From Chloroflexota bacterium (GTDB lineage: Bacteria > Chloroflexota > Anaerolineae > Anaerolineales > UBA11579), in assembly GCA_016191875.1 (NCBI GenBank), contig JACPVG010000008.1:62001-126000 (forward strand): a DNA stretch of 64,000 nt. The letters are read 5' to 3'. The first letter of the stretch is position 1. Every line of letters begins with the position of its first letter. The translations under genes and the position numbers were made by a program. The notes under the pieces are model-generated. The model ran no database searches and was not told the origin of the DNA. It saw nothing but the letters and a program-made list of their open reading frames with translations. Positions 1-64,000 of the stretch are shown piece after piece.

Positions 1-321
1 GCCAAGCAACTGGCAGCCTATGCCGGCTTGAACCCCAGGCAGCGGCAATCGGGCAACCGCCACAAGCGCAGTGCGATCTCCAAGGTGGGCAATGGCAACC
101 TGCGGCGGGCCTTGTACATGCCGGCGCTGGTCGCCAAGCGTCACAATCCGGTCATCCGCGCCTTCTGCCAGCGGTTGGAGGAGAAGGATAAACTGCCGAT
201 GGAGCAGGTGGTGGCCGCCATGCGCAAGCTGCTGCACATCGCCTATGGAGTCATCAAGAATGACACACCCTTTGACCCCCACTGGGAACAAAACCATGAA
301 AAATGGGCGGTTGCCTCTTGA
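1..321 (+). CDS. IS110-family transposase, C-terminal part (5' end outside window)
   Basis: The frame is open from base 1 to a stop at 319-321, so only the last ~106 residues are seen. They match the C-terminal Transposase_20 domain of IS110-type recombinases: a GLNPRQRQSG motif with the Ser believed to be catalytic in this family, then ISKVGNGNLRRALY, a basic stretch ending RHNPVIRAFCQRL, and the closing RKLLHIAYGVIKNDTPFDP. Such enzymes move insertion sequences, and some members use a structured bridge RNA from the element's non-coding end. The N-terminal RuvC-like domain and the left end lie upstream of the window, so it cannot be said whether the gene is intact. The ending at the DP motif followed by a short tail is normal for the family. 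Confidence 0.85.
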   Translation, partial: AKQLAAYAGLNPRQRQSGNRHKRSAISKVGNGNLRRALYMPALVAKRHNPVIRAFCQRLEEKDKLPMEQVVAAMRKLLHIAYGVIKNDTPFDPHWEQNHEKWAVAS

Positions 322-599
322 CTTCCAAGACGGTATCTGGTTGGACAATACCCCGAAAAAGATTTACACGGAATTTACAACCCGCCACGTCACGCAAAGC
401 CGGGGGTGAGGCCCGCTTGACATTTCCACTCCCGCGCTTTCCCTCCCCCACCACCCATGCTATCATTCCCCTTCCGGGGGCTTCGCAGCATATGGCCTTC
501 TCAAAATCGATTGACAAGAGAATCTTTTTGTGCTGCATTGGCTCAAAACAGCAAGATTTTGGGGGTTTTCATTGGTCAGGAAGGCCGGGAACGTAAATG

Positions 600-648
600 G
601 CGTAGGGACAGGTTTAAGGATGCGAAGCATCCCAACCTGTCCCTACGC
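600..648. repeat. Composite palindrome (GTAGGGAC-type repeat)
   Basis: Outer arms of 15 bases (600-614 and 634-648) are exact reverse complements, starting GCGTAGGGACAGG. Inside sits a second perfect 6-bp hairpin, GGATGC-GAA-GCATCC (618-632). The whole 49-bp unit can fold into one long hairpin. GTAGGG(A/G)C-flanked palindromes also occur here at 53854-53881 and inside the MITE-like elements, which suggests a dispersed repeat family rather than a gene-specific terminator. No T-run follows. Confidence 0.75.
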
Positions 649-685
649 GCGACTTTGAGAAAGCCATGTTCGCAGCCTGTCAATC

Positions 686-712
686 CTTTTCATCTGTGTT
701 CATCTGTGGTAA
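686..712 (+). repeat. CATCTGTGTTCATCTGTGG-type interspersed repeat
   Basis: The sequence contains CATCTGTG twice in tandem, ending CTGTGGTAAA. A close relative in the opposite orientation lies at 62523-62543, and a looser one (CTCTGCGACTCTGTACC then CTCTGTGGTT) at 60972-60998. None is coding. They look like members of one short intergenic family. Confidence 0.55.
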
Positions 713-791
713 ACCTTTCGTTCTTCTTTGCGCACTTGCGTGAGCTGCCTTTGCCCGCCCCCTCATCCCCGCCCTGTGTGGAGTTCGTCCA

Positions 792-847
792 GAGTTCGGC
801 TCCTGCCCGAACTCCGAACTCCAAATCGTGCGGCATTGCCGCACGAT
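792..847. repeat. Two adjacent perfect inverted repeats
   Basis: GAGTTCGG at 792-799 pairs with CCGAACTC at 807-814. Directly after, ATCGTGCGGC at 825-834 pairs with GCCGCACGAT at 838-847 around a 3-base ATT loop. No T-tract follows either hairpin and no gene ends nearby, so they are recorded as repeat-like palindromes. Confidence 0.6.
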
Positions 848-1066
848 CATGGTACATCGCCCCTAAAATGACGCAGCAAACCTCCAAAATGGTACACGTT
901 TTGCCGCTTTTGGTACACTTTCTCGGAGGGGGGAGGGGGGTTTTGTACCATTTTCCCATCTGGCCCGCGCCAGCCCCCACCCCCCGACCCCGCCCTCGTA
1001 GGGGACGGGCGGAGTTGCTTTGTAACTCATCCCGTCCCGCCGCCGCCCGCGCCGCCGGCGTTCCCA

Positions 1067-1147
1067 GGGACATGAGGGACATTCACGTCCCGCCAGGGGC
1101 ATGCCAGGGACATGAAAAGGACATCAAAGGGACATGCGAGGGACATG
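1067..1147 (+). repeat. GGGACATG short-repeat cluster
   Basis: The octamer GGGACATG occurs at 1067-1074, 1107-1114, 1129-1136 and 1140-1147, with degenerate AGGACAT and GGGGCATG units between. Spacing is irregular (40, 22 and 11 bases between starts), unlike a CRISPR array or a simple tandem repeat. No reading frame with a start and ribosome site uses it. Confidence 0.65.
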
Positions 1148-1240
1148 GAAAGGACAGAATTGTTAACAGGTGTGTCGCGCAATGTCCCATTGTCCCTTAC
1201 ATCCAGCAGAAAGGAGGTGGGGCGTGTCGTCGCCAGTCTC

Positions 1241-1303
1241 CAATCAGCAATCAACAATCAGCAATCAACAATCTGCAATTTGCAATTTGCAATTTGCAAT
1301 CCG
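1241..1303 (+). repeat. AT-rich CAATCA / CAATTTG low-complexity tract
   Basis: A 14-base unit (CAATCAGCAATCAA) is repeated in tandem, followed by three copies of GCAATTT. The tract stands out sharply from the GC-rich surroundings. Related fragments occur at 8219-8262, 31870-31895, 41940-41972 and 43993-44010, all intergenic. Confidence 0.6.
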
Positions 1304-1419
1304 TGCCCCTTTCCCCTTGTTCCCTTGTCCCCTTATCCGCCTTCCCACCCCGTAGTCCTTCCGTAACATTTGCACGCGACAATACCACGCTATAATTCCA
1401 ATAGGATTGTGGAGGACGT

Positions 1420-2061
1420 ATGCTCGAGAACATGTTTGGCCGCCGTGAAGATGAAGAGCGCATCAAAAAGGAGGGCCGCCTGCCGCCCGGCCAGTCGCTC
1501 ACCCAAAAGTTCCCGGTGCTGCACTACGGCCCGGTGCCGCCCTTCAACCCCGCCACATGGACTTTGAAGCTCCACGGCGAGGTCGAGGAGCCGGTCACCT
1601 GGACCTGGGACCAGTTCAACCAACTGCCGCGTACCGGCGTCAAGATGGACATCCACTGCGTCACCCGCTGGAGCAAGTTCGATACGCTCTGGGAAGGCGT
1701 CTCCCTGCGCACGCTGGTCGACCAGGGCCTGATCAAACTCAAGCCGGCCGCCCGGCACGTCATCCAACACGCCGAATACGGCTTCACTGTCAACATCCCG
1801 CTCGAGGTCGCCCTGGCCGAGAACTTCCTGCTCGCCACCCACTTCGAGGGCGAACCCATCAGCCCGGAGCACGGCTACCCGCTGCGCGGCGTGGTGGGCT
1901 ACATCCCCGCCCGCGAAGACCTGCCCACGCCCTACCTGTGGAAGGGCGCCAAATGGCTGCGCGGCCTGGAGTTCAAGGCCGAAGACCAGCTGGGTTTCTG
2001 GGAGCAGGCCGGTTACCACAACGAGGCCGACGTCTGGAAGGAACAGCGCTTTGCCAGATAG
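1420..2061 (+). CDS. Sulfite-oxidase-like molybdopterin oxidoreductase, cytoplasmic
   Basis: The protein has 213 residues, the usual size of the short sulfite-oxidase-like family (YuiH/MsrP fold). The molybdenum-pterin domain starts near residue 30. The HCVTRWS motif supplies Cys80, the expected thiolate ligand of the molybdenum. The segment PLRGVVGYIPAR and the WLRGLEF ending are also family-like. There is no Tat or Sec signal and no heme domain, so unlike periplasmic MsrP it should act in the cytoplasm; its electron partner is unknown. The ATG is preceded by GGAGG (1411-1415) and a TATAAT box at 1391-1396. A response regulator follows after 15 bases, so the two are probably co-transcribed. 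Substrate cannot be inferred. Confidence 0.88.
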   Translation: MLENMFGRREDEERIKKEGRLPPGQSLTQKFPVLHYGPVPPFNPATWTLKLHGEVEEPVTWTWDQFNQLPRTGVKMDIHCVTRWSKFDTLWEGVSLRTLVDQGLIKLKPAARHVIQHAEYGFTVNIPLEVALAENFLLATHFEGEPISPEHGYPLRGVVGYIPAREDLPTPYLWKGAKWLRGLEFKAEDQLGFWEQAGYHNEADVWKEQRFAR

Positions 2062-2076
2062 GCCATAAGGAGAAGA

Positions 2077-2445
2077 ATGGCCGCCCGCATCCTGGTCATC
2101 GAAGACAACGAAGACAACCTCCAACTGGTGCGCTTCTTTCTGGAGCGCCTGGGGCATAGCGTGCTGGCAGCCTACGACGGCCTGACCGGGATGGAAGCCG
2201 CCCGCGTCGAACAACCTGACCTGATTCTGCTGGATATGGGCATCCCGGAGATCGACGGCTGGGAACTGGCCGGCCGGCTCAAAGAAGACCCTGAGACGAA
2301 AGACATCCCGCTGGTGGCGCTTACGGCCTATACCCTGCCCGGCGACAAGCGCCGCGCCCTGCAAAGCGGCTGCGATGGCTACATCACCAAGCCCATCAAC
2401 GTGGCCGGCTTCGGCGACGAGATCGGCCGCTTCCTGAAGAAATAA
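2077..2445 (+). CDS. Single-domain response regulator (CheY-like receiver)
   Basis: The protein has 122 residues and is a receiver domain only. The acidic pair is Glu9-Asp10, the phospho-acceptor Asp53 sits in LILLDMGIP, the switch Thr83 is in LVALTA, and Lys105 is in the YITKPI loop. There is no output domain, so it must act through a protein partner or as a phosphate relay. No histidine kinase is in the window. An AAGGAGAAG ribosome site lies before the ATG. It sits 15 bases behind the molybdoenzyme gene, probably in the same transcript; a functional link between them is only a guess. Confidence 0.92.
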   Translation: MAARILVIEDNEDNLQLVRFFLERLGHSVLAAYDGLTGMEAARVEQPDLILLDMGIPEIDGWELAGRLKEDPETKDIPLVALTAYTLPGDKRRALQSGCDGYITKPINVAGFGDEIGRFLKK

Positions 2446-2477
2446 CAAATCGGGGCGGGCCTATAAGCCCGCGGCTT

Positions 2478-3692
2478 TCAGGGCGCGTAGATGCGCGTCT
2501 CCGGTTTGAAGGCCGCCCACGAGAACCAGAAATGGTTGATGGCCGTGGCGACCGGCGCGAGGCGCCCCCCCGCCAGCGGCCCGCCGACGGCCAGCCCGAC
2601 CGAATTCCAGACCGAGCCGGTCTGGTCATCCACGAAACCATCCGCCGTCGCCGAAAATGTGAGCGCCTGGCCTTCCACCACCGCCGAGAAGGCCACGGCC
2701 GCGCCCACCTTGCGCCCGGCCGCCACGCTGCCGGCGTCCAGCGGCGAAACCGCGCCCGCCTGCCAGAACACCGCCACCGGCAGGCCGCCGACCGTGTCGT
2801 TCACCACGCCCAGTTCGGCCAGCAGGTCGTACGGATAGGCCACCGCCTCCCCGCCCAATTCCACGGTCAGGACGCGCGCCATCGGTGGCAGCGGGCCGGG
2901 CGTTTCCGGCCCGCGATACAGGAAAGGGCTGGCGTTGATGTCGTCGTAACCGGCGTACGGGTTGCGGCCGTAATCGCGGGCGTAGCCGGTTTCGCGCGAA
3001 AGCACCCGCCCTTCCGGGAAGGCGTCCTTGAATTCCTGCCACGAGATGATGGCCGCCGGGTGGAACGCCAACCGGTCGCCGGTGCGCTCGCCGGCGATGG
3101 CCTCGCCGGTGGCCTGCTGCCACCAGGACTCGGTCAGGCGGTCGTACATGATCAGGTTGCTGAAGCGCAGGCGGCCGGTGGTGCCGAAGGTGGTCGGCTC
3201 GCCGTTCACCACGCGCTGGAAGGCGATGGCCGTATTGCACAGCGGGCAGAAAGTGACCACCAGCGGCACGCCGCCCACCGTGTCGTTGACGATCTCGTGC
3301 CACATCAGGATCTGAATCGGGTAGGCTTTGGCCTCGCCGTTTGCTTCGACCAGGATGACCGGCTCGGAGGGTCTCAGCCAGGTATCGACTTCGGAAATAA
3401 GGATGAAGACCGGGTTGTCGATGGCCGGGATGCCGTCCTTGGGCGGCCCGCCGGAGAGGATCTCGGAATAGGGCACGCTATGGCGGGTGAAATCGGTGCT
3501 GAATTCCCGCGCCGCGCCGGCGGGCGGCGCGGCGCTCAGGTCGCGGGTGGGCGTGGGCAGGGCGGTCGCGGTCGCGGCGCTGGCGGTGGATTCAGGTTCG
3601 GTTGGCGCGCTCGCGGGAGGCGCGGCGACGGCTTGCCCGCAGGCCGTCGCGGTGAGCAGGAGCAGGAGGCTAAATTCCCGGCGGAAGGTCAT
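2478..3692 (-). CDS. DUF3179 domain-containing lipoprotein
   Basis: The protein has 404 residues. The N-terminus has a short basic region, a Leu-rich segment and a Cys near residue 18 (TATACG), consistent with a lipoprotein signal. A Pro/Thr/Ser-rich spacer follows to about residue 65. The rest matches DUF3179: the conserved WHEIVNDTVGGVPLVVTFCPLCNT block with a C-P-x-C motif, then TGRLRFSNLIMYDR and the ESWWQQATGEAIAG segment. Function of the family is unknown; the Cys pair suggests metal or redox chemistry at the cell surface. It is convergent with the response regulator and divergent from the esterase gene at 3744. Confidence 0.88.
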   Translation of the reverse strand: MTFRREFSLLLLLTATACGQAVAAPPASAPTEPESTASAATATALPTPTRDLSAAPPAGAAREFSTDFTRHSVPYSEILSGGPPKDGIPAIDNPVFILISEVDTWLRPSEPVILVEANGEAKAYPIQILMWHEIVNDTVGGVPLVVTFCPLCNTAIAFQRVVNGEPTTFGTTGRLRFSNLIMYDRLTESWWQQATGEAIAGERTGDRLAFHPAAIISWQEFKDAFPEGRVLSRETGYARDYGRNPYAGYDDINASPFLYRGPETPGPLPPMARVLTVELGGEAVAYPYDLLAELGVVNDTVGGLPVAVFWQAGAVSPLDAGSVAAGRKVGAAVAFSAVVEGQALTFSATADGFVDDQTGSVWNSVGLAVGGPLAGGRLAPVATAINHFWFSWAAFKPETRIYAP

Positions 3693-3731
3693 GCCGTTTT
3701 GACCCTCCGGAGGGACAATCTCTTACCGCGC

Positions 3732-3737
3732 TATAAT
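3732..3737 (+). promoter_or_regulatory. -10 box for a probably leaderless mRNA
   Basis: TATAAT ends 6 bases before the GTG start at 3744, so transcription should begin at or next to the start codon. No ribosome site precedes the GTG. No clear -35 is visible at the usual distance. Confidence 0.6.
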
Positions 3738-3743
3738 CGCCGC

Positions 3744-4642
3744 GTGAATCGCCTGCGCCACATCACCCTGCTGGGCCTGGCGGGCCTGCTGGCGGCGTGC
3801 GCCCCGGCCGCGCCTGCGCCCACGCTGGCCGCTGCCCCATCGCCGACCCAAACAGTGGCCTTCAACCCCCTGTCCCTCTCTTCAACTCCCACCCCTGCCG
3901 CTGAGCCGCCCCTCACTCCCACGTCGCCCGCCTGCCGGGCGGAAGGCGGGCAGGTGCTCGCCGACTTCATCCCCAGCGACCTCCTTCCCCAGCCGCTGGA
4001 GTTTCGCCTTTATCTGCCGCCCTGCTACGATATGGAGACCGGCCGCCGCTATCCGGTGCTGTATCTGGTGCACGGTCAGTCTTACAACCAGGACCAGTGG
4101 GACCGGCTGGGCGCCGACGAGACCGCCGACCGGTTGGCGGCCAGCGGCGGCCTGCCGCCCTTCATCATCGTTATGCCGCGCGACCGGGTGTGGACCCAGC
4201 CGAGCGAAGACAACTTTGGGCAGGCGCTGGTGCAGGAGTTGATTCCCTACATCGACGAGACCTACCGCACCTGCCCGGAGCGCGCCTGCCGCGCCATCGG
4301 CGGGCTCTCGCGCGGCGCGGCCTGGGCGCTGCACCTCGGCCTGAGCGAGTGGGAGGCATTCGGCGCGCTCGGTTTGCACAGCCTGCCGGTGTTCTGGGAC
4401 GACGTTCCGCACCTGCGCCGCTGGCTGGAGGCCATCCCGCCCGAAGACCTGCCGCGCATCTACCTGGACGTGGGCGAACGCGACCGGGACGAGATCAAGG
4501 AATCCACTTTCTGGTTCCGCGACCTGCTGGACGAACTCGGCATCCCGCACGAATATACGCTGTTCTCCGGCTACCACGACGAAGAGTATTGGGCCAGCCA
4601 CATGGAGCAGTACCTGCGCTTCTACGCCGCAGGCTGGCAGGA

Positions 4643-4646
<4 letters not shown>
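3744..4646 (+). CDS. Secreted alpha/beta-hydrolase, esterase D-like lipoprotein
   Basis: The protein has 300 residues when started at the GTG at 3744. The N-terminus is a lipoprotein signal (LLGLAGLLAAC, Cys near residue 16) followed by an Ala/Pro/Thr linker to ~60. The catalytic domain has the oxyanion region YLVHGQSYNQDQW, the nucleophile elbow GGLSRGAAW with Ser in G-x-S-x-G, and the late DVGERD and GYHDEEYW segments as likely Asp and His sites. This is the putative-esterase (EstA/YbbA-like) fold. The start was chosen because it opens the lipoprotein signal and lies just behind a TATAAT box; longer versions read through the antisense of the DUF3179 gene. Its stop overlaps the next start as ATGA. 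Confidence 0.85.
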
Positions 4647-5674
<1,028 letters not shown>

Positions 5675-5675
5675 A

Positions 5676-5700
5676 CGAGACGGCCTGCGGGCCGTCTCGA
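5676..5700 (+). terminator. Hairpin terminator after the ABC gene
   Basis: A 10-bp perfect stem (CGAGACGGCC at 5676-5685, GGCCGTCTCG at 5690-5699) with a 4-base loop begins 1 base after the stop. The following T-run is weak (ATTGG), so termination may be partial. It also faces the end of the minus-strand gene at 5726. Confidence 0.6.
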
Positions 5701-5725
5701 TTGGCAAATCGCTTGTGCAGGTCGC

Positions 5726-5902
5726 TCAGAACCCGGCGGAGTTGAGGAACTCCATCACATAATCGCCGCCGTACCAGGCCGCGACGGCCAGCGTGCAGCA
5801 GCAACATAGCAGCACCAGTACGCCCCCGCCGATGATCAGCATGCGGCGGCGGCCGTCTTGCGCAGGGGGCATTTGATCAGGAGTGATAAATTCATCGTTC
5901 AT
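5726..5902 (-). CDS. 58-residue single-span membrane protein
   Basis: A strong GAGGAGG ribosome site lies 7-13 bases before the ATG. The product starts MNDEFITPDQ, has a basic DGRRR turn at 16-20, then one hydrophobic span (~21-42) containing four consecutive Cys residues (33-36), and a short outer tail ending NSAGF. The Cys run inside a membrane span is odd and could be lipidated or bind metal; nothing supports either yet. No family is recognised. It lies in a minus-strand cluster with two other small membrane proteins (6006-6956). Confidence 0.7.
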   Translation of the reverse strand: MNDEFITPDQMPPAQDGRRRMLIIGGGVLVLLCCCCTLAVAAWYGGDYVMEFLNSAGF

Positions 5903-5928
5903 GATTGTTTCCTCCTCGCAGTAGGGTT

Positions 5929-6007
5929 AAGTAGCCTGAAGGCTTTCCAAGAGCGAGCATGCCGAATATTGAAACGCTCCTTGTAAAGAAACCCTGATGG
6001 GCTACTT
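5929..6007. other. Structured intergenic segment with nested inverted repeats
   Basis: AAGTAGCC (5929-5936) is the reverse complement of GGCTACTT (6000-6007), and inside it GAGCG (5951-5955) pairs with CGCTC (5975-5979). On the minus strand the structure begins at the stop of the DUF4190 gene and ends just before the leader of the 58-residue gene, where an attenuating or processing hairpin would be expected. No T-run is seen. Confidence 0.4.
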
Positions 6008-6338
6008 AGAAGCCCAGCAGCGGGGCGATGAACTGGAAGTCGCCGAAGATGGGAATCAGGCACAGCGGGGCGACGGCGAAGAGCAGTGCGGCACAGATGC
6101 CCAGCGCCGCCAGCCCGATGGAGGCGTAGCCCAGAATCAGGCCGACCGTCGCCATGCCGTCACCGCCCAGCATGCCGTTGCTCTCGCGGATCTCTTTCTT
6201 TGCCATGTGGCCGGTGATCACCGCTACAATCGAGCCGATGAGCGGGACGAGCGACCAGCCGGCGATGCCAGCGATGAGGCTGACCATCGCCAGTGTGCTG
6301 TTCTGGACGGGCGGCGTCTGGTAGGGTTGGTTTGTCAT
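6006..6338 (-). CDS. DUF4190 domain-containing membrane protein
   Basis: The protein has 110 residues. A short N-terminal QPYQTPPVQNS tail precedes two hydrophobic spans (~16-42 and ~64-98) separated by a polar HMAKKEIRESNG loop. This is the typical DUF4190 hairpin, in which the loop motif GH-x-A-x-x-x-I is conserved. Role unknown. An AGGAGACCCC region precedes the ATG. It lies 9 bases behind the DUF4126 gene and is almost surely in one transcript with it. Confidence 0.82.
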   Translation of the reverse strand: MTNQPYQTPPVQNSTLAMVSLIAGIAGWSLVPLIGSIVAVITGHMAKKEIRESNGMLGGDGMATVGLILGYASIGLAALGICAALLFAVAPLCLIPIFGDFQFIAPLLGF

Positions 6339-6347
6339 TGGGGTCTC

Positions 6348-6956
6348 CTATGTGTGGTCAGGCGTTATGGTCTGTTCTTGTTTACGCATTTCGCGCCGCC
6401 ACAGCCACCAGATCAGCCAGGCGACGAACAGCGCAGTGAGCGCGCCGATGAAGATGGGGATGAGCAGGGCGAGAATCGAGAGAAACGTCGCCAGGATGTC
6501 TTCAGCGATGCTGACGAACACGTTGCCGGCCCCGCCAGTGGTGGCGGTGACGGCCGGGCGCAGCGCGCCAGCCTTGGCCACGTGCACCGTCCCGGCGATG
6601 AGCAGCCCGGCGGCCAGCGAGATGACCGGGTGGATGTCGGTGACCACCTGGGCGCTGGCGGCAAAGGCCACCGCCCCCGCCACCGGGCGGATGAAGGTCT
6701 GGATGACGTCGTTAGCATGGTTGACGGCCGGGACCTTATCGGCGAAGAACTCGATCAGTGAAAGGAAGATCAACAGGCTGATGATCCAGCCGTTCTCCAG
6801 CGTATTGTAGGGCGTTTGCAGGTTGAGCACGTTCCAGCCGAACACGCCCGACAGGCGCGAAACGATGGCGATGACCAGCAGCGGCACGTAGGCGTTCAGG
6901 CCGGCGCTGGCCGAAAGGCCAAACGCCGAGAAAATTCCAGTGAGTAGTTCAGTCAT
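6348..6956 (-). CDS. DUF4126 domain-containing membrane protein
   Basis: The protein has 202 residues with five or six hydrophobic spans. The N-terminus FGLSASAGLNAYVPLL and the central VPAVNHANDVIQTFIRPVAGA are characteristic of DUF4126, and GLLIAGTVHVAKAGALRPAVTATTGG matches its conserved glycine-rich stretch. Function is unknown. It is first in the minus-strand cluster leading to the DUF4190 gene; a GGAGG lies upstream of the ATG. Confidence 0.82.
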   Translation of the reverse strand: MTELLTGIFSAFGLSASAGLNAYVPLLVIAIVSRLSGVFGWNVLNLQTPYNTLENGWIISLLIFLSLIEFFADKVPAVNHANDVIQTFIRPVAGAVAFAASAQVVTDIHPVISLAAGLLIAGTVHVAKAGALRPAVTATTGGAGNVFVSIAEDILATFLSILALLIPIFIGALTALFVAWLIWWLWRREMRKQEQTITPDHT

Positions 6957-7097
6957 GGTAGCCTACCTCCATATACGATTACCTTTAATACGCAGGGCGG
7001 ATGCCTGCGTTGCACGCCGCGGAGGGTTGGTTCTATTCTATCATTGGCGCAGGGTTGTCAATTGACGAGTTGCGGCCCGATCGGACCGCGCGCCCTT

Positions 7098-7135
7098 CGG
7101 CTAAAGTCTCGACTCCTGAGTGAAGGGCTCAGGAC
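7098..7135. repeat. Short dispersed repeat with inverted arms
   Basis: The 23-base segment 7098-7120 (CGGCTAAAGTCTCGACTCC...) matches 44018-44040 at 20 of 23 positions. Here it runs into an inverted repeat (TCCTGAG / CTCAGGA, 7 bp) that overlaps the stop of the 7129 gene and may help end that transcript from the opposite side. Confidence 0.45.
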
Positions 7136-8160
7136 AGGCCCGCCATCAAGGCACGGCGCAGGGCGTCCAGCACCTGCAGGCCGGTGAGGTTACGCATCGC
7201 CCAGCCGGTGAGGATCTCGCCGCGGTAATCGAACCGCCCCGGCGCGCCCTGAGTGAGGTGGAAGCGGTCCGCGTACAGGCCCTGGTCGGGCAGGTCCTGC
7301 AGGCTGGCCCAGTAGTTCCACAGCGGCAGTTCGTAGGCGCGGGCCGTCTCCACGATGGTGCGGTTGATGCTGTGATCGCCCTCCAGGTTGTTGGCCTTGG
7401 TCGCCAGCACCGGGATGACCGCCTGCGAGAGCGTGTACTGGACGATCCGCTCCAGGTTCACCCGGTAGCCCTCGGCGTCGCCGTTCCAGTTTTCTTCCAG
7501 ACTGATGAGCGCGATGGATGCGCGGCTGATGCGCAGTTCGCAGGCCAGCGGGCCCTCGCCGGAGGCGCAGGCGGACGGGTCGGCCCACAGTGGAGAAAAC
7601 ACCGCCGCCACGTTCTGGCCGCCCTGGGCGGCCAGGCCGCCGCCGAATGAACCTTTGAACCAGTCGATGGTGTCCTGGAGGTGGGCGTAGCCCTCGCCAA
7701 GATAGTAGTTGATGTCCGGCGCGCCGTCGAACTCGGTGAAGAAATAGGTCGGGATGCTCTGGCAGTCGCCGATGACCGAGAAGCGGCGCGGGGCGCGCCC
7801 CTGCGCCAGGCCGATCTCGAACACGCGGCGTATGCGCTCGCTCACGCTCTCCGGGAAGACGGGCAGGGACTTCCAGCCTTCCGGCGGCAGCGGGTCAAGC
7901 GCCAGCGGTTGGGTCAGGGCCGCCAGGTCCGGGGCGGGCGTGGGAGTCTGGGCGGGGGCGGTCGGCGGAACGCTGGTGGGCGGCCGCGTGGCCGGCGCGC
8001 TGGTGGGTTCCAGCGCCTGCGTGGGGATGGGTGGCGCGGTGACCGGGCCGCCTGCGGTCGTCTCCGGGGCGCAGCCAGCCAACAGGGCCGCGCCGCTCAG
8101 GCCAAGCACTTTGAGGAGTTCGCGGCGGGTGAGGCCGCCGGGGGAGTTCTTAGGGGTCAT
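7129..8160 (-). CDS. Tat-exported lipoprotein with SGNH-hydrolase-like domain
   Basis: The protein has 343 residues. The N-terminus has a twin-arginine signal (TRRELLKVLGLSG) ending in a lipobox (LLAGC), so it should be folded before export and lipid-anchored. A Thr/Pro-rich linker runs to ~80. The globular part has RFSVIGDCQS, which fits block I of SGNH/GDSL hydrolases with Ser shifted in a GD-x-x-S arrangement, and ADRFHLT near the C-terminus, which fits the Asp-x-x-His block V. SPLWADP and LISLEENWNGD lie between. Assignment to SGNH rests on these motifs only, and the substrate is unknown. It is divergent from the first DUF3048 gene. Confidence 0.65.
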   Translation of the reverse strand: MTPKNSPGGLTRRELLKVLGLSGAALLAGCAPETTAGGPVTAPPIPTQALEPTSAPATRPPTSVPPTAPAQTPTPAPDLAALTQPLALDPLPPEGWKSLPVFPESVSERIRRVFEIGLAQGRAPRRFSVIGDCQSIPTYFFTEFDGAPDINYYLGEGYAHLQDTIDWFKGSFGGGLAAQGGQNVAAVFSPLWADPSACASGEGPLACELRISRASIALISLEENWNGDAEGYRVNLERIVQYTLSQAVIPVLATKANNLEGDHSINRTIVETARAYELPLWNYWASLQDLPDQGLYADRFHLTQGAPGRFDYRGEILTGWAMRNLTGLQVLDALRRALMAGLS

Positions 8161-8218
8161 GCGTTACCTCGATGATCCAAGACAGTTAAGATAGCGGGTG
8201 TAGTATAGTAGCGATTCG

Positions 8219-8262
8219 GATGATTGGTAAAGCGGCAATTGGTAAATGGTAACTGGCAATCG
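8219..8262 (+). repeat. AT-rich GCAATTGGTAA-type low-complexity tract
   Basis: Irregular copies of (G)GCAATTGGTAAATGGTAACTGGCAAT fill the space between the divergent Tat lipoprotein and DUF3048 genes. They resemble the tracts at 1241 and 41940 in composition and motif. A TATAGT box lies just upstream (about 8200-8206). Confidence 0.45.
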
Positions 8263-8322
8263 GTTCCCTTCTGCTTCCTGCTGCCCGCTATCGGCTGTCT
8301 GCTCCCTGCCGGGTAAGACGCG

Positions 8323-9552
8323 ATGAAGCGGGCGGCGTTCTGGCTGCTTGCGGCGGCCGTGATGATGGCCTGTAACCTTGCCACCAGCCGGCCGGCTGAT
8401 CTGCTGGCTCCCGGGGCGCAAGATACTGGCGGCTCCGGCGGTGGGGTTGCGCCGTTCGCCGAAGCCAGCCCAACCGCGCCCGGCTCCCAGCCGATTGCCC
8501 CGGCGGGCCAGGCTCCGCCCGCGCCCGACAGCGTGGGGCCGCGCGGCTTCCCTCCGAATGTCAACCCCCTGACCGGCCTCACCGTGGCCGACCCGGCTGT
8601 GCTGGATCGGCGGCCGGTGGCGGTGAAGATCAACAACTATCCGCGCTCCAACCGACCGCAGTGGGGGCTTTCGCTGGCAGATATCGTTTTTGAGTACTAC
8701 CACAACAACGACCTGCCCCGCTTTCACGCCATCTTCTACGGCCAGGACGCCGAACTGGCCGGGCCGATCCGCTCCGGGCGCCTGCTGGATATCGCCCTGG
8801 TCGACATCTACCAGAGTAATTTCGTCTTTGGCAGCGCCGACCAGCGCATCCTCGACCGGCTGAAAGATCAGCGTTACGCTAAACGGCTGGTGTACCTGCT
8901 GGAGGGACCCTGTCCGCCCCAGCCCGTATGCCGCTATGAACCGGAAGGCGCCAACCTGCTGCTGACCGGCACCCAGGCAGTGCGCGACTATTTGCTGGAA
9001 TACCGCGAACAGCGCGATGACCGGCCGGATCTGGAGGGCATGTGGTTCAACGTGGGACTGCCCCAGGGCGGCCAGGAGATCAACCGGCTGTACGTGCGTT
9101 ATTCCTATGGCGCTTACCTTTACTGGCAATGGGATGCGACCCTTGGCCGTTACCTGCGCTACCAGGACACCCAGGAGGATTTCAACGGGCGCGGCGAGAC
9201 CTACGAGTTGCTCACCGACCGCCTGACCCGCCAACCCATCGCCGCCGACAATGTGGTCGTGTTGCTCGTGCCGCACAAGGATTTCGTTTACCAACCGCCT
9301 GCCGACGGCAACCCGGCGGTGGAGATCATCGAGATCGAACTGGAGGGCAGCGGGCGGGCCTATGCCCTGCGGGACGGCCACCTGTTTGAGGTGCGCTGGA
9401 TGCGCCTGGACGACGGCGTGCTGACGCTCACCTTCCTGGATGGAAGCCCATATCCCTTCAAACCTGGAGTCACCTGGTTTGAGGTGGTCAGCACCAAGAC
9501 CAAGCCCCAGTTCAAAGACGACACAGTGCGCTTCAATTTCATCCTGCGTTGA
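8323..9552 (+). CDS. DUF3048 domain-containing lipoprotein, copy 1
   Basis: The protein has 409 residues. A lipoprotein signal ends at VMMAC (Cys near 17), and a Pro/Ala/Ser-rich spacer follows to ~80. The DUF3048 N-terminal part has NPLTGLTVADPAVLDRRPVAVKI-like start, NNYPRSNRPQWGLSLADIVFEY and GPIRSGR; the C-terminal part has ADNVVVLLVPH and the closing PFKPGVTWFEVV. These match YerB-type proteins, surface lipoproteins of unknown function. No clear ribosome site precedes the ATG. A paralogue follows at 9752, separated by a repeat element. Confidence 0.88.
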   Translation: MKRAAFWLLAAAVMMACNLATSRPADLLAPGAQDTGGSGGGVAPFAEASPTAPGSQPIAPAGQAPPAPDSVGPRGFPPNVNPLTGLTVADPAVLDRRPVAVKINNYPRSNRPQWGLSLADIVFEYYHNNDLPRFHAIFYGQDAELAGPIRSGRLLDIALVDIYQSNFVFGSADQRILDRLKDQRYAKRLVYLLEGPCPPQPVCRYEPEGANLLLTGTQAVRDYLLEYREQRDDRPDLEGMWFNVGLPQGGQEINRLYVRYSYGAYLYWQWDATLGRYLRYQDTQEDFNGRGETYELLTDRLTRQPIAADNVVVLLVPHKDFVYQPPADGNPAVEIIEIELEGSGRAYALRDGHLFEVRWMRLDDGVLTLTFLDGSPYPFKPGVTWFEVVSTKTKPQFKDDTVRFNFILR

Positions 9553-9688
9553 AGCAGCCCACCGAAAGTCTCTTTGAAAAGGTTTCCGACCTTCCAGCGT
9601 GACTCTCCTCGCAGGATGCCTATGGGCCGCCTTAATAGTTGGCCGCTGTTCCTCTCCGACGGAATTCAAAACTCCTACGGCCAACTAC
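9553..9688 (+). repeat. Dispersed repeat, copy A (TAGTTGGCCG inverted arms)
   Basis: The segment shares an AGYAGCCCACCGAAAGTC start, a TTCCAG-GT-ACTCTCCTC middle and a terminal hairpin with 11432-11546. The hairpin arms are TAGTTGGCCG (9636-9645) and CGGCCAACTA (9678-9687). Both copies sit directly behind a DUF3048 gene, so they may have been duplicated with it or serve as 3' ends. The loop between the arms differs completely between copies while the arms are identical. Confidence 0.6.
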
Positions 9689-9751
9689 TGAATTCGCCCG
9701 CCGCGTGATTTTCCTTTTGTCCTTCGCTATGCTATAGTCGGGCAGACCCTC

Positions 9752-11239
9752 ATGAAACCGCGCACCTTCTTCCTGTTCCTGGCCGCGCTTGGGCTGGGCC
9801 TGTGGGCCAGTCCTGCCCTGGCCGGGCCGCAGGCGACTGCTGCTGCCTCACCCAGCGTGCCCCACACAGCCAGCCCTTCGCCGACCGGGACGGCCACACC
9901 CAGCCAGAGCGCCACGCCGACAGCCGTACTCAGCGCGACGCCATCCCCGACAGGGGGAGTCACTGGCACGCCCACGAAAACCGGAACGGCCACGATCACC
10001 GGGACTGCTTCCGAGACGCCGACCGAGACCGCCACCCCCACGGCCAGCCCCACCCCCACCGGCCCGCCGGTGGTCATCCCGCTCATCATCAGCCAGCCCA
10101 CGCCGCCCGGCTACGGGCCGGACGTATTCCCCTACACGGTCAACCCCCTCACTGGACTGGAAGTCGCCAACCCGGACCTGCTCAACCGGCGGCCGTTCGC
10201 AGTCAAGATCGTCAACTATCCGCGCAGCGTGCGGCCGCAGTCCGGGCTGAGTTTTGCAGATATCGTCTACGAATATTACATGGAGCGTGGTATCTCGCGC
10301 TTCATAGCGCTGTTCTATGGTAACGATGTGCCGCGCGTTGGCCCGGTACGTTCCGGCCGCTTCTTCGACGAGCACATCTTCCGGATGTACGATGCCTTCT
10401 TCGTTTTCGGCTACGCCGACCCGCGCATCCTCGATTATTTGGAGACTCTGGGGTCGTACTGGGTGCAGAGCTTGGTGCTGGACCCCGGCGACGTCCCGGC
10501 CCAATGCGACCCGGAGCGGGCGCGCTGGTTCTGCCGCGACTTTAATCTGGTGTCCTACAACAACCTGTTCGCCAACACGGCCGAGATGCAAAAGGTGGTA
10601 TCGCGCCGCGCGGTGGGCAACCACCGCCCGGACCTGACCGGCATGCGCTTTTCCAGCCGCGCCCCGGCGGGCGGCGCACTGGCACTGGACGTGCGTGTGC
10701 GCTTCTCCACGCTCATCTACTGCAAATGGGAATACGATGTGCTCAGCGGGCGTTACCTGCGCTTCGAGGAGACCGCTGGCTACGGCGACTGGTCCATCGA
10801 GGAGTACGCCCCGCATGTGGATGTCCTCAACAACGCCCAACTGGGGGCGGACAATGTCGTCGTCCTGCAGGTCCCTTACCTGTACTTTGTCAAAACGCCC
10901 ACAACCGAGATCATCAACATCCCGCTGTATGGCGAAGGCGTGGCGACTATCTTCAGAGACGGCTTTGCCTATCCGGCCCGCTGGGTGCGCCCGGCCAACG
11001 GCGTGCTGCAACTCTACGGGCTGGACGGCGAGATCTTCCCCCTGCGGCCCGGCCAGACCTGGTTCGAGGTCATCAGCCTGGATAGTTTGGTGAGCAACAC
11101 CGCCACGGCCTGGCGTTTTGTGCACGTGATGCCGCCTGACCCGGAGGAACCGATCAACCCCGGCGCGGAGAACCCGCCCTGGGGCATCTACGACCCGGAG
11201 GAGGTCATCGGTGCAGATTGGCTGGATGGGGGGAACTAA
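9752..11239 (+). CDS. DUF3048 domain-containing secreted protein, copy 2
   Basis: The protein has 495 residues. A Sec signal peptide ends at ASPALAG (~25) with no lipobox Cys, so unlike copy 1 this one is not lipid-anchored. Residues ~26-110 are a Thr/Pro/Ser-rich linker with repeated TPT and SPTG units. The DUF3048 domain then shows VNPLTGLEVANPDLLNRRPF, NYPRSVRPQSGLSFADIVYEYY, GPVRSGRFFDEH and LRPGQTWFEV. A TATAGT box (9733-9738) lies 13 bases before the ATG and there is no ribosome site, suggesting a very short leader. The pair probably arose by tandem duplication followed by divergence of the anchor. Confidence 0.88.
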   Translation: MKPRTFFLFLAALGLGLWASPALAGPQATAAASPSVPHTASPSPTGTATPSQSATPTAVLSATPSPTGGVTGTPTKTGTATITGTASETPTETATPTASPTPTGPPVVIPLIISQPTPPGYGPDVFPYTVNPLTGLEVANPDLLNRRPFAVKIVNYPRSVRPQSGLSFADIVYEYYMERGISRFIALFYGNDVPRVGPVRSGRFFDEHIFRMYDAFFVFGYADPRILDYLETLGSYWVQSLVLDPGDVPAQCDPERARWFCRDFNLVSYNNLFANTAEMQKVVSRRAVGNHRPDLTGMRFSSRAPAGGALALDVRVRFSTLIYCKWEYDVLSGRYLRFEETAGYGDWSIEEYAPHVDVLNNAQLGADNVVVLQVPYLYFVKTPTTEIINIPLYGEGVATIFRDGFAYPARWVRPANGVLQLYGLDGEIFPLRPGQTWFEVISLDSLVSNTATAWRFVHVMPPDPEEPINPGAENPPWGIYDPEEVIGADWLDGGN

Positions 11240-11242
11240 GGA

Positions 11243-11428
11243 ACGCCGTGTGCAAGTATCTCCCCGGTTTGCCACATCCGGGCCGATACTCGTCGGCTTC
11301 GCCTCCGAGATCGACCCCTACGGCTGGTTGTAGGGGCCGACCACCCGCCAAAGGCGGTGTGCCTGGCCTGAACGAAGTGAAGGGTCGGCCCGAAAAAGAA
11401 CCTCCCTCCGAAATTATTGCACACGGGG
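11243..11428 (+). mobile_element. MITE-like element, copy 1
   Basis: The 186-bp element has terminal inverted repeats of CCGTGTGCAA type (CCGTGTGCAAGTA at the left, TTATTGCACACGG at the right). Apart from small indels and a few substitutions it is the reverse complement of 51519-51694. It carries no gene. Internal palindromes include a CCGCCAAAGGCGG hairpin and GGTCGGCC-type arms. No convincing target duplication is seen here: flanks are ACTAAGGA and TAAAGTAG. Confidence 0.75.
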
Positions 11429-11431
11429 TAA

Positions 11432-11546
11432 AGTAGCCCACCGAAAGTCTTTTTCCAATGGCCTCCGGTCTTCCAGTGTTACTCTCCTCCCATATAGTTG
11501 GCCGTAAGTGATTGGAAATAGCAGTGCGCCCAAACGGCCAACTACC
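11432..11546 (+). repeat. Dispersed repeat, copy B (TAGTTGGCCG inverted arms)
   Basis: This copy is related to 9553-9688. The first ~55 bases are about 80 percent alike by eye, and the hairpin arms TAGTTGGCCG (11495-11504) and CGGCCAACTA (11535-11544) are identical, with an unrelated ~30-base loop. It ends just before the minus-strand surE stop and could act as a two-way transcription end. Confidence 0.6.
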
Positions 11547-11564
11547 TTGCGGCGATTTCCATTC

Positions 11565-12329
11565 TCAGAACTCCCAGTCCTTCAGCGCCTCCATAGCAGC
11601 ATAGGCCGTCAGGTCCAGGTGCAGGGGCGTGACTGAGACGTACCCCTGGGCCAGCGCGCCGAAGTCCGTACCGTCGTCCGGCACGCCGTCCGGGAACTCC
11701 CCGCCGATCCAGTAGTACGGGCGGCCGTGCGGGTCGGTGCGCCGCACCAGTTCATCGCGGTACACCCGCAGGCCCTGGCGGGTGACGTGGAACCCTCGAA
11801 TCTCCTCCAACGGAAGATAGGGTACGTTGACACTCAAGAGGGTGTTCTTCGGCAAGCCGTACCGGATGACCCGGCGGGCCACGCGGGCGGCCATCTCCGC
11901 CGCCGGGCCGTAGTCGCGCTGGCCCTGATGGCCGGGCGGGGTGTTGAGCGACACGGCGATGCCCGGCAACCCGCCGATCGCGGCTTCCATGGCGGCCGTC
12001 ACCGTGCCGGAATAGGTCACGTCGTGGCCCAGATTGGCCCACGGATTGATGCCGGAAACCACCAGGTCAACAGGCGTGTCCAGCAGACCGAGCAGGGCCA
12101 GCGCCACACAGTCGCTCGGCGCGCCATCCGTGCTCAGCGCGGCCGTGCCGTCGGCCAGCGTTGCGGGCCGCACCCGCAACGGTCGGTCCAGCGTTTTGAC
12201 ATGCCCGGAGGCCGACCAGTTGCGGTCCGGGGCCAGCACGCTGACTTCGCCCAGCGGGCGCAGCGCCTGCGCCAGCGCCAGCAGGCCGGGGGCGGTGATG
12301 CTATCGTCGTTCGTGACCAGGATGTGCAT
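11565..12329 (-). CDS. surE: 5'/3'-nucleotidase SurE
   Basis: The protein has 254 residues, normal for SurE. The metal-binding NDD motif is at residues 7-9 (HILVTNDDSITAPG), the conserved Ser39 lies in DRNWSASGH, and the metal-ligand Asn is in VVSGINPWANLG; YSGTVTAAMEA follows. The enzyme removes phosphate from nucleoside monophosphates in stress and salvage metabolism, in the cytoplasm. The start was set at the ATG at 12329 because SurE proteins begin at this motif; the longer frame has no ribosome site. A TATAAT box on the minus strand (12395-12390) overlaps the promoter of the divergent gene at 12430. Confidence 0.95.
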   Translation of the reverse strand: MHILVTNDDSITAPGLLALAQALRPLGEVSVLAPDRNWSASGHVKTLDRPLRVRPATLADGTAALSTDGAPSDCVALALLGLLDTPVDLVVSGINPWANLGHDVTYSGTVTAAMEAAIGGLPGIAVSLNTPPGHQGQRDYGPAAEMAARVARRVIRYGLPKNTLLSVNVPYLPLEEIRGFHVTRQGLRVYRDELVRRTDPHGRPYYWIGGEFPDGVPDDGTDFGALAQGYVSVTPLHLDLTAYAAMEALKDWEF

Positions 12330-12429
12330 GGGTATTGGGATATCCGTTCCGGCGGATGGTTGCGAAACAATCCGGCTGCGAATTAGGTTATTATATCGGC
12401 TGCGAGATTGGTCCAAGGAATTCGCGCAG

Positions 12430-13914
12430 ATGGATGTTTTGAACCTCGTTCCCCAGGATTTGGCCGCCGCCCGGCCCGTGCACGGCTGGCTGCGGCCCAT
12501 CGCCGTGCATTACCGTCCCGGCCCCACCACGCCGTTCTTGGAAAAAGTGGTCGACGGCCTGCTGGCCGCGTTTGAGAGTCTGGGGCATACAGTACAGCCC
12601 GCGCCGGATGCCAGCACCCAGGCCGTGCTCACCACCGCCCGCTACGACGTCATGCTCAACTGGCGGCGCGCCCTCTTATTCACCGGCCGCATCACGCTCA
12701 AACTCGACCATAACCCCACCGTCTATACCCTCATTCACATGACCTCTGCCGAATTCGAGGAGCAAATGGCGCACTTCGCCGCCGCTCTGGCGAAGGACCC
12801 ACTGGACGAAGCTGATTTTGTCTTCGAGGGCATGTCGCCGGAAGCGCCCAAAGTGCTCATCGAACAGGGGCGGCGCGGCGGGCCGATTCTCTCGCTGCTG
12901 CGCCTGCTGCAATCGCGCAGCAAGTCCATCCACATCCTCCTGGTGGTGGGCGATGACCGGCCTGAACGCATGATCCATTTCGATCTGGTGGGCGCACACC
13001 CGGTCACGTCCTACAGCCTGGGCCCCCAGGCATTCTACGCCGATGCCGCCTTGCGGCTGGTCACCTACGAAAGCACGCGCGAGATCACCCGCCACGAGGT
13101 CCTTGCAGACCTTATCCCGCGCCGGGTGTGGGCTGGGCTGGCCACCCCGGCGGCCATGGCGCGCGCCGGGCGCGAACTGGGCGAGCGCGAGTTCTTCACC
13201 GACATGATTCGCATCGCCGACCTGGTGCCGGTGCCGGCCATCACCGAGTCCATCGCCAGCCAGTATTCCGAAGGTTGTTTCGTCACCTACGAACCGGCCG
13301 TGCAGGGGTTGATCGCCACCGTTACCGGCAGCGCCCGCCCGGTGGACAAGGGCAACATCACTGAGCGCGACCTGGCCGTGATTGTGGGCGTGCGCGCCGA
13401 TGGCGAGGGCGCGGTGGTGCGCCACGTGGCCGACAAGCAGAACGACCCGCCTTCGTCCGAGGCAGTCGAGATGATGGATATGGACAGCCGACTGCCGCAG
13501 GTGGACTGGCAGGGCGAGCGCGTGCCGGTGCTGCGCTCCAAACTGCACGGCCACCGCGGCGTGAAGGCTTTCAACCCCGAAGTGGTCGAATACGTGCCGC
13601 TCGACCCGCCCTACTTTCATTATCTGGTCTCATGCGCCACCGAAGCCCAGGCGCGCGGCATCTGCGCAGCCTTTGCCCGCTCCGAATCGCTGCTTGACCC
13701 CGCCGACCCGCGCCCGCTGGCATTCACCATCCTGCCCGGGCATGGCGTGGTCATCGCCGAGAAGTGGGCGCCCGGCAAAGCGCCGTTTGAATTGATCTGG
13801 GACGCGATGGATAGCGGCGACCTGGTGATCGACAATTTCGTGCCGCAGGGGCCGCTGGCTTACCGGCCGGGCGAAGATGAGCGCATGCGCCTGGTTCTGC
13901 CGGACGGGGGTTGA
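12430..13914 (+). CDS. Conserved-looking protein of unknown function (494 aa)
   Basis: The ATG at 12430 is preceded by AAGGA and by an AT-rich -10 region (TTATAT, 12391-12396) shared divergently with surE. The product has 494 residues, is soluble, with no signal, no membrane span and no motif I can place. Notable segments are GWLRPIAVHYRPGPTTPF near the start, NWRRALLFTGRITLKLDHNP (~80), SQYSEGCFVTYEP (~280), an acidic MMDMDSRLP stretch (~340) and KLHGHRGVKAFNPEVVEYVP (~365). It is rich in Asp/His/Glu in the C-terminal half, which could suit a metal-dependent enzyme. It is not a fructose-bisphosphatase or an isomerase that I can recognise. Confidence 0.8.
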   Translation: MDVLNLVPQDLAAARPVHGWLRPIAVHYRPGPTTPFLEKVVDGLLAAFESLGHTVQPAPDASTQAVLTTARYDVMLNWRRALLFTGRITLKLDHNPTVYTLIHMTSAEFEEQMAHFAAALAKDPLDEADFVFEGMSPEAPKVLIEQGRRGGPILSLLRLLQSRSKSIHILLVVGDDRPERMIHFDLVGAHPVTSYSLGPQAFYADAALRLVTYESTREITRHEVLADLIPRRVWAGLATPAAMARAGRELGEREFFTDMIRIADLVPVPAITESIASQYSEGCFVTYEPAVQGLIATVTGSARPVDKGNITERDLAVIVGVRADGEGAVVRHVADKQNDPPSSEAVEMMDMDSRLPQVDWQGERVPVLRSKLHGHRGVKAFNPEVVEYVPLDPPYFHYLVSCATEAQARGICAAFARSESLLDPADPRPLAFTILPGHGVVIAEKWAPGKAPFELIWDAMDSGDLVIDNFVPQGPLAYRPGEDERMRLVLPDGG

Positions 13915-13955
13915 GCGCTCTCCGCCCGCAGGAGCGGGCAGCTTTTCCTTTGGAG

Positions 13956-13961
13956 TAGAAT
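13956..13961 (+). promoter_or_regulatory. -10 box for the sulfatase-like operon
   Basis: TAGAAT ends 12 bases before the ATG at 13974; transcription would start about 5 bases before the codon. No ribosome site is present, so the message is nearly leaderless. Confidence 0.45.
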
Positions 13962-13973
13962 CAGTTCTGCCCT

Positions 13974-15503
13974 ATGCTCACCCGCCGCGAGTTCCTTAAA
14001 CTTACCGGCCTGCTGCCGCTGGTTTATGCCGGCGCTCACTGGCTCGGGCCGCGCCGCGCTGCGGCAGCGAATTCGCCCAACATCCTCATCCTCCTGTTCG
14101 ATACCTTTACTGCCCAAAACCTGAGCCTGCACGGCTACGCCCGGCGTACCACCCCCAACCTGGAGCGCCTGGCCGAGCGCGCCATCGTCTACCACCAGCA
14201 CTATGCCGGCGGCAACTTCACCACCCCGGCTACGGCCAGCCTGCTCACCGGCATGTACCCGTGGACGCACCGCGCCATCCGGCTGTTCGATCGGGTGAAC
14301 CCGGCCCTGGCGCGCCGCAATATGTTCGCCGCCTTCGACGATTACCACCGCGTGGCCTATGCCCAGAACCCGGTGGCCAACACCCTGCTGGTGCAGTTCA
14401 TGCGCGATCTGGACGAATACCTGCCGCTTCACAAAGGAGTCCCCTGGCGGGATGTGCTCTTCACCCGACTGTTCTCGCGCGACCACATCATCGCCACCGC
14501 CGCCCGCAACCTCAGCCTGCGCGGCGAGTTCGAGCGTTCCGCCTCGCTGTTCCTCTCGCCGCTATACAACCGGGTATGGCGCGCCAAAGAAAAGCGCCTG
14601 CGCCGCGACAACGGCGACGAGTTCCCGCTGGGCCTGCCCACGCTGGATGAAGAAAACCACATGACCCTGGATGGCAACGTGGATTTCCTGCTGGAGCAGG
14701 TCGCGGGGCTGCCGCACCCCTACCTGGCCTATTTCCACTTCTTCCCGCCGCACGGCCCCTACCGGCCCACCGCGGCCCATGTGCAGCGCTTCGACGGCGA
14801 TGGCTTCGAACCGCCGCGCAAGCCCCTGCACCCACTCAAGATGGAGAGCAATGCCGGTCGCTTTGAAGTCGAACGGCGCTGGTACGATGCGTACCTCTCC
14901 AATCTGGATGAGCAGATCGGTCGGCTGTTCCAACTTCTGGAGCAACGCGGCCTGCTGCAGAACACCATTCTGCTGCTGACCGCCGACCACGGCGAGATGT
15001 TCGAGCGCGGCATTATCAAGCATTTCCACAAGTCCCTGCACCAGCCGGTGGTGCACATCCCGTTGCTGGTTTTCCTGCCCGGTCAGTCCGAACGGCTGGA
15101 TATCCTCTCACCCACCAGTGCGGTGGACGTGCTGCCCACCCTGCTGCACCTGGCGGGCAAGCCGCCCGCGCCCTGGGCCGAAGGATGCACCCTGCGGCCC
15201 TTCCGCAGCGGCCCGGCTGACGCCGAACGGCCTTTCTACGCCCTGGAAGCCAAGGAAAGCCATCCGGCGCGGCCGCTGGGCATGTCTTCAGCCATGCTGG
15301 TGCGCTGGCCATACAAACTGACACATTATTACGGCTACCGCGAACTGGAAGTCGCCGACGGGCGGCTGACCGAACTGTTCAATCTGGAACAGGACCCTGA
15401 AGAACTGGACAACCTCGCCCCGCAGATGCCAGACCTCGCCAACGAACTGCTGGCGAACCTGCTGGGCCGCATGGAGCAGGCCGACGCGCCCTACCGCTCA
15501 TGA
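13974..15503 (+). CDS. Sulfatase-like hydrolase/transferase, Tat-exported
   Basis: The protein has 509 residues. The N-terminus is a twin-arginine signal (TRREFLKLTGLLPL). The alkaline-phosphatase-superfamily fold is shown by NILILLFDTFTAQNLSLHGY (metal Asp43), the nucleophile region and TADHGEMFERG near residue 340 for the second metal site. At the nucleophile the sequence is TTPATASLLTG (from 83): the Cys or Ser that sulfatases convert to formylglycine is a Thr, and the CxPxR signature is absent. Thr nucleophiles are typical of phosphoglycerol and phosphoethanolamine transferases in this superfamily, so a phosphodiester substrate is more likely than a sulfate ester. It overlaps the next gene by ATGA. 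Confidence 0.85.
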   Translation: MLTRREFLKLTGLLPLVYAGAHWLGPRRAAAANSPNILILLFDTFTAQNLSLHGYARRTTPNLERLAERAIVYHQHYAGGNFTTPATASLLTGMYPWTHRAIRLFDRVNPALARRNMFAAFDDYHRVAYAQNPVANTLLVQFMRDLDEYLPLHKGVPWRDVLFTRLFSRDHIIATAARNLSLRGEFERSASLFLSPLYNRVWRAKEKRLRRDNGDEFPLGLPTLDEENHMTLDGNVDFLLEQVAGLPHPYLAYFHFFPPHGPYRPTAAHVQRFDGDGFEPPRKPLHPLKMESNAGRFEVERRWYDAYLSNLDEQIGRLFQLLEQRGLLQNTILLLTADHGEMFERGIIKHFHKSLHQPVVHIPLLVFLPGQSERLDILSPTSAVDVLPTLLHLAGKPPAPWAEGCTLRPFRSGPADAERPFYALEAKESHPARPLGMSSAMLVRWPYKLTHYYGYRELEVADGRLTELFNLEQDPEELDNLAPQMPDLANELLANLLGRMEQADAPYRS

Positions 15504-16099
15504 ACAACGCGGCCGTTTCCCCCACCCGCCCGGCGCGCCTGACCCGCGCCCAGCTCTGGCAGTTCTTCCTGTGGGTGGCCTTCCCGATTCACGCCTGGGC
15601 GCTCTACCATTATTTCCGTAGCGCCGACCGATTTGCCGGGCGTTCGAATTGGGAGGGGCTGGGGCTGGGCGGCTACGTTGTGCTCATCGCCCTCGTGGAA
15701 TCGGCACTGGTGTGCGGGTTGTTCCTGCTGCTGGGGTTGCTGCTGCCGCGGCGCTGGCCCGCCGACCGGCGCATGGCGGCGCTCACCGGGCTGTACCTTA
15801 CGACCGCCGCCTGGGCGCTCTTCGCCCAGGCGGTCCCCGCCGGGCTGCGCCGCGGGCCCGTCCGCTGGAACGAGCGGCTGGCGCCCATCAACCAGCCCGG
15901 CGAGGTCTGGCCGCTGGCGCTGTTCCTGACCCTGGTGCTGGCCTCGCTGGTCCTGCCGCTTTGGATCGCGCGTTACCCGCGCTGGCAGCGGGCGCTGGCC
16001 GGGCTGGCCGAACGTGTGGGATTGTTGAGCGTACTGTACCTGGGATTGGATGCCCTGGGCATCGCCATCGTCCTGATTCGCAACGTGTGGAGTCCCTGA
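15500..16099 (+). CDS. Polytopic membrane protein, sulfatase-like operon
   Basis: The protein has 199 residues with four to five hydrophobic spans (about 22-40, 55-82, 94-112, 138-156 and 172-194). No family is recognised. Its ATG overlaps the stop of the sulfatase-like gene (ATGA) and its TGA overlaps the ATG of the following lipoprotein, so the three are translationally coupled and probably work at the same membrane. Confidence 0.8.
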   Translation: MNNAAVSPTRPARLTRAQLWQFFLWVAFPIHAWALYHYFRSADRFAGRSNWEGLGLGGYVVLIALVESALVCGLFLLLGLLLPRRWPADRRMAALTGLYLTTAAWALFAQAVPAGLRRGPVRWNERLAPINQPGEVWPLALFLTLVLASLVLPLWIARYPRWQRALAGLAERVGLLSVLYLGLDALGIAIVLIRNVWSP

Positions 16100-16488
16100 T
16101 GAAACCCCTAAGCGCGATTCTGGTTTTGACTTTCTGGCTGACGGCCTGCGCCCCCGCCGCCCCGGCCGAGACCGGGACTCTCGCCGGGCGAGTGACCATC
16201 GGGCCGCTCCAGCCGGTGATGCAGGAGGGCGTGCCCGAGCCGACCCCGGCCCCGGAGGTATACGCCGCACGCCAGGTGGTGGTGTTCGATGCGCGCGGCC
16301 AAGAAGAGCTCGCGCGCATCGCCATCGGCCCGGATGGGCATTATGAGATCAAATTACCGGTAGGGCGTTACGTGGTGGATATCAACCATTCCGGCATCGA
16401 CAGCACCTATGGCCTGCCCGCCGAAATCGAGATCCGCGCCAGCGAGACCACCGTGCTGGACATCGATATCGACACCGGCATCCGCTGA
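16099..16488 (+). CDS. Small lipoprotein with carboxypeptidase-regulatory-like beta domain
   Basis: The protein has 129 residues. The signal ends in a lipobox (FWLTAC, Cys ~17). The body reads GTLAGRVTIGPLQPV, then YAARQVVVFDARG, GHYEIKLPVGRYVVDI and a closing VLDIDIDTGIR; this G-x-V-T / Y-x-I-x-LPVGRY-V pattern is that of the CarboxypepD_reg / Cna-B-like seven-strand domain. It starts on the stop codon of the membrane protein (TGATG). It is probably the surface subunit of the three-gene operon. Confidence 0.75.
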   Translation: MKPLSAILVLTFWLTACAPAAPAETGTLAGRVTIGPLQPVMQEGVPEPTPAPEVYAARQVVVFDARGQEELARIAIGPDGHYEIKLPVGRYVVDINHSGIDSTYGLPAEIEIRASETTVLDIDIDTGIR

Positions 16489-16540
16489 CGCGCGCCGCCC
16501 AGCCAACAATACTGCAAGGCCGCCAGGGCAAGGCTGGTTC

Positions 16541-16546
16541 TATAAT
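16541..16546 (+). promoter_or_regulatory. -10 box upstream of the GrdB-like gene
   Basis: TATAAT lies 33 bases before the ATG at 16580. The ~27-base leader can fold (GTGGGA with TCCCAC) and has no ribosome site. Confidence 0.45.
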
Positions 16547-16579
16547 GAGGTGGGAAGCAGGTTCGCCTCCCACACTTCC

Positions 16580-17401
16580 ATGAGCATCAGCCCCGATACC
16601 CGACCCCTGCCGCGTTGGCGCAACAGCGAACTCACCGTGCTGGAAGCCCCCCTGGAATGGCTGCGCGCCTTCCAGCAGGGCTGGCTGGCGCATTACGAGC
16701 AGACCGGCGAGATGGATTGGGCGCGCTACACCCGGCCCTTCAACCGCCTGGCTCCCAGCGGGCCGGGCATCCGCCTGGAACGCAGCCGCATCCTGCTGGT
16801 CTCGTCGGCGGGCGGTTACCTGAAGGATAGCCAGACGCCCTTCGACACCGCCGACCCGCTGGGCGATTACAGCCTACGCCTGCTGCCCAGCGAAACGCCG
16901 CTGGAACAGGTGGCATTCGCTCACGCTCACTATGACCATGCCGTCGTGGATGAAGACCCGCAGACCCTCCTGCCGCTGGACCACCTGCGCCAATTGCAAT
17001 CCGAGGGCTTCTTTAAGCAACTGCTGCCCGTCACGGTCTCCTTCATGGGCCACCAACCCAATGCCCTGCGCACGGTCAAGGAACTGGTTCCCGCCATTAT
17101 CGAGGCCGCCCGCAGCCTCAAGGCGCATGCCGCCCTGCTGGTGCCCGCCGGCGACCTGTGCATCCAGTCGGCCGGGCTGGCGGCGCGCGCCCTGCAGGTG
17201 AACGGCGTGGCTTCCGTGCTGGTCAGCTGGAACCTGAATCTGGCGCGTCCCATCGCTCCGCCGCGGCTGGCGTTGGTGGATTCAGCCGCCGGACAGACGC
17301 TTGGCGCGCCGGGGGATGCCGCCGCCCAGCGCCGCGCCCTCCAGGCCGCTCTGACCCTGTTGGAACAGCCCGCGCCCTTGCCGCTTGAATTGCTGGATTG
17401 A
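16580..17401 (+). CDS. Glycine/sarcosine/betaine reductase selenoprotein B-like protein
   Basis: The protein has 273 residues. It matches the GrdB/PrdB-like family through LLVSSAGGYLKDSQTPFD, GDYSLRLLPS, AHAHYDHAVVDEDPQTLLPL and VSFMGHQPN, then a C-terminal LVPAGDLCIQSAGLAARALQ. Classical GrdB and PrdB carry a redox-active Sec or Cys cluster; here the only Cys is the one in GDLCIQS, as in the many non-fermentative homologues whose function is unknown. So reductase activity on glycine or proline should not be assumed. The gene stands alone, with its own TATAAT box. Confidence 0.75.
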   Translation: MSISPDTRPLPRWRNSELTVLEAPLEWLRAFQQGWLAHYEQTGEMDWARYTRPFNRLAPSGPGIRLERSRILLVSSAGGYLKDSQTPFDTADPLGDYSLRLLPSETPLEQVAFAHAHYDHAVVDEDPQTLLPLDHLRQLQSEGFFKQLLPVTVSFMGHQPNALRTVKELVPAIIEAARSLKAHAALLVPAGDLCIQSAGLAARALQVNGVASVLVSWNLNLARPIAPPRLALVDSAAGQTLGAPGDAAAQRRALQAALTLLEQPAPLPLELLD

Positions 17402-17436
17402 CGCGGCAGAGCCTTTCTGTCTTCATAGATAAAACC

Positions 17437-17466
17437 GGGCCGCGCAAGGCGCGGCCCGCGTGTTTT
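17437..17466. terminator. Bidirectional hairpin terminator
   Basis: A 9-bp perfect GC stem (GGGCCGCGC at 17437-17445, GCGCGGCCC at 17449-17457) with a 3-base loop lies between the convergent GrdB-like and P-ATPase genes. GTGTTTTG follows on the plus strand and an A-run precedes it (AAAACC), giving T-runs on both sides. Confidence 0.75.
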
Positions 17467-17484
17467 GCAGGGAATTGCCCGGCC

Positions 17485-20289
17485 TTATTTCCGTCGCAGC
17501 AGGAAAACCTTGGTGATCTCAGCCACAATCGCCGGCAGGAAAATGAGCGGGATGACCTCCGCCCACTGCGCCCAGCCAAGCGGCACGGTCTCGAATACCG
17601 TGTTGAGGAATGGGACATACAGCACTACCAGCACCAGGACCGCCGAAAGCAGCACCGCCCAGTTCATGCTCTTGTTGCTGAACACGCCGATCTTCAACAG
17701 CGGGTAACGCTCCGAGCGGGCGGTGTAGGCCCGCAGCAGTTCGCAGAACGCCAGGGTGACGAAAGCCATCGTGGCGGCGGTCGGGTTGAACTGGTGAGCG
17801 GCCACCGGGAACTGGCGCAGGCCGATCAGGTACGCCCCCAGCGTGACGGCGGTCTTGACGATGGTCTGGATGACGATGCCCAGCCGCATATCGCGATCGA
17901 TGATGGGTTCATCGGCCGGGCGCGGCTTTATGTCCATGATGTCCGGGTCGCCCTTTTCCATGCCCAGCGCCAGGGCCGGCGCGCCGTCGGTGAGCAGGTT
18001 GAGCCACAGCAGTTGAATCGGGTTGAGCGGAGAGGGCAGATCGGCCAGGATGGCCGAGAAGATGATGGCGATCTCGGCTGTGTTGCAGGAGAGCAGGAAG
18101 AACACAAACTTGCGGATGTTGCTGTAGATGATGCGCCCCTGTTCGATGGCTGAGACGATGCTGGCGTAGTTGTCGTCGGTCAGCACCATATCGGCCGTCT
18201 CCTTGGCCACATCCGTGCCGGTGATGCCCATCGCCACGCCGATATCAGCCTGTTTAAGGGCCGGGGCATCGTTCACGCCATCCCCGGTCATCGCCACCAC
18301 ATGGTTGTTGGCGCGCAGAGCACGCACGATGCGTACCTTGTGCTCCGGCGAGACGCGCGCATACATATCCACTTCCGTCACGCGTTGTTCCAGTTCCTCG
18401 TCGCTCAGGGCATTCAGGTCCTGCCCAGCCAGCACGCGGCTGCCCGGCTGAACCAGCCCGATGCTTTCGGCAATGGCCCGTGCGGTATCCGGATAGTCCC
18501 CGGTGATCATCACCGTGCGGATGCCGGCCTGACGCGCCAGTTTCAGCGAATCCTTCACCTCGCTGCGCGGCGGGTCGATCATCCCCACCAGGCCGACGAA
18601 AACGAGATCCCTTTCGACCAGATCGGGCGTGATCTCCTCGGGCAGTTCTTTGACTACCTTGTAGGCCATGCCGAGCACGCGCAGGGCCCTGCCGGCCATC
18701 TCTTTGTTGACTGCCAGCACGCGCTCACGCACCGAGGCGTCCAGCGCGGCCACGCTGTCATCCAACTGTTCGTAGCATGTACACAGGTCCAGCACCACGT
18801 CGGGCGCGCCCTTCACCGCCACCACGTACCAGTCGGCGTGCGGGTCGTCGTCGTGGAAGGGAGAGAAATCTTCGGCGCGCGGCGCCAGCACCTTGTGGAT
18901 GGTGGTCATGCGCTTGCGGGTCGAGTCGAAGGGGATCTCCTGGACGCGCGGGTAGGCGTCGTTGAGGTTCTGGTAATCGGCTCCGGCCTTGGCGGCCGCC
19001 ACGATAATGGCCCCTTCGGTCGGGTCGCCAACCATCCGGTAGGTCGTGCGGCCATCATCTTCGTAGCGTTCCAGCAGCGCGTCGTTGTTCAGGGCGCCCA
19101 CCCACAGGGCGGTTGTGGATGCCGGGTAGCGAGCGATATCCACCGGCTGGCCGTCAATCTCGAAGCGGCCTTCAGGCGCGTAGCCTGTCCCGGTGATCTC
19201 AATCTCGTGCCCATCTACAGACAGCTGGGTGACGGTCATCTCGTTCTGGGTCAATGTACCGGTCTTGTCCGAGCCGATGACCGTGGCCGAGCCGAGCGTC
19301 TCGACCGAGGACAGGCGGCGGATGAGCGCGTTGCGGGCGATCATCTCGCGCATGCCCAACGCCAGGCTGATCGTGACGATGGCGGGCAGGCCCTCCGGCA
19401 CGGCGGCGATGGCCAGGCTGACAGCCACCAGGAACATCTCGAGCGGGTCGTTGCCGCGCAGCCAGCCGATGAGGAACACGAAGGCGCAGATGGTCAGGGC
19501 CGCCCAGCCGAGCGTCTTGCCGAGTTGTTCCAGCCGCTTCTGGAGCGGCGTTTCTTCCTGTTCCACCGCTTGCAGCATGGCGGCGATGCGGCCGATCTGG
19601 GTCTGCATACCGGTGGCGACCACCAGCCCGCGCCCGCGTCCATAGGAGACCAGCGTGCCCATGAAGGCGCTGTTCTTCCGGTCGCCCAGGTCAGCTTCGG
19701 CCGGCAGGCTGACGCCGGCGTCCTTCTGTACCGGCACGGATTCGCCGGTCAGCGCGGCCTCTTCCACCTTCAGGTTGATGGTCTCCACCAGGCGCACATC
19801 GGCCGGGACGTAGTTTCCGGCTTCCAACACGACGATATCGCCCGGCACAAGGTCGCGCGCTGGGATGGACTGGCGGTGGCCGCCGCGCACCACGCCGGCC
19901 TCCGGGGCGGCCAGCTTCTTGAGGGCCGCCAGGGCCTGTTCCGCCCGGCGTTCTTGGATGATGCCCAGAACGGCGTTCAGCACCACGATGGCCATGATGG
20001 CGGCGGTCTCCAGCCATTCGCCCAGGAAGGCGGAGATGACCGACGCGCCGATGAGCAGAAGGACGACGAAATCGTTGAACTGCTCCCACAATAGCGACCA
20101 GATGGAAGGCGGGGGGGCTTCGGTGAGCGCGTTGGGGCCGTAACGTTCACGCCGCTGGCGCACCTGCTCTTCGTCCAGCCCGCTGGCGCGGTCGCTGCCC
20201 AGAGCGGTCAGGCAGTTATCGCCGTCGAGGGTGTGCCAGGCCGGGCTGTCAGGTTCGACCCCCATGCGGTCGTACGCGTCGTCAGTCAT
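17485..20289 (-). CDS. P-type ATPase, Ca2+-type (P2A)
   Basis: The protein has 934 residues, normal for a bacterial P2 ATPase. An N-terminal cation ATPase domain (DGDNCLTALGSD...GLDEEQV) precedes the actuator with LTGESVPV. Membrane helix 4 has AAVPEGLPAIV, the P2 ion site. The phosphorylation loop is SDKTGTLTQNEM, and the hinge is MTGDGVNDAPALKQADIG. Helix 6 has NLLTDGAPALALG. These fit SERCA/PMCA-like calcium pumps, which export Ca2+ using ATP; Na+ or K+ transport cannot be excluded. A GGAG lies 6 bases before the ATG. It is divergent from icd. Confidence 0.93.
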   Translation of the reverse strand: MTDDAYDRMGVEPDSPAWHTLDGDNCLTALGSDRASGLDEEQVRQRRERYGPNALTEAPPPSIWSLLWEQFNDFVVLLLIGASVISAFLGEWLETAAIMAIVVLNAVLGIIQERRAEQALAALKKLAAPEAGVVRGGHRQSIPARDLVPGDIVVLEAGNYVPADVRLVETINLKVEEAALTGESVPVQKDAGVSLPAEADLGDRKNSAFMGTLVSYGRGRGLVVATGMQTQIGRIAAMLQAVEQEETPLQKRLEQLGKTLGWAALTICAFVFLIGWLRGNDPLEMFLVAVSLAIAAVPEGLPAIVTISLALGMREMIARNALIRRLSSVETLGSATVIGSDKTGTLTQNEMTVTQLSVDGHEIEITGTGYAPEGRFEIDGQPVDIARYPASTTALWVGALNNDALLERYEDDGRTTYRMVGDPTEGAIIVAAAKAGADYQNLNDAYPRVQEIPFDSTRKRMTTIHKVLAPRAEDFSPFHDDDPHADWYVVAVKGAPDVVLDLCTCYEQLDDSVAALDASVRERVLAVNKEMAGRALRVLGMAYKVVKELPEEITPDLVERDLVFVGLVGMIDPPRSEVKDSLKLARQAGIRTVMITGDYPDTARAIAESIGLVQPGSRVLAGQDLNALSDEELEQRVTEVDMYARVSPEHKVRIVRALRANNHVVAMTGDGVNDAPALKQADIGVAMGITGTDVAKETADMVLTDDNYASIVSAIEQGRIIYSNIRKFVFFLLSCNTAEIAIIFSAILADLPSPLNPIQLLWLNLLTDGAPALALGMEKGDPDIMDIKPRPADEPIIDRDMRLGIVIQTIVKTAVTLGAYLIGLRQFPVAAHQFNPTAATMAFVTLAFCELLRAYTARSERYPLLKIGVFSNKSMNWAVLLSAVLVLVVLYVPFLNTVFETVPLGWAQWAEVIPLIFLPAIVAEITKVFLLRRK

Positions 20290-20365
20290 GTTGGCTCCGG
20301 ATGCGGGATTGCAAAAACCGGCAGGGCCGGCTTAACCTAAAGGTACTGCGCCGGGAGGCTTCCGG

Positions 20366-20389
20366 ACATCATAGTTTCTATGATGTTTT
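20366..20389 (+). promoter_or_regulatory. Perfect palindrome ACATCATAG-TTT-CTATGATGT
   Basis: The arms 20366-20374 and 20378-20386 are exact reverse complements around a TTT loop, followed by TTTC. It lies 77 bases upstream of the P-ATPase start on its antisense side. It could be an intrinsic terminator for plus-strand read-through or an operator; the short loop and T-run favour a terminator, but no plus-strand gene ends here. Confidence 0.5.
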
Positions 20390-20552
20390 CGGGCGAACGG
20401 CATCTTAGGTTGCGGTGATTTAGCAGGGGGAGGATGCTGAAAACTGAGCCAGTAAGCGCGAGAAGTTACCCTCTAAGATACAAGGTTGTCTCCAAAGATA
20501 TCGCCCTGCGGACTCCACAAGTGAAACTCATCACTTTCAGCGTACACAGAGG

Positions 20553-20607
20553 TATAATTCGCAATCGTTGGCAGCCCGCAATTCGCCACCGAAAGGCGGG
20601 TTGCCAA
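20553..20607 (+). promoter_or_regulatory. icd promoter -10 and leader hairpin
   Basis: TATAAT at 20553-20558 is followed after 9 bases by a 12-bp hairpin (TTGGCAGCCCGC at 20568-20579, GCGGGTTGCCAA at 20596-20607). All 12 positions pair if one G-U is allowed, which points to an RNA structure. It sits at the 5' end of the expected icd transcript, 25 bases before the ATG. Confidence 0.55.
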
Positions 20608-20632
20608 AATAATCTGACACGGAGTGCACATC

Positions 20633-21931
20633 ATGACACCCAACATCATCCAGGTCCCGGAAGGCGGCGCAAAAATCGGCACCCGGGACGGCATTCTGCA
20701 AGTCCCCGATAACCCCATCCTGCCCTTCATCGAAGGCGACGGCACCGGCCGTGATATCTGGCGCGCTTCCCAGCGCGTTTTTGATGCCGCGGTCGAGAAG
20801 GCCTATGGCGGCCGGCGCAAAATTCATTGGATGGAAGTCTTCGCCGGCGAAAAGGCCTTCACCCAGTTCAAGAACTGGCTGCCGGATGAGACGGTGGCCG
20901 CCTTTCAGGAATACCTGGTCGGCATCAAGGGTCCGCTCACCACGCCCATCGGCGGCGGCATCCGCAGCCTGAACGTCGCCCTGCGCAAACTGCTCGACCT
21001 GTACGCTTGCGTGCGCCCGGTGCGCTACTACACCGGCGTGCCTTCGCCCGTGCTGCACCCCGAACACGTGGACATGGTCATCTTTCGCGAGAACACCGAA
21101 GACATCTACACTGGCATCGAGTTCGAGCATGGCACGCCGGACAACGACAGGTTCAAGAAGATCTTCAAGGAAACCTTCCCGAAGGAATACGCCAAGATGC
21201 GCTTCCCGGAGACGTCCGGCATCGGCCTCAAGCCGGTCTCCAAAGAAGGCACCGAACGCATCGTGCGCGCCGCCATTGAGTACGCCCTTAAGTACAGGCG
21301 CCGCAACGTCACACTGGTGCACAAGGGCAATATCATGAAGTTCACCGAGGGCGCTTTCCGCAATTGGGGCTACGAAGTAGCCGAGCGCGAATTCGGCGAC
21401 CGCATCTACACCTGGCAGACCTGGGAGCAGACCAAAGCCAAAAAGGGCGAAGAGGCCGCCAATGCCGAGCAGGACGCGGCCCTCAAGAGCGGCAAACTCC
21501 TTGTTAAAGATGTCATCGCGGATATCGTGTTTCAGCAGACCATCACACGCGCCCAGGAGTTCGACATCCTCGCCACGATGAACCTGAACGGCGACTATCT
21601 CTCCGATGCGCTGGCAGCCCAGGTAGGCGGCATCGGCATCGCCCCCGGCGGCAACATCAACTACGTCAGCGGACACGCCATCTTCGAGGCTACGCACGGC
21701 ACCGCCCCCAAGTACGCTGACAAGGACGTGGTCAACCCCGGCTCGGTCATCCTCTCCGGCGAGATGATGTTCCGCTACTTGGGCTGGGACGAAGTGGCCG
21801 ACATGATTGTGAAGGGCATGGAGGGCGCTATCGCCGCCAAGACGGTCACCTACGACTTCCACCGCCTGATGGAAGGCGCCACCAAGGTCTCCTGTTCGCA
21901 GTTCGGCGAAGAGATCGTCAAGCACATGTAG
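20633..21931 (+). CDS. icd: Isocitrate dehydrogenase (NADP+)
   Basis: The protein has 432 residues from the ATG at 20633, which has GGAG 8 bases upstream; a GTG at 20624 is a less likely start. The segments [10 protein letters not shown]-like [12 protein letters not shown], the substrate-binding [13 protein letters not shown] (phospho-loop Ser), [28 protein letters not shown] and the nucleotide-binding [17 protein letters not shown] mark an E. coli-type homodimeric enzyme; Lys and Tyr in the APKYADKD loop suit NADP+. It oxidises isocitrate to 2-oxoglutarate in the cytoplasm. The succinate dehydrogenase operon follows. Confidence 0.95.
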
Positions 21932-22046
21932 ATAGGTAGAGAGGGAATCAGGTACCCAGGGTCAATCACCCGGGCATCCGGCAGTAGTAATTTGGGACGT
22001 ATTTTCCTGGTCACCTAGTCACTGATGCCTGATTACCTGTGTCCTT

Positions 22047-22052
22047 TATAAT
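22047..22052 (+). promoter_or_regulatory. -10 box of the sdh operon
   Basis: TATAAT lies 30 bases before the sdhC ATG, and an AAGGAGG ribosome site (22069-22075) lies between. No good -35 is seen in the GATTACC-type sequence upstream. Confidence 0.5.
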
Positions 22053-22082
22053 AAACGCACGGCATTCCAAGGAGGCAACTGC

Positions 22083-22496
22083 ATGACAACCCTGATCGCC
22101 TCGCTTCGCACCACCCTCTCCGGCTATATCAAGTACCGCGGTCGGGAAGGGCACTATTCTTTCCTGCTCCACCGCATCACCGGCCTGGGCACACTCTTGT
22201 TCCTTGCCATCCACATTGTGGATACCGCCACGGTGTACTGGATGCCCGAACTGTACGACCACGCCATCGCCATCTACCGCCTGCCGCCGTTCCTGCTCGG
22301 CGAGATCGGCTTGGTGTTCTGCGTCATTTACCACGGCGTGAACGGCCTGCGCATCATCTACCAGGACATGGTCAAACCCTCCAGCTGGACGATTCACACC
22401 CAGCGCCGGGCGGCGCGTTGGACGCTGGCGCTCAGTATTCTGTTCTGGCTGCCGGCGGCCTTCGTCATGTTCCGCACCCTGCTGGCTCACCTGTAA
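22083..22496 (+). CDS. sdhC: Succinate dehydrogenase cytochrome b subunit
   Basis: The protein has 137 residues with three membrane spans. HRITGLGTLLFLAIHIVDT carries the family motif and a likely heme His, and YHGVNGLRII on the second span carries another conserved His. It anchors the SdhAB catalytic part to the membrane and helps pass electrons to quinone. A strong AAGGAGG precedes the ATG. First gene of the sdhCDAB operon, 12 bases before sdhD. Confidence 0.9.
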   Translation: MTTLIASLRTTLSGYIKYRGREGHYSFLLHRITGLGTLLFLAIHIVDTATVYWMPELYDHAIAIYRLPPFLLGEIGLVFCVIYHGVNGLRIIYQDMVKPSSWTIHTQRRAARWTLALSILFWLPAAFVMFRTLLAHL

Positions 22497-22508
22497 GGAG
22501 AACGCGCC

Positions 22509-22910
22509 ATGACCACTGCAACCGCCCCGGCCCGAGTCAACCTCAAACCCAAGCCCAATTACGAGACCACTGCCTGGAAGTGGATGCGCTACAGCGGCGT
22601 GCTGCTCGTCCCGCTGGTATGGATCCACGTCGCCATCCAGGATGTCATCGTGGGCGTGCACAACATCGACATCAACTACGTCGCCCTGCGCTGGGCAAAC
22701 ATCGGCTGGCAGGTCTACGACATCCTGCTGTTGGCCTTCACCTTCGCCCATGGCATGAACGGCCTGCGCCAGGTTTCGTTCGATTTCTTCCAGAGCGACA
22801 AGGCCCGCCGCAACCTATCATGGATCATTTTCGTCGCCTGGCTGGTGATCTCGTTCATCGGCGCCATGGCGATCATCGGCGGGGCGCGCACGCACCTGCT
22901 GGAACCCTGA
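22509..22910 (+). CDS. sdhD: Succinate dehydrogenase membrane anchor subunit
   Basis: The protein has 133 residues. After a polar N-terminal tail there are three spans (about 28-48, 68-90 and 105-125). [17 protein letters not shown] and [11 protein letters not shown] contain conserved His residues for heme b and quinone binding. With SdhC it forms a two-subunit anchor of the E. coli layout. AAGGAGAAC lies before the ATG. Confidence 0.88.
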
Positions 22911-22926
22911 GGCCCGGAGAACATCG

Positions 22927-24720
22927 ATGAGCACCCATCACCAACACGAAGTCGTCATCGTCGGGGCGGGCGGCGCGGGCCTGATGGCCGCGCTCTACGC
23001 CTCGCGCGGGGCGGATACCGCCGTCCTGAGCAAACTCTACCCCACCCGCAGCCACACCGGGGCGGCCCAGGGCGGCATCGGGGCGGCGCTCGGCAACATC
23101 GAAGAAGACCGCGCCGAGTGGCACACTTTCGACACGGTCAAAGGCTCCGACTACCTGGGCGACCAGGACGCCATCGAATTCATGTGCAACGAGGCTGTGC
23201 CGGTAGTGTACGAACTGGAACAGATGGGCCTGCCGTTCTCGCGCACACCCGATGGCCGCATTGCCCAGCGCCCGTTCGGCGGCCATACCAACAACACCAC
23301 CAAGAAGCCGGTGCGCCGCGCCGCCTACGCCGCCGACCGCACCGGCCACATGATCCTGCAAACGCTTTACCAGCAGTGCATCAAGAACCAGGTCAACTTC
23401 TACGATGAGTTCCAAGTGCTCGACCTCATCCTGGACGGCGGGCGCGCCGCCGGTGTGGTGGCGGTGGAACTCGCCACCGGCGAACTGCACACCTTCCACG
23501 CCAAGGCGGTGGTGTTCGCCACCGGCGGGCATGGCCGCGTGTGGGAGGTGACCTCCAACGCCTACGCCTACACCGGCGACGGCGTCGCCATCGCGGCCCG
23601 GCGCGGCATCCCGCTGGAAGACATGGAATTCTTCCAGTTCCACCCGACGGGCATCCGCAAACTGGGCATTCTCATCACGGAGGGCGTGCGCGGCGAGGGC
23701 GGCGTGCTCATCAACGACAAGGGCGAACGCTTCATGGAAAAGTACGCCCCGACCGTGAAAGACCTGGCCTCACGCGATGTCATCAGCCGCTCCATCTACC
23801 TTGAAATCCGCGATGGCAACGGCATCAGCGGTAAGAACTACGTCTACCTGGACGCCCGGCCGGAGGTCATCAACCAGTACGCTGCCCTGGATGGCCGCAC
23901 CAAACCGGATGGCAGCCCCTACGAGGTGACCGCCGAAGAGCTCCTCGGCAAACTCCCGGACATCGTGGACTTCTGCCGCACTTACCTGGGCGTGGACCCG
24001 GTCAAGCAGCCCATGCCCATCCAGCCCACGGCGCATTACGCCATGGGTGGCATCCCCACCAACATGTATGGCGAGGTGGTCATCGACGAGAAGAACACCG
24101 TGATGCCCGGCTTCTACGCTGCCGGCGAATGCGCCTGCGTGTCGGTGCACGGCGCCAACCGCCTCGGCACCAACTCGCTGCTCGATATCGTAGTGTTCGG
24201 CAAATATTGCGGCTTGCGCGCGGCGGAATATGCCAAGAACGCCGATTATGGCGCGTTCGCCAGCGACGCCGCCGGCGACACCCGCGCCCGCCTGGATGCC
24301 ATTCGTAGCAACCCCGGCAAGGAAAGCGCCGCCGACATCGCCACCGAGATGAAAGACGAGATGATGAAGAACGTGGGTGTGTTCCGCGATGAAGCCGGGA
24401 TGGCGCACGCGGTCGAAAAGATTCGTGAACTGAAGCGCCGTTATCAGGATGTCGGTGTGCAGGACAAAGGCAAGGTCTTCAACACCGACCTGCTCAATGT
24501 CTGGGAACTCGGCAACCTGCTCGATTCCGCTGAGGTTACGGCGGTGGCGGCCCTGGCCCGCAAAGAAAGCCGCGGCGGCCACGCCCGCGAGGATTACCCC
24601 AAGCGCGACGACAAGAACTGGCTCAAACACAGCCTCGCCTGGCTCAAAGATGGCGAGGTGAAACTGGGCTACAAAGACGTCAAGATCACCAAATACGAAC
24701 CCAAAGAACGGGTCTACTAG
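22927..24720 (+). CDS. sdhA: Succinate dehydrogenase flavoprotein subunit
   Basis: The protein has 597 residues. The FAD-binding fold starts [15 protein letters not shown], and His43 in [11 protein letters not shown] is the expected site of covalent FAD attachment. The substrate region has [22 protein letters not shown], the active-site Arg is in [14 protein letters not shown], and [10 protein letters not shown] and [19 protein letters not shown] close the FAD and substrate sites. It oxidises succinate to fumarate; the reverse reaction cannot be excluded from sequence. It lies 16 bases behind sdhD. Confidence 0.96.
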
Positions 24721-24730
24721 GAGCGCGGCC

Positions 24731-25444
24731 ATGGAAGTCACCCTGCGAGTATTCCGCTACAACCCGGAAGCCGGGCGCACCAAGCCCTCCTACGATTCCT
24801 GGACGCTGCAGGACGTGGACCCCACCGACCGGGTGCTGGACTTGCTGGAACATGTGAAAGGCTATCACGACGGCACGCTCTCCTTCCGGCGCTCCTGCGC
24901 CCACGGCGTGTGCGGTTCGGACGCCATGCGCATCAACGGCCGCAACTACCTGGCCTGCAAGGTGCTGGTGCGTGACCTCAACAGCACGACCATCACCGTC
25001 GAGCCGATATTGGGCCTCAAGGTCCTCAAGGACCTCATTGTGGACATGGAGCCGTTCTTCGAGTCGTACCGCTCGGTGATGCCCTACATGGTCAGCGACG
25101 AGGTCCCGGCGGATGGCAAAGAACGCCTGCAATCCATCGAGCAGCGCGAGCGCTTCGATGACACCACCAAGTGCATCCTGTGTGCGGCTTGCACCACATC
25201 GTGCCCATCATTCTGGGGCGACGGCAAGTACGTCGGCCCCGCCACCATCGTCAATGCGCACCGCTTCATCTTTGACAGCCGCGACCAGGCCGCCGGCGAG
25301 CGGCTGGAGATCCTCAACGAGCAGCAGGGCGTGTGGCGCTGCCGCACCGCCTTCAACTGCACCGAAGCCTGCCCGCGCGAGATTCACATCACCCAGGCCA
25401 TCGCCGAGGTCAAGCACGCCATCACTTCCGGCAACGTAGACTGA
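24731..25444 (+). CDS. sdhB: Succinate dehydrogenase iron-sulfur subunit
   Basis: The protein has 237 residues. The [2Fe-2S] ligands are Cys56, Cys61 and Cys76 with Asp64 in the third position (CGSDAM), the same substitution as in E. coli SdhB, so it should still be functional. The [4Fe-4S] and [3Fe-4S] clusters are carried by CILCAACTTSCP and CRTAFNCTEACP. It conducts electrons from FAD to the membrane quinone. It is the last gene of the operon, and a strong terminator follows. Confidence 0.96.
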   Translation: MEVTLRVFRYNPEAGRTKPSYDSWTLQDVDPTDRVLDLLEHVKGYHDGTLSFRRSCAHGVCGSDAMRINGRNYLACKVLVRDLNSTTITVEPILGLKVLKDLIVDMEPFFESYRSVMPYMVSDEVPADGKERLQSIEQRERFDDTTKCILCAACTTSCPSFWGDGKYVGPATIVNAHRFIFDSRDQAAGERLEILNEQQGVWRCRTAFNCTEACPREIHITQAIAEVKHAITSGNVD

Positions 25445-25461
25445 GTTATCTGGATCGCGTA

Positions 25462-25503
25462 GACCCCAAAGGTCTCCACGACCTTTGGGGTCTTTTTGTT
25501 TTG
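25462..25503 (+). terminator. Strong intrinsic terminator of the sdh operon
   Basis: A perfect 13-bp stem (GACCCCAAAGGTC at 25462-25474, GACCTTTGGGGTC at 25480-25492) with a 5-base loop is followed by TTTTTGTTTT. It begins 18 bases behind the sdhB stop. A near copy of this hairpin lies at 27545-27579. Confidence 0.95.
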
Positions 25504-25527
25504 GATAGCGTACCTGTGCTTAAGGCT

Positions 25528-26922
25528 TCATTCTAAGATGAAGACGGCGTCAGCAGAGAGTATGCAGAATTCGTTGTTGATCTGTAGGATATCCATGACG
25601 ATCACTCGATATTGCCCGCGAGCATCTGTGGCTTCGGTATTCAACGTCAGAGTGGCGTTTCCATTTCCATTGGTATTCAACTCTGTGGAATAGACCAACT
25701 CATCATTTCCGAGAAAGTAAATATCGAAGCCCAAAGTCCTATTGGGCTCAAATCCGGAAATATTGAACGTAAAGGTGGTGGGATGAGCCCCGTTTGAGGG
25801 ATCTACCTCCACGATTGGAATCTGTTGCGGGCAGGTGGGCAAATCTTCTTCACCCACGTCATTGCCCTGGCCCTGCCCGGCTGTCGGCGAGGGCGGCGGG
25901 GTAGGCGGTGTAACGCCCGGCACGCCGGTGGTGTCCCCGCTGGCGGTGCCGGTGTCCATCCACACCCAGCACTCCACGCCGTCCTGTACCACCACCCACC
26001 AATCCTGCGCCGGCGGCTGGCCGACGCCGATGATGGGCACGCTCTGCCCGGCGAAGACCGTTTCGCTGATGCCGAATCCGGAGGCGCTGGGGCCGCGGCG
26101 GCAATTGGTATCCTGGCTCGCGGTGAACGTCGGCGCAGCGTTTTCCGAGACCGGCTCGCCGTTGCTGCCTGTCCAGGGCGAGGTGAACGACTGGTTCTCG
26201 TCGTTGATGAGTATGTTGACGACGTTGTCGAGTACATTGCCGTCGCAATCCGCGATGTAAAAATCATGCAAACCGGCCTGGTCGGAAAAGAAGTAAACCC
26301 CGCCCGGAGATATCTCCCGATTCTCCGCCAATCGGTTGCCCGGCACTCCCGGGGATTCGATCCCGCTTTGCCGGATGCTGGCTTGGCAGATGGAAACCGA
26401 ATTGTAATTCTGCAGGCGGTAGACGATTCTCTCAGAAAACGGCATCCAGGCCGCCGCGAGTACTTTCGTTCCGGCATCGATGGGGATACTTCGCCATTGG
26501 AAGAGAAGATCCTCGTCCCTCGTCCCGTCGCAGTCGAAGAAATAAACGTTGTACTCTCCAGGGTCCAGGGTTACAACAACCATACTGCCCGGCAATAACG
26601 GACCATACTCTATCCGGTTTGGACCCAGGTCTCCGGTCTGGCCGGACGGCCACATAAATAGATGGCAGATTGGGGACTCCAAATCGTTGAGGATTTGGAA
26701 GCTGACCGGTTCGCCTGAAGATGGCGTCGGCACGGCGGGGGTCTGGGATGGGGGCGGGTTCTGGCCCTGTCCGCCGGCCGCCGCCGTGGACAATTGGGCT
26801 ATTTGGGCGGATTGAGTTTCCAAGGCGGCTTGCAAGTCAGCTTCGGTCCCACCGGCTACGCCGCAGGCCATAAGCAATAGGCCTGCCATAACGGCAATAT
26901 TTACCAACTTGGGTGGCTTCAT
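25528..26922 (-). CDS. Lipoprotein with bacterial SH3-like domain
   Basis: The protein has 464 residues from the ATG at 26922, which has GAGGAG just upstream and opens a lipoprotein signal (VMAGLLLMACG, Cys ~20). A short coiled-coil-like stretch (ADLQAALETQSAQIAQL) and a Pro/Thr linker follow. Two related beta segments (~75-165 and ~170-250) with repeated YFFDCDG / FYIADCDG endings suggest an internal duplication. An SH3-type segment lies at ~270-330 (NCRRGPSASGFGISETVFAGQSVPIIG...WVWM), and a C-terminal immunoglobulin-like domain follows a second Pro-rich linker. It is a cell-surface protein; ligand unknown. Confidence 0.82.
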   Translation of the reverse strand: MKPPKLVNIAVMAGLLLMACGVAGGTEADLQAALETQSAQIAQLSTAAAGGQGQNPPPSQTPAVPTPSSGEPVSFQILNDLESPICHLFMWPSGQTGDLGPNRIEYGPLLPGSMVVVTLDPGEYNVYFFDCDGTRDEDLLFQWRSIPIDAGTKVLAAAWMPFSERIVYRLQNYNSVSICQASIRQSGIESPGVPGNRLAENREISPGGVYFFSDQAGLHDFYIADCDGNVLDNVVNILINDENQSFTSPWTGSNGEPVSENAAPTFTASQDTNCRRGPSASGFGISETVFAGQSVPIIGVGQPPAQDWWVVVQDGVECWVWMDTGTASGDTTGVPGVTPPTPPPSPTAGQGQGNDVGEEDLPTCPQQIPIVEVDPSNGAHPTTFTFNISGFEPNRTLGFDIYFLGNDELVYSTELNTNGNGNATLTLNTEATDARGQYRVIVMDILQINNEFCILSADAVFILE

Positions 26923-27227
26923 GGCTCCTCCTCGAACCAGGAAAAAGGGCAAAAACCCTCTTATTTGTTCTATCCATTGTGGGTGGGCTGGCTGGCTGGA
27001 AGCAGGAGCATCTGTCATGACTTGCGCGGGGCATTTGTCCTGAACATGATGCAGTTGCGATTGCTCTTGTCGAATCGCCCCCTTGCCAGCCGTTGCCCGC
27101 GCCTTTATACTTTTGGTGCAAGTTCTGCCGTAGCATTTGGACGAATGCGCGGCAGTGAAGTGGTTGGTGAGTTCTGCGCAAGCCAACGTTTGCGTTGGCC
27201 GAACTCTTAAGCAAGCGCTTCGCGCTT
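26923..27227. other. Intergenic region between SH3 lipoprotein and tRNA copy 1
   Basis: Nothing gene-like is seen. Just before the tRNA two short palindromes lie in tandem: GCCAACG/CGTTGGC (27182-27199 region) and GCAAGCGC-TTC-GCGCTTGC (27211-27229), the latter overlapping the first two bases of the tRNA. Confidence 0.6.
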
Positions 27228-27300
27228 GCCCTGGTAGCTCAATGGACAGAGCAAAGCACTCCTAAGGCTGAGGTTGCAGGTTCGATTCCTGCCCAGAGCA
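27228..27300 (+). tRNA. tRNA-Arg(CCT), copy 1
   Basis: Cloverleaf by eye: acceptor GCCCTGG (27228-27234) with CCAGAGC (27293-27299), six of seven pairs (C-A mismatch at the third); D stem GCTC/GAGC; anticodon loop CTCCTAA with anticodon CCT at 27261-27263; T stem GCAGG/CCTGC with loop TTCGATT; discriminator A. The anticodon stem AAGCA/GGCTG has only three good pairs, with A-G oppositions at both ends. CCA is not encoded. Together with the acceptor mismatch this copy may be less functional than copy 2. Confidence 0.8.
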
Positions 27301-27308
27301 CACCAAAG

Positions 27309-27370
27309 ACACCCGATTTAAGGACACGTGTGTCCCAGGACACTTGTGTTCCGAAATCGGGTGTTTTCAT
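27309..27370 (+). terminator. Interrupted terminator of tRNA copy 1
   Basis: ACACCCGATTT (27309-27319) pairs with AAATCGGGTGT (27354-27364), followed by TTTCATTTCC. In copy 2 the same arms form a compact hairpin; here 34 bases holding two small GGACAC...GTGTCC-type hairpins are inserted in the loop. It probably still terminates. Confidence 0.65.
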
Positions 27371-27391
27371 TTCCCTGCACATAGAAATCAA

Positions 27392-27420
27392 AAAGCCCTG
27401 AAGAAACCTTCAGGGCTTTG
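27392..27420. terminator. Bidirectional hairpin AAAGCCCTGAAG
   Basis: A 12-bp perfect stem (27392-27403 and 27408-27419) has a 4-base loop, with A/T at the base on both sides. It separates the tRNA transcript from the pseudogene remnant on the minus strand. Confidence 0.65.
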
Positions 27421-27438
27421 ATGTTCGAAAGGGCGGTT

Positions 27439-27520
27439 TTAAAGCCCCTTGACCAGCGTCCCCAGTGCCAGCAGGACGAAACCCAGGCCGGCGAGGAACA
27501 TCGCCGAAATACCGGCAGCC
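27439..27520 (-). pseudogene. Remnant of the small membrane-protein gene (copy 1)
   Basis: On the minus strand this segment translates to AAGISAMFLAGLGFVLLALG... and ends TLVKGL plus stop, closely matching the C-terminal half of the intact 58-residue protein at 27843-28019 (GGVSAMFLVGLGFVLLALG...TLLKGM). The N-terminal half and start codon are absent; homology stops near 27520. It is the decayed partner in a tandem duplication. Confidence 0.75.
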
Positions 27521-27544
27521 TGGACTGAGCCCCCGCAATCCGCA

Positions 27545-27581
27545 GACCCCAATGGTCTTTAAGACCATTGGGGCCTTTTGG
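27545..27581 (+). terminator. GACCCCAATGGTC hairpin terminator
   Basis: An 11-bp core stem (27545-27557 with 27563-27575, one mismatch near the base) with a TTTAA loop is followed by TTTTGG. It is related in sequence to the sdhB terminator and lies between the two duplicated tRNA units. Confidence 0.65.
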
Positions 27582-27662
27582 TTTATACTTGCCCCGTGAG
27601 ACAACCGATGCCATGAGGTTTTGCGCCACGGAACTCTTAAACGATTGCAAAGTAATCAGCAT

Positions 27663-27735
27663 GCCCCGGTAGCTCAATGGACAGAGCAAAGCACTCCTAA
27701 GGCTGAGGTTGCAGGTTCGATTCCTGCCCGGGGCA
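27663..27735 (+). tRNA. tRNA-Arg(CCT), copy 2
   Basis: Same sequence as copy 1 from the D arm to the T arm, but the acceptor GCCCCGG pairs perfectly with CCGGGGC. Anticodon CCT at 27696-27698. The anticodon stem has the same two A-G oppositions as copy 1, so that feature predates the duplication and is probably tolerated. CCA is not encoded. A TATACT box lies about 80 bases upstream. Confidence 0.88.
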
Positions 27736-27740
27736 CACAA

Positions 27741-27769
27741 AGACACCCGATTTTGGGTGTCTTTTTTTC
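27741..27769 (+). terminator. Intrinsic terminator of tRNA copy 2
   Basis: AGACACCC (27741-27748) and GGGTGTCT (27755-27762) pair perfectly, followed by TTTTTT. Confidence 0.9.
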
Positions 27770-27842
27770 TTGCACATACAACCCAGAGGCTCTTAAGAAA
27801 CCTTCAGGGCCTCTCTGGTTCAGTTGAGTAGGTCGTTTTGGT

Positions 27843-28019
27843 TTACATCCCTTTGAGCAGCGTTCCCAAGGCCAGCAGAACGAATCCCAGCCCCACGAGG
27901 AACATCGCCGACACTCCGCCAAGAGCAACCACGCCGAAGTGCATCAAGAGCCCCACCACGCCGGCAACGACCGCAATAATCCAAACAATCACTTTCGGCG
28001 GAGAAAGTCTGAGTTTCAT
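27843..28019 (-). CDS. 58-residue two-span membrane protein
   Basis: The ATG at 28019 has AAGGAGG 7-13 bases upstream. The product (starting MKLRLSPPKVIVW) has two hydrophobic spans, ~9-28 and ~32-52, separated by a Gly-rich turn, and ends TLLKGM. No family is assigned. A truncated homologue lies at 27439-27520. The unit tRNA-Arg plus this gene was duplicated in tandem. Confidence 0.75.
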   Translation of the reverse strand: MKLRLSPPKVIVWIIAVVAGVVGLLMHFGVVALGGVSAMFLVGLGFVLLALGTLLKGM

Positions 28020-28257
28020 GAGTAGCCTCCTTGAATTCTGGTGAAAATATTGGGACTTACGCAGTTCAGGCATCTCGCCCCACATATGGGGGATACTATG
28101 TAGTCCTGATCCCAGATATAGGGGCACCACCTTTCAACTGCGTAACTCCTGAATATATCAAATTCGATTATACAGTACAAACCGCTTCAAATGCTGATGA
28201 CCGCTCCCGCGACCCGGTGTTCCAATCTTCGTATTAACGGTATGGAGGTATCCACCC

Positions 28258-28488
28258 ATGTCTGAACGAACACATCATCACGTTCCCTGGTTCATCTGGC
28301 CGTTCTGGGCTATCCTGCGCCTGGTCGGCTTCATCATCGAGATGGCCGGCCGGCTGGTCGGCGCCATCCTCGGCTTCGTGTTCATCGTGGTCGGCGTCAT
28401 CATCAGCCTCACGGTGATCGGGGCCATCGTGGGTGTGCCGCTGGCCGCCTTTGGCGCGCTGCTTTTCTTCCGCAGCCTGCTGGGGTAA
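28258..28488 (+). CDS. 76-residue two-span membrane protein
   Basis: A GGAGG lies 8-12 bases before the ATG. After a His-rich start (MSERTHHH) come two hydrophobic segments (~10-40 and ~42-72) rich in Ile, Val and Gly, ending FFRSLLG. It resembles the small membrane proteins often annotated as hypothetical in Chloroflexota. No motif gives a function. Confidence 0.72.
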   Translation: MSERTHHHVPWFIWPFWAILRLVGFIIEMAGRLVGAILGFVFIVVGVIISLTVIGAIVGVPLAAFGALLFFRSLLG

Positions 28489-28525
28489 GGCCCCTCCTAC
28501 TTTCGTAGGATTTGCCGCGAAGTCC

Positions 28526-28553
28526 TTGACAAACCGGGACAATTGTCTATAAT
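28526..28553 (+). promoter_or_regulatory. Sigma70-type promoter of hairpin RNA unit 1
   Basis: TTGACA (28526-28531), 16-base spacer, TATAAT (28548-28553): both hexamers are consensus. The hairpin begins 7 bases downstream, so transcription should start at its first base. Confidence 0.85.
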
Positions 28554-28560
28554 CTGCTCT

Positions 28561-28599
28561 GACGAACGTCGGGGTGCCCCCCTCACCTCGGCGTTTGTC
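28561..28599 (+). ncRNA. Candidate small hairpin RNA, unit 1
   Basis: Arms 28561-28576 and 28584-28599 pair over all 16 positions, 13 Watson-Crick and 3 G-U, around a CCCCCCT loop. The 3' arm and loop are identical to unit 2; the 5' arms differ only at positions that stay paired. The unit lies immediately behind a consensus promoter. TTTAAACAAC follows, without a second hairpin. No open frame is present. It could be a small RNA or a transcription attenuator. Confidence 0.65.
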
Positions 28600-28690
28600 G
28601 TTTAAACAACAAGCTAACCGGCCGGCAGGACGTCATTTGGGAGTAGGGTAAGCGTAGGCAGATTCTTATTTTTCTCTTATCGTTTTTATC

Positions 28691-28719
28691 TTGATTTTTT
28701 TTCTGCACAACACTATAAT
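28691..28719 (+). promoter_or_regulatory. Sigma70-type promoter of hairpin RNA unit 2
   Basis: TTGATT (28691-28696), 17-base spacer, TATAAT (28714-28719), in a T-rich context that would favour strong transcription. The hairpin begins 6 bases downstream. Confidence 0.8.
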
Positions 28720-28725
28720 AATGGT

Positions 28726-28764
28726 GATGAACGCTGGGGTGCCCCCCTCACCTCGGCGTTTGTC
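28726..28764 (+). ncRNA. Candidate small hairpin RNA, unit 2
   Basis: Arms 28726-28741 and 28749-28764 pair over all 16 positions, with 4 G-U pairs, around the same CCCCCCT loop as unit 1. Compared with unit 1, the 5' arm has C to T, T to C and C to T changes, each keeping a pair with the unchanged 3' arm. A terminator-like hairpin follows 5 bases later. Confidence 0.65.
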
Positions 28765-28769
28765 GCTTT

Positions 28770-28793
28770 AACCGCCCTATAGGGGCGGTTTGA
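28770..28793 (+). terminator. Terminator-like hairpin behind RNA unit 2
   Basis: AACCGCCC (28770-28777) pairs with GGGCGGTT (28783-28790) around a 5-base loop, followed by TGATT. A weak T-run; it would end a transcript of about 65-70 bases. Confidence 0.55.
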
Positions 28794-28883
28794 TTCGGGG
28801 TGGACTCACCCCTCAAGGCGCCCCGCCAACCTAGACATTGTGTATAATCTTAGTCGGAAGGATTGGCCGGAAGGAATAACCTG

Positions 28884-30587
28884 ATGGCTTTAACAGGGGA
28901 CGGTAAATCGAAATGGGGGATTCTGGTTTTCGCCTCCATCCTCCTGCTTGGCTTGATGGGCGTGCCTGTCTTCGCCGCATATGCCCAGGTCACCATCCCG
29001 CCGCCGGACCAGACCGGCGTCACGCCGCTGGCCGCACCCGATCCCGCGACCACCAACCCGCGTTACCTGAGCGGATTCGGTCTCGACGACGCCTACACCA
29101 TCTTCTACGAAGACCGCGGCGACACCGCCGGCTGCGCCTTCGGGGCGCGCATCTATTACAACCAGACGACGACCGGAGCCTTCGGATTCGCGGCTGCCAG
29201 CACGGCCACCAATATCTGCGACACCCACTTCGTCGTCAAGGATTGGCCGATCACCATCCCGGCGCCCGACCCCAACGCCGGCGACTACGCCTACCGCGGT
29301 TGGGGGGCGGTGGGGAACAATCCCAGCCACACGTTTTACGTCTCCAACGACCTCACCAACTGGACGCTCATCAGCGTCTTCACCTTCACCGACCCCGGCG
29401 GCGTGGCCCCCGGCGAAGGCGTCTACTACGGGTTTCATGACATTGTCGAACTGGATGGCGAATACTACGGCTTTGCCGAAATGAACTCCGGCCGCACGGT
29501 CATCGTCCACAGCCTGCTCGGCGACGATGTGTGGGAAGTGGTCGCCAGCGTGGGCGGCCTCAACCCTGCTCACGGGCCGCTCCACCTGGGTTTCTTCCCC
29601 GGCATCACCGGCCCCACGCCCACCGGCAGTTTCCTGCTCATGCAGGTCGACGGCCAGCTGGTCTATGGCAAGACCAGCATGCCGGGAGATGATTCAGGCA
29701 TCTATCTGGCCATCAATCCACCCGCGGCGCAGGCCGCCACCCCGGCCGCGGCCGCGGCCGCCTTTGCCGACCCGGCCAACTGGACCTGGCGCGACGGTTC
29801 GACCGGCCTGCCAGACGCCGACAGTCTGATCCTGGGGAGCACCGCCGGCGCAGGCGGTCACGACATCCTGGAGACCTGGAGCCCGCCCATGTCCGACCCA
29901 AGCGGGGATTGGGTGCTCCTCTACACCGGCGAGTACGATGCCGGCGGCGGGCTGGGCAACCGCGCCTTCGGCTGCGCGGCGGTGACATCCGACTGCACTG
30001 TGACGATTCCCCCTTCGGCCCCGGTCATGCCCGCCGCGACAGCCACCCGCCAGGGCGGCGCGGATGATCCATTCTCTTTGCCGGAGACCGGCTTCCCGCC
30101 CGGCGTCGGGACCAGGCTCCCGGCCCGGCCGTCAGGTCGGCCCTACTGGGAGACCTCCCTGCGCCTGCTGATTCCCGCCCTGGGTGTGGAACTCCCCATC
30201 GTGGGCGTACCGCTGTTCGGTGGAGAGTGGGACGTTACCTGGCTGGCAGGTCAGGCGGGTTATCTGGAAGGCACGGCATTCCCCACCCTGCCGGGCAATA
30301 CGGCGCTGGCGGCCCACGCGGTCGCGCCCAGCGGCCTCCCCGGCCCGTTTGCCAACCTTGAAAACCTGGTCTATGGCGAGCAAGTCGTCATCCTGTCTGG
30401 GGGAAGCGCCTACATCTATGAGGTGCGGGAGAACCTCCTGGTGCGGCCGGACGACCGCTCTCCCTTGCGCCACGAGGAGTACGACTGGCTGACGCTGATC
30501 ACCTGCGAAGCCTATGACGCGCTGAACGGAACCTATGGCTATCGCCGGGTGGTGCGGGCTGTGCTGGTCGCGGTGGAAAGCCGCTAG
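28884..30587 (+). CDS. Secreted protein with internal LPETG motif fused to a sortase domain
   Basis: The protein has 567 residues from the ATG at 28884, with AAGGA 8 bases upstream; a TTG at 28863 is less likely. A signal segment (~11-32) precedes a large extracellular domain (~35-380) with WTLISVFTF and YYGFHDIVELDGEYYGFAE strands, resembling beta-propeller or glycan-binding modules but not assigned. An LPETG motif lies at 399-403 (SLPETGFPPG). The C-terminal part (~425-567) is a class D/F-like sortase: His478 in LAAHAV, Cys541 in LTLITCEAY, and Arg554/555 in YRRVVRAV. Sortases cut LPxTG proteins and join them to a surface acceptor. No membrane span follows the sortase domain, so the N-terminal segment may be the anchor. 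Its 3' end overlaps the convergent next gene by 4 bases. Confidence 0.85.
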   Translation: MALTGDGKSKWGILVFASILLLGLMGVPVFAAYAQVTIPPPDQTGVTPLAAPDPATTNPRYLSGFGLDDAYTIFYEDRGDTAGCAFGARIYYNQTTTGAFGFAAASTATNICDTHFVVKDWPITIPAPDPNAGDYAYRGWGAVGNNPSHTFYVSNDLTNWTLISVFTFTDPGGVAPGEGVYYGFHDIVELDGEYYGFAEMNSGRTVIVHSLLGDDVWEVVASVGGLNPAHGPLHLGFFPGITGPTPTGSFLLMQVDGQLVYGKTSMPGDDSGIYLAINPPAAQAATPAAAAAAFADPANWTWRDGSTGLPDADSLILGSTAGAGGHDILETWSPPMSDPSGDWVLLYTGEYDAGGGLGNRAFGCAAVTSDCTVTIPPSAPVMPAATATRQGGADDPFSLPETGFPPGVGTRLPARPSGRPYWETSLRLLIPALGVELPIVGVPLFGGEWDVTWLAGQAGYLEGTAFPTLPGNTALAAHAVAPSGLPGPFANLENLVYGEQVVILSGGSAYIYEVRENLLVRPDDRSPLRHEEYDWLTLITCEAYDALNGTYGYRRVVRAVLVAVESR

Positions 30588-31852
30588 CGCGACGAAGATA
30601 TCTCCGCCAGCGCTTCGCCGACATTCTTCACTTCCTCCAGTGTGTTGTAATGCACCGGCCCGAGGCGCACCATGCCGCCTTTGTCTTCGACCCCCAGCCG
30701 TTCGGTAACCGCCAGCGCGTAGTAGTTGCCATCCCAGGCGTAAATGCCGCGCTTGTCCAGTTCCACCGCCACATCATGCGGGCGTATCCCTTCAATATTG
30801 ATAGAGAAGGTCGGGACGCGTTCCTCTATCCGCCGCGGGTCCGCCAGCCCATACAGCCGAACTTTTGGCAGGCTGGTCAGCATATCCAGCATCGCGCGGC
30901 TCAATTCGAACTCATAGGCCCGCAGCGCCGCCAGCCCCTTGCGGAGTTGCAGGCCGTGGCCTGAGTACTTTTCGGCCAGCCGCGCTTCCTGTTCGCCGCC
31001 AAACGCCTCCCCGACCCACGCCAGGTATTCCAGCGCGCCTAGCATCCCGGCGATGCCCTCATGGTTGCCGGTGCCGGTTTCCCATTTATAGGGCGGCTGG
31101 TTGCTGGCCGGGCGCACTTTGTAGGCCGTCAGTTCGTCCAGCAGGTCGTAGCGCCCGTAGAGCAGGCCGAGGTGCGGGCCGAAGAACTTGTAGGCCGAGC
31201 AGGCCAGGAAGTCGCAGTCCAGGTCCTGCACGTCGATGGGGCCGTGCGGCGCGTATTGCACCGCGTCGATGAAAATGACTTCCACCCCGGCGGCGCGCGC
31301 CTGCTGGATGATGCCCTTGACCGGGTTGATGGTCCCCAGGGCGTTGCTGGCGTAACCGAAAGCGGCTAGTTTAGGCTGGCGCTCCAGCGCCGCGCGCAGG
31401 CTGTCTGGATTAAGCGTGCCGTCCTCCACATCGAAATCCACCCATACGACTTCCGCGCCGCGCTCCTCCGCGATGCGCGTCCACGGCGTGATATTGGCGT
31501 CGTGGTCGAGGCGCGTCACCAGCACCCGGTCACCGGGGTTCAGCCGCTGCGCCAGCGACCGGCTGAGGTGCAGGGTGAGCGTGGTCATGTTGGGGCCGAA
31601 AACGATCTCTTCCCTGCGCGCCGCGCCGAGGAAATCGGCGGCCGCCCGGCGGGCTTCGTCCAGCACGGCGTCGCTCTCGCGGCTGAGGGCGAAGGCGCCG
31701 CCCTTGTTGCTGTTGGTGTGCAATAGGTAATCCAGCATGCGGTCGGCGGATTGGCGCGCCACCTGTGTGCCAGCCGGGTTATCGAAGTAAATGGCCGGGC
31801 GTTTCTCAAAGGCCGGAAACTGGGCACGGATGGTTTCGAGGTCGAGGGACAT
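30584..31852 (-). CDS. Cysteine desulfurase-like PLP enzyme
   Basis: The protein has 422 residues. Fold-type I aminotransferase class V features: YFDNPAGTQVARQ near the start, TRLDHDANITPW with the cofactor-stacking His, VIFIDAVQYAPHGPIDV with the PLP-binding Asp, and the Schiff-base Lys in LACSAYKFFGPHLG. It matches the VC1184-type cysteine desulfurase-like group rather than IscS or SufS: the C-terminal region lacks an obvious catalytic Cys loop, so sulfur transfer is not certain. No Fe-S assembly genes are adjacent. Confidence 0.87.
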   Translation of the reverse strand: MSLDLETIRAQFPAFEKRPAIYFDNPAGTQVARQSADRMLDYLLHTNSNKGGAFALSRESDAVLDEARRAAADFLGAARREEIVFGPNMTTLTLHLSRSLAQRLNPGDRVLVTRLDHDANITPWTRIAEERGAEVVWVDFDVEDGTLNPDSLRAALERQPKLAAFGYASNALGTINPVKGIIQQARAAGVEVIFIDAVQYAPHGPIDVQDLDCDFLACSAYKFFGPHLGLLYGRYDLLDELTAYKVRPASNQPPYKWETGTGNHEGIAGMLGALEYLAWVGEAFGGEQEARLAEKYSGHGLQLRKGLAALRAYEFELSRAMLDMLTSLPKVRLYGLADPRRIEERVPTFSINIEGIRPHDVAVELDKRGIYAWDGNYYALAVTERLGVEDKGGMVRLGPVHYNTLEEVKNVGEALAEISSSR

Positions 31853-31897
31853 TGGGGCTCCTGTTGAGGTAATTGGTTACCAATTACAAGTTTTCAT

Positions 31898-32923
31898 TCA
31901 TCTTTCGACCACCACCCGCACCACCCAGCGGTCCACGCCGCCGTAGCGGTACTTATACGACTCATTGCCCCGCATGAAGTCGAAGGCCTCACGGTTCTTT
32001 TCGCAGGCGTCCATCAGAGCGTGGCCCAGCAGCACCGCACCCGGCGAAAGCTCGGCGAAACGGTTTTCGAGGCCGGAGTTGTAGCCCCAGATGCGATTCT
32101 TATAATCAAAGGAGAACAAGGCTGCGGCTTTCTGCTTGCCAACGGTCAGGAAGCGCAGGTCGAGATAGCCGCCTGCCTGGGCCGCGGCGGCGATGGCTTG
32201 CATCTGGGCCGCCATCCGGGGCGTCAGGAAATCCTGCTTGCCGCGCTCCTGTACCATCAGCCGCCCGAAGTCCTCGAACTCGGCGGTCAGGCTGGCCGGG
32301 TCCTCCACTTTGTACCAGGACACCGGCACCGGGTAGCGCGCCGCATTGCGCAGTTTGCGGCGAAACTCCTGGCGCTCCCGGCCGTCGATCGAGTTTAGCC
32401 AGGCGTCGAAATCGCCATGCAGTGGGATGTAGGGCGCGGGCTGCAAGCGCGGCCGGCTGAACGCCAACCCGGCCGCGGCCGCCGCCGTTTCCAGAGCCGC
32501 CAGCGTGGGCGATTCTTCCAGCAGGTTGAGCCAGTCCAGACAGCCCCAGGCGGGTGCGTCCGGTCCGGCCAGGTACGCCAGCAGGGCGGTCAGGAAGGCA
32601 AGCAGGTCTTGCGGCCGGGCGAGCACGTCCAGAAAGTCGCTGATCTCCACGCTGCCCAGGAGGAACAGCGCCGGGCGGCCTTCTTTGTTGACGGACTGGA
32701 ACAAAGGCGCGACGCCGCGCAGTGCGCCGCTTTCGTCGCGCCCGGTCACGATAGTGAGTGGGCTGTCGTCCGGCCATTCGCCGCCGCCCTTGTGCCGCCA
32801 CCAGGCCAACAGGTATTCGTGGCGCAGGAACGGCACGTCGGTTGCACTGTGACTGAGCAGGGCATTCCATTCGGCCGCCAGCGGCAGCCACTCGGCTTCG
32901 TCGCGAATTACGTCGATATGCAT
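31898..32923 (-). CDS. CelD/BcsL-type acetyltransferase (GNAT-like)
   Basis: The protein has 341 residues from the ATG at 32923, which begins MHIDVIRDEAEWLPLAAEWN; longer frames upstream are low-complexity and lack a ribosome site. It has two GNAT halves: WNALL...PFLRHEYLLAWWRH in the first, and FRRKLRNAARYP, GGYLDLRFLTVGKQKAAALFSFDYKNRIWGYNSG and FDFMRGNESYKYRYGG in the second, typical of Acetyltransf_6/CelD proteins. Members act on polysaccharides or envelope components; the substrate here is unknown. A low-complexity GGTAATTGGTTACC tract lies just behind its stop. Confidence 0.82.
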   Translation of the reverse strand: MHIDVIRDEAEWLPLAAEWNALLSHSATDVPFLRHEYLLAWWRHKGGGEWPDDSPLTIVTGRDESGALRGVAPLFQSVNKEGRPALFLLGSVEISDFLDVLARPQDLLAFLTALLAYLAGPDAPAWGCLDWLNLLEESPTLAALETAAAAAGLAFSRPRLQPAPYIPLHGDFDAWLNSIDGRERQEFRRKLRNAARYPVPVSWYKVEDPASLTAEFEDFGRLMVQERGKQDFLTPRMAAQMQAIAAAAQAGGYLDLRFLTVGKQKAAALFSFDYKNRIWGYNSGLENRFAELSPGAVLLGHALMDACEKNREAFDFMRGNESYKYRYGGVDRWVVRVVVER

Positions 32924-33119
32924 GGATGCGGACGCTCTTTCTCGAGGTGTGGTGGATGCTGGCGGGCAGACCTCGCCGCGCCGCCGCGATTCTACCAGCA
33001 CCCCGGGATGGCCTGGCCGAGCGGCGGCATTCCAGATCACATCCGCCCAACCGCTTCCTGGCCTGACAGTATAATGACCGCAAAGCGGGCGGCGACATGC
33101 GCACCGCCCCGTGCAACCC

Positions 33120-35324
33120 ATGACAGATGCCTTTGACCTCAACCTGCTGACGCTGCACCGCAGCGGCGGCCGCGAACAAGCCGACCTGCCGGGCGTGCAC
33201 GTCGCCATGCCGCCGCGCCGGGCGGCGCGCGGCCGCAAGAACGACGGGTTCATCGCCTACCTGCATGTGGAAAGCGGCCCGGCGCTGTCGCGCGAGCAGC
33301 ATCAGACTCTGCTGAACAGCCTGGAAAAAACCTTCTACAGCACTCCCGGCTCGGCCACTGCCGCCCTGCGTGCCCTGGCTGAAAGCCTGAACGAAGTGCT
33401 GATGAACCGCAACCTGCGGGCCGGCGGAGAGCCCACCCTGGTCTTTCTGACCCTCATGGCGGCCCGCGACGACATGCTCTACGTGGCCCAGAGCGGCCCG
33501 GCGCACGGCTTCCTTATCACCCGCCAGAATATCGAGCACATCTACGACCCGCATACGGCCGGGCGCGGGCTGGGAGTATCGCGCACGCCGCCGATGCGCT
33601 ACTTCCAGACCCGCCTGACGGATGGCGCCCTGCTGCTGGTGACCCCCAGACTCGCGCCGGGCTGGAATTCCACCACTTTCAAGGATTCGGCCGGCCGGCC
33701 GCTGGCGCACGCCGCCCAGCGATTCGTGGGCGATGCCCAGGGCGACGTGCAGGGCATCCTGCTTGAGGCTCGGCATGGCTCCGGCGCGCTGTCTCTGCTG
33801 CGCGCCCCGGCTGCTTTGCAGCGGTCTGCGCCTGCCCCGCGCCCGGCCGCCCAGCCAAAAACGGAGACTCCGGCGCTGACCGCGCCCGCCGCCCCGCGGG
33901 AAACAGAAGCCGCGCCCGAACCCGCCGCTGAACCCCGCCGCCGCGCGACGGCGCAGGCCGCCCACCCGCAGCTCCCCGAACGAACGGCTGGGAACCCGCC
34001 TGCTGCGCCCGCCCGCGCCCGGCCCGCTTTTGGCCCGGCCCTGCTCAAAGCCGGGCGCAGCCTGGGCGAATTCTCTCGCCGGGCGGGCGGCAAGGCCCGC
34101 AGCGCCCTCAGCCGCATCCTGCCAGGCGAAGATCTCTTCACCCTCCCGGCTTCCACCATGGCGCTCATCGCCGTGGCCGTGCCGGTGGTCGTAACCACCA
34201 TTGCCCTGGTGGTTTACCTCAACCGCGGCCGCGCCCAGGGCTTCCAGACCTATTTCGGCCAGGCGCAGGCCAGCGCCCAGGCCGCCGCAATGGCTGAAGA
34301 CCCGGAAAGCGCCGCGGCCGCCTGGCGCAGCGCACTCTTCTACCTCGACCGGGCGGATGCCTACCTGAAGGACCCCCAGGCGGAGGCCCTGCGCGCCCAG
34401 GCCCAGGCCGCCCTGGACGAACTCGAAGGTGTCTACCGCCTGACTTTCTCGCCCGCAATCGCCGGTTCGCTCAACCCCGGCGTCAAGATCCGCCAGCTGG
34501 CTGCCACCGGCACGGACCTGTACATGCTGGATATCGCCAGCGGCAGCGTGCTGCGCGCCTGGCTGACCGGCACCGGCTATGAACTCGACCCGAACTTCTC
34601 GTGCGGCCCGGCCCAATACGGGGCCTACATCATCGGACCCCTGGTGGACCTGGCTGCCCTGCCGCGCAACAGCCTGAACGCCCCCATCGTGGCGATGGAC
34701 GCCAACGGCAACCTGCTCTACTGCATCCCCGGCGAGGCCCCGCTGGCCGCCCCGCTCATCCCGCCCGACAGCGCCTGGGGCAATCCGATCGCCATGGCCG
34801 TGGACGGCGATAACCTGTACATCCTGGACCCGCTTACCAACGCCGTTTGGCTCTACCGCGGCGAAGACAGCCAGTTCCGCGAGCCGCCGCGTTTCTTCTT
34901 TTCGGTCGAGGTGCCGCGCCTGGATACCGCCATCGATATGGCGATGGACGGCGATGACCTGTTCCTGCTGCATAATGACGGTCACTATAGCCTGTGCATC
35001 TTCAGCACCCTGGCGGAGGCGCCCACACGCTGCGAAGACCCGGCCATCTATACCGATAACCGCCCCGGCCGCTCCAGCGGCCCGCAGGTGGAAGGCGCAA
35101 CCTTTTATCTGATGCAGCGCACCGCGCCGCCCGAACCCTCGCTTTTCTTCCTCGACCCGATCACCCGCTCGATCTATCATTTCAGCCTGCGGGTCAACCT
35201 CGTGCGCCAGTACCGCGTCCAGTCCGATTTCCCCGAGGGGCTGGCGACTGCCTTCGCTATCAGCCCCACCCGCGCCGTCTTCCTGGCGCTCAACGACCGG
35301 GTATACATCTCCTACCTGCCGTGA
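33120..35324 (+). CDS. Membrane-anchored protein: phosphatase-like N-domain, TM span, propeller-like C-domain
   Basis: The protein has 734 residues (ATG 33120; an in-frame GTG at 33111 is possible). Residues ~1-190 resemble a divergent PP2C fold: GRKNDGFIAYLHVESG, TLVFLTLMAARDDMLYVAQSGPAHGFLI, DGALLLVTPRLAPG. The metal Asp residues of active PP2C are not evident, so it is perhaps catalytically dead. Residues ~220-340 are an Ala/Pro-rich disordered linker, ~348-370 a membrane span, ~375-440 a helical Ala-rich segment, and ~440-734 repeated blades (TDLYMLDIASGSVLRAW, DNLYILDPLTNAVWLY, DDLFLLHNDGHYSLC) of a beta-propeller, probably extracytoplasmic. This links a cytoplasmic signalling fold to an outside sensor. 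TATAAT at 33070-33075. Confidence 0.75.
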   Translation: MTDAFDLNLLTLHRSGGREQADLPGVHVAMPPRRAARGRKNDGFIAYLHVESGPALSREQHQTLLNSLEKTFYSTPGSATAALRALAESLNEVLMNRNLRAGGEPTLVFLTLMAARDDMLYVAQSGPAHGFLITRQNIEHIYDPHTAGRGLGVSRTPPMRYFQTRLTDGALLLVTPRLAPGWNSTTFKDSAGRPLAHAAQRFVGDAQGDVQGILLEARHGSGALSLLRAPAALQRSAPAPRPAAQPKTETPALTAPAAPRETEAAPEPAAEPRRRATAQAAHPQLPERTAGNPPAAPARARPAFGPALLKAGRSLGEFSRRAGGKARSALSRILPGEDLFTLPASTMALIAVAVPVVVTTIALVVYLNRGRAQGFQTYFGQAQASAQAAAMAEDPESAAAAWRSALFYLDRADAYLKDPQAEALRAQAQAALDELEGVYRLTFSPAIAGSLNPGVKIRQLAATGTDLYMLDIASGSVLRAWLTGTGYELDPNFSCGPAQYGAYIIGPLVDLAALPRNSLNAPIVAMDANGNLLYCIPGEAPLAAPLIPPDSAWGNPIAMAVDGDNLYILDPLTNAVWLYRGEDSQFREPPRFFFSVEVPRLDTAIDMAMDGDDLFLLHNDGHYSLCIFSTLAEAPTRCEDPAIYTDNRPGRSSGPQVEGATFYLMQRTAPPEPSLFFLDPITRSIYHFSLRVNLVRQYRVQSDFPEGLATAFAISPTRAVFLALNDRVYISYLP

Positions 35325-35399
35325 ACGCCTTCACGCATCGCGCATCACATATCAACAGATTTTGTGTTGCGGGTTGCGAACTGGATACCTGTAGCCGCC

Positions 35400-37952
35400 G
35401 TGCCGACGTACGTTGAGGTCGCCGTCAACATCCCCAGCATCGCCGGGGTGTTCCATTATCACCTGCCGCCGGAACTGGAAGGCCGGGTGCGGGCCGGCCA
35501 TTTGGTGATGGCGCCCTTCGGCAGTCAGACGGTCTACGGCGTGGCGCTGGGCTTTGTTGCCCGGCCCGAAGTGCCGGAGACCAAACCGCTGCTGGCGCTG
35601 GTGGATGATGCTGTCGTCCTCACCTCCCACCAGCTGGGGCTGGCCGCCCGGCTGGCCGATACAAGCCTGGCCCCGCTGGCGGCCTGCGTGGCGCTGATGC
35701 TGCCGGTCGGCATCGCCCAGCAGGCCGATACGCTCTATTCTCAAGGGGAGGCGCCGCCCGCCAGCCCGTCCCCGCTCCAGAACGAGTTGCTCGCTGAGCT
35801 GGAAAAGCGCGGCCCGCTGCGCGGCCGCCAACTGGAACGCGCCCTGCCGCGCCGGAACTGGCGGGCTGCGGCCGCGGCGCTGGTGCGCCAGGGGGCGCTG
35901 GCGGCCGCGCCCATGCTGCCCCCGCCGCGCGTGCGCGCCAAGTTCATCCGCACCGCCCAACTGAGCGCGCCCCCGGAGTTCGCGCGGGCCAACCTGCAGG
36001 GGTTGGGGGGAACCACCGCCACCCAGGCCCGCCGCCAGAAGATGCTGGAGTTCCTGCTGCGCGAGCCCGGCCCGGTGGATGTGGCCTGGGTGTATGCCGA
36101 AAGCGGCGGCAAGCTGGACGACCTGCGCGCCCTCTCCGAGCAGGGGTTGGTGATGCTGCGCGAACAGGAAGCCTGGCGCGACCCGCTGGCCGGGCTGGCC
36201 TACGACCCGGCCGTGCCGCCCGTGCTCACACCCGACCAGGCCCGCGCCTGGGAGGCCATCCGGGCTGCGCTGGCGGAGGCCCGCGCCGGGCAGATCGTCA
36301 GACCCATCCTGCTGCATGGCGTGACCGGTTCCGGCAAGACCGAACTCTACCTGCGGGCGGTGGAAGAAACCCTCCAGCATGGGCGGCAGGTCATTATCCT
36401 TGTGCCGGAGATCGCCCTCACCCCTCAGACCGTGCGCCGCTTCCTGGCGCGCTTCCCCGGCCGGGTGGGGCTGGTACATTCCGGCCTCTCCGAAGGCGAG
36501 CGCTACGATACCTGGCGGCGCGCCCGCGCTGGCGGCCTGGCGGTCATCATCGGGCCGCGCAGCGCCCTCTTCACCCCCCTGCCGGAACTTGGCCTGATTG
36601 TGGTGGATGAGGAGCACGACGCCTCGTATTATCAGAACACGCTCCAGCCCTATTACCACGCCCGCCAGGCCGCCATCGATTACGCCCGCCTGGCCGGGGC
36701 GGTCTGCCTGCTCGGCTCGGCCACGCCAGACGCTGTGACCTACCACCATGCCCGGCAGGGGCGCATCACGCATCTGGAACTGCCCGCCCGCATCCTTGCC
36801 CACCAGGATACGGTGCGCGCCTACCGCAAGCGGCTGGGCGAGGCCGCCGCCCGCTACCAGGCCGCCGGCGATCAGGCCACTGCGGCCGGGTTGCCGCCCG
36901 TGTCGGTGGTGGACATGCGCGCCGAGTTGAAGGCGGGCAACACCGGCATTTTCAGCCGCGCCCTGCACGCCGCCCTGGCAGATGTGTTCCAAAAAGGCCA
37001 GCAGGCCATCCTGTTCCTCAATCGGCGCGGCGCGGCCACCTACGTCTTCTGCCGTGACTGCGGCCAGGCGCTCAAGTGCCCGCGCTGCGACAACCCCCTT
37101 ACCTTACATGGCGGCGTGGCGAAGCGCGAAGCGCTTCTCCCGAATCAAGCGGCCGGAGGTCACTTGATCTGTCACCATTGCGGCTACACCCGTCAGCCGC
37201 CCAAGACCTGCCCGAACTGCGCTTCGCCGCGCATCCGCCATTACGGCATGGGCACCCAGCGGGTGGAAGCCGAAGTGCAAGCGCTCTTTCCGGATGCCCG
37301 CACGCTGCGCTGGGACCATGAGACCACCCGCCGCAAGGGCGCGCACGAGGTCATCCTGAGCCATTTCATCAACCAGCGCGCCGATGTGCTCATCGGCACG
37401 CAGATGCTCGCCAAGGGGCTGGACCTGCCGCTGGTGACCCTGGTGGGCGCGGTGCTGGCGGATGTGGGCCTGACCCTGCCGGACCCGTTCGCGGCCGAGC
37501 GCGCCTTCCAGGTGCTGACCCAGGTGGCCGGGCGCGCCGGGCGCAGCCCGCTGGGCGGGCAGGTCGTCCTCCAGACCTTCATGCCGGAGCATCCCGTCAT
37601 CCAGTTCGCGGCCGACCACGACTTCGGCGGCTTCATGGCCCAGGAACTGGAAAGCCGCCGGGCATTGGGTTACCCGCCCTTCGCCCGCCTGGTGCGGCTG
37701 GAGACGCGCGCGGCCTCACCGGCCAGCGCCCAGCGCCGGGCGGAAGACCTGGCCGCCCAACTGCGCGGCTGGATGGCCCGCGAAGAGCGCCGCGCCACCG
37801 AATTGATCGGCCCGGCCCCGTGTTTCTACGCCCGGTTGGGCGGCGAATACCGCTGGCAGATCGTCCTGCGCGGGCCGGATCCTGCAAGCCTGCTGGCCGG
37901 CCGCCCCCTGGCGGACTGGCGCATCGAAACCCAGCCCCAATCCTTGCTATAA
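35400..37952 (+). CDS. priA: Primosomal protein N' (replication restart helicase PriA)
   Basis: The protein has 850 residues from the GTG at 35400 (VPTYVEVAVNIPSIAGVFHYHLP), where PriA proteins normally begin; a GTG at 35364 is possible. The 3'-DNA-binding domain is followed by a winged-helix part and the helicase core: Walker A GVTGSGKTELYLRA, DEEHDASYYQ, GSATPD, then the zinc-binding insert with CRDCGQALKCPRC and CHHCGYTRQPPKTCPNC, and QMLAKGLDLPLVTLVG and QVAGRAGRSPLGGQV. PriA reloads the replisome at collapsed forks. All eight zinc Cys are present. Confidence 0.95.
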   Translation: MPTYVEVAVNIPSIAGVFHYHLPPELEGRVRAGHLVMAPFGSQTVYGVALGFVARPEVPETKPLLALVDDAVVLTSHQLGLAARLADTSLAPLAACVALMLPVGIAQQADTLYSQGEAPPASPSPLQNELLAELEKRGPLRGRQLERALPRRNWRAAAAALVRQGALAAAPMLPPPRVRAKFIRTAQLSAPPEFARANLQGLGGTTATQARRQKMLEFLLREPGPVDVAWVYAESGGKLDDLRALSEQGLVMLREQEAWRDPLAGLAYDPAVPPVLTPDQARAWEAIRAALAEARAGQIVRPILLHGVTGSGKTELYLRAVEETLQHGRQVIILVPEIALTPQTVRRFLARFPGRVGLVHSGLSEGERYDTWRRARAGGLAVIIGPRSALFTPLPELGLIVVDEEHDASYYQNTLQPYYHARQAAIDYARLAGAVCLLGSATPDAVTYHHARQGRITHLELPARILAHQDTVRAYRKRLGEAAARYQAAGDQATAAGLPPVSVVDMRAELKAGNTGIFSRALHAALADVFQKGQQAILFLNRRGAATYVFCRDCGQALKCPRCDNPLTLHGGVAKREALLPNQAAGGHLICHHCGYTRQPPKTCPNCASPRIRHYGMGTQRVEAEVQALFPDARTLRWDHETTRRKGAHEVILSHFINQRADVLIGTQMLAKGLDLPLVTLVGAVLADVGLTLPDPFAAERAFQVLTQVAGRAGRSPLGGQVVLQTFMPEHPVIQFAADHDFGGFMAQELESRRALGYPPFARLVRLETRAASPASAQRRAEDLAAQLRGWMAREERRATELIGPAPCFYARLGGEYRWQIVLRGPDPASLLAGRPLADWRIETQPQSLL

Positions 37953-38018
37953 TAGGGCGATTGGCGCGCTTGTGGGGTCAGGCGCGCCGCCTGCCATCAT
38001 CCGTGGAGGAGGTCGCCC

Positions 38019-38513
38019 ATGCGCCAGGAACTTGTATCCTGGGAAGAGATCGACCGCCTGATCGACCATCTCATCATCCAATTCGACCATGATTTCGAGG
38101 CCATGGTCATCATCACGCGCGGCGGCATCATCCCCGGCGGGATGCTGGCCGAGGCGCTGGGCATCACCCACATCCTGACGGCGGCGGTGGATTTCCCGGC
38201 CGAAATCGAAGGCGAACGCTCCAAACTGCTGGCCTGGCCGCAATTCATCCAGTTCCCGGACAACGACAAAGTGACTGGCCGCCGCGTGCTGGTGGTGGAT
38301 GATGTCTGGGGGTCGGGGCGGCACAGCACAGCGGTGAAGAACCGCGTTTCGGCTGCCGGCGGCATGCCCAGTACCTGTGTGCTGCACTTCAACCCGCATC
38401 GCAACCTGTTTGGCAGCGCCCGGCCGGATTATTTTGCCGCCAGCACGGATGCCTTCATCGTCTACCCCTGGGAAGCCGAGCGCGGCAGCGGCCGCATGTT
38501 GCGCGATTACTGA
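38019..38513 (+). CDS. Phosphoribosyltransferase (purine-type)
   Basis: The protein has 164 residues. The PRPP-binding loop is RRVLVVDDVWGSGRHS and the early loop is VIITRGGIIPGG, both typical of xanthine/hypoxanthine-type PRTases; the hood near LHFNPHRNLFGSARPDYFAAST and YPWEAERGS also fits. The base is uncertain. A GGAGGAGG ribosome site lies 7-14 bases before the ATG, and a TATAAT box near 37946 follows the priA stop region, so it probably has its own promoter. A GGCGCGC/GCGCGCC stem lies in the leader. Confidence 0.85.
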   Translation: MRQELVSWEEIDRLIDHLIIQFDHDFEAMVIITRGGIIPGGMLAEALGITHILTAAVDFPAEIEGERSKLLAWPQFIQFPDNDKVTGRRVLVVDDVWGSGRHSTAVKNRVSAAGGMPSTCVLHFNPHRNLFGSARPDYFAASTDAFIVYPWEAERGSGRMLRDY

Positions 38514-38524
38514 GCGGCGCGGGG

Positions 38525-39391
38525 CTAATCGCCCGCGCCGCTGAGTTGGCCGGCTTCCCGGTCTTCCGGCATCACCAGCACGCGCGTCGGGTAGGGCATC
38601 CGGATTCCGGCTGCCTCGAACGCCCGCTTCACCTCGCCGAGCCCGGCCGTCTGGGCGTTCCAGTAGCCGGTCTGGGCCATGTCGATCCAGTAATACAGCG
38701 CGCCCTCGATGGCTGAGGCGCCGAAGGTGTCGAACACGAAATCCGGGGCGGGTTCATCCAGTAGACCGGGCACCAGGCGGGCGGCCTGCAGGGCCGTGTT
38801 GCGCGCCTTTTCAAGGTCGGTGTTGTAGGCCACGCCCACGCGCAATTCGATGCGCCGCCGGGTTGTGCGGGAATAGTTGATCAGCGAACTCGTCATCACA
38901 TCCCCGTTGGGAATGCGCACATAACGGCCATCCACGCTTTCCAGACGCAGGTCCCGCAGGTTGATGTCCATCACCTTGCCGGTGAACCCGTTCACCTCCA
39001 CCGTGTCGCCCAGGTCGAAAGGCTGATTGAGTAGAATGAGCAGCCCGGCCACGAAGTTCTTGCTGATGTCCTGGAGGGCGAAGCCCAGCGTAAACCCGAG
39101 AATGCCTAGGCCGGTGAGCAGGGCCGAGACATCGGCGCCAGCTTGTTCCAGCGCAAGGACGATGCCCAGCGCCAGCACCGCGCCGCGCAGCAGGCGGGCC
39201 AGTAGGGCGACGAATTCCGGGTCGGTGCGGCGCGCCCGCAGCGAGCGCGCCAGCAGGTTGGCCAGCAGGCGCGAGAGGTAGGCCGCCAGCAGCAACACCA
39301 GCAGGCCGGCGAGGATGGCCGGCAGGTTGGCCTGCACATCCAGTAGCCAGTTGCTTAGGATATCGAGCAGGTTGGCGAGAACAGCATCCAT
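38525..39391 (-). CDS. Small-conductance mechanosensitive channel (MscS family)
   Basis: The protein has 288 residues. Three membrane spans occupy ~1-120; the pore-lining third span is GLGILGFTLGFALQDISKNFVAGLLILL, followed by the beta domain with FDLGDTVEVNGFTGKVMDINLRDLRLESVDGRYVRIPNGDV and the C-terminal alpha/beta part. The QDISKNFVAG and IPN motifs are family hallmarks. It releases solutes on osmotic downshock. It is convergent with the phosphoribosyltransferase gene. Confidence 0.93.
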   Translation of the reverse strand: MDAVLANLLDILSNWLLDVQANLPAILAGLLVLLLAAYLSRLLANLLARSLRARRTDPEFVALLARLLRGAVLALGIVLALEQAGADVSALLTGLGILGFTLGFALQDISKNFVAGLLILLNQPFDLGDTVEVNGFTGKVMDINLRDLRLESVDGRYVRIPNGDVMTSSLINYSRTTRRRIELRVGVAYNTDLEKARNTALQAARLVPGLLDEPAPDFVFDTFGASAIEGALYYWIDMAQTGYWNAQTAGLGEVKRAFEAAGIRMPYPTRVLVMPEDREAGQLSGAGD

Positions 39392-39460
39392 AGAGCCTCC
39401 TTTGGGCCGGCAGGTTGTCTCCTGATCCGATAAGTATACCCACCCGCGCCTTCCGTCCTG

Positions 39461-39466
39461 TATACT
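39461..39466 (+). promoter_or_regulatory. -10 box for a probably leaderless glycosyltransferase mRNA
   Basis: TATACT ends 8 bases before the ATG at 39475, and no ribosome site is present. Confidence 0.55.
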
Positions 39467-39474
39467 TTCAGCCC

Positions 39475-40485
39475 ATGCCTGAGATCTCCCTGCTCATGCC
39501 GTGTTACAACGCCGCGGCCACGCTGCCGGAAGCGCTGACCTCCATTGCCGCTCAGACCTTCGCCGCCTACGAAGTAGTCGCAGTGGATGACGGCTCGACC
39601 GACGCCACACCCGGCCTTCTGGCCGAGGCCGCGCGCCGCGACCCGCGCTGGCGTGTCCTGGCGCAGCCGCATGGCGGCATCCTGACGGCGCTCAACGCCG
39701 GGCTGGCCGCCTGCCGCGGCGCGTTCATCGCCCGAATGGACGCCGACGACCGGATGCACCCGGCGCGTCTGGAGGTGCAGCGCGCCTGGTTCCCCGCCCA
39801 TCCGGAGACGGACGTGCTCGGCTGCCGGGTCGAGCCGCTGGGGCCGGCCCGCGAAGGTTTCCGCCTGTATTTGGACTGGCAGAACAGCCTGATGACCGAC
39901 GAAGACATCCGCCGTGAGCGTTTCGTGGAAAGCCCGCTGGCCCACCCGGGCCTGATGCTGCGCCGGGAAGCCTATGACCGGCTGGGCGGCTACGAAGAGC
40001 ACGGCTGGGCGGAGGATTACGACCTGCTGCTGCGCGCCGCCCAGGCCGGCCTGCGCTTCGCCAAAACGCCCGAGAGCCTGCTGGCCTGGCGCGACCACCC
40101 GGAACGGCTCACCCGCACGGACGCGCGTTACAGCCCGCACAACTTCGCCCGCGCCCGCGTCCATTACCTGGCGGCCGGGCCGCTGGCCGGGCGGGATGCG
40201 CTTATCCTGTGGGGCGCGGGCGAGAGCGGCCGCCGCTTCAGCAAACTGCTGAAGGAGGCCGGCCACGCCCCAGCCGCCTACGTGGACGTGGATCCGCGCC
40301 GCATTGGCAGCACGCGTTACGGCCGCCCGATCCTGCCGCCGGAGGTGCTGCCCGCTGAATGGGCGCGCTACCGTAACCCGGTTCTTCTGGCGGCGGTGGG
40401 CGCGCGCGGGGCGCGGGCACTCATCCGCGCCCGGCTGGAGGATTTTGGCCTGGTTGAGGGCCGCGACTGGTGGGCGGCGGCGTAA
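39475..40485 (+). CDS. Glycosyltransferase family 2 with C-terminal Rossmann-like domain
   Basis: The protein has 336 residues. The GT-A domain starts PEISLLMPCYNAAATLPEAL, with VVAVDDGSTDATPG and the metal-binding MDADDRMHPARL (DxD); HPGLMLRREAYDRLGGYEEHGWAEDYDLLLR completes the core. From ~240 a short nucleotide-binding-like part follows (LILWGAGESGRRFSKLLKEA then YVDVDP), which is unusual for GT2 enzymes and may bind a second substrate. Soluble; no membrane span. Donor and acceptor unknown. Confidence 0.87.
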   Translation: MPEISLLMPCYNAAATLPEALTSIAAQTFAAYEVVAVDDGSTDATPGLLAEAARRDPRWRVLAQPHGGILTALNAGLAACRGAFIARMDADDRMHPARLEVQRAWFPAHPETDVLGCRVEPLGPAREGFRLYLDWQNSLMTDEDIRRERFVESPLAHPGLMLRREAYDRLGGYEEHGWAEDYDLLLRAAQAGLRFAKTPESLLAWRDHPERLTRTDARYSPHNFARARVHYLAAGPLAGRDALILWGAGESGRRFSKLLKEAGHAPAAYVDVDPRRIGSTRYGRPILPPEVLPAEWARYRNPVLLAAVGARGARALIRARLEDFGLVEGRDWWAAA

Positions 40486-40551
40486 GGGGCGCGGCGCCAA
40501 AATCGTCCGAAAGGGGGAGCGCGGCGAAACGGTCTTTTGGAAGTCGCTTGT

Positions 40552-40557
40552 TATAAT
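40552..40557 (+). promoter_or_regulatory. -10 box for a probably leaderless L,D-transpeptidase mRNA
   Basis: TATAAT ends 7 bases before the ATG at 40565, and no ribosome site is present. Confidence 0.6.
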
Positions 40558-40564
40558 TCCGCCA

Positions 40565-41746
40565 ATGATGAATCGGTTATCCAGCAAAAGTCCCCATGGC
40601 CGGGCTGCCTGGCGATTGCTGATGGTTTGCGCCATTCTGGCGGCCGCGGCATTGCCGGCGCGCGCCGCTGAGGCGCAGGAGGCCCCGCTGGGCGTGTGCC
40701 TGCCGGAGATCTACCGCGAGATACCGCAGACCTGCCTGCTGGCCGGCCCGGCGGCGGCGCTCACCGACCTGGCCGCCATCGGCATCACCTTCCCGCGCCG
40801 CCCGCTGCCCGCCGCGCAGATTCCCGCCGAACTGGGCGTGGTGCCTTACTATTACGCCAAGGTGAACGACGGGCCGGCCAAGATCTTTGCCAGCGCCGAG
40901 GACGCCGTGCGGGGCAAGGACGCCAAGCGCATCCTGGAAGACGGCTTCAACTACGTCACCTACATCGACTCGCTCGAGATCGACGGCAAACGCTATTACC
41001 TGATCGCCCCCGGCGAATGGATGCGCCGCGACCAGATCCAGCCCAATATCGTGTATTCTCCCTTCCGCGGGCTGGAGTTCTCCGCCACGCCGGCCAACGC
41101 CTTCGGCTGGATCCTGTGGCCGGTGCAGTCCCAGCGCGCCCCCGGCCTCAACGACGTACGCCTGACGGGCGTATGGTATGCCAAGCAGCAGGTTTTCCAG
41201 TTGTACGAGCGCGTTGAGCAGGATGGGCTGGCGTGGTACCGCATCGGCCCGGAGGAGTGGGTGGCGGCGCGCGATACGGCGGTGGTGTTCCCGAACACGG
41301 CCGCGCCGGAGGGCGTGACCAATGGCCGCTGGATCGACGTGGACCTGGAGCAGCAGACGGTGGCAGTCTACGAGGATAACCGGCTGGTCTTCGCCACGCT
41401 GGTCTCCACCGGCGTGCCGGGCTGGTGGACACGGCCCGGCCTGTTCAAAATCGAAGAGAAGGTCGAAACCACCTATATGACCGGCGCGTTCGAGGCTGAC
41501 CGCTCGGATTTCTATTACCTAGAAGACGTGCCCTACACCTTGTATTTTGACCAGGCGCGCGCCTTTCACGGGACGTACTGGCACGACTATTTCGGCACCG
41601 AGCAATCGCACGGCTGCGCCAACCTTTCCATCGCTGATTCGCACTGGCTGTTCAACTGGGCGGTGCTGGGCGATTGGGTATACGTCCACGACCGTTCCGG
41701 GCAGACGCCCACCGACCCGAGCCTGTACGGCGAGGGCGGGGCATAG
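40565..41746 (+). CDS. L,D-transpeptidase (YkuD domain), secreted
   Basis: The protein has 393 residues. A signal peptide covers ~1-38 (ending LPARAAEAQ). Residues ~40-250 hold repeated short beta segments (VVPYYYAKVNDGPAKIF, DGKRYYLIAPGEWMRRDQI, DGLAWYRIGPEEWVAARD) that look like SH3-type wall-binding repeats. The catalytic YkuD domain (~258-375) has WIDVDLEQQTVAVYEDN, HGTYWHDYFG and the active-site SHGCANLS with His and Cys. Such enzymes make or modify peptide cross-links in cell wall or attach proteins to it. An ATG at 40568 is the alternative start. Confidence 0.92.
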   Translation: MMNRLSSKSPHGRAAWRLLMVCAILAAAALPARAAEAQEAPLGVCLPEIYREIPQTCLLAGPAAALTDLAAIGITFPRRPLPAAQIPAELGVVPYYYAKVNDGPAKIFASAEDAVRGKDAKRILEDGFNYVTYIDSLEIDGKRYYLIAPGEWMRRDQIQPNIVYSPFRGLEFSATPANAFGWILWPVQSQRAPGLNDVRLTGVWYAKQQVFQLYERVEQDGLAWYRIGPEEWVAARDTAVVFPNTAAPEGVTNGRWIDVDLEQQTVAVYEDNRLVFATLVSTGVPGWWTRPGLFKIEEKVETTYMTGAFEADRSDFYYLEDVPYTLYFDQARAFHGTYWHDYFGTEQSHGCANLSIADSHWLFNWAVLGDWVYVHDRSGQTPTDPSLYGEGGA

Positions 41747-41747
41747 G

Positions 41748-41817
41748 CCGATTCGCCCTGCCTGTCCTGAGCGCAGCGAAGGAAGCCGCAGGCAAAGGGT
41801 CGCGAATCGGGATCTTT
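41748..41817 (+). terminator. Long inverted repeat with T-run behind the L,D-transpeptidase gene
   Basis: CCGATTCGC (41748-41756) pairs with GCGAATCGG (41802-41810) and is followed by GATCTTTTT. The enclosed ~45 bases include a CCTGAGCGCAGCGAAGG-type sequence and a GCCTG/CAGGC inner stem. It is both a plausible terminator and part of a dispersed repeat. Confidence 0.6.
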
Positions 41818-41977
41818 TTCGGGTATACCGGTTTGGAATCAGCCGGTTGAACGCGATCCCTCGCTTGGCCGAGCGCTGCTTCGCAGCGTCGCCTTGCTTG
41901 GGACGACAAGGCTCACAATGCCGCACATTTGCGGCGGAACAATTGCCAGTTACCAGTTTCCAATTACCTCCAGAATA

Positions 41978-43024
41978 ATGCGTTTCCTCCACCAATCCGC
42001 GCTGATATTTTTCATCCTGCTGGCGGGGGGTTGCGCGCTCAGCCAGGCGGCGCGGCCCGCCAGCCCGGTTGAGCCCACGGCCAGCAGCACGCCTTCGCCC
42101 GCGCCCAGCGCCACGCCGATGGCGACGCTGACACCGACCGTCACGCTCACCCCCACGTCCACGCTGCACCCGCTGAGCATCGAGTACCTGCGCCAGCAGA
42201 CCTACGCGGCGGAATTGCAGTTCGTGGAGACGCTGGAGCGCGGCGCGAACTACGAACGCTATTACGTCTCCTATGAATCCGAGGGCTACACCATCTACGC
42301 CCTGCTGACCGTGCCGGACGGCGAACCGCCGGAGACCGGCTGGCCGGTGGTCATCTTCAATCACGGCTACATCCCGCCGGAGCAGTACCGCACCACGGAG
42401 CGCTACGTGGCCTACGTGGACGCCTTCGCCCGTTCCGGCTACATTGTGCTGCGCTCGGATTATCGCGGCCACGACCGTTCGGAAGGTTCGCCGCGCGGGG
42501 CCTACCGCCACCCGGATTACGTCATCGACGTGCTCAACGGCGTGGCGGCCATCAAGAACTTCGAGCCGGCGGACCCGGAGCGCATGGGTATGTGGGGCCA
42601 TTCGATGGGCGGCTACATCACGCTGCGGGCGATGGTGGTGGAACCGGCCATCAAGGCCGGGGTGATCTGGGCCGGGGTGGTGGCGGCCTACGACGACCTG
42701 ACGGCGCGCTGGTTCGGTTCCAGCCGAGGACTGTTCCTGAGCCAGTATGGCACGCTGGACGACAACCCGGACTTCTGGCATTCCATCTCCGCCCATTACT
42801 ACCTGGATGACCTTTCCGGTCCGATCCAGCTGCATCATGGCACGGCGGACACCAGCGTGCCGTATGCCGTCTCGCAGACGCTGTACAGCGACTTACTGGC
42901 GGCCGGGCAGGAGGCGGAACTGTATCTCTACGAGGGCGACAACCATAATCTTTCGGTGGAGTTCATCGCGGCGATGGGGCGCACGCTGAGTTTCTTTTAC
43001 CGGCACGTGAAGGGCGGGGAGTGA
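41978..43024 (+). CDS. Secreted prolyl-oligopeptidase-like hydrolase (lipoprotein)
   Basis: The protein has 348 residues. A lipoprotein signal ends at LLAGGC (Cys ~19), followed by a Thr/Pro/Ser linker to ~67. The alpha/beta-hydrolase domain has VVIFNHGYIPPEQY, the nucleophile elbow MGMWGHSMGGYITLRA (Ser in G-x-S-x-G), the acid in LHHGTADTSVP and the His in EGDNHNLS. It fits the S9/acyl-aminoacyl-peptidase-like group or an esterase. A low-complexity AATTGCCAGTTACCAG tract lies in front of it and no ribosome site is clear. Confidence 0.85.
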   Translation: MRFLHQSALIFFILLAGGCALSQAARPASPVEPTASSTPSPAPSATPMATLTPTVTLTPTSTLHPLSIEYLRQQTYAAELQFVETLERGANYERYYVSYESEGYTIYALLTVPDGEPPETGWPVVIFNHGYIPPEQYRTTERYVAYVDAFARSGYIVLRSDYRGHDRSEGSPRGAYRHPDYVIDVLNGVAAIKNFEPADPERMGMWGHSMGGYITLRAMVVEPAIKAGVIWAGVVAAYDDLTARWFGSSRGLFLSQYGTLDDNPDFWHSISAHYYLDDLSGPIQLHHGTADTSVPYAVSQTLYSDLLAAGQEAELYLYEGDNHNLSVEFIAAMGRTLSFFYRHVKGGE

Positions 43025-43167
43025 GCGGAAGGCGGTCAGGGGGACATGGAGCAGGGGAGCAAGGAGGGAGGAGAGCAACTGATAGAGAAGGACATGGGGG
43101 AGGAAGGGGTGGATTATTGATCGCTGATTTCTGATTGGTTGAGGATAGATGCCCACCCCCGGAATTC

Positions 43168-43854
43168 CTACATTTCCAAACTCTCTCCCGGTTTGAGCAC
43201 GTGCGGCGCGGCCATCGTCTCCGCGGCCACGCGTTTGGCCCAGGCCTCCGCATCCTGTTTGATGACGGGGAAGGTGTTGTAGTGGCAGGGAACAACGTGT
43301 TTCGGGTTGAGCAGTTTCACCGCCCGCAGCGCGTCGGCCGGGCCCATGGTGTAGTTATCGCCAATCGGCAGCACGGCCAAGTCCAATCCGTCCTCGCCAT
43401 AGAACGCCATATCGCTGAACAGACCGGTATCGCAGGCCAGGTAGATGCGTTTGCCATCGTTGGTCGTTAGCAGGAACCCGACCGGGTTGCCGCCGTAGGA
43501 ACCGTCCGGCAGGCTGGAGCCGTGCTGGGCGTTGGTGAACTTCAGATTGCCGAAGGCGTGCTGGTGCGCGCCGCCGATGTGCTGTTCATGTACATGCTCC
43601 ACCCCCTGCCGGTACAGCCATTCGAAGATCTCGGCGTTGCAGATTATCTGCGCGCCGGTGCGCTGGGCGATGGCAATCGAATCGCCGATGTGGTCGGCGT
43701 GACCGTGGCTGACGAGGATGAAATCACAGGCCACCTCCCCGGCTTTGACCGCCGCGTGGGGGTTGCCCTCGAGGAACGGGTCTACCAACACTGTGTGGCC
43801 GCCGGTTTGAATCAGGTGCACGCCGTGGCCGAGGAAGGTGTAGGTGGTGGTCAT
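43168..43854 (-). CDS. UPF0173 metal-dependent hydrolase (metallo-beta-lactamase fold)
   Basis: The protein has 228 residues, normal for UPF0173. It has VLVDPFLEGNP, the metal motif SHGHADHIGD, the family-specific HQHAFGNLKFTNAQHGSS, LACDTGLFSDM with the bridging Asp, and VVPCHYNTFPVIKQD at the end. It should bind two Zn or similar ions; substrate not known. AAGGAGTTCCC lies upstream of the ATG. Confidence 0.93.
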   Translation of the reverse strand: MTTTYTFLGHGVHLIQTGGHTVLVDPFLEGNPHAAVKAGEVACDFILVSHGHADHIGDSIAIAQRTGAQIICNAEIFEWLYRQGVEHVHEQHIGGAHQHAFGNLKFTNAQHGSSLPDGSYGGNPVGFLLTTNDGKRIYLACDTGLFSDMAFYGEDGLDLAVLPIGDNYTMGPADALRAVKLLNPKHVVPCHYNTFPVIKQDAEAWAKRVAAETMAAPHVLKPGESLEM

Positions 43855-44167
43855 GGGAACTCCTTACGCAGATTCAGGGATGTTCCAATCTTTTTATCAT
43901 ACTAGATGCTGTCTTGCGGCCTCTTTTCCCGCGCTTGTAAACGCTCTGTAAAATCGCCCGGCCGCATGCCCCCATTATAGCGGCGCGGCCGCGCTAATCA
44001 ACAATCAGAATCCGTCCCGGCTGAAGCCTCGACTCCGGAGGGGCGCGCGGTATAATTCGCCTTCGCGCCGCTGTCCTCGTTGCCCCGGAATTCATCGCCC
44101 CGCCCGCCATTCTTGAAACATCCGTGCTATAATTCGGTTTGCCCGTATCCGCCCAGAAGGAAACCGT
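43855..44167. other. Divergent intergenic region between UPF0173 and uvrA
   Basis: No gene is seen. It holds a CTAATCAACAATCAG low-complexity tract (43993-44010), the short repeat 44018-44040 shared with 7098-7120, and two TATAAT boxes (44050-44055 and near 44128) pointing toward uvrA. I see no clear SOS box. Confidence 0.65.
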
Positions 44168-47131
<2,964 letters not shown>

Positions 47132-47337
47132 GCCCTGGCACCGGGCGGCGATGCCAGGCGCGCCGGTCCTGGATAAGCCGGCTGAACGCGACCCTTCGCT
47201 GCGCCCAGGGTGACAAGGGTTGTTCACTCGTCGAGTCTGGCGTTCTCGGGCCGAACCCACTCGGACACTCTGCACCTGCCCGTAGATGCTCCCCTCTTCA
47301 ACCCGCTTATAATGAGGCGCGAAAACCAGACGCCCCG

Positions 47338-48120
47338 ATGACGCACACCACACCCATGCAGGACAAAATCACCCAGACCAACATCAACCAGGTGCGCAAC
47401 GCCGACCTGCGCGGCTTGATGGCCATCTCGCTGCAGATCTATCTGACGCGTTTTCCGGTCATCGCCGGGCTGGCCGCGCTGGTCAACCTGCCGGTCAATA
47501 TGTACTTCGTGTTCTATGGGCCGCCGGCGCCTGCCACCCCGGAAGAGACCCTGGCCTACTATCCGTACATCATCGTCAGCAGCCTGTTCACGCTGCTGGC
47601 GGTGCTGGCCATCGCCTACGTGGTGGAACTGACCATCTTTGCCGAACGGCCGGGCATCAATGCGGCCATCAACCACGCCCTGACGCGCTGGCTGCCCGGC
47701 ATCGGCACCTTCCTGCTGGCCCTGCTGGCCATCCTGAGCGGTTCGCTGCTGTTCATCCTGCCCGGGCTGGCGCTGGGCATCTTCTTCTTTTTCGACGTGT
47801 ACGTGGTCAGCCTGCGCGACTTCTCGCTGATGGGGGCGCTCAATTACAGCCGCACGGTGGTGCAGGGCCACTGGTGGCAGACGCTCGGTCGGGTGCTGTT
47901 CGTGATGTTCCTGGTGACCGCGCCGAGCCTGTTCATAGCCTTCTCGATGGGTTCCGCCGGGCCGCGCATCGGGCAGGTCGGTGAGATCCTCTACGACACC
48001 CTGCTGGATGTCATCTTCGCCTTTGCGCTGGTGGCGTTCACCATCCTGTTCCTCAACCTGGATTACCGCAAGAACAGCCCCGCCGCGCTGGAAGAGGCCG
48101 ATGGAAGCGCGGGCGCTTGA
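47338..48120 (+). CDS. Polytopic membrane protein
   Basis: The protein has 260 residues with a polar N-terminal tail and about five or six spans (~38-60, 78-100, 125-160, 180-205, 220-245). The layout with GLALGIFFFFDVYVVSLRDFSLMGALNYSRTVVQGHWW resembles the glycerophosphoryl-diester-phosphodiesterase-type membrane domain often annotated as DUF7544/DUF975-like, but I cannot assign it firmly. TATAAT at 47308-47313 lies 24 bases before the ATG. Its 3' end overlaps the next gene by 20 bases. Confidence 0.75.
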   Translation: MTHTTPMQDKITQTNINQVRNADLRGLMAISLQIYLTRFPVIAGLAALVNLPVNMYFVFYGPPAPATPEETLAYYPYIIVSSLFTLLAVLAIAYVVELTIFAERPGINAAINHALTRWLPGIGTFLLALLAILSGSLLFILPGLALGIFFFFDVYVVSLRDFSLMGALNYSRTVVQGHWWQTLGRVLFVMFLVTAPSLFIAFSMGSAGPRIGQVGEILYDTLLDVIFAFALVAFTILFLNLDYRKNSPAALEEADGSAGA

Positions 48121-48796
48121 CCTGCTGGAACGCGAAGGCCCGGCGGCGGCCATCGCCTTCCTGGAAGGGCAGATGGACGACCCCCTGGCGGCGGCGCAGG
48201 CATTCTCCGGCCTGGCGCGCCACGCTTACAACCAGCGCAAAGACGTGGACCTGATGATCCGGCTGGCGCAGGCGGGCATCGAGTTCGCCCTGCGCGCCTC
48301 GCTGGACGCAACCGAGCGCGACGCCGACCTGGCCTACGACCTGAGCGGCGCGGCCAAGGGTCTCAACTACGACCTCTCGGCCAACACCTGGCCGGGCTGG
48401 GCGGACGACGGCATCGCCCTGACCGCCGAACAGATGGCGCTGGGGTGCGCCGCGGCCCACAAGAACCTGGAACTGGCCGGCATCCTGGACAAGGGCGACC
48501 TGCCCTTGAGCCGCGCCCGCTGGCTGGTGGGGGCGCACCACCTGGCGGCAAGGGAGTTCGAACCGGCGCGGGCGGCTTTCCGGGCGGCGGCCGAGCAGGC
48601 GCGCGCGGCGGCGACGCCGGGCGAGGCGCTGCTTTCCGAAGGCTACGCGCAAATCACGAATCTGGCGGAGCGCGGCGACGATGCCGAGGCGGGCGCCGGG
48701 TTGCAGGCGCTGCTGGCCGAACTGCGCCGGCACGAGGATGGCGAGTTCTTTGCCCGGCAGTTGGAAACCGCCCGGCGCATCTTTGCCGGCGGGTGA
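48101..48796 (+). CDS. Helical (TPR-like) cytoplasmic protein
   Basis: The protein has 231 residues from the ATG at 48101, inside the end of the membrane-protein gene, so translation is coupled. It is almost wholly helical and Ala-rich: paired helices such as AAIAFLEGQMDDPLAAAQAFSGLARHAY, DVDLMIRLAQAGIEFALRAS and FEPARAAFRAAAEQARAA look like degenerate TPR repeats. No enzyme motif. It probably serves as an adaptor for the membrane protein encoded just upstream. Confidence 0.75.
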   Translation: MEARALDLLEREGPAAAIAFLEGQMDDPLAAAQAFSGLARHAYNQRKDVDLMIRLAQAGIEFALRASLDATERDADLAYDLSGAAKGLNYDLSANTWPGWADDGIALTAEQMALGCAAAHKNLELAGILDKGDLPLSRARWLVGAHHLAAREFEPARAAFRAAAEQARAAATPGEALLSEGYAQITNLAERGDDAEAGAGLQALLAELRRHEDGEFFARQLETARRIFAGG

Positions 48797-48832
48797 CGCC
48801 CGCCTGACGGCGGGACATCATCCAAACGTAGG

Positions 48833-48861
48833 TTGACGCGCCCACCCGGCGGCGGTAAGAT
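48833..48861 (+). promoter_or_regulatory. Promoter of the first anchored TPR gene (leaderless)
   Basis: TTGACG (48833-48838), 17-base spacer, TAAGAT (48856-48861). The ATG at 48871 is only 9 bases further, so the transcript should start at or within a few bases of the start codon. Confidence 0.75.
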
Positions 48862-48870
48862 GAACAGGTT

Positions 48871-50109
48871 ATGTACCTTAAAGGCAGTAAATACAACTTA
48901 AAGAAACGCCGCCGCCGACGCCGCACCAACCCCGCCCTCATCATCCTGCTCCTGGCGCTCATCGGCCTGGTGTGGTATTTCAACCAATACGTCGTCCCGC
49001 CGCTGACGGCCAGCGCTTTGCCCGCCGCTACCCCCACCGCCAACGCCGAAGCGCTGGTGACCGAAGCCCAGCAGCAGTTCCAGGCCGGCAACCTCTTCCG
49101 GGCCATCTCCGCCTACCAGCAGGCCATCCTGGCCGACCCGGCCAACGCCGGGCTGCATGTGGAGTTGGCGCGCCTGCAGGTGCTGGCGGGGCAGGCGGAA
49201 GCCGCCGAGACCAGCGCCCGCAACGGCCTGATCCTCAGCCCGGATAACCCGCGCGCCCACGCCGTGCTGGGCTGGGCGCTGCATTCTCTGGGCCGCTCGG
49301 TGGATGCCGAGCGCGAGTTCATCGAAGCCCTGACCCTCGACCCTGACCTGGCCGAGGCGCACGCCTTTTACGCCGAACTGCTGGCCGACCAACAGCTCTT
49401 CGAGCGCGCCGGGGACTCTTCGCGCCGCGCCCTGGAGCTCAACCCCAACCTGCTGGAAGTGCGCCGCGCCCGCGCGTATGTGCTGGAACTGACCGCCAAT
49501 TACGAAGAGGCCGCCCTGGAATACCAGGCCGCCCTGCGCATCAACGACCGCATCCCCAGCCTGCACCTGGGCCTGGGCCGCACCTACTGGGCGCTGGAGG
49601 ACATCGACGCCGCCATCGACGAGTTCAACCTGGCCGACGCCCTCAACCCGCTCGACCCGCTGCCGGACGCCTACATCGCTCGCATCTACCTGCAGAACGG
49701 CGAATTCGCCAAGGCGGTGCAGTTCGCCAAGAAGGCCGCCGAAGACGAGCCGACCAACCCACGCCGCTACGCCTTGTGGGGCGTGGCGCTGTACCGCAAC
49801 CAGCAGTACAACGAGGCCATCGAAGCCTTCGCCCTGGCGATCCACGGCGGCCTGACGCCGAACAACCAGCCGGTGGCGGGCCTGGCGCTGGACTATGACG
49901 TGGCCGAGTATTACTACATGTATGGCCTGGCGCTGGCGCGCGCCCGCCGCTGCCCGGAGGCCCTGCCCATCTTCCAGGCGATCATCGCCGGCATCCCGGG
50001 GCATGAGATCGCCCAGGCCAACGCCCAGGCGGGCATGGACATCTGTGAACAGCAGGCTGCCAGCCCGATCACACCCACACCGGACCCGGCTGCTACGCCC
50101 ACGCCCTAG
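48871..50109 (+). CDS. Membrane-anchored TPR protein, copy 1
   Basis: The protein has 412 residues. A strongly basic N-terminus (KKRRRRRR, ~11-18) and one span (~21-40) anchor it with the rest outside. A short Pro/Ala spacer precedes about eight TPR units (from ~60 to ~385), e.g. QQQFQAGNLFRAISAYQQAILADP and LERARQ-like pairs, ending in a Thr/Pro tail. TPRs bind peptides or build scaffolds. It is followed after 20 bases by a paralogue, and transcribed from a leaderless promoter. Confidence 0.88.
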   Translation: MYLKGSKYNLKKRRRRRRTNPALIILLLALIGLVWYFNQYVVPPLTASALPAATPTANAEALVTEAQQQFQAGNLFRAISAYQQAILADPANAGLHVELARLQVLAGQAEAAETSARNGLILSPDNPRAHAVLGWALHSLGRSVDAEREFIEALTLDPDLAEAHAFYAELLADQQLFERAGDSSRRALELNPNLLEVRRARAYVLELTANYEEAALEYQAALRINDRIPSLHLGLGRTYWALEDIDAAIDEFNLADALNPLDPLPDAYIARIYLQNGEFAKAVQFAKKAAEDEPTNPRRYALWGVALYRNQQYNEAIEAFALAIHGGLTPNNQPVAGLALDYDVAEYYYMYGLALARARRCPEALPIFQAIIAGIPGHEIAQANAQAGMDICEQQAASPITPTPDPAATPTP

Positions 50110-50129
50110 CCGCTGGGCACCAACCCGTC

Positions 50130-51476
50130 ATGCGCGTTCCATCCAACAACCGCAAGCTCTTTGAAGCGCGTGGCCGCGACTACCGTACCTGGCTGGCCGT
50201 GGTCGGCCTGGGGATCGTCTTCCTTTTCTGGTTCCTGTCCGGGTATTTTTCGGGGCGCATCGAACCGCTGTTCCTGCCCACGCCCACGCCCACCCGGACG
50301 GCCGGTTCGTTTGTGCAGGAGGGCCAGGCGAACTTCGGCGCCGGGAACCTGAGCGCGGCCATCGCTGCTTACCAGGACGCCGTGACGGTCGACCCCCTGA
50401 ATGTAGAAGCGTTCATCGAACTGGCGCGCCTGCAGGCCTACTCCGCGCCGCTGCTCACCCCGGCCGAAGCCGCCGCCCGGCTGGCGGCGGCCCGCGCCAA
50501 CGCCGACCAGGCGGTGCTCCTGGATGACCTGAGCAGCGACGCCCATGCCGTGCGGGCCCTGGCCTACGATTGGAGCGCCGGCAGCACGCTGATCATCGAG
50601 GAGCGCGAGGCTTATCTGGCGACGGCCGCCCAGGCGGCGGTGCGCGCCACCCAACTCGACAGCAGCAACGCCCTGGCCATCGCCTACCGCGCCGAAGTGC
50701 TGATGGACCAGGGACAGTTCGAGCAGGCCCGCCAACTGGCAGAACTGGCGGTGTCGCTGGAGCCCAACCTGATGGACACCCACCGGGTGTTCGCGTACAT
50801 CCTGGAAAGCACCGGTTTTTACAGCCGCGCTATCGAGGAGTACCTGGCCGCGGCCGAACTGGCGCCCAATTACACCTACCTGTACATCAAGGTCGGCCAG
50901 AACTACCGCCAGCTGGAGTTGTACGCCCAGGCGCTGGAGTATTTCGAGAAGGCGGCCCTGATCAACGCCGCCCTGGGCATCAACGACCCGCTGCCCTACG
51001 TCGCCATCGCCAAGACGTATACCCGCCAGGGCGAGTTCTTCATCGCCGCCCGCAACGCCGAGAAGGCCCTGGATTTCGACCCCACCAACGCCACCATCTA
51101 CGGCGAACTGGGCATCATCCGCTTCCGGGCGCGCAACTACGAGGGCAGCATCCCGCCCCTGCGCTGCGCGGTGGTGGGCTGCACGGCGCTGGAGAACGAG
51201 GAGCAGGGCGTGGCGGTGCAGGGCCTGCCGCTGGATAACAACAGCGTGGCCTTCTATTACACCTATGGCTCGGTGCTGGCGGCGCTCAACCAGTGTGACG
51301 CAGCCGAACCGATCCTGAATCAGGTGCTGGCGCTTTACCGCAACGACGAGATCATCGCCGGTATTGCCCAGGAGAGCCTGAACGTGTGCCGCATTCTGCG
51401 GGAAAGCGGGGGCATTCCGACCGCCACGCCGCCCAGCGACGAGATGGACGACATGCAGGGCACACCGTCGCCCTGA
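50130..51476 (+). CDS. Membrane-anchored TPR protein, copy 2
   Basis: The protein has 448 residues with the same plan as copy 1: basic N-terminus, one span (~22-41), a Pro/Thr spacer ([12 protein letters not shown]) and TPR units from ~57 to ~420, then a Pro/Thr/Asp tail. The segment [30 protein letters not shown] corresponds to the first repeat of copy 1. The two diverge strongly, so the duplication is old. The genes lie 20 bases apart and should be co-transcribed. Confidence 0.88.
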
Positions 51477-51510
51477 TCGTTTCACGTACTGCTATCTTCT
51501 GCCTTGGGGC

Positions 51511-51702
51511 CAGTTAACCCCGTGTGCAATAATTTCGGAGGAGGTTCTTTTTCGGGCCGACCCTTCACTTCGTTCGGGCCGACACACCGCCTTTGGCGGG
51601 TGGTCGGCCCCTACAACCAGCCGTAGGGTCGATCTCGGAGGCGAAGCCGACGAGTATCGGCCCGGATGTGGCAAACCATACTTGCACACGGCGTCAGTTA
51701 AC
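51511..51702 (-). mobile_element. MITE-like element, copy 2, with 8-bp target duplication
   Basis: The 176-bp core (51519-51694) has CCGTGTGCAA-type terminal inverted repeats and is the reverse complement of 11243-11428 with short indels. It is flanked on both sides by CAGTTAAC (51511-51518 and 51695-51702), a direct repeat best read as a target-site duplication. It carries no gene, so a transposase must act in trans. The right end lies 22 bases from the groESL -35 box. Confidence 0.8.
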
Positions 51703-51724
51703 AAAGCTCTTACGTTTTCCCCCC

Positions 51725-51753
51725 TTGAAATCCAGCCACACATCAGGTATTAT
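51725..51753 (+). promoter_or_regulatory. groESL promoter
   Basis: TTGAAA (51725-51730), 17-base spacer, TATTAT (51748-51753). The CIRCE operator begins 10 bases downstream, so the repressor would cover the transcription start. Confidence 0.75.
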
Positions 51754-51763
51754 CGGAAGTACG

Positions 51764-51790
51764 TTAGCACTCTAAGCATGAGAGTGCTAA
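51764..51790. promoter_or_regulatory. CIRCE operator (HrcA site)
   Basis: TTAGCACTC (51764-51772), 9-base spacer, GAGTGCTAA (51782-51790): a perfect match to the CIRCE consensus. HrcA binds it and represses chaperone genes until heat shock draws GroEL away. No hrcA gene is in the window. Confidence 0.97.
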
Positions 51791-51840
51791 CGTGCCGCAA
51801 GGGTCCCCTGACCCAAAACTCTAACACGGAGGAAGACCGT

Positions 51841-52131
51841 ATGAAACTCAAACCGCTTGGCAATCGCGTGGTGGTTGAACCCATCGAGCAGGAAGAGATG
51901 ACCGCTGGCGGCATCGTCCTGCCGGAGACCGCCAAAGAGAAGCCCCAGAAGGGTACTGTTCTGGCATCCGGCCCGGGCGAACGCGATGAAGATGGCAAGC
52001 ACATCGCCATGGATGTGAAGGATGGCGACACGGTGCTGTTCGCCAAGTATTCCGGCACCGAGATCAAGGTCGATGGCAAGAAACTGCTCATCCTGCGCGA
52101 GACCGACCTGCTGGCCATCGTCCTGGACTGA
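51841..52131 (+). CDS. groS: Co-chaperonin GroES
   Basis: The protein has 96 residues. [31 protein letters not shown] holds the mobile loop, followed by [15 protein letters not shown] and [30 protein letters not shown]. It caps the GroEL ring during folding. GGAGG lies 7-11 bases before the ATG. First gene of the groESL operon, under CIRCE control. Confidence 0.98.
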
Positions 52132-52181
52132 ATTCAGTTCAATTTCCCTAAGACCAATCCAAACACTCAGGAGAATTCCGT

Positions 52182-53822
52182 ATGGCTGCTAAGCAATTAA
52201 TCTTCGCTGAAGACGCCCGCCGCCGCCTGATGCGCGGCGTGGACGCTGTGGCGCAAGCCGTTTCCACCACTCTGGGCCCCAAGGGCCGCAACGTGGGGCT
52301 CGACCGGAAGTTCGGCGCCCCGACCATCACCCACGACGGCGTGACCGTCGCCAAGGAAATCGAGCTGGATGACCCGTTTGAGAACATGGGGGCCCAGCTG
52401 CTCAAGGAAGCCGCCACCAAGACCAACGACATCGCCGGCGACGGCACCACCACCAGCACCGTGCTGGCGCATGCCATCGTCACCGAAGGCATGAAGAACC
52501 TGGCCGCCGGCGCCAACCCGATGCTGCTCAAGCGCGGCATCGAAGCGGCCACCAAGGCCATCGGCGAGTACATCAGCAAGCACTCCATCCCGGTCAAGAC
52601 CAAGGAAGACATCGCCAACGTGGCGTCCGTCTCGGCTCAGGACCGCGAGATCGGCGAATTGATCGCGGATGTATTCGACAAGGTCGGCAACGATGGCGTC
52701 ATCACCGTCGAGGACAGCCAGACCCTGCAATTCGAGACCGAGTACGTGGAAGGCATGCAGTTCGACCGCGGCTACCTCTCGGCCTATTTCGTGACCAACC
52801 CCGAGACGATGGAAGCGGTCATCGAGAACGTCAACATCCTGATCCACGACAAGAAGATCTCCGCCGCCGCCGACATGGTGCCGCTGCTGGAGAAGATGGT
52901 GCAGTCCGGCAAGCGTGAACTGCTCATCATCGCCGAAGACATCGACGGCGAGGCTCTGGCCACCCTGGTGCTCAATAAACTGCGCGGCATGCTCAGCGTG
53001 CTGGCTGTCAAGGCGCCCGGCTTTGGCGACCGCCGCAAGGCCATGCTGCAGGATATCGCCGTGCTGGCCGGCGCGACCGTCATCTCCGAGGAGATCGGCC
53101 GCAAGCTCGAGTCGGCCACCCTGGCCGACCTGGGCACGGCGGCCAAGGTGATTGCCGATAAGGACAACACCACCATCATCGGCGGCCACGGCGACAGCAA
53201 GGCCATTGAAGGCCGCATCGAGCAGATCCGGGTGGAGATCGCCAACAGCACCAGCGACTACGACAAGGAAAAGCTCAACGAGCGCCTGGCGAAACTGTCC
53301 GGCGGCGTGGCGGTCATCAAGGTTGGCGCAGCCACCGAGACCGAATTGAAGGAAAAGAAGCACCGCGTGGAAGACGCCGTTTCCGCCACCCGCGCGGCGA
53401 TTGAAGAAGGCATCGTGCCGGGCGGCGGCGTGGCGCTCATCAACGCCCTGCCCACGCTGGACAAGGTCAAGATGGACGGCGACGACGCCCAGGTCGGCGT
53501 GAACATCGTGCGCAAGTCGCTCGAAATGCCGATGCGCAAGCTCTCCGAGAACGCCGGCAAGGACGGCTCGGTGGTCATCGAAGGCGTGCGGCGCGCCCAA
53601 ACCGAGCAGAAGAACAAGAACATCGGCTACGACGTGCTGGCCGAGGACTATGTGGACATGGTGGCGGCCGGCTGGATCGACCCGGCCAAGGTGACGCGCG
53701 GCGCGCTGGAAAACGCCGCTTCGATCGCTGCCATGATCCTGACGACCGAGGCGCTCATCACCGATATGCCGGAGAAGGACAAGCCCGCGGCGCCCTCCAT
53801 GCCCGACGGCGGAATGTATTAG
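52182..53822 (+). CDS. groL: Chaperonin GroEL
   Basis: The protein has 546 residues. The equatorial ATP site has [31 protein letters not shown] and [15 protein letters not shown], the apical domain has [21 protein letters not shown], and the C-terminal part has [13 protein letters not shown]. The tail is short (PSMPDGGMY): only one GGM unit rather than the GGM repeats of E. coli GroEL. GGAG precedes the ATG. It lies 50 bases behind groES. Confidence 0.98.
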
Positions 53823-53853
53823 GCCGCGGGTTTCAGAATCCCTGATGACGATG

Positions 53854-53890
53854 GTAGGGGCGCAGCATGCTGCGCCCCTACTTTGTTTAC
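53854..53890 (+). terminator. Perfect 28-bp palindrome behind groEL
   Basis: GTAGGGGCGCAGCA (53854-53867) and its exact complement (53868-53881) are followed by TTTGTTTA. It should end the groESL transcript. GTAGGGGC-flanked palindromes are also seen at 600-648, so this is probably a repeat unit serving as terminator. Confidence 0.8.
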
Positions 53891-53922
53891 TCAACCCTTT
53901 GCGGACACGGCGGGGCTGCGCG

Positions 53923-54999
53923 CTATTCGACGATGGCGCGGTAGGCCGCCCCCAGCGCTTCCGTAAACGCGGCGGCATCCCAGGCCGCGGCGCGGGCGGC
54001 GGCCTTCTCTTCCAACTCCATGCGCACATTCTCTTTGACGATGACGGCGATAAGCCCGCCGCCCAGGTGGCGGGCATCGTTTTCTTTAATGAGGAACCCG
54101 GCCGGGCCGACCACCTCGGCCACGTCCGGTCGGTCGCTGCTCACCACCGGCACCCCGCAGGCCAGCGCCAGGCGAACCGGCCCGCCCCATGCACCCGGCG
54201 CATGGGGGTGGAACAGGGCGGCGCAGTGGCGATAGAGGGCGGCTGCTTCCGCAGGGGCGACGGGCGGCAGGATGCGCACGGTATCCGCCAGACCCTCGCG
54301 GGCCAGGATGTGTCCGGCATAGGCGCGACCATAGGCGTCCAGCCCGAGCAGCACCAGCGGGAAGTCCGCGCCAATGGGGTTGTGCGCCCAGGACCAGGCG
54401 CTGAGGACGAGGCCAAGGACCTGTGGAGTGGAAGGGCCATGCCAGAGGATGCAGCCTTCCGGCAGGTCGAAGGGCGGGCGTTGGTCCGGGGCGGGTGGAT
54501 GGAAGGCGGACGGGGCGGCGAAGGGCAGGCGCAAGACACGCTCGCCAGAGTCGGGCGGGGACTGGTCATCCGGCCACAGGATGGCTGCGGCCCGGCTCAA
54601 TCCTCCGGCGGCCAGAGCATCGGCCAGGCGGGAGACCGCGCCCGGCGCGCGGCGTTCCGCGCGCCCAAAGCCGGACGGGCTGACGATGAACGGTCCACCG
54701 CCCGACAGCGGTGCGCCACTCCGGGTCGTATGCAGGAGACCTGCGCCGGTCTGGCGTTTGAGGCGCGGCAGGGCGCGCTGCATCCAGACCAACCGACCTG
54801 AGGGCGTGGGTGGGGTGGGCGCGAGCACCGGCTCGAGGTTCTCGGGCAGCCAGGCGGGGGAGGGGGCGGGCAGCGCCGCCAGGCCGCGCACGCCTTGCGG
54901 AAGGCGCTCCAGCAGGCCGAGCAGGTGAAGCGCGGCCGGGCTGTCCGGGGCGTAGACCAGCGGCCAGCCGTCGTATAGAACCGTTAACGAAGTCGTCAT
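53923..54999 (-). CDS. Glycosyltransferase, GT4-like
   Basis: The protein has 358 residues with a GT-B fold. The C-terminal half has FPLVLLGLDAYGRAYAGHI, VRILPPVAPAEAAALYRHCAALFHPHAPGAWGGPVRLALACGVPVVSSDRPDVAEVVGPAGFLI, the donor-binding region of GT4 enzymes, although the usual E-x7-E pair is weak. It lies alone on the minus strand, convergent with groEL. Donor and acceptor unknown. Confidence 0.82.
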   Translation of the reverse strand: MTTSLTVLYDGWPLVYAPDSPAALHLLGLLERLPQGVRGLAALPAPSPAWLPENLEPVLAPTPPTPSGRLVWMQRALPRLKRQTGAGLLHTTRSGAPLSGGGPFIVSPSGFGRAERRAPGAVSRLADALAAGGLSRAAAILWPDDQSPPDSGERVLRLPFAAPSAFHPPAPDQRPPFDLPEGCILWHGPSTPQVLGLVLSAWSWAHNPIGADFPLVLLGLDAYGRAYAGHILAREGLADTVRILPPVAPAEAAALYRHCAALFHPHAPGAWGGPVRLALACGVPVVSSDRPDVAEVVGPAGFLIKENDARHLGGGLIAVIVKENVRMELEEKAAARAAAWDAAAFTEALGAAYRAIVE

Positions 55000-55186
55000 G
55001 GTGTCCTCGGCAGGGTGGGCTGATGAAAGGCGTGCGGAAGTTCTGAAGTCTGGAAGTCTTGAGGTCTGGGTGTCTGGGGGTCTGAGATTGGCATCGTGGG
55101 GGCTGGCGCGGCCGTCCCTTTCCTGCTGGCGCGTGTATCTGTAACCCTGTCCGCCGGCTTATTATACCGGCCGGGGCGGTTTCCCT

Positions 55187-55248
55187 TATAATGGAGGACT
55201 GGTATATGCCTCACCCCCCGGCCCCCTCTGCGTGGAATGGAGAGGGGG
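55187..55248 (+). promoter_or_regulatory. glyS promoter -10 and leader hairpin
   Basis: TATAAT at 55187-55192 is followed in the ~80-base leader by CCCCCTCT (55222-55229) pairing with AGAGGGGG (55241-55248). The CCTCACCCCCCGGCCCCCTCT sequence looks like a dispersed repeat; no T-box features are seen. Confidence 0.45.
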
Positions 55249-55280
55249 AGCGACACAAATAACGAAGGCGAAGACCGCCG

Positions 55281-58200
55281 ATGCCAAAACCCTTGAACTT
55301 CCAGGACATGATCGCCGCGCTGCACGATTACTGGGCGGCGCAGGGCTGCCTGATCTGGCAGCCGTATTACCAGCAGGTGGGCGCGGGCACCTACAACCCG
55401 GCCACCTTTCTGCGCGTCCTCGGCCCGGAGCCGTGGCGGGTGGGGTACGTCGAGCCCTCGGTGCGGCCGGACGACGGGCGCTTTGGCGAGAACCCCAACC
55501 GCCTGCAAACCCATTACCAGTACCAGTTAATCCTCAAGCCCGACCCCGGCAACCCGCAGGAACTGTACCTCGGCTCGCTGGAGGCCATCGGCATCGACAC
55601 GCGGGCGCACGATATCCGCTTTGTGGAGGACAACTGGGAAAGCCCGGCGCTGGGCGCGTGGGGCCTGGGCTGGGAGGTGTGGCTGGACGGACTGGAGATC
55701 AGCCAGTACACCTACTTCCAGCAGGCGGGGCAAATCGAACTCGACCCGGTCTCGGTGGAGATCACCTACGGCCTCGACCGCATCGCCGCCCCGTTGCAGG
55801 GGGTGCGCGGCTTCCAGAGCATCCGCTGGAACGACGAGCGCACCTTCGGCGACCTGAACCTGGCCGCCGAGCAGGAACACAGCGCCTATTACTTCGACGT
55901 GGCGGACGTGGAACGCCAGCGGCAGCTCTACGCCCTGCACAAGGCCGAGGCCGAGGCGGCGCTGGAACAGGGGCTGGTGCTGCCCGCCTACGACAACCTG
56001 CTCAAACTTTCGCACACGTTCAATGTGATGGATACCCGCGGGGCGGTGGGCGTGACCGAACGCCAGGCGCTGTTCAAGGATATGCGCACGCTGGCGCGCA
56101 AAGTCGCCACCGCCTACGTCGAGCAGCGGCAACAGATGGAATACCCGTGGCTGGACGACGGGCAGCCGGGGGGCAATGGCGCGGGGGCGCAGGGGAGCGC
56201 GGGAACCGCGGCGGCGCTGACGCCATTGGAGAAGGCCGCCGACTTCCTGCTGGAAATCGGAACCGAAGAACTGCCGCCCGCCGACCTGGACGGCTACCTG
56301 GCGCAACTGAGCGAGGCCGTGCCCGCCCTGCTGGCAAACCTGCATCTGGAGCACGGGTCGGTGGCGGTGACCGGCACGCCGCGCCGCCTGGCCGTGCATG
56401 TGCAGGCGCTGGCCCCCGGCCAGCCCGACCGCGAGACGCTGCACAAAGGCCCGCCCGCCGACCGCGCCTACGACAGCCTCGGCGAGCCGACCCAGGCGGC
56501 CGAAGGCTTCGCCAAGGGCAAGGGCGTGAGCGTGAAGGAACTGACGGTCGAAGAGATGGACGGCGGCAGGTATGTTGTCGCCAGAGCCTTCGAGAAAGGG
56601 CGCGCCGCCGGCGAGGTGCTGGCCGAGGCCCTGCCGGGGCTGATCGCCGGACTAAAGGTTGAGCGCGGCATCCGCTGGAACCACACCAACGTGGCGTTCT
56701 CGCGCCCCATCCGCTGGCTGCTGGCGCTGCACGGCGGGCAGGCCATCCCCTTTGCCTATGCCGGGTTGGCGGCCGGGAACGAGACGCGCGGCCTGCGCTC
56801 GATTGAACCGGCGCAGTTCGCCGTCAGGAACGCCGCCGATTATTTCAAGAAACTGGATAAGCAGGGCATCGTGCTCGACCCGGAGCAGCGCCGCGCCCAG
56901 ATCTGGATGCAGGTGCAGATCCTGGCGCGCGAGGCGGGCGGCGAAGCGGCCGAAGACCCGGCCCTGCTGGATGAAGTCACCCATCTGGTCGAGGCCCCGG
57001 CCGCGCTGCTGGGGCGTTTCGAGGAAGAACACCTGGCCCTGCCGCGCGAGGTGCTGGTTTCGGTGATGAAGAAACACCAGCGCTACTTCCCGGTGCAGAA
57101 GGACGGGAAACTGCTCAACGCCTTCATCACGGTGGCCAACGGGAACAAGGACCCGGAGAAAGTGGCGGAGGGCAACGCGGCGGTGGTGCGCGCCCGCTTT
57201 GCCGATGCGGCCTTTTTCATCCAGAAAGACCTGAAGAAGCTGCTGGCGGATTACGTGCCCGACCTGGCGGGGCTGACCTTCCAGAAGGACCTGGGTTCGA
57301 TGCTGGACAAGACCCGGCGCATCACGGCGCTGGCCGACGACCTGGCCGGGCCACTGGGACTGACGGAAGCGGAGGCCGCCGCGGCGCGGCGCGCCGCCGA
57401 ACTGTGCAAGGCCGACCTGATGACCAGCATGGTGGTGGAAATGACCGCCCTGCAAGGGGTGATGGGCGAGCAGTATGCGCTGAAATCCGGCGAAAGCCCG
57501 GAAGTGGCGCAGGCGATCCGCGAGCACTACCTGCCGCGCTCTACCGGCGACGCCAACCCGGCGGCGAAGGCGGGGCTGGCGGTAAGCCTGGCCGACCGAT
57601 TAGACAGCCTGGCGGGTCTGTTCGCGGCAGGGTTGACGCCCAGCGGCTCGAAAGACCCGTTCGGGCTGCGGCGGGCGGCGCTGGGGCTGATCCAGGCGCT
57701 GCTGGCGGCGGGAATCGATTTCGATGTGCGCGCCAGTCTGGCAGCCGCGGCGGCGCGCCTGCCAATCTCGGCCAGCGCGGAAAGCCAGGCCGCGGCGCTG
57801 GGCTTTGTGGTCGAGCGGCAGCGCAACCTGCTGCTGGAACAGGGACGGCGCTACGACGCGGTGGATGCGGTGCTGGCGGCGCAGGGGCACAACCCGGCCG
57901 GGGCGGCGCGGGCGGTGGTTGAATTGGAAAGCTGGGTGGCGAAGCCGGATTGGAATGAGATACTGCCGGCCTATGCGCGCTGCGTGCGCATCACGCGCGA
58001 CCTGCAAGAGATATTCGTTGTAAATCCGGAGGTATTCAGCGAAGAGGCGGAGCGCGAATTGTTCGCCGCCCTGCAAGCGGCCGAGGCGATGCCGCGCGCC
58101 GCCGGTTCGGTGGCGGATTTCTTTGTGGCCTTCACGCCGATGATTCCCGCCATCAATACGTTCTTCGACAAGGTGCTGGTGATGGCGGAAGACGAAACCG

Positions 58201-58286
58201 TGCGCGCCAACCGGCTGGGGTTGGTGCAGCGCATCGCCGCGCTGGCCGATGGCGTGGCGGATTTCTCAAAGCTGGAAGGGTTCTAA
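55281..58286 (+). CDS. glyS: Glycyl-tRNA synthetase, fused alpha and beta subunits
   Basis: The protein has 1001 residues. Residues 1-~290 are the complete alpha subunit: LNFQDMIAALHDYWAAQGCLIWQPY, GAGTYNPATFLRVLGPEPW, YVEPSVRPDDGRFGENPNR, and DPVSVEITYGLDRIA. A Gly/Ala linker (~298-315) leads to the beta subunit (~320-1001): DFLLEIGTEELPPADL, GTPRRLAVHV, RGIRWNHTNVAFSRPIRWL, VSVMKKHQRYFPV and the C-terminal anticodon-binding DALR-like part with FFDKVLVMAED. It charges tRNA-Gly. Single-chain GlyRS of this type is known from some bacteria such as Chlamydia. No ribosome site is clear. Confidence 0.97.
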   Translation: MPKPLNFQDMIAALHDYWAAQGCLIWQPYYQQVGAGTYNPATFLRVLGPEPWRVGYVEPSVRPDDGRFGENPNRLQTHYQYQLILKPDPGNPQELYLGSLEAIGIDTRAHDIRFVEDNWESPALGAWGLGWEVWLDGLEISQYTYFQQAGQIELDPVSVEITYGLDRIAAPLQGVRGFQSIRWNDERTFGDLNLAAEQEHSAYYFDVADVERQRQLYALHKAEAEAALEQGLVLPAYDNLLKLSHTFNVMDTRGAVGVTERQALFKDMRTLARKVATAYVEQRQQMEYPWLDDGQPGGNGAGAQGSAGTAAALTPLEKAADFLLEIGTEELPPADLDGYLAQLSEAVPALLANLHLEHGSVAVTGTPRRLAVHVQALAPGQPDRETLHKGPPADRAYDSLGEPTQAAEGFAKGKGVSVKELTVEEMDGGRYVVARAFEKGRAAGEVLAEALPGLIAGLKVERGIRWNHTNVAFSRPIRWLLALHGGQAIPFAYAGLAAGNETRGLRSIEPAQFAVRNAADYFKKLDKQGIVLDPEQRRAQIWMQVQILAREAGGEAAEDPALLDEVTHLVEAPAALLGRFEEEHLALPREVLVSVMKKHQRYFPVQKDGKLLNAFITVANGNKDPEKVAEGNAAVVRARFADAAFFIQKDLKKLLADYVPDLAGLTFQKDLGSMLDKTRRITALADDLAGPLGLTEAEAAAARRAAELCKADLMTSMVVEMTALQGVMGEQYALKSGESPEVAQAIREHYLPRSTGDANPAAKAGLAVSLADRLDSLAGLFAAGLTPSGSKDPFGLRRAALGLIQALLAAGIDFDVRASLAAAAARLPISASAESQAAALGFVVERQRNLLLEQGRRYDAVDAVLAAQGHNPAGAARAVVELESWVAKPDWNEILPAYARCVRITRDLQEIFVVNPEVFSEEAERELFAALQAAEAMPRAAGSVADFFVAFTPMIPAINTFFDKVLVMAEDETVRANRLGLVQRIAALADGVADFSKLEGF

Positions 58287-58356
58287 GCGGCCACCACGAC
58301 CAGCTCCAAGCCCAGAAGAGCGCTATTGATTAGCGGGGGTGGCAGGGAATGGAAGT

Positions 58357-59355
58357 TTACGCGCCGGCTGGCTGGGTTTCGAGTTCGCTGTAGCGGTAGT
58401 CCGGCCGGGGCACCCTCGGGGCCGGGGCGCTCTGCATCAGGTCGATGTGCAGGCCCTCGTAGGCCAGCTGCGCGCCATCGTACCAGCTCTGCGCCCGGCG
58501 GCCGATCTCGTCCACCGTGGCATCGTCGTAATGCGGGTCGTAGTGGGTGAGGGCCAGGCGACGCGCCCCGGCCGCCAGGGCCGCCTGGCAGGCCATCTTG
58601 GTGTAGGAATGCCCCCAGCCCTTCGTGCAGGGCATGTCCGGCTGCAGGCCGAAGTAGTGCGCCTCGGTGAACTGGGCGTCGTGGATGAGCAGGTCGGCGC
58701 GGTGGGCAAAGCGCGAAAAGGCGCCGATGCCGCGCACGGCTTCAGGCTCGCGGTCGCTGGCATAGACCAGCGAGCGGCCTCTATAGCCGATGCGATAATA
58801 GAGGACATCGTTGGGGTGTTCGCGCGAGAACAGGCCTTCAACTCTCACCATGTCCTCCTCGCCCGAGACCGGCCGCGCTTCCTTAGAGCGCAGCAGCGGG
58901 GCGGGCAGGCCGCCGCCCAGCAACAGGACGTGGCCGGGCAGAAAATCCTGCACGCCGCACACCCCGGCCATAGCCTTCATGCTCAACGGGAAGTAGGGCG
59001 GCATGATCACTGCCTGGATGTCGTGCGGGAAGCCGTCCCCGGTGAGGTCCGGCCCGAACAGATGGATACGGTTACGGGGATTAAAAGCCGGGTAGAAGAA
59101 CGGCAGGCCCTGGGTGTGGTCGTGGTGCAGGTGGCTGAACAGCAGCACGGCATCGACCCGCTCACCGGCCTGGCGGGCGCGGCACGCCAGCGAATGGCTC
59201 AAGTCGGCCAGGCCGCTGCCGGCATCCAGGATGATGGTCTGCCCGCCGGCGTTGACCTCCACGCAGGAGGTGTTGCCGCCATAGCGGAAGTGGGAGAACT
59301 GAGGCGTGGGGCGGCTGCCCCGGACCCCCCAGAAAGTGACGGTAAAGGTATCCAT
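58357..59355 (-). CDS. Metallo-beta-lactamase-fold hydrolase
   Basis: The protein has 332 residues from the ATG at 59355, which has AAGGA 7 bases upstream; an ATG at 59361 is too close to that site. VTFWGVRGSRPTP and RYGGNTSCVEV open the domain as in the PhnP/RNase Z-like branch, with the metal motif FSHLHHDHTQGLPFF, YASDRE with the bridging Asp and ALTHYDPHYDD. DLLIHDAQFTEAHY is also typical. Such enzymes often cleave cyclic phosphodiesters; here the substrate is unknown. The C-terminal ~25 residues are Pro-rich. Confidence 0.87.
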   Translation of the reverse strand: MDTFTVTFWGVRGSRPTPQFSHFRYGGNTSCVEVNAGGQTIILDAGSGLADLSHSLACRARQAGERVDAVLLFSHLHHDHTQGLPFFYPAFNPRNRIHLFGPDLTGDGFPHDIQAVIMPPYFPLSMKAMAGVCGVQDFLPGHVLLLGGGLPAPLLRSKEARPVSGEEDMVRVEGLFSREHPNDVLYYRIGYRGRSLVYASDREPEAVRGIGAFSRFAHRADLLIHDAQFTEAHYFGLQPDMPCTKGWGHSYTKMACQAALAAGARRLALTHYDPHYDDATVDEIGRRAQSWYDGAQLAYEGLHIDLMQSAPAPRVPRPDYRYSELETQPAGA

Positions 59356-59512
59356 CCGCATATCCTTGTCTGGAAGGTGGACGAAGTGCCCAGTGCCTCA
59401 TGTCCTTCCAAACGATGAGTCGAACCGGGTGTTATGAAAGTGTCTGGAGGGGGGAGTAGGTCTTTCGGGCTAGCGACACGATAGATCGCTGAACATACCT
59501 GCCTCAGAGAAA

Positions 59513-60937
59513 CTACGGCTTGAAATAGTAGGCGCGCAGGTTGGCGAGGTCAGCGGGGGAATGCTCGTCAAGAATCGCAAAGAAGTCTTCGGCAGAAGCG
59601 ATGCCCCCGGCGTGGCGGGCGGCGTAGTCTCGCAGGGCGGCCAGCAGGGCGCGCTCGCCGGTCAGTTTGCGCACGTCGTTCAGGAAGCGCGCCCCGCGCA
59701 GGTAAACGGCCTTCACGTAAGGCACGAATTCCGGCAGGTCGTAGATGGCGCTGTCCACGTAGCCTTCCAGGTTGAAGCGGTCGACGCGGAACTGCCACCA
59801 CCATTCCACCTGGCTGGGGTGCAGCCGCTCGTAGAACAACAGCTCGCTGAAGGTGCACAGGGCCTCGTCCAGCCAGGGCTCAAGGGCCTGGTCGTTGCCC
59901 ACCCGGCTGTACCACCACTGGTGGGCGGTCTCATGGGCGGCGATGGCGGTGAGGTAATTGCGCACCGTGCCGTCGTACTCGGCAAAGTAGGCCTGGTCGA
60001 GGAAGAAGAAGGCATCCGACTCAAGGCCGTCGGGGAAGGAGGCTTCCACCAGCGTCAGGCTGGCGTGCGGGTAGGGGCCGAACAATTCCTGGTACAAAGC
60101 CAGCGCCCCGGCGGCCGTCTCCAGGGCCGCCTGCCCGGCCTGCGCATGCTCGGGGTAGATGTAGGCGCGCACCGGGATGCCGGCGCTTTCGGCGTCCAGC
60201 CAGAGGAACGCCGGCCCGGCCGACCAGGCGAAGGCGCGCGCCCCTGGCAGGGTGAAGCGCGCGCCGGCATCCAGGTCCTGGCGCGCGCCGGGGGCCATCA
60301 GAACCAGGCCGGGGTCGTCCGGGCGCAGGGTGACTTCGAAGTCAGCGGGCGCGAACGAGAGGTGCTCCCCCACCAGGCCGGGCGGGTGAATCAGCCAGCC
60401 CCGGCCGGGAAGGTAGGGCGGCAGGTAGGGGTACCAGTTGGCGGCGTGAATCTGGCGCCGGGTGGCGCTCAGTACGCCGGGGTTTTCAGGAAGGCGGAGG
60501 GCGTAATCCAGTTCCAGGTGCAGAGCAGCGTCGGGGGCCAGCACCTCGGGCAGGGCGATGGTCATGACCCCCTGGCTGAAGGCGTATTGCGTCCAGGGCT
60601 GGCCGCCCACGCGCAATTCTCCCAGTTCAAAGGCATCCACCCAACGGGCGGCCACCACCAGGGGCAGTTGGCGCAGGCCCATGCCGGTCGGGTTGGTCAG
60701 GATAAGGGTCTGGCGTACGTCCAGCCGGGCGGCGGAGTAGTGGATGTCCACGTCCAGGAGGTAGCGCGGTCGTCCTTCGGGGGCGTCCCACGGCGTGGGG
60801 CTGGCTTCAGGCGTGGGCGTTGCGGAGAGAGGCTCGAGCCGCGCGGCAGTCGGGATGGCCGGGGCGGGCGCGGGCGCTCCGGCGGGCGCGGCGCAGGCGG
60901 CCAGCAAGAGGGCGAACGCGGCAAGGGCGCGTTGCAT
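59513..60937 (-). CDS. M1-family (gluzincin) metallopeptidase, lipoprotein
   Basis: The protein has 474 residues from the ATG at 60937, which opens a lipoprotein signal (FALLLAACA, Cys ~15); a longer frame lacks a signal. An Ala/Pro/Thr linker leads to an M1 N-terminal beta domain (YLLDVDIHYSAARLDVRQTLILTN). The active site is HETAHQWWY with the third zinc ligand in WLDEALCTFSE, giving the classical HExxH-18-E spacing. The usual GAMEN exopeptidase motif is not seen (FPDGLESDAFFFLD in its place), so endo- or non-aminopeptidase activity is possible. 69 bases separate it from rnhB upstream. Confidence 0.88.
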   Translation of the reverse strand: MQRALAAFALLLAACAAPAGAPAPAPAIPTAARLEPLSATPTPEASPTPWDAPEGRPRYLLDVDIHYSAARLDVRQTLILTNPTGMGLRQLPLVVAARWVDAFELGELRVGGQPWTQYAFSQGVMTIALPEVLAPDAALHLELDYALRLPENPGVLSATRRQIHAANWYPYLPPYLPGRGWLIHPPGLVGEHLSFAPADFEVTLRPDDPGLVLMAPGARQDLDAGARFTLPGARAFAWSAGPAFLWLDAESAGIPVRAYIYPEHAQAGQAALETAAGALALYQELFGPYPHASLTLVEASFPDGLESDAFFFLDQAYFAEYDGTVRNYLTAIAAHETAHQWWYSRVGNDQALEPWLDEALCTFSELLFYERLHPSQVEWWWQFRVDRFNLEGYVDSAIYDLPEFVPYVKAVYLRGARFLNDVRKLTGERALLAALRDYAARHAGGIASAEDFFAILDEHSPADLANLRAYYFKP

Positions 60938-60971
60938 CAGGCAGCGCAGGGAAAGCGCCCCGGGCGGGTAT

Positions 60972-60998
60972 TCTCTGCGACTCTGTACCTCTGTGGTT
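60972..60998 (+). repeat. CTCTGCG/CTCTGTGGTT-type interspersed repeat
   Basis: CTCTGCGACTCTGTACCTCTGTGGTT lies between the rnhB stop and the M1 peptidase start. It shares the CTGTGGT ending and the TCTG-rich build of 686-712 and 62523-62543. Confidence 0.45.
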
Positions 60999-61006
60999 GG
61001 CATTTT

Positions 61007-61675
61007 TCAGGGGGTCTGCGTTGTTTCCGGCGGGGGCTTGAGTGCGAACGTCCGGCGGTGGATGGCAGTGTAGCCCAGTTCACGCAGCGCCCGGCGGTGG
61101 GCGGCCGTGCCGTAGCCCTTGTTGGCCGAAAGGCGGTAGCCGGGGTATTGCGCCTCCAACTGGCACATCAGGTTGTCGCGGGCAACCTTGGCCAGCACGG
61201 AGGCGCAGGCGATCGAAAGCGAGCGGGCGTCGCCCTTGACCAGGGGTGTTTCCGGCAGGCCGACGCCCGGCAGGGAGAGATAGTCGGTGAGCAGGTGCTG
61301 GGGCGGCTGGCGCAGCCGGGCGAGGGCGCGCATGGCGGCCAGACGGGTGGCGGGCAGGATGCCGAGGTCGTCGATCTCGTCGGCGTCGGCAAAGCCCACC
61401 CCCCAGCCCAGCGCGGCCACGCGGATGGCGGCGGCCCAATGGGCGCGCGCCGCCGGGCGCATCTCCTTGGAATCGCGCACGCCGTGGAGGATTTGAGCGA
61501 TGCCGGGGGAGGGCGGGAGGACGACGGCGGCGGCCGCCACCGGCCCGGCCAGGGCGCCGCGCCCGGCCTCGTCCACGCCGGCCAGGCGCGCCAGCCCCTG
61601 CGCCCACAACGCCTGCTCGAAGGCCAGGTCGGGCGCGGGCGGGATCAGGCGGCGGTCAAACTTTTTTCGGACCAT
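61007..61675 (-). CDS. rnhB: Ribonuclease HII
   Basis: The protein has 222 residues. The catalytic carboxylates are in AGVDEAGRGALAGPV (Asp, Glu), LLTDYLSL (Asp) and CASVLAKVARDNLM (Asp); KEMRPAARAHW and YPGYRLSANKGYGTAAHRRAL complete the family pattern. It removes ribonucleotides from DNA-RNA hybrids. Its start overlaps the end of the upstream glycosyltransferase gene by 20 bases, so they are co-translated. Confidence 0.96.
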   Translation of the reverse strand: MVRKKFDRRLIPPAPDLAFEQALWAQGLARLAGVDEAGRGALAGPVAAAAVVLPPSPGIAQILHGVRDSKEMRPAARAHWAAAIRVAALGWGVGFADADEIDDLGILPATRLAAMRALARLRQPPQHLLTDYLSLPGVGLPETPLVKGDARSLSIACASVLAKVARDNLMCQLEAQYPGYRLSANKGYGTAAHRRALRELGYTAIHRRTFALKPPPETTQTP

Positions 61676-62390
61676 AGCGTCCGCGCAGGGCGTTCAGGCG
61701 GATGACCAGCAGGTCGCGGAACAGGCGCAGGGCGTCGGGGATGGGGCGCACGTGGCTTTCGGCGGCGAAATTCCAGGGGATGGGCTGCTCGGCGATGGCG
61801 TAGCCGCGCCGCCGAGCCAGGAAGAGAATCTCAGCGTCGAACGACCAGCCGGTGAGGGTCTGGTCGCTGAACAGGTCTTCGGCGGCGTCGGCCCGGAAGA
61901 GTTTGTAGCCGCACTGGGTATCCTGGAGGCCCGGCAGGGCGAGGACGCGAATCATCCAATTGATGCCGCGCCCGCCCAGGTGGCGAAATTGAGGCTCGTT
62001 GTAGCGCACCGCGCCGGGCGCCTCGCGCGAGCCGATGACGATGGGGGCGCTGTGGTTGGGCGGCAGGAAACGGGGCAGGTCGGCGATGGACATGGAGCGG
62101 TCGGCGTCGCACATGAAGCGGTAGCGGCCGCGGGCGGCCAGCATGCCGGCGCGCACGGCGCCGCCCTTGCCGGGCTGACCGCGGTGCAGGGCGCTGAAGC
62201 CGGGGTGGGTCTCGGCGTAGGCCCGGGCGATGGCGAAGGTGCGGTCGCGGCTGCCGTTCTCCACCACCAGCACTTCGGCGGCGTAGTCCTGGCGCGCCAG
62301 GAAAGCGGCGATCTCATCCAGCGTTTCGGCCAGCCGAGATTCTTCGTTGTATGCCGGGATGATGATGGACAGATAGGGCGCTTCGGCCAC
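61656..62390 (-). CDS. Polyprenyl-phosphate glycosyltransferase (ALG5/DPG synthase-like, GT2)
   Basis: The protein has 244 residues and starts at a GTG. YLSIIIPAYNEESRLAETL, VLVVENGSRDRT, GKGGAVRAGMLAARGRYRFMCDADRSM (DxD) and GSREAPGA match the dolichyl- or undecaprenyl-phosphate glucosyltransferase group, and TQCGYKLFRADAAEDLF is characteristic. It lacks C-terminal membrane spans, as ALG5-like enzymes of bacteria do. It probably loads a sugar onto a lipid carrier for envelope glycans. It overlaps rnhB by 20 bases. Confidence 0.88.
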   Translation of the reverse strand: MAEAPYLSIIIPAYNEESRLAETLDEIAAFLARQDYAAEVLVVENGSRDRTFAIARAYAETHPGFSALHRGQPGKGGAVRAGMLAARGRYRFMCDADRSMSIADLPRFLPPNHSAPIVIGSREAPGAVRYNEPQFRHLGGRGINWMIRVLALPGLQDTQCGYKLFRADAAEDLFSDQTLTGWSFDAEILFLARRRGYAIAEQPIPWNFAAESHVRPIPDALRLFRDLLVIRLNALRGRYGPKKV

Positions 62391-62522
62391 GCGGCGTGCC
62401 TCAGAACTGGGATTTCAGCGGGCGGTTTCGCCCGGTGTGTTGTTCGCGGTTGTCAGATGCGCATTATATCTTTGCTTGTTCTGAGAGATCGGCGAACCGC
62501 ATGGAGAATTTCAGGCGCGATT

Positions 62523-62543
62523 CGCCACAGATGAATGCAGAGG
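62523..62543 (-). repeat. CATCTGTGG-type interspersed repeat (reverse)
   Basis: The reverse complement reads CCTCTGCATTCATCTGTGGCG and matches 691-711 at most positions. It lies in the gap between two minus-strand genes. Confidence 0.5.
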
Positions 62544-62565
62544 GACGGGCTCAGACGAGGAAGAA

Positions 62566-63318
62566 TCAGAACGCCACCAGGGCCAGCAGGATGGCCGCGG
62601 CGATGAGCAGCAGGAGCACCAGCCCGCCGACCAGCAGCCAGCCGAGGGTGACTCCACGCGGCCCCAGCGGTTTGGTCTCAATTTCGGTGGAGGCCGGGCG
62701 CGGGCGGCTGGGCGGGTTCAGGCTGCCCGTGGCGGGGCGCGGAAGGGTTGGCGTGCGGCCGCGCGCCAGGGTGGTGTTCACCAGCAGGAGCCGTTCCTGG
62801 TTCAGCAGCGCCGGCGTTGCTGAGAGGCTGTAGACGTATTGCTGGATGCCGGCCCGGATGACCACCCGCGCCCGCGGCCGGGCGGTATCCACCGAGATGG
62901 TCGGGTCGGTGAAGAGCATCACCGGCTCGACCACCTGCACCGACAGGCCGCGTTCGTCCAGATACTTGCGCACAGCCACCGCGTAGGCGACAGCGCGGGC
63001 CACCAGGTTCTGGCGCGCCGGCACGAAGGCGCGTTTGTCGATGTTGTAGACCAGCCAGTCCATGTCGCGAGCCCGGTAGGAGCCGCGCAGGTCGAGCGGG
63101 GAGATGACGTGGATACCCGGCGGGCCGGTAAGGATGAGCGGGATGTGAATGTCGGTGCCCGCCAGCGGGTAATTCACCAGCAGGATGAACTCGTCGCTCA
63201 GCCGGCTGGCGAAGTCCGGGAGGATCTCCGGCAGACGTTTCTTGAGCGCCGCCAGCGGGCCGCGCGCCAGCGGGCCGCCCCTGGCCCCCTTGAACGAGGC
63301 GTGTTCGTAGACTTTCAC
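62566..63318 (-). CDS. NERD-like protein with C-terminal membrane anchor
   Basis: The protein has 250 residues from the GTG at 63318, which overlaps the previous stop as GTGA; the long upstream frame is the antisense and out-of-frame shadow of that gene. Residues ~30-140 (FILLVNYPLAGTDIHIPLILTGPPGIHVISPLDLRGSYRARD) resemble the nuclease-related NERD fold, in which a G-x-D...I-V-I/D-x-K core is expected; the Lys is not obvious. A Pro/Arg linker (~185-215) precedes a final hydrophobic span (~222-248). Function unknown. It is coupled to the zinc phospholipase-like gene. Confidence 0.65.
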   Translation of the reverse strand: MKVYEHASFKGARGGPLARGPLAALKKRLPEILPDFASRLSDEFILLVNYPLAGTDIHIPLILTGPPGIHVISPLDLRGSYRARDMDWLVYNIDKRAFVPARQNLVARAVAYAVAVRKYLDERGLSVQVVEPVMLFTDPTISVDTARPRARVVIRAGIQQYVYSLSATPALLNQERLLLVNTTLARGRTPTLPRPATGSLNPPSRPRPASTEIETKPLGPRGVTLGWLLVGGLVLLLLIAAAILLALVAF

Positions 63319-64000
63319 CGGGTTGGAGCGTTTGCGAGGGTCCTGGTGACCCATTGGAGGCTGGCCGCGATCAGCCGCTGGCGGTATTCTACCAAGTCCT
63401 GGCGGGGGACGTGGGAGAACACCTCGGCTTCCAGGCGCTCTTCGGAGTGGAGCAGGTCGGAGAATTCCTCGGGCGAGAGTCCCTGACGCCTGGCGAAAAC
63501 CTCCACGGTGCGGCTGGCCGCGCCCGGATGCAGTTGGGCCTGGAGGTAATCGCGCCATTCGCCCAGGTGGCGGTCCTCCACAAAGGGCAGCCAATGCTCG
63601 GGCCGGGCGGCGGCCAGGCAACCGGCGATATCGTCCGGCAGGCCGGACAGCACCTGTTCATCCAGCCAGGTACGCAGCACGTTATGGATGTACAGGCGGT
63701 GCGGGAAGGTGCCCCAGCCGGCCTGGACGCCAAACACGGGCAGGAACAGCGTGCGAATCCACTCAAAATCGGCCGCCAGGTGGCACAGGTAACCGGCCAG
63801 GAAGGCCGCCTGGGCCGGCCGCAGGCTGGCGGTATCCGCCAGGGCGGGGTATTCGGCCAGCAGGCGCTCGGCGGGGCTGGTTTCGTCGCGGGGCGGCACC
63901 TGGAAGAAGTGGGTGGACTCGCGCTTGTGACCGGAGACCACCTGTACATCCGGGGCGGTGTTGCCCAGCAGGAAGGCGGGTCGTTCGGCATGCAGCCGCG
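63315..64000 (-). CDS. Zinc-dependent phospholipase C-like protein (5' end outside window)
   Basis: The frame is open to the window edge, so the N-terminus is missing. The visible ~228 residues start LHAERPAFLLGNTAPDVQ, then SGHKRESTHFFQVPP and AAFLAGYLCHLAADFEWIRTLFLP, which match the Zn_dep_PLPC family: conserved G-x-x-APD, H-x-x-x-THFF and GYLCHLAAD with metal-binding His and Asp. The C-terminal half is helical. Known relatives are phospholipases, but in Chloroflexota the substrate is untested. It is followed by the NERD-like gene with a GTGA overlap. Confidence 0.75.
   Translation of the reverse strand, partial: RLHAERPAFLLGNTAPDVQVVSGHKRESTHFFQVPPRDETSPAERLLAEYPALADTASLRPAQAAFLAGYLCHLAADFEWIRTLFLPVFGVQAGWGTFPHRLYIHNVLRTWLDEQVLSGLPDDIAGCLAAARPEHWLPFVEDRHLGEWRDYLQAQLHPGAASRTVEVFARRQGLSPEEFSDLLHSEERLEAEVFSHVPRQDLVEYRQRLIAASLQWVTRTLANAPTR

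Follow-up and report, generated by a model that had tools for sequence, protein, structure and literature searches.

A family of C-loop hairpin RNAs in Anaerolineales with members on phage contigs

The window analysed here, a stretch of 64,000 nucleotides of Anaerolineales DNA, contains two nearly identical hairpins a short distance upstream of a sortase-domain gene, each behind a promoter of its own. The initial annotation left two readings side by side, namely two small RNA genes or paired 5′ regulatory hairpins, and placed the pair directly upstream of the sortase fusion. The locus raises the question of what the hairpins encode and whether the sortase gene has any part in it. Members of this order are abundant in sediments and digesters, and a literature search for Anaerolineales small regulatory RNAs found none. 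The finding proves to be larger than two units: the C-loop hairpins belong to an order-wide family with phage-borne members, and we have very little doubt that it is a genuine family of small RNAs.

The two units and their termini

Unit 1 is composed of a σ70-type promoter (TTGACA-16 nt-TATAAT, forward strand, positions 28526–28553) that matches the consensus at 12 of 12 positions, a hairpin with a 16-bp stem and a CCCCCCU loop (28561–28599), recognized by its fold, its homologues and covariation, and the motif TTTAA (28601–28605). Unit 2 repeats this order on the same strand, with a promoter (TTGATT-17 nt-TATAAT, 28691–28719) matching at 10 of 12 positions, a second C-loop hairpin (28726–28764) that folds likewise and scores 67.1 bits (E = 1.4e-13) with the covariance model, and TTTAA at 28767–28771. 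Judged by its family-wide conservation, this tail is part of the unit, alongside promoter and hairpin.

All 16 stem positions are paired in both hairpins. Their folding energies are −24.9 kcal/mol (unit 1) and −22.9 kcal/mol (unit 2), with z-scores of −5.2 and −5.4, and none of 200 shuffles is equally stable. A stem of 16 contiguous pairs with a 7-nt loop occurs at only these two sites in the window, and the two promoters found at the hairpins compare with 0.8 expected from shuffles of the region. Loop and 3′ arm are identical in the two units. The 5′ arms differ at positions 3, 9 and 10 (C/T, T/C and C/T), each time opposite a G, so that G–C and G–U pairs replace one another. Unit 2 is followed by a likely intrinsic terminator (28770–28796), a 9-bp GC-rich stem and the sequence TTTGATT, which a simple terminator scan missed because the T-run is short; the sister species G001 has a terminator-like stem with different arms in the same place. 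The initial description of the pair, with fully paired stems, wobble-absorbed differences, promoters 6–7 nt ahead of the hairpins and a stem closing unit 2, is accurate on each of these points. A third, more divergent copy in the same genome (G000:C28:27972-28015) is self-terminating, with TTTTTG directly after the hairpin. Two tRNA genes lie shortly upstream of the region, at window positions 27228–27300 and 27663–27735.

The same layout holds across the family. The −10 element ends 5–7 nt ahead of the stem base in most copies, and a promoter score of at least 8 out of 12 is reached by 87% of copies versus 31% of shuffles with the distance fixed. From this spacing the RNA should start at the base of the hairpin; for unit 1, the expected start is at or just before the first hairpin base. 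Of 127 copies, 33 have an intrinsic terminator no more than 150 nt away, compared with one in each of two controls, and the clear examples mostly end 40–70 nt past the stem. About three quarters of copies have no clear intrinsic terminator, and other copies carry a U-run immediately after the stem. The expected RNA, its ends being inferred, is about 45–110 nt long. The presence of individual promoters in most copies of the family supports the proposal of two small RNA genes.

Conservation, covariation and distribution

Fifty distinct copies, aligned gap-free, were used for a first covariation test. In these, 99.9% of stem cells are paired, 11 of the 16 stem pairs have changed on both sides, and none of 500 shuffles reaches the observed value on any covariation measure. 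In a larger set of 163 distinct hairpins, pairing still holds at 98.6% of stem cells, and the top 12 MI-APC column pairs among all columns examined are all stem pairs. On the transcribed strand, these hairpins contain 303 G–U cells versus 12 A–C cells. Such an excess of wobble pairs on one strand indicates that the plus-strand RNA is what selection sees, and a DNA-level inverted repeat was rejected on the same ground. The initial annotation had proposed selection on RNA and had looked to stem-breaking homologues as the sign to the contrary; covariation and the strand-specific wobble bear the proposal out, and the stems of the homologues are intact.

While the arms change, three elements stay fixed: the CCCCCCU loop, the flanking GGGUG/CACC and the trailing UUUAA. 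The loop reads CCCCCCU in 201 of 209 members and CCCCCCCU in four more, in a set whose selection required a C/T loop, and several of the hairpin collections were picked by patterns containing the loop. CCCCCCU or CCCCCCCU is retained as well in copies that the covariance model recovered and whose arms differ widely, with three of 40 covariance-model regions unmatched by the regular expression used for this check. The TTTAA tail lies 16–22 nt past the loop in nearly all copies, and conservation is limited to the −35 and −10 elements, the hairpin and TTTAA, falling to background level beyond them. A small open reading frame through the hairpin, which in unit 2 reads ATG...TAA, was considered and rejected because neither the start codon nor the frame to TAA is conserved (the TTTAA offset is 17, 18 or 19 nt in different copies) and because the stem changes are compensated.

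A 66-nt probe has matches in 42 of 101 related genomes, and the covariance-model search of Chloroflexota genomes that the initial annotation had suggested recovers an order-wide family: of 61 relatives searched with the model built here (R1), 51 contain the element, and the best E-value is 7e-16. Genomes usually carry 1–4 copies (range 1–7); tandem copies are spaced 109–193 nt apart, each unit with its own promoter. Scans of wider samples found the element in 28 (class-wide) and 21 (phylum-wide) genomes of the order Anaerolineales and, outside the order, gave two weak matches only, both from a single family within the class; the best 20–24 candidates per genome were scored in these scans, and weak distant members could escape them. 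In a pattern scan of GTDB, all titles among the matches listed are Chloroflexota, mostly Anaerolineales, and the isolates Leptolinea tardivitalis and Pelolinea submarina are among them. Rfam scans of the window and 20 homologous loci, at gathering and relaxed thresholds, returned only tRNAs or weak unrelated matches. The family is previously uncatalogued and recognized by no Rfam model, in agreement with the earlier remark that no known RNA family comes to mind. A divergent C-loop arrangement is seen at L050:11960-12080, where two GGGTG-CCCCCC(C)T-CACC hairpins stand close together and the usual promoter is absent.

Possible modes of action

Antisense action through the C-loop on G-rich mRNA is the best explanation of the family in our analysis, and we hold it with moderate confidence. 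Transcription would start from the σ70 promoter at the base of the 16-bp hairpin, which would shield the 5′ end and display the invariant CCCCCCU loop as a single strand; the RNA would end either at a U-run adjoining this stem-loop or at a terminator some tens of nucleotides further on. The loop would then pair with AGGGGGG or shorter runs of G in target mRNAs, in many cases close to the ribosome-binding site, and block translation without Hfq. Two or more copies per genome may provide a higher dose or respond to different signals. Dependence on Hfq does not fit the hosts, since Hfq (PF17209) was found in none of 41 genomes of relatives, the five control genomes being positive.

The confidence is no more than moderate because a search for targets gave neither G6 enrichment nor a conserved target. 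In a set of 1045 Anaerolineales ORFs, the sequence ahead of the start codon shows no enrichment of AGGGGGG. Over whole genomes, AGGGGGG-N4-9-ATG does not exceed a reversed-pattern control in most genomes; in the genome under study it occurs 14 times versus 7 for the reversed pattern, and other genomes show no consistent excess. Three congeneric genomes share no G-rich target that we could find.

Characterized RNAs provide precedents for such a mechanism. The 6C RNA B11 of M. abscessus has two C-rich loops, of six and seven C (PMC10470900), which base-pair with runs of G at ribosome-binding sites (PMC10470900; PMC9569102); pairing with the six-G tract at the eccB4 ribosome-binding site is proven by compensatory mutants (PMC10470900). 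The C-loop family resembles 6C/B11 (RF01066) in its loop of at least six C, its short stable RNA, its Hfq-free hosts and its several copies in some genomes. Whereas 6C transcripts carry two C-loop hairpins and are found in Actinobacteria, the family described here has one hairpin per promoter, a GGGUG/CACC stem top and a UUUAA tail, and belongs to Chloroflexota. The RF01066 model has no match in the genome under study and none above its gathering score of 47 bits in 41 genomes, where the best score is 28 bits, at another place; a relaxed Rfam scan of the window region likewise gave no 6C match. The sub-threshold scores, the single hairpin per promoter and the Chloroflexota distribution rule out membership in 6C, and the reading that best accounts for the comparison is an RNA that probably works like 6C without belonging to it.

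In Xanthomonas, the C-rich loops of sX13 act on G-rich motifs independently of Hfq (PMC3771888). sX13 shares the C-rich apical loops with the C-loop family and differs from it in its three stems, loops of 4–5 C, length of 115 nt and gammaproteobacterial host; its sequence is unrelated as far as we could see. The same paper discusses S. aureus RNAIII and H. pylori HPnc5490 (RepG), whose C-rich loops recognize G-rich sequences in their targets by base pairing (PMC3771888). Compared by description only, these two differ from the C-loop family in size and host. The alphaproteobacterial CCUCCUCCC-motif RNAs (‘cuckoo’, CcsR) are small RNAs that occur in tandem and carry an anti-Shine-Dalgarno motif in the loop. 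That motif differs from CCCCCCU, and the hosts of the C-loop family lack Hfq.

The GGGUG/CACC stem top and the UUUAA tail are unexplained by loop pairing alone, and a protein could recognize the hairpin. In this case a protein would bind GGGUG-CCCCCCU-CACC together with UUUAA, and RNAs present in multiple copies would titrate or assemble it, in the manner of CsrA-binding small RNAs. Such a role fits the observation that loop, closing stem and tail do not vary even as compensated changes accumulate in the lower stem, and it fits the tandem copies 109–193 nt apart and the lack of target enrichment under the antisense model. Against it, the loop has no GGA motif and therefore cannot make the RNA a CsrA/RsmE sponge, no candidate protein emerged, and the C-rich loops of this size that have been studied act by base pairing. 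We consider protein binding the less probable account, though one with an appreciable chance of being correct. Antisense pairing remains our preferred reading. It would amount to C-rich-loop riboregulation in another phylum, with a bearing on how often this mode recurs in bacteria without Hfq, and the strong covariation, fixed loop and ready covariance model make RNA regulation in an Hfq-free lineage testable in cultured species.

Genomic context and phage-borne copies

The pair is flanked upstream by a 76-residue membrane-type ORF without a Pfam match (28258–28488, forward strand) and downstream by the sortase-domain gene (28863–30587, forward strand; PF04203, E = 1.3e-19), both outside the RNA units. 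A class-V aminotransferase gene (30584–31852, reverse strand; PF00266, E = 4e-67) converges on the latter and is of interest as context only. The 76-residue ORF keeps its position beside the pair in G001 and G002, with 80–86% identity. In G001, the pair is flanked by this ORF (85% identical) and by the same aminotransferase (90% identical and again convergent). Each of the two units has its counterpart there, whereas the sortase gene is missing. The 574-residue sortase product carries its sortase domain at the C-terminus, and its gene has been gained or lost within the genus. At 51758–51796 the window contains an inverted repeat, TTAGCACTCT-N7-AGAGTGCTAA, which resembles a CIRCE (HrcA) operator.

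Clustering of the nearest neighbours at about 120 loci gave 131 clusters, of which 91 have a single member. Of 126 downstream genes, 54 share the strand of the hairpin and 72 are on the opposite strand; they represent many gene families. Syntenic positions are lineage-specific, next to class-V aminotransferase (a neighbour at 15–17 loci of the hairpin and convergent with many copies) and next to sequences that we recognized, without a family search, as presumably RecN, TrmH-like and Obg. The varying neighbours and the absence of the sortase gene in G001 argue for a stand-alone RNA, and the synteny with G001 rules out a sortase leader. A link to the sortase fusion is thus not supported, and paired 5′ regulatory hairpins are unlikely for the family as a whole.

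A more general cis-acting role, in which a 5′ hairpin stabilizes or attenuates whichever mRNA follows, draws on copies lying 11–70 nt ahead of a same-strand gene (a TrmH-like gene at nine loci, for example) and on L238 and L239, where a U-run follows the hairpin just ahead of an ATG. We judge it improbable given the opposite-strand majority, the differing gene families, the many copies with a terminator of their own and the G001 site without a sortase gene.

Twenty-five IMG/VR contigs carry the C-loop unit, and all score with R1 (43–70 bits). These contigs are related to one another and show no blastn relation to the cellular loci; named phage records gave no match to the hairpin unit. In 18 of the 25, a same-strand gene for the terminase large subunit lies no more than about 1.1 kb upstream of the unit; in 14, the unit is preceded by terminase and followed by portal. 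Related terminases (31–41% identity) occur in three genomes of the order. Because the RNA is shared and distantly related terminases exist in the order, these phages probably infect Anaerolineales. Three prophage-like regions carrying a related terminase were found in host genomes, and the hairpin was found in none of them.

The viral contigs, on which the hairpin mostly sits beside terminase and portal genes, could suggest that it is part of a phage or mobile element and that chromosomal copies are remnants. This is quite unlikely: the chromosomal copies adjoin housekeeping genes (recN, obg, trmH-like, aminotransferase), keep their promoters and stems, number 1–7 per genome and are syntenic between species, and the three prophage-like regions lack the hairpin. 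Less likely still is that the hairpin acts at the DNA level, be it as a cruciform, a recombination site or an operator, or that it is a plain terminator, for although it is an inverted repeat and a U-run immediately follows the stem in some copies, the strand asymmetry largely refutes this reading, most copies have a promoter upstream at fixed spacing, and the invariant loop sequence is one that a terminator does not need.

The phage copies are best read as further members of the small-RNA family, mostly with a putative regulatory site of their own. AGAAC-N4-GTTCT, with at most one mismatch, is present in the promoter region of 18 of 28 phage copies, compared with a single one of the 212 chromosomal copies. 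In Gram-positive bacteria, GAAC-N4-GTTC serves as the LexA motif (PMC3323433), and we infer that host LexA may bind and control the phage copy through this palindrome. The RNA, mostly located between terminase and portal and mostly behind the LexA-type operator, would then be expressed on induction, as the operator suggests. Promoters with AGAACAAATGTTCT or AGAACATTTGTTCT are also found just downstream of chromosomal hairpin copies (L085:2516-2529 and L220), a hint that this LexA-type box is also in use in the hosts.

These phage contigs raise the idea, which we hold tentatively and think rather less likely than antisense action itself, of an order-wide chaperone-free small RNA taken up by or shared with phages, placed in the packaging module under SOS control and beside a second uncatalogued small RNA. 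That a host-type small RNA is deployed on induction is testable; if true, phages use such an RNA to steer host or late phage genes during induction.

Directly behind the C-loop hairpin, most of the phage contigs (L322-L346) contain the second RNA gene (e.g. L344:6180-6320), which has its own promoter, a variable hairpin GGCAGTC...GAC, the sequence TCGGA-N-TGATG and a strong terminator. It shows double changes at 12 of 15 predicted pairs and had no Rfam match at the one locus scanned. Four contigs (L322, L332, L333 and L336) carry a further C6-loop hairpin with another stem, GUGGCGGGCGACUUG-CCCCCCU-CAAGCCGCUCGCCAC, and its own promoter; in three of these contigs this hairpin follows the first at a distance of about 90–100 nt.
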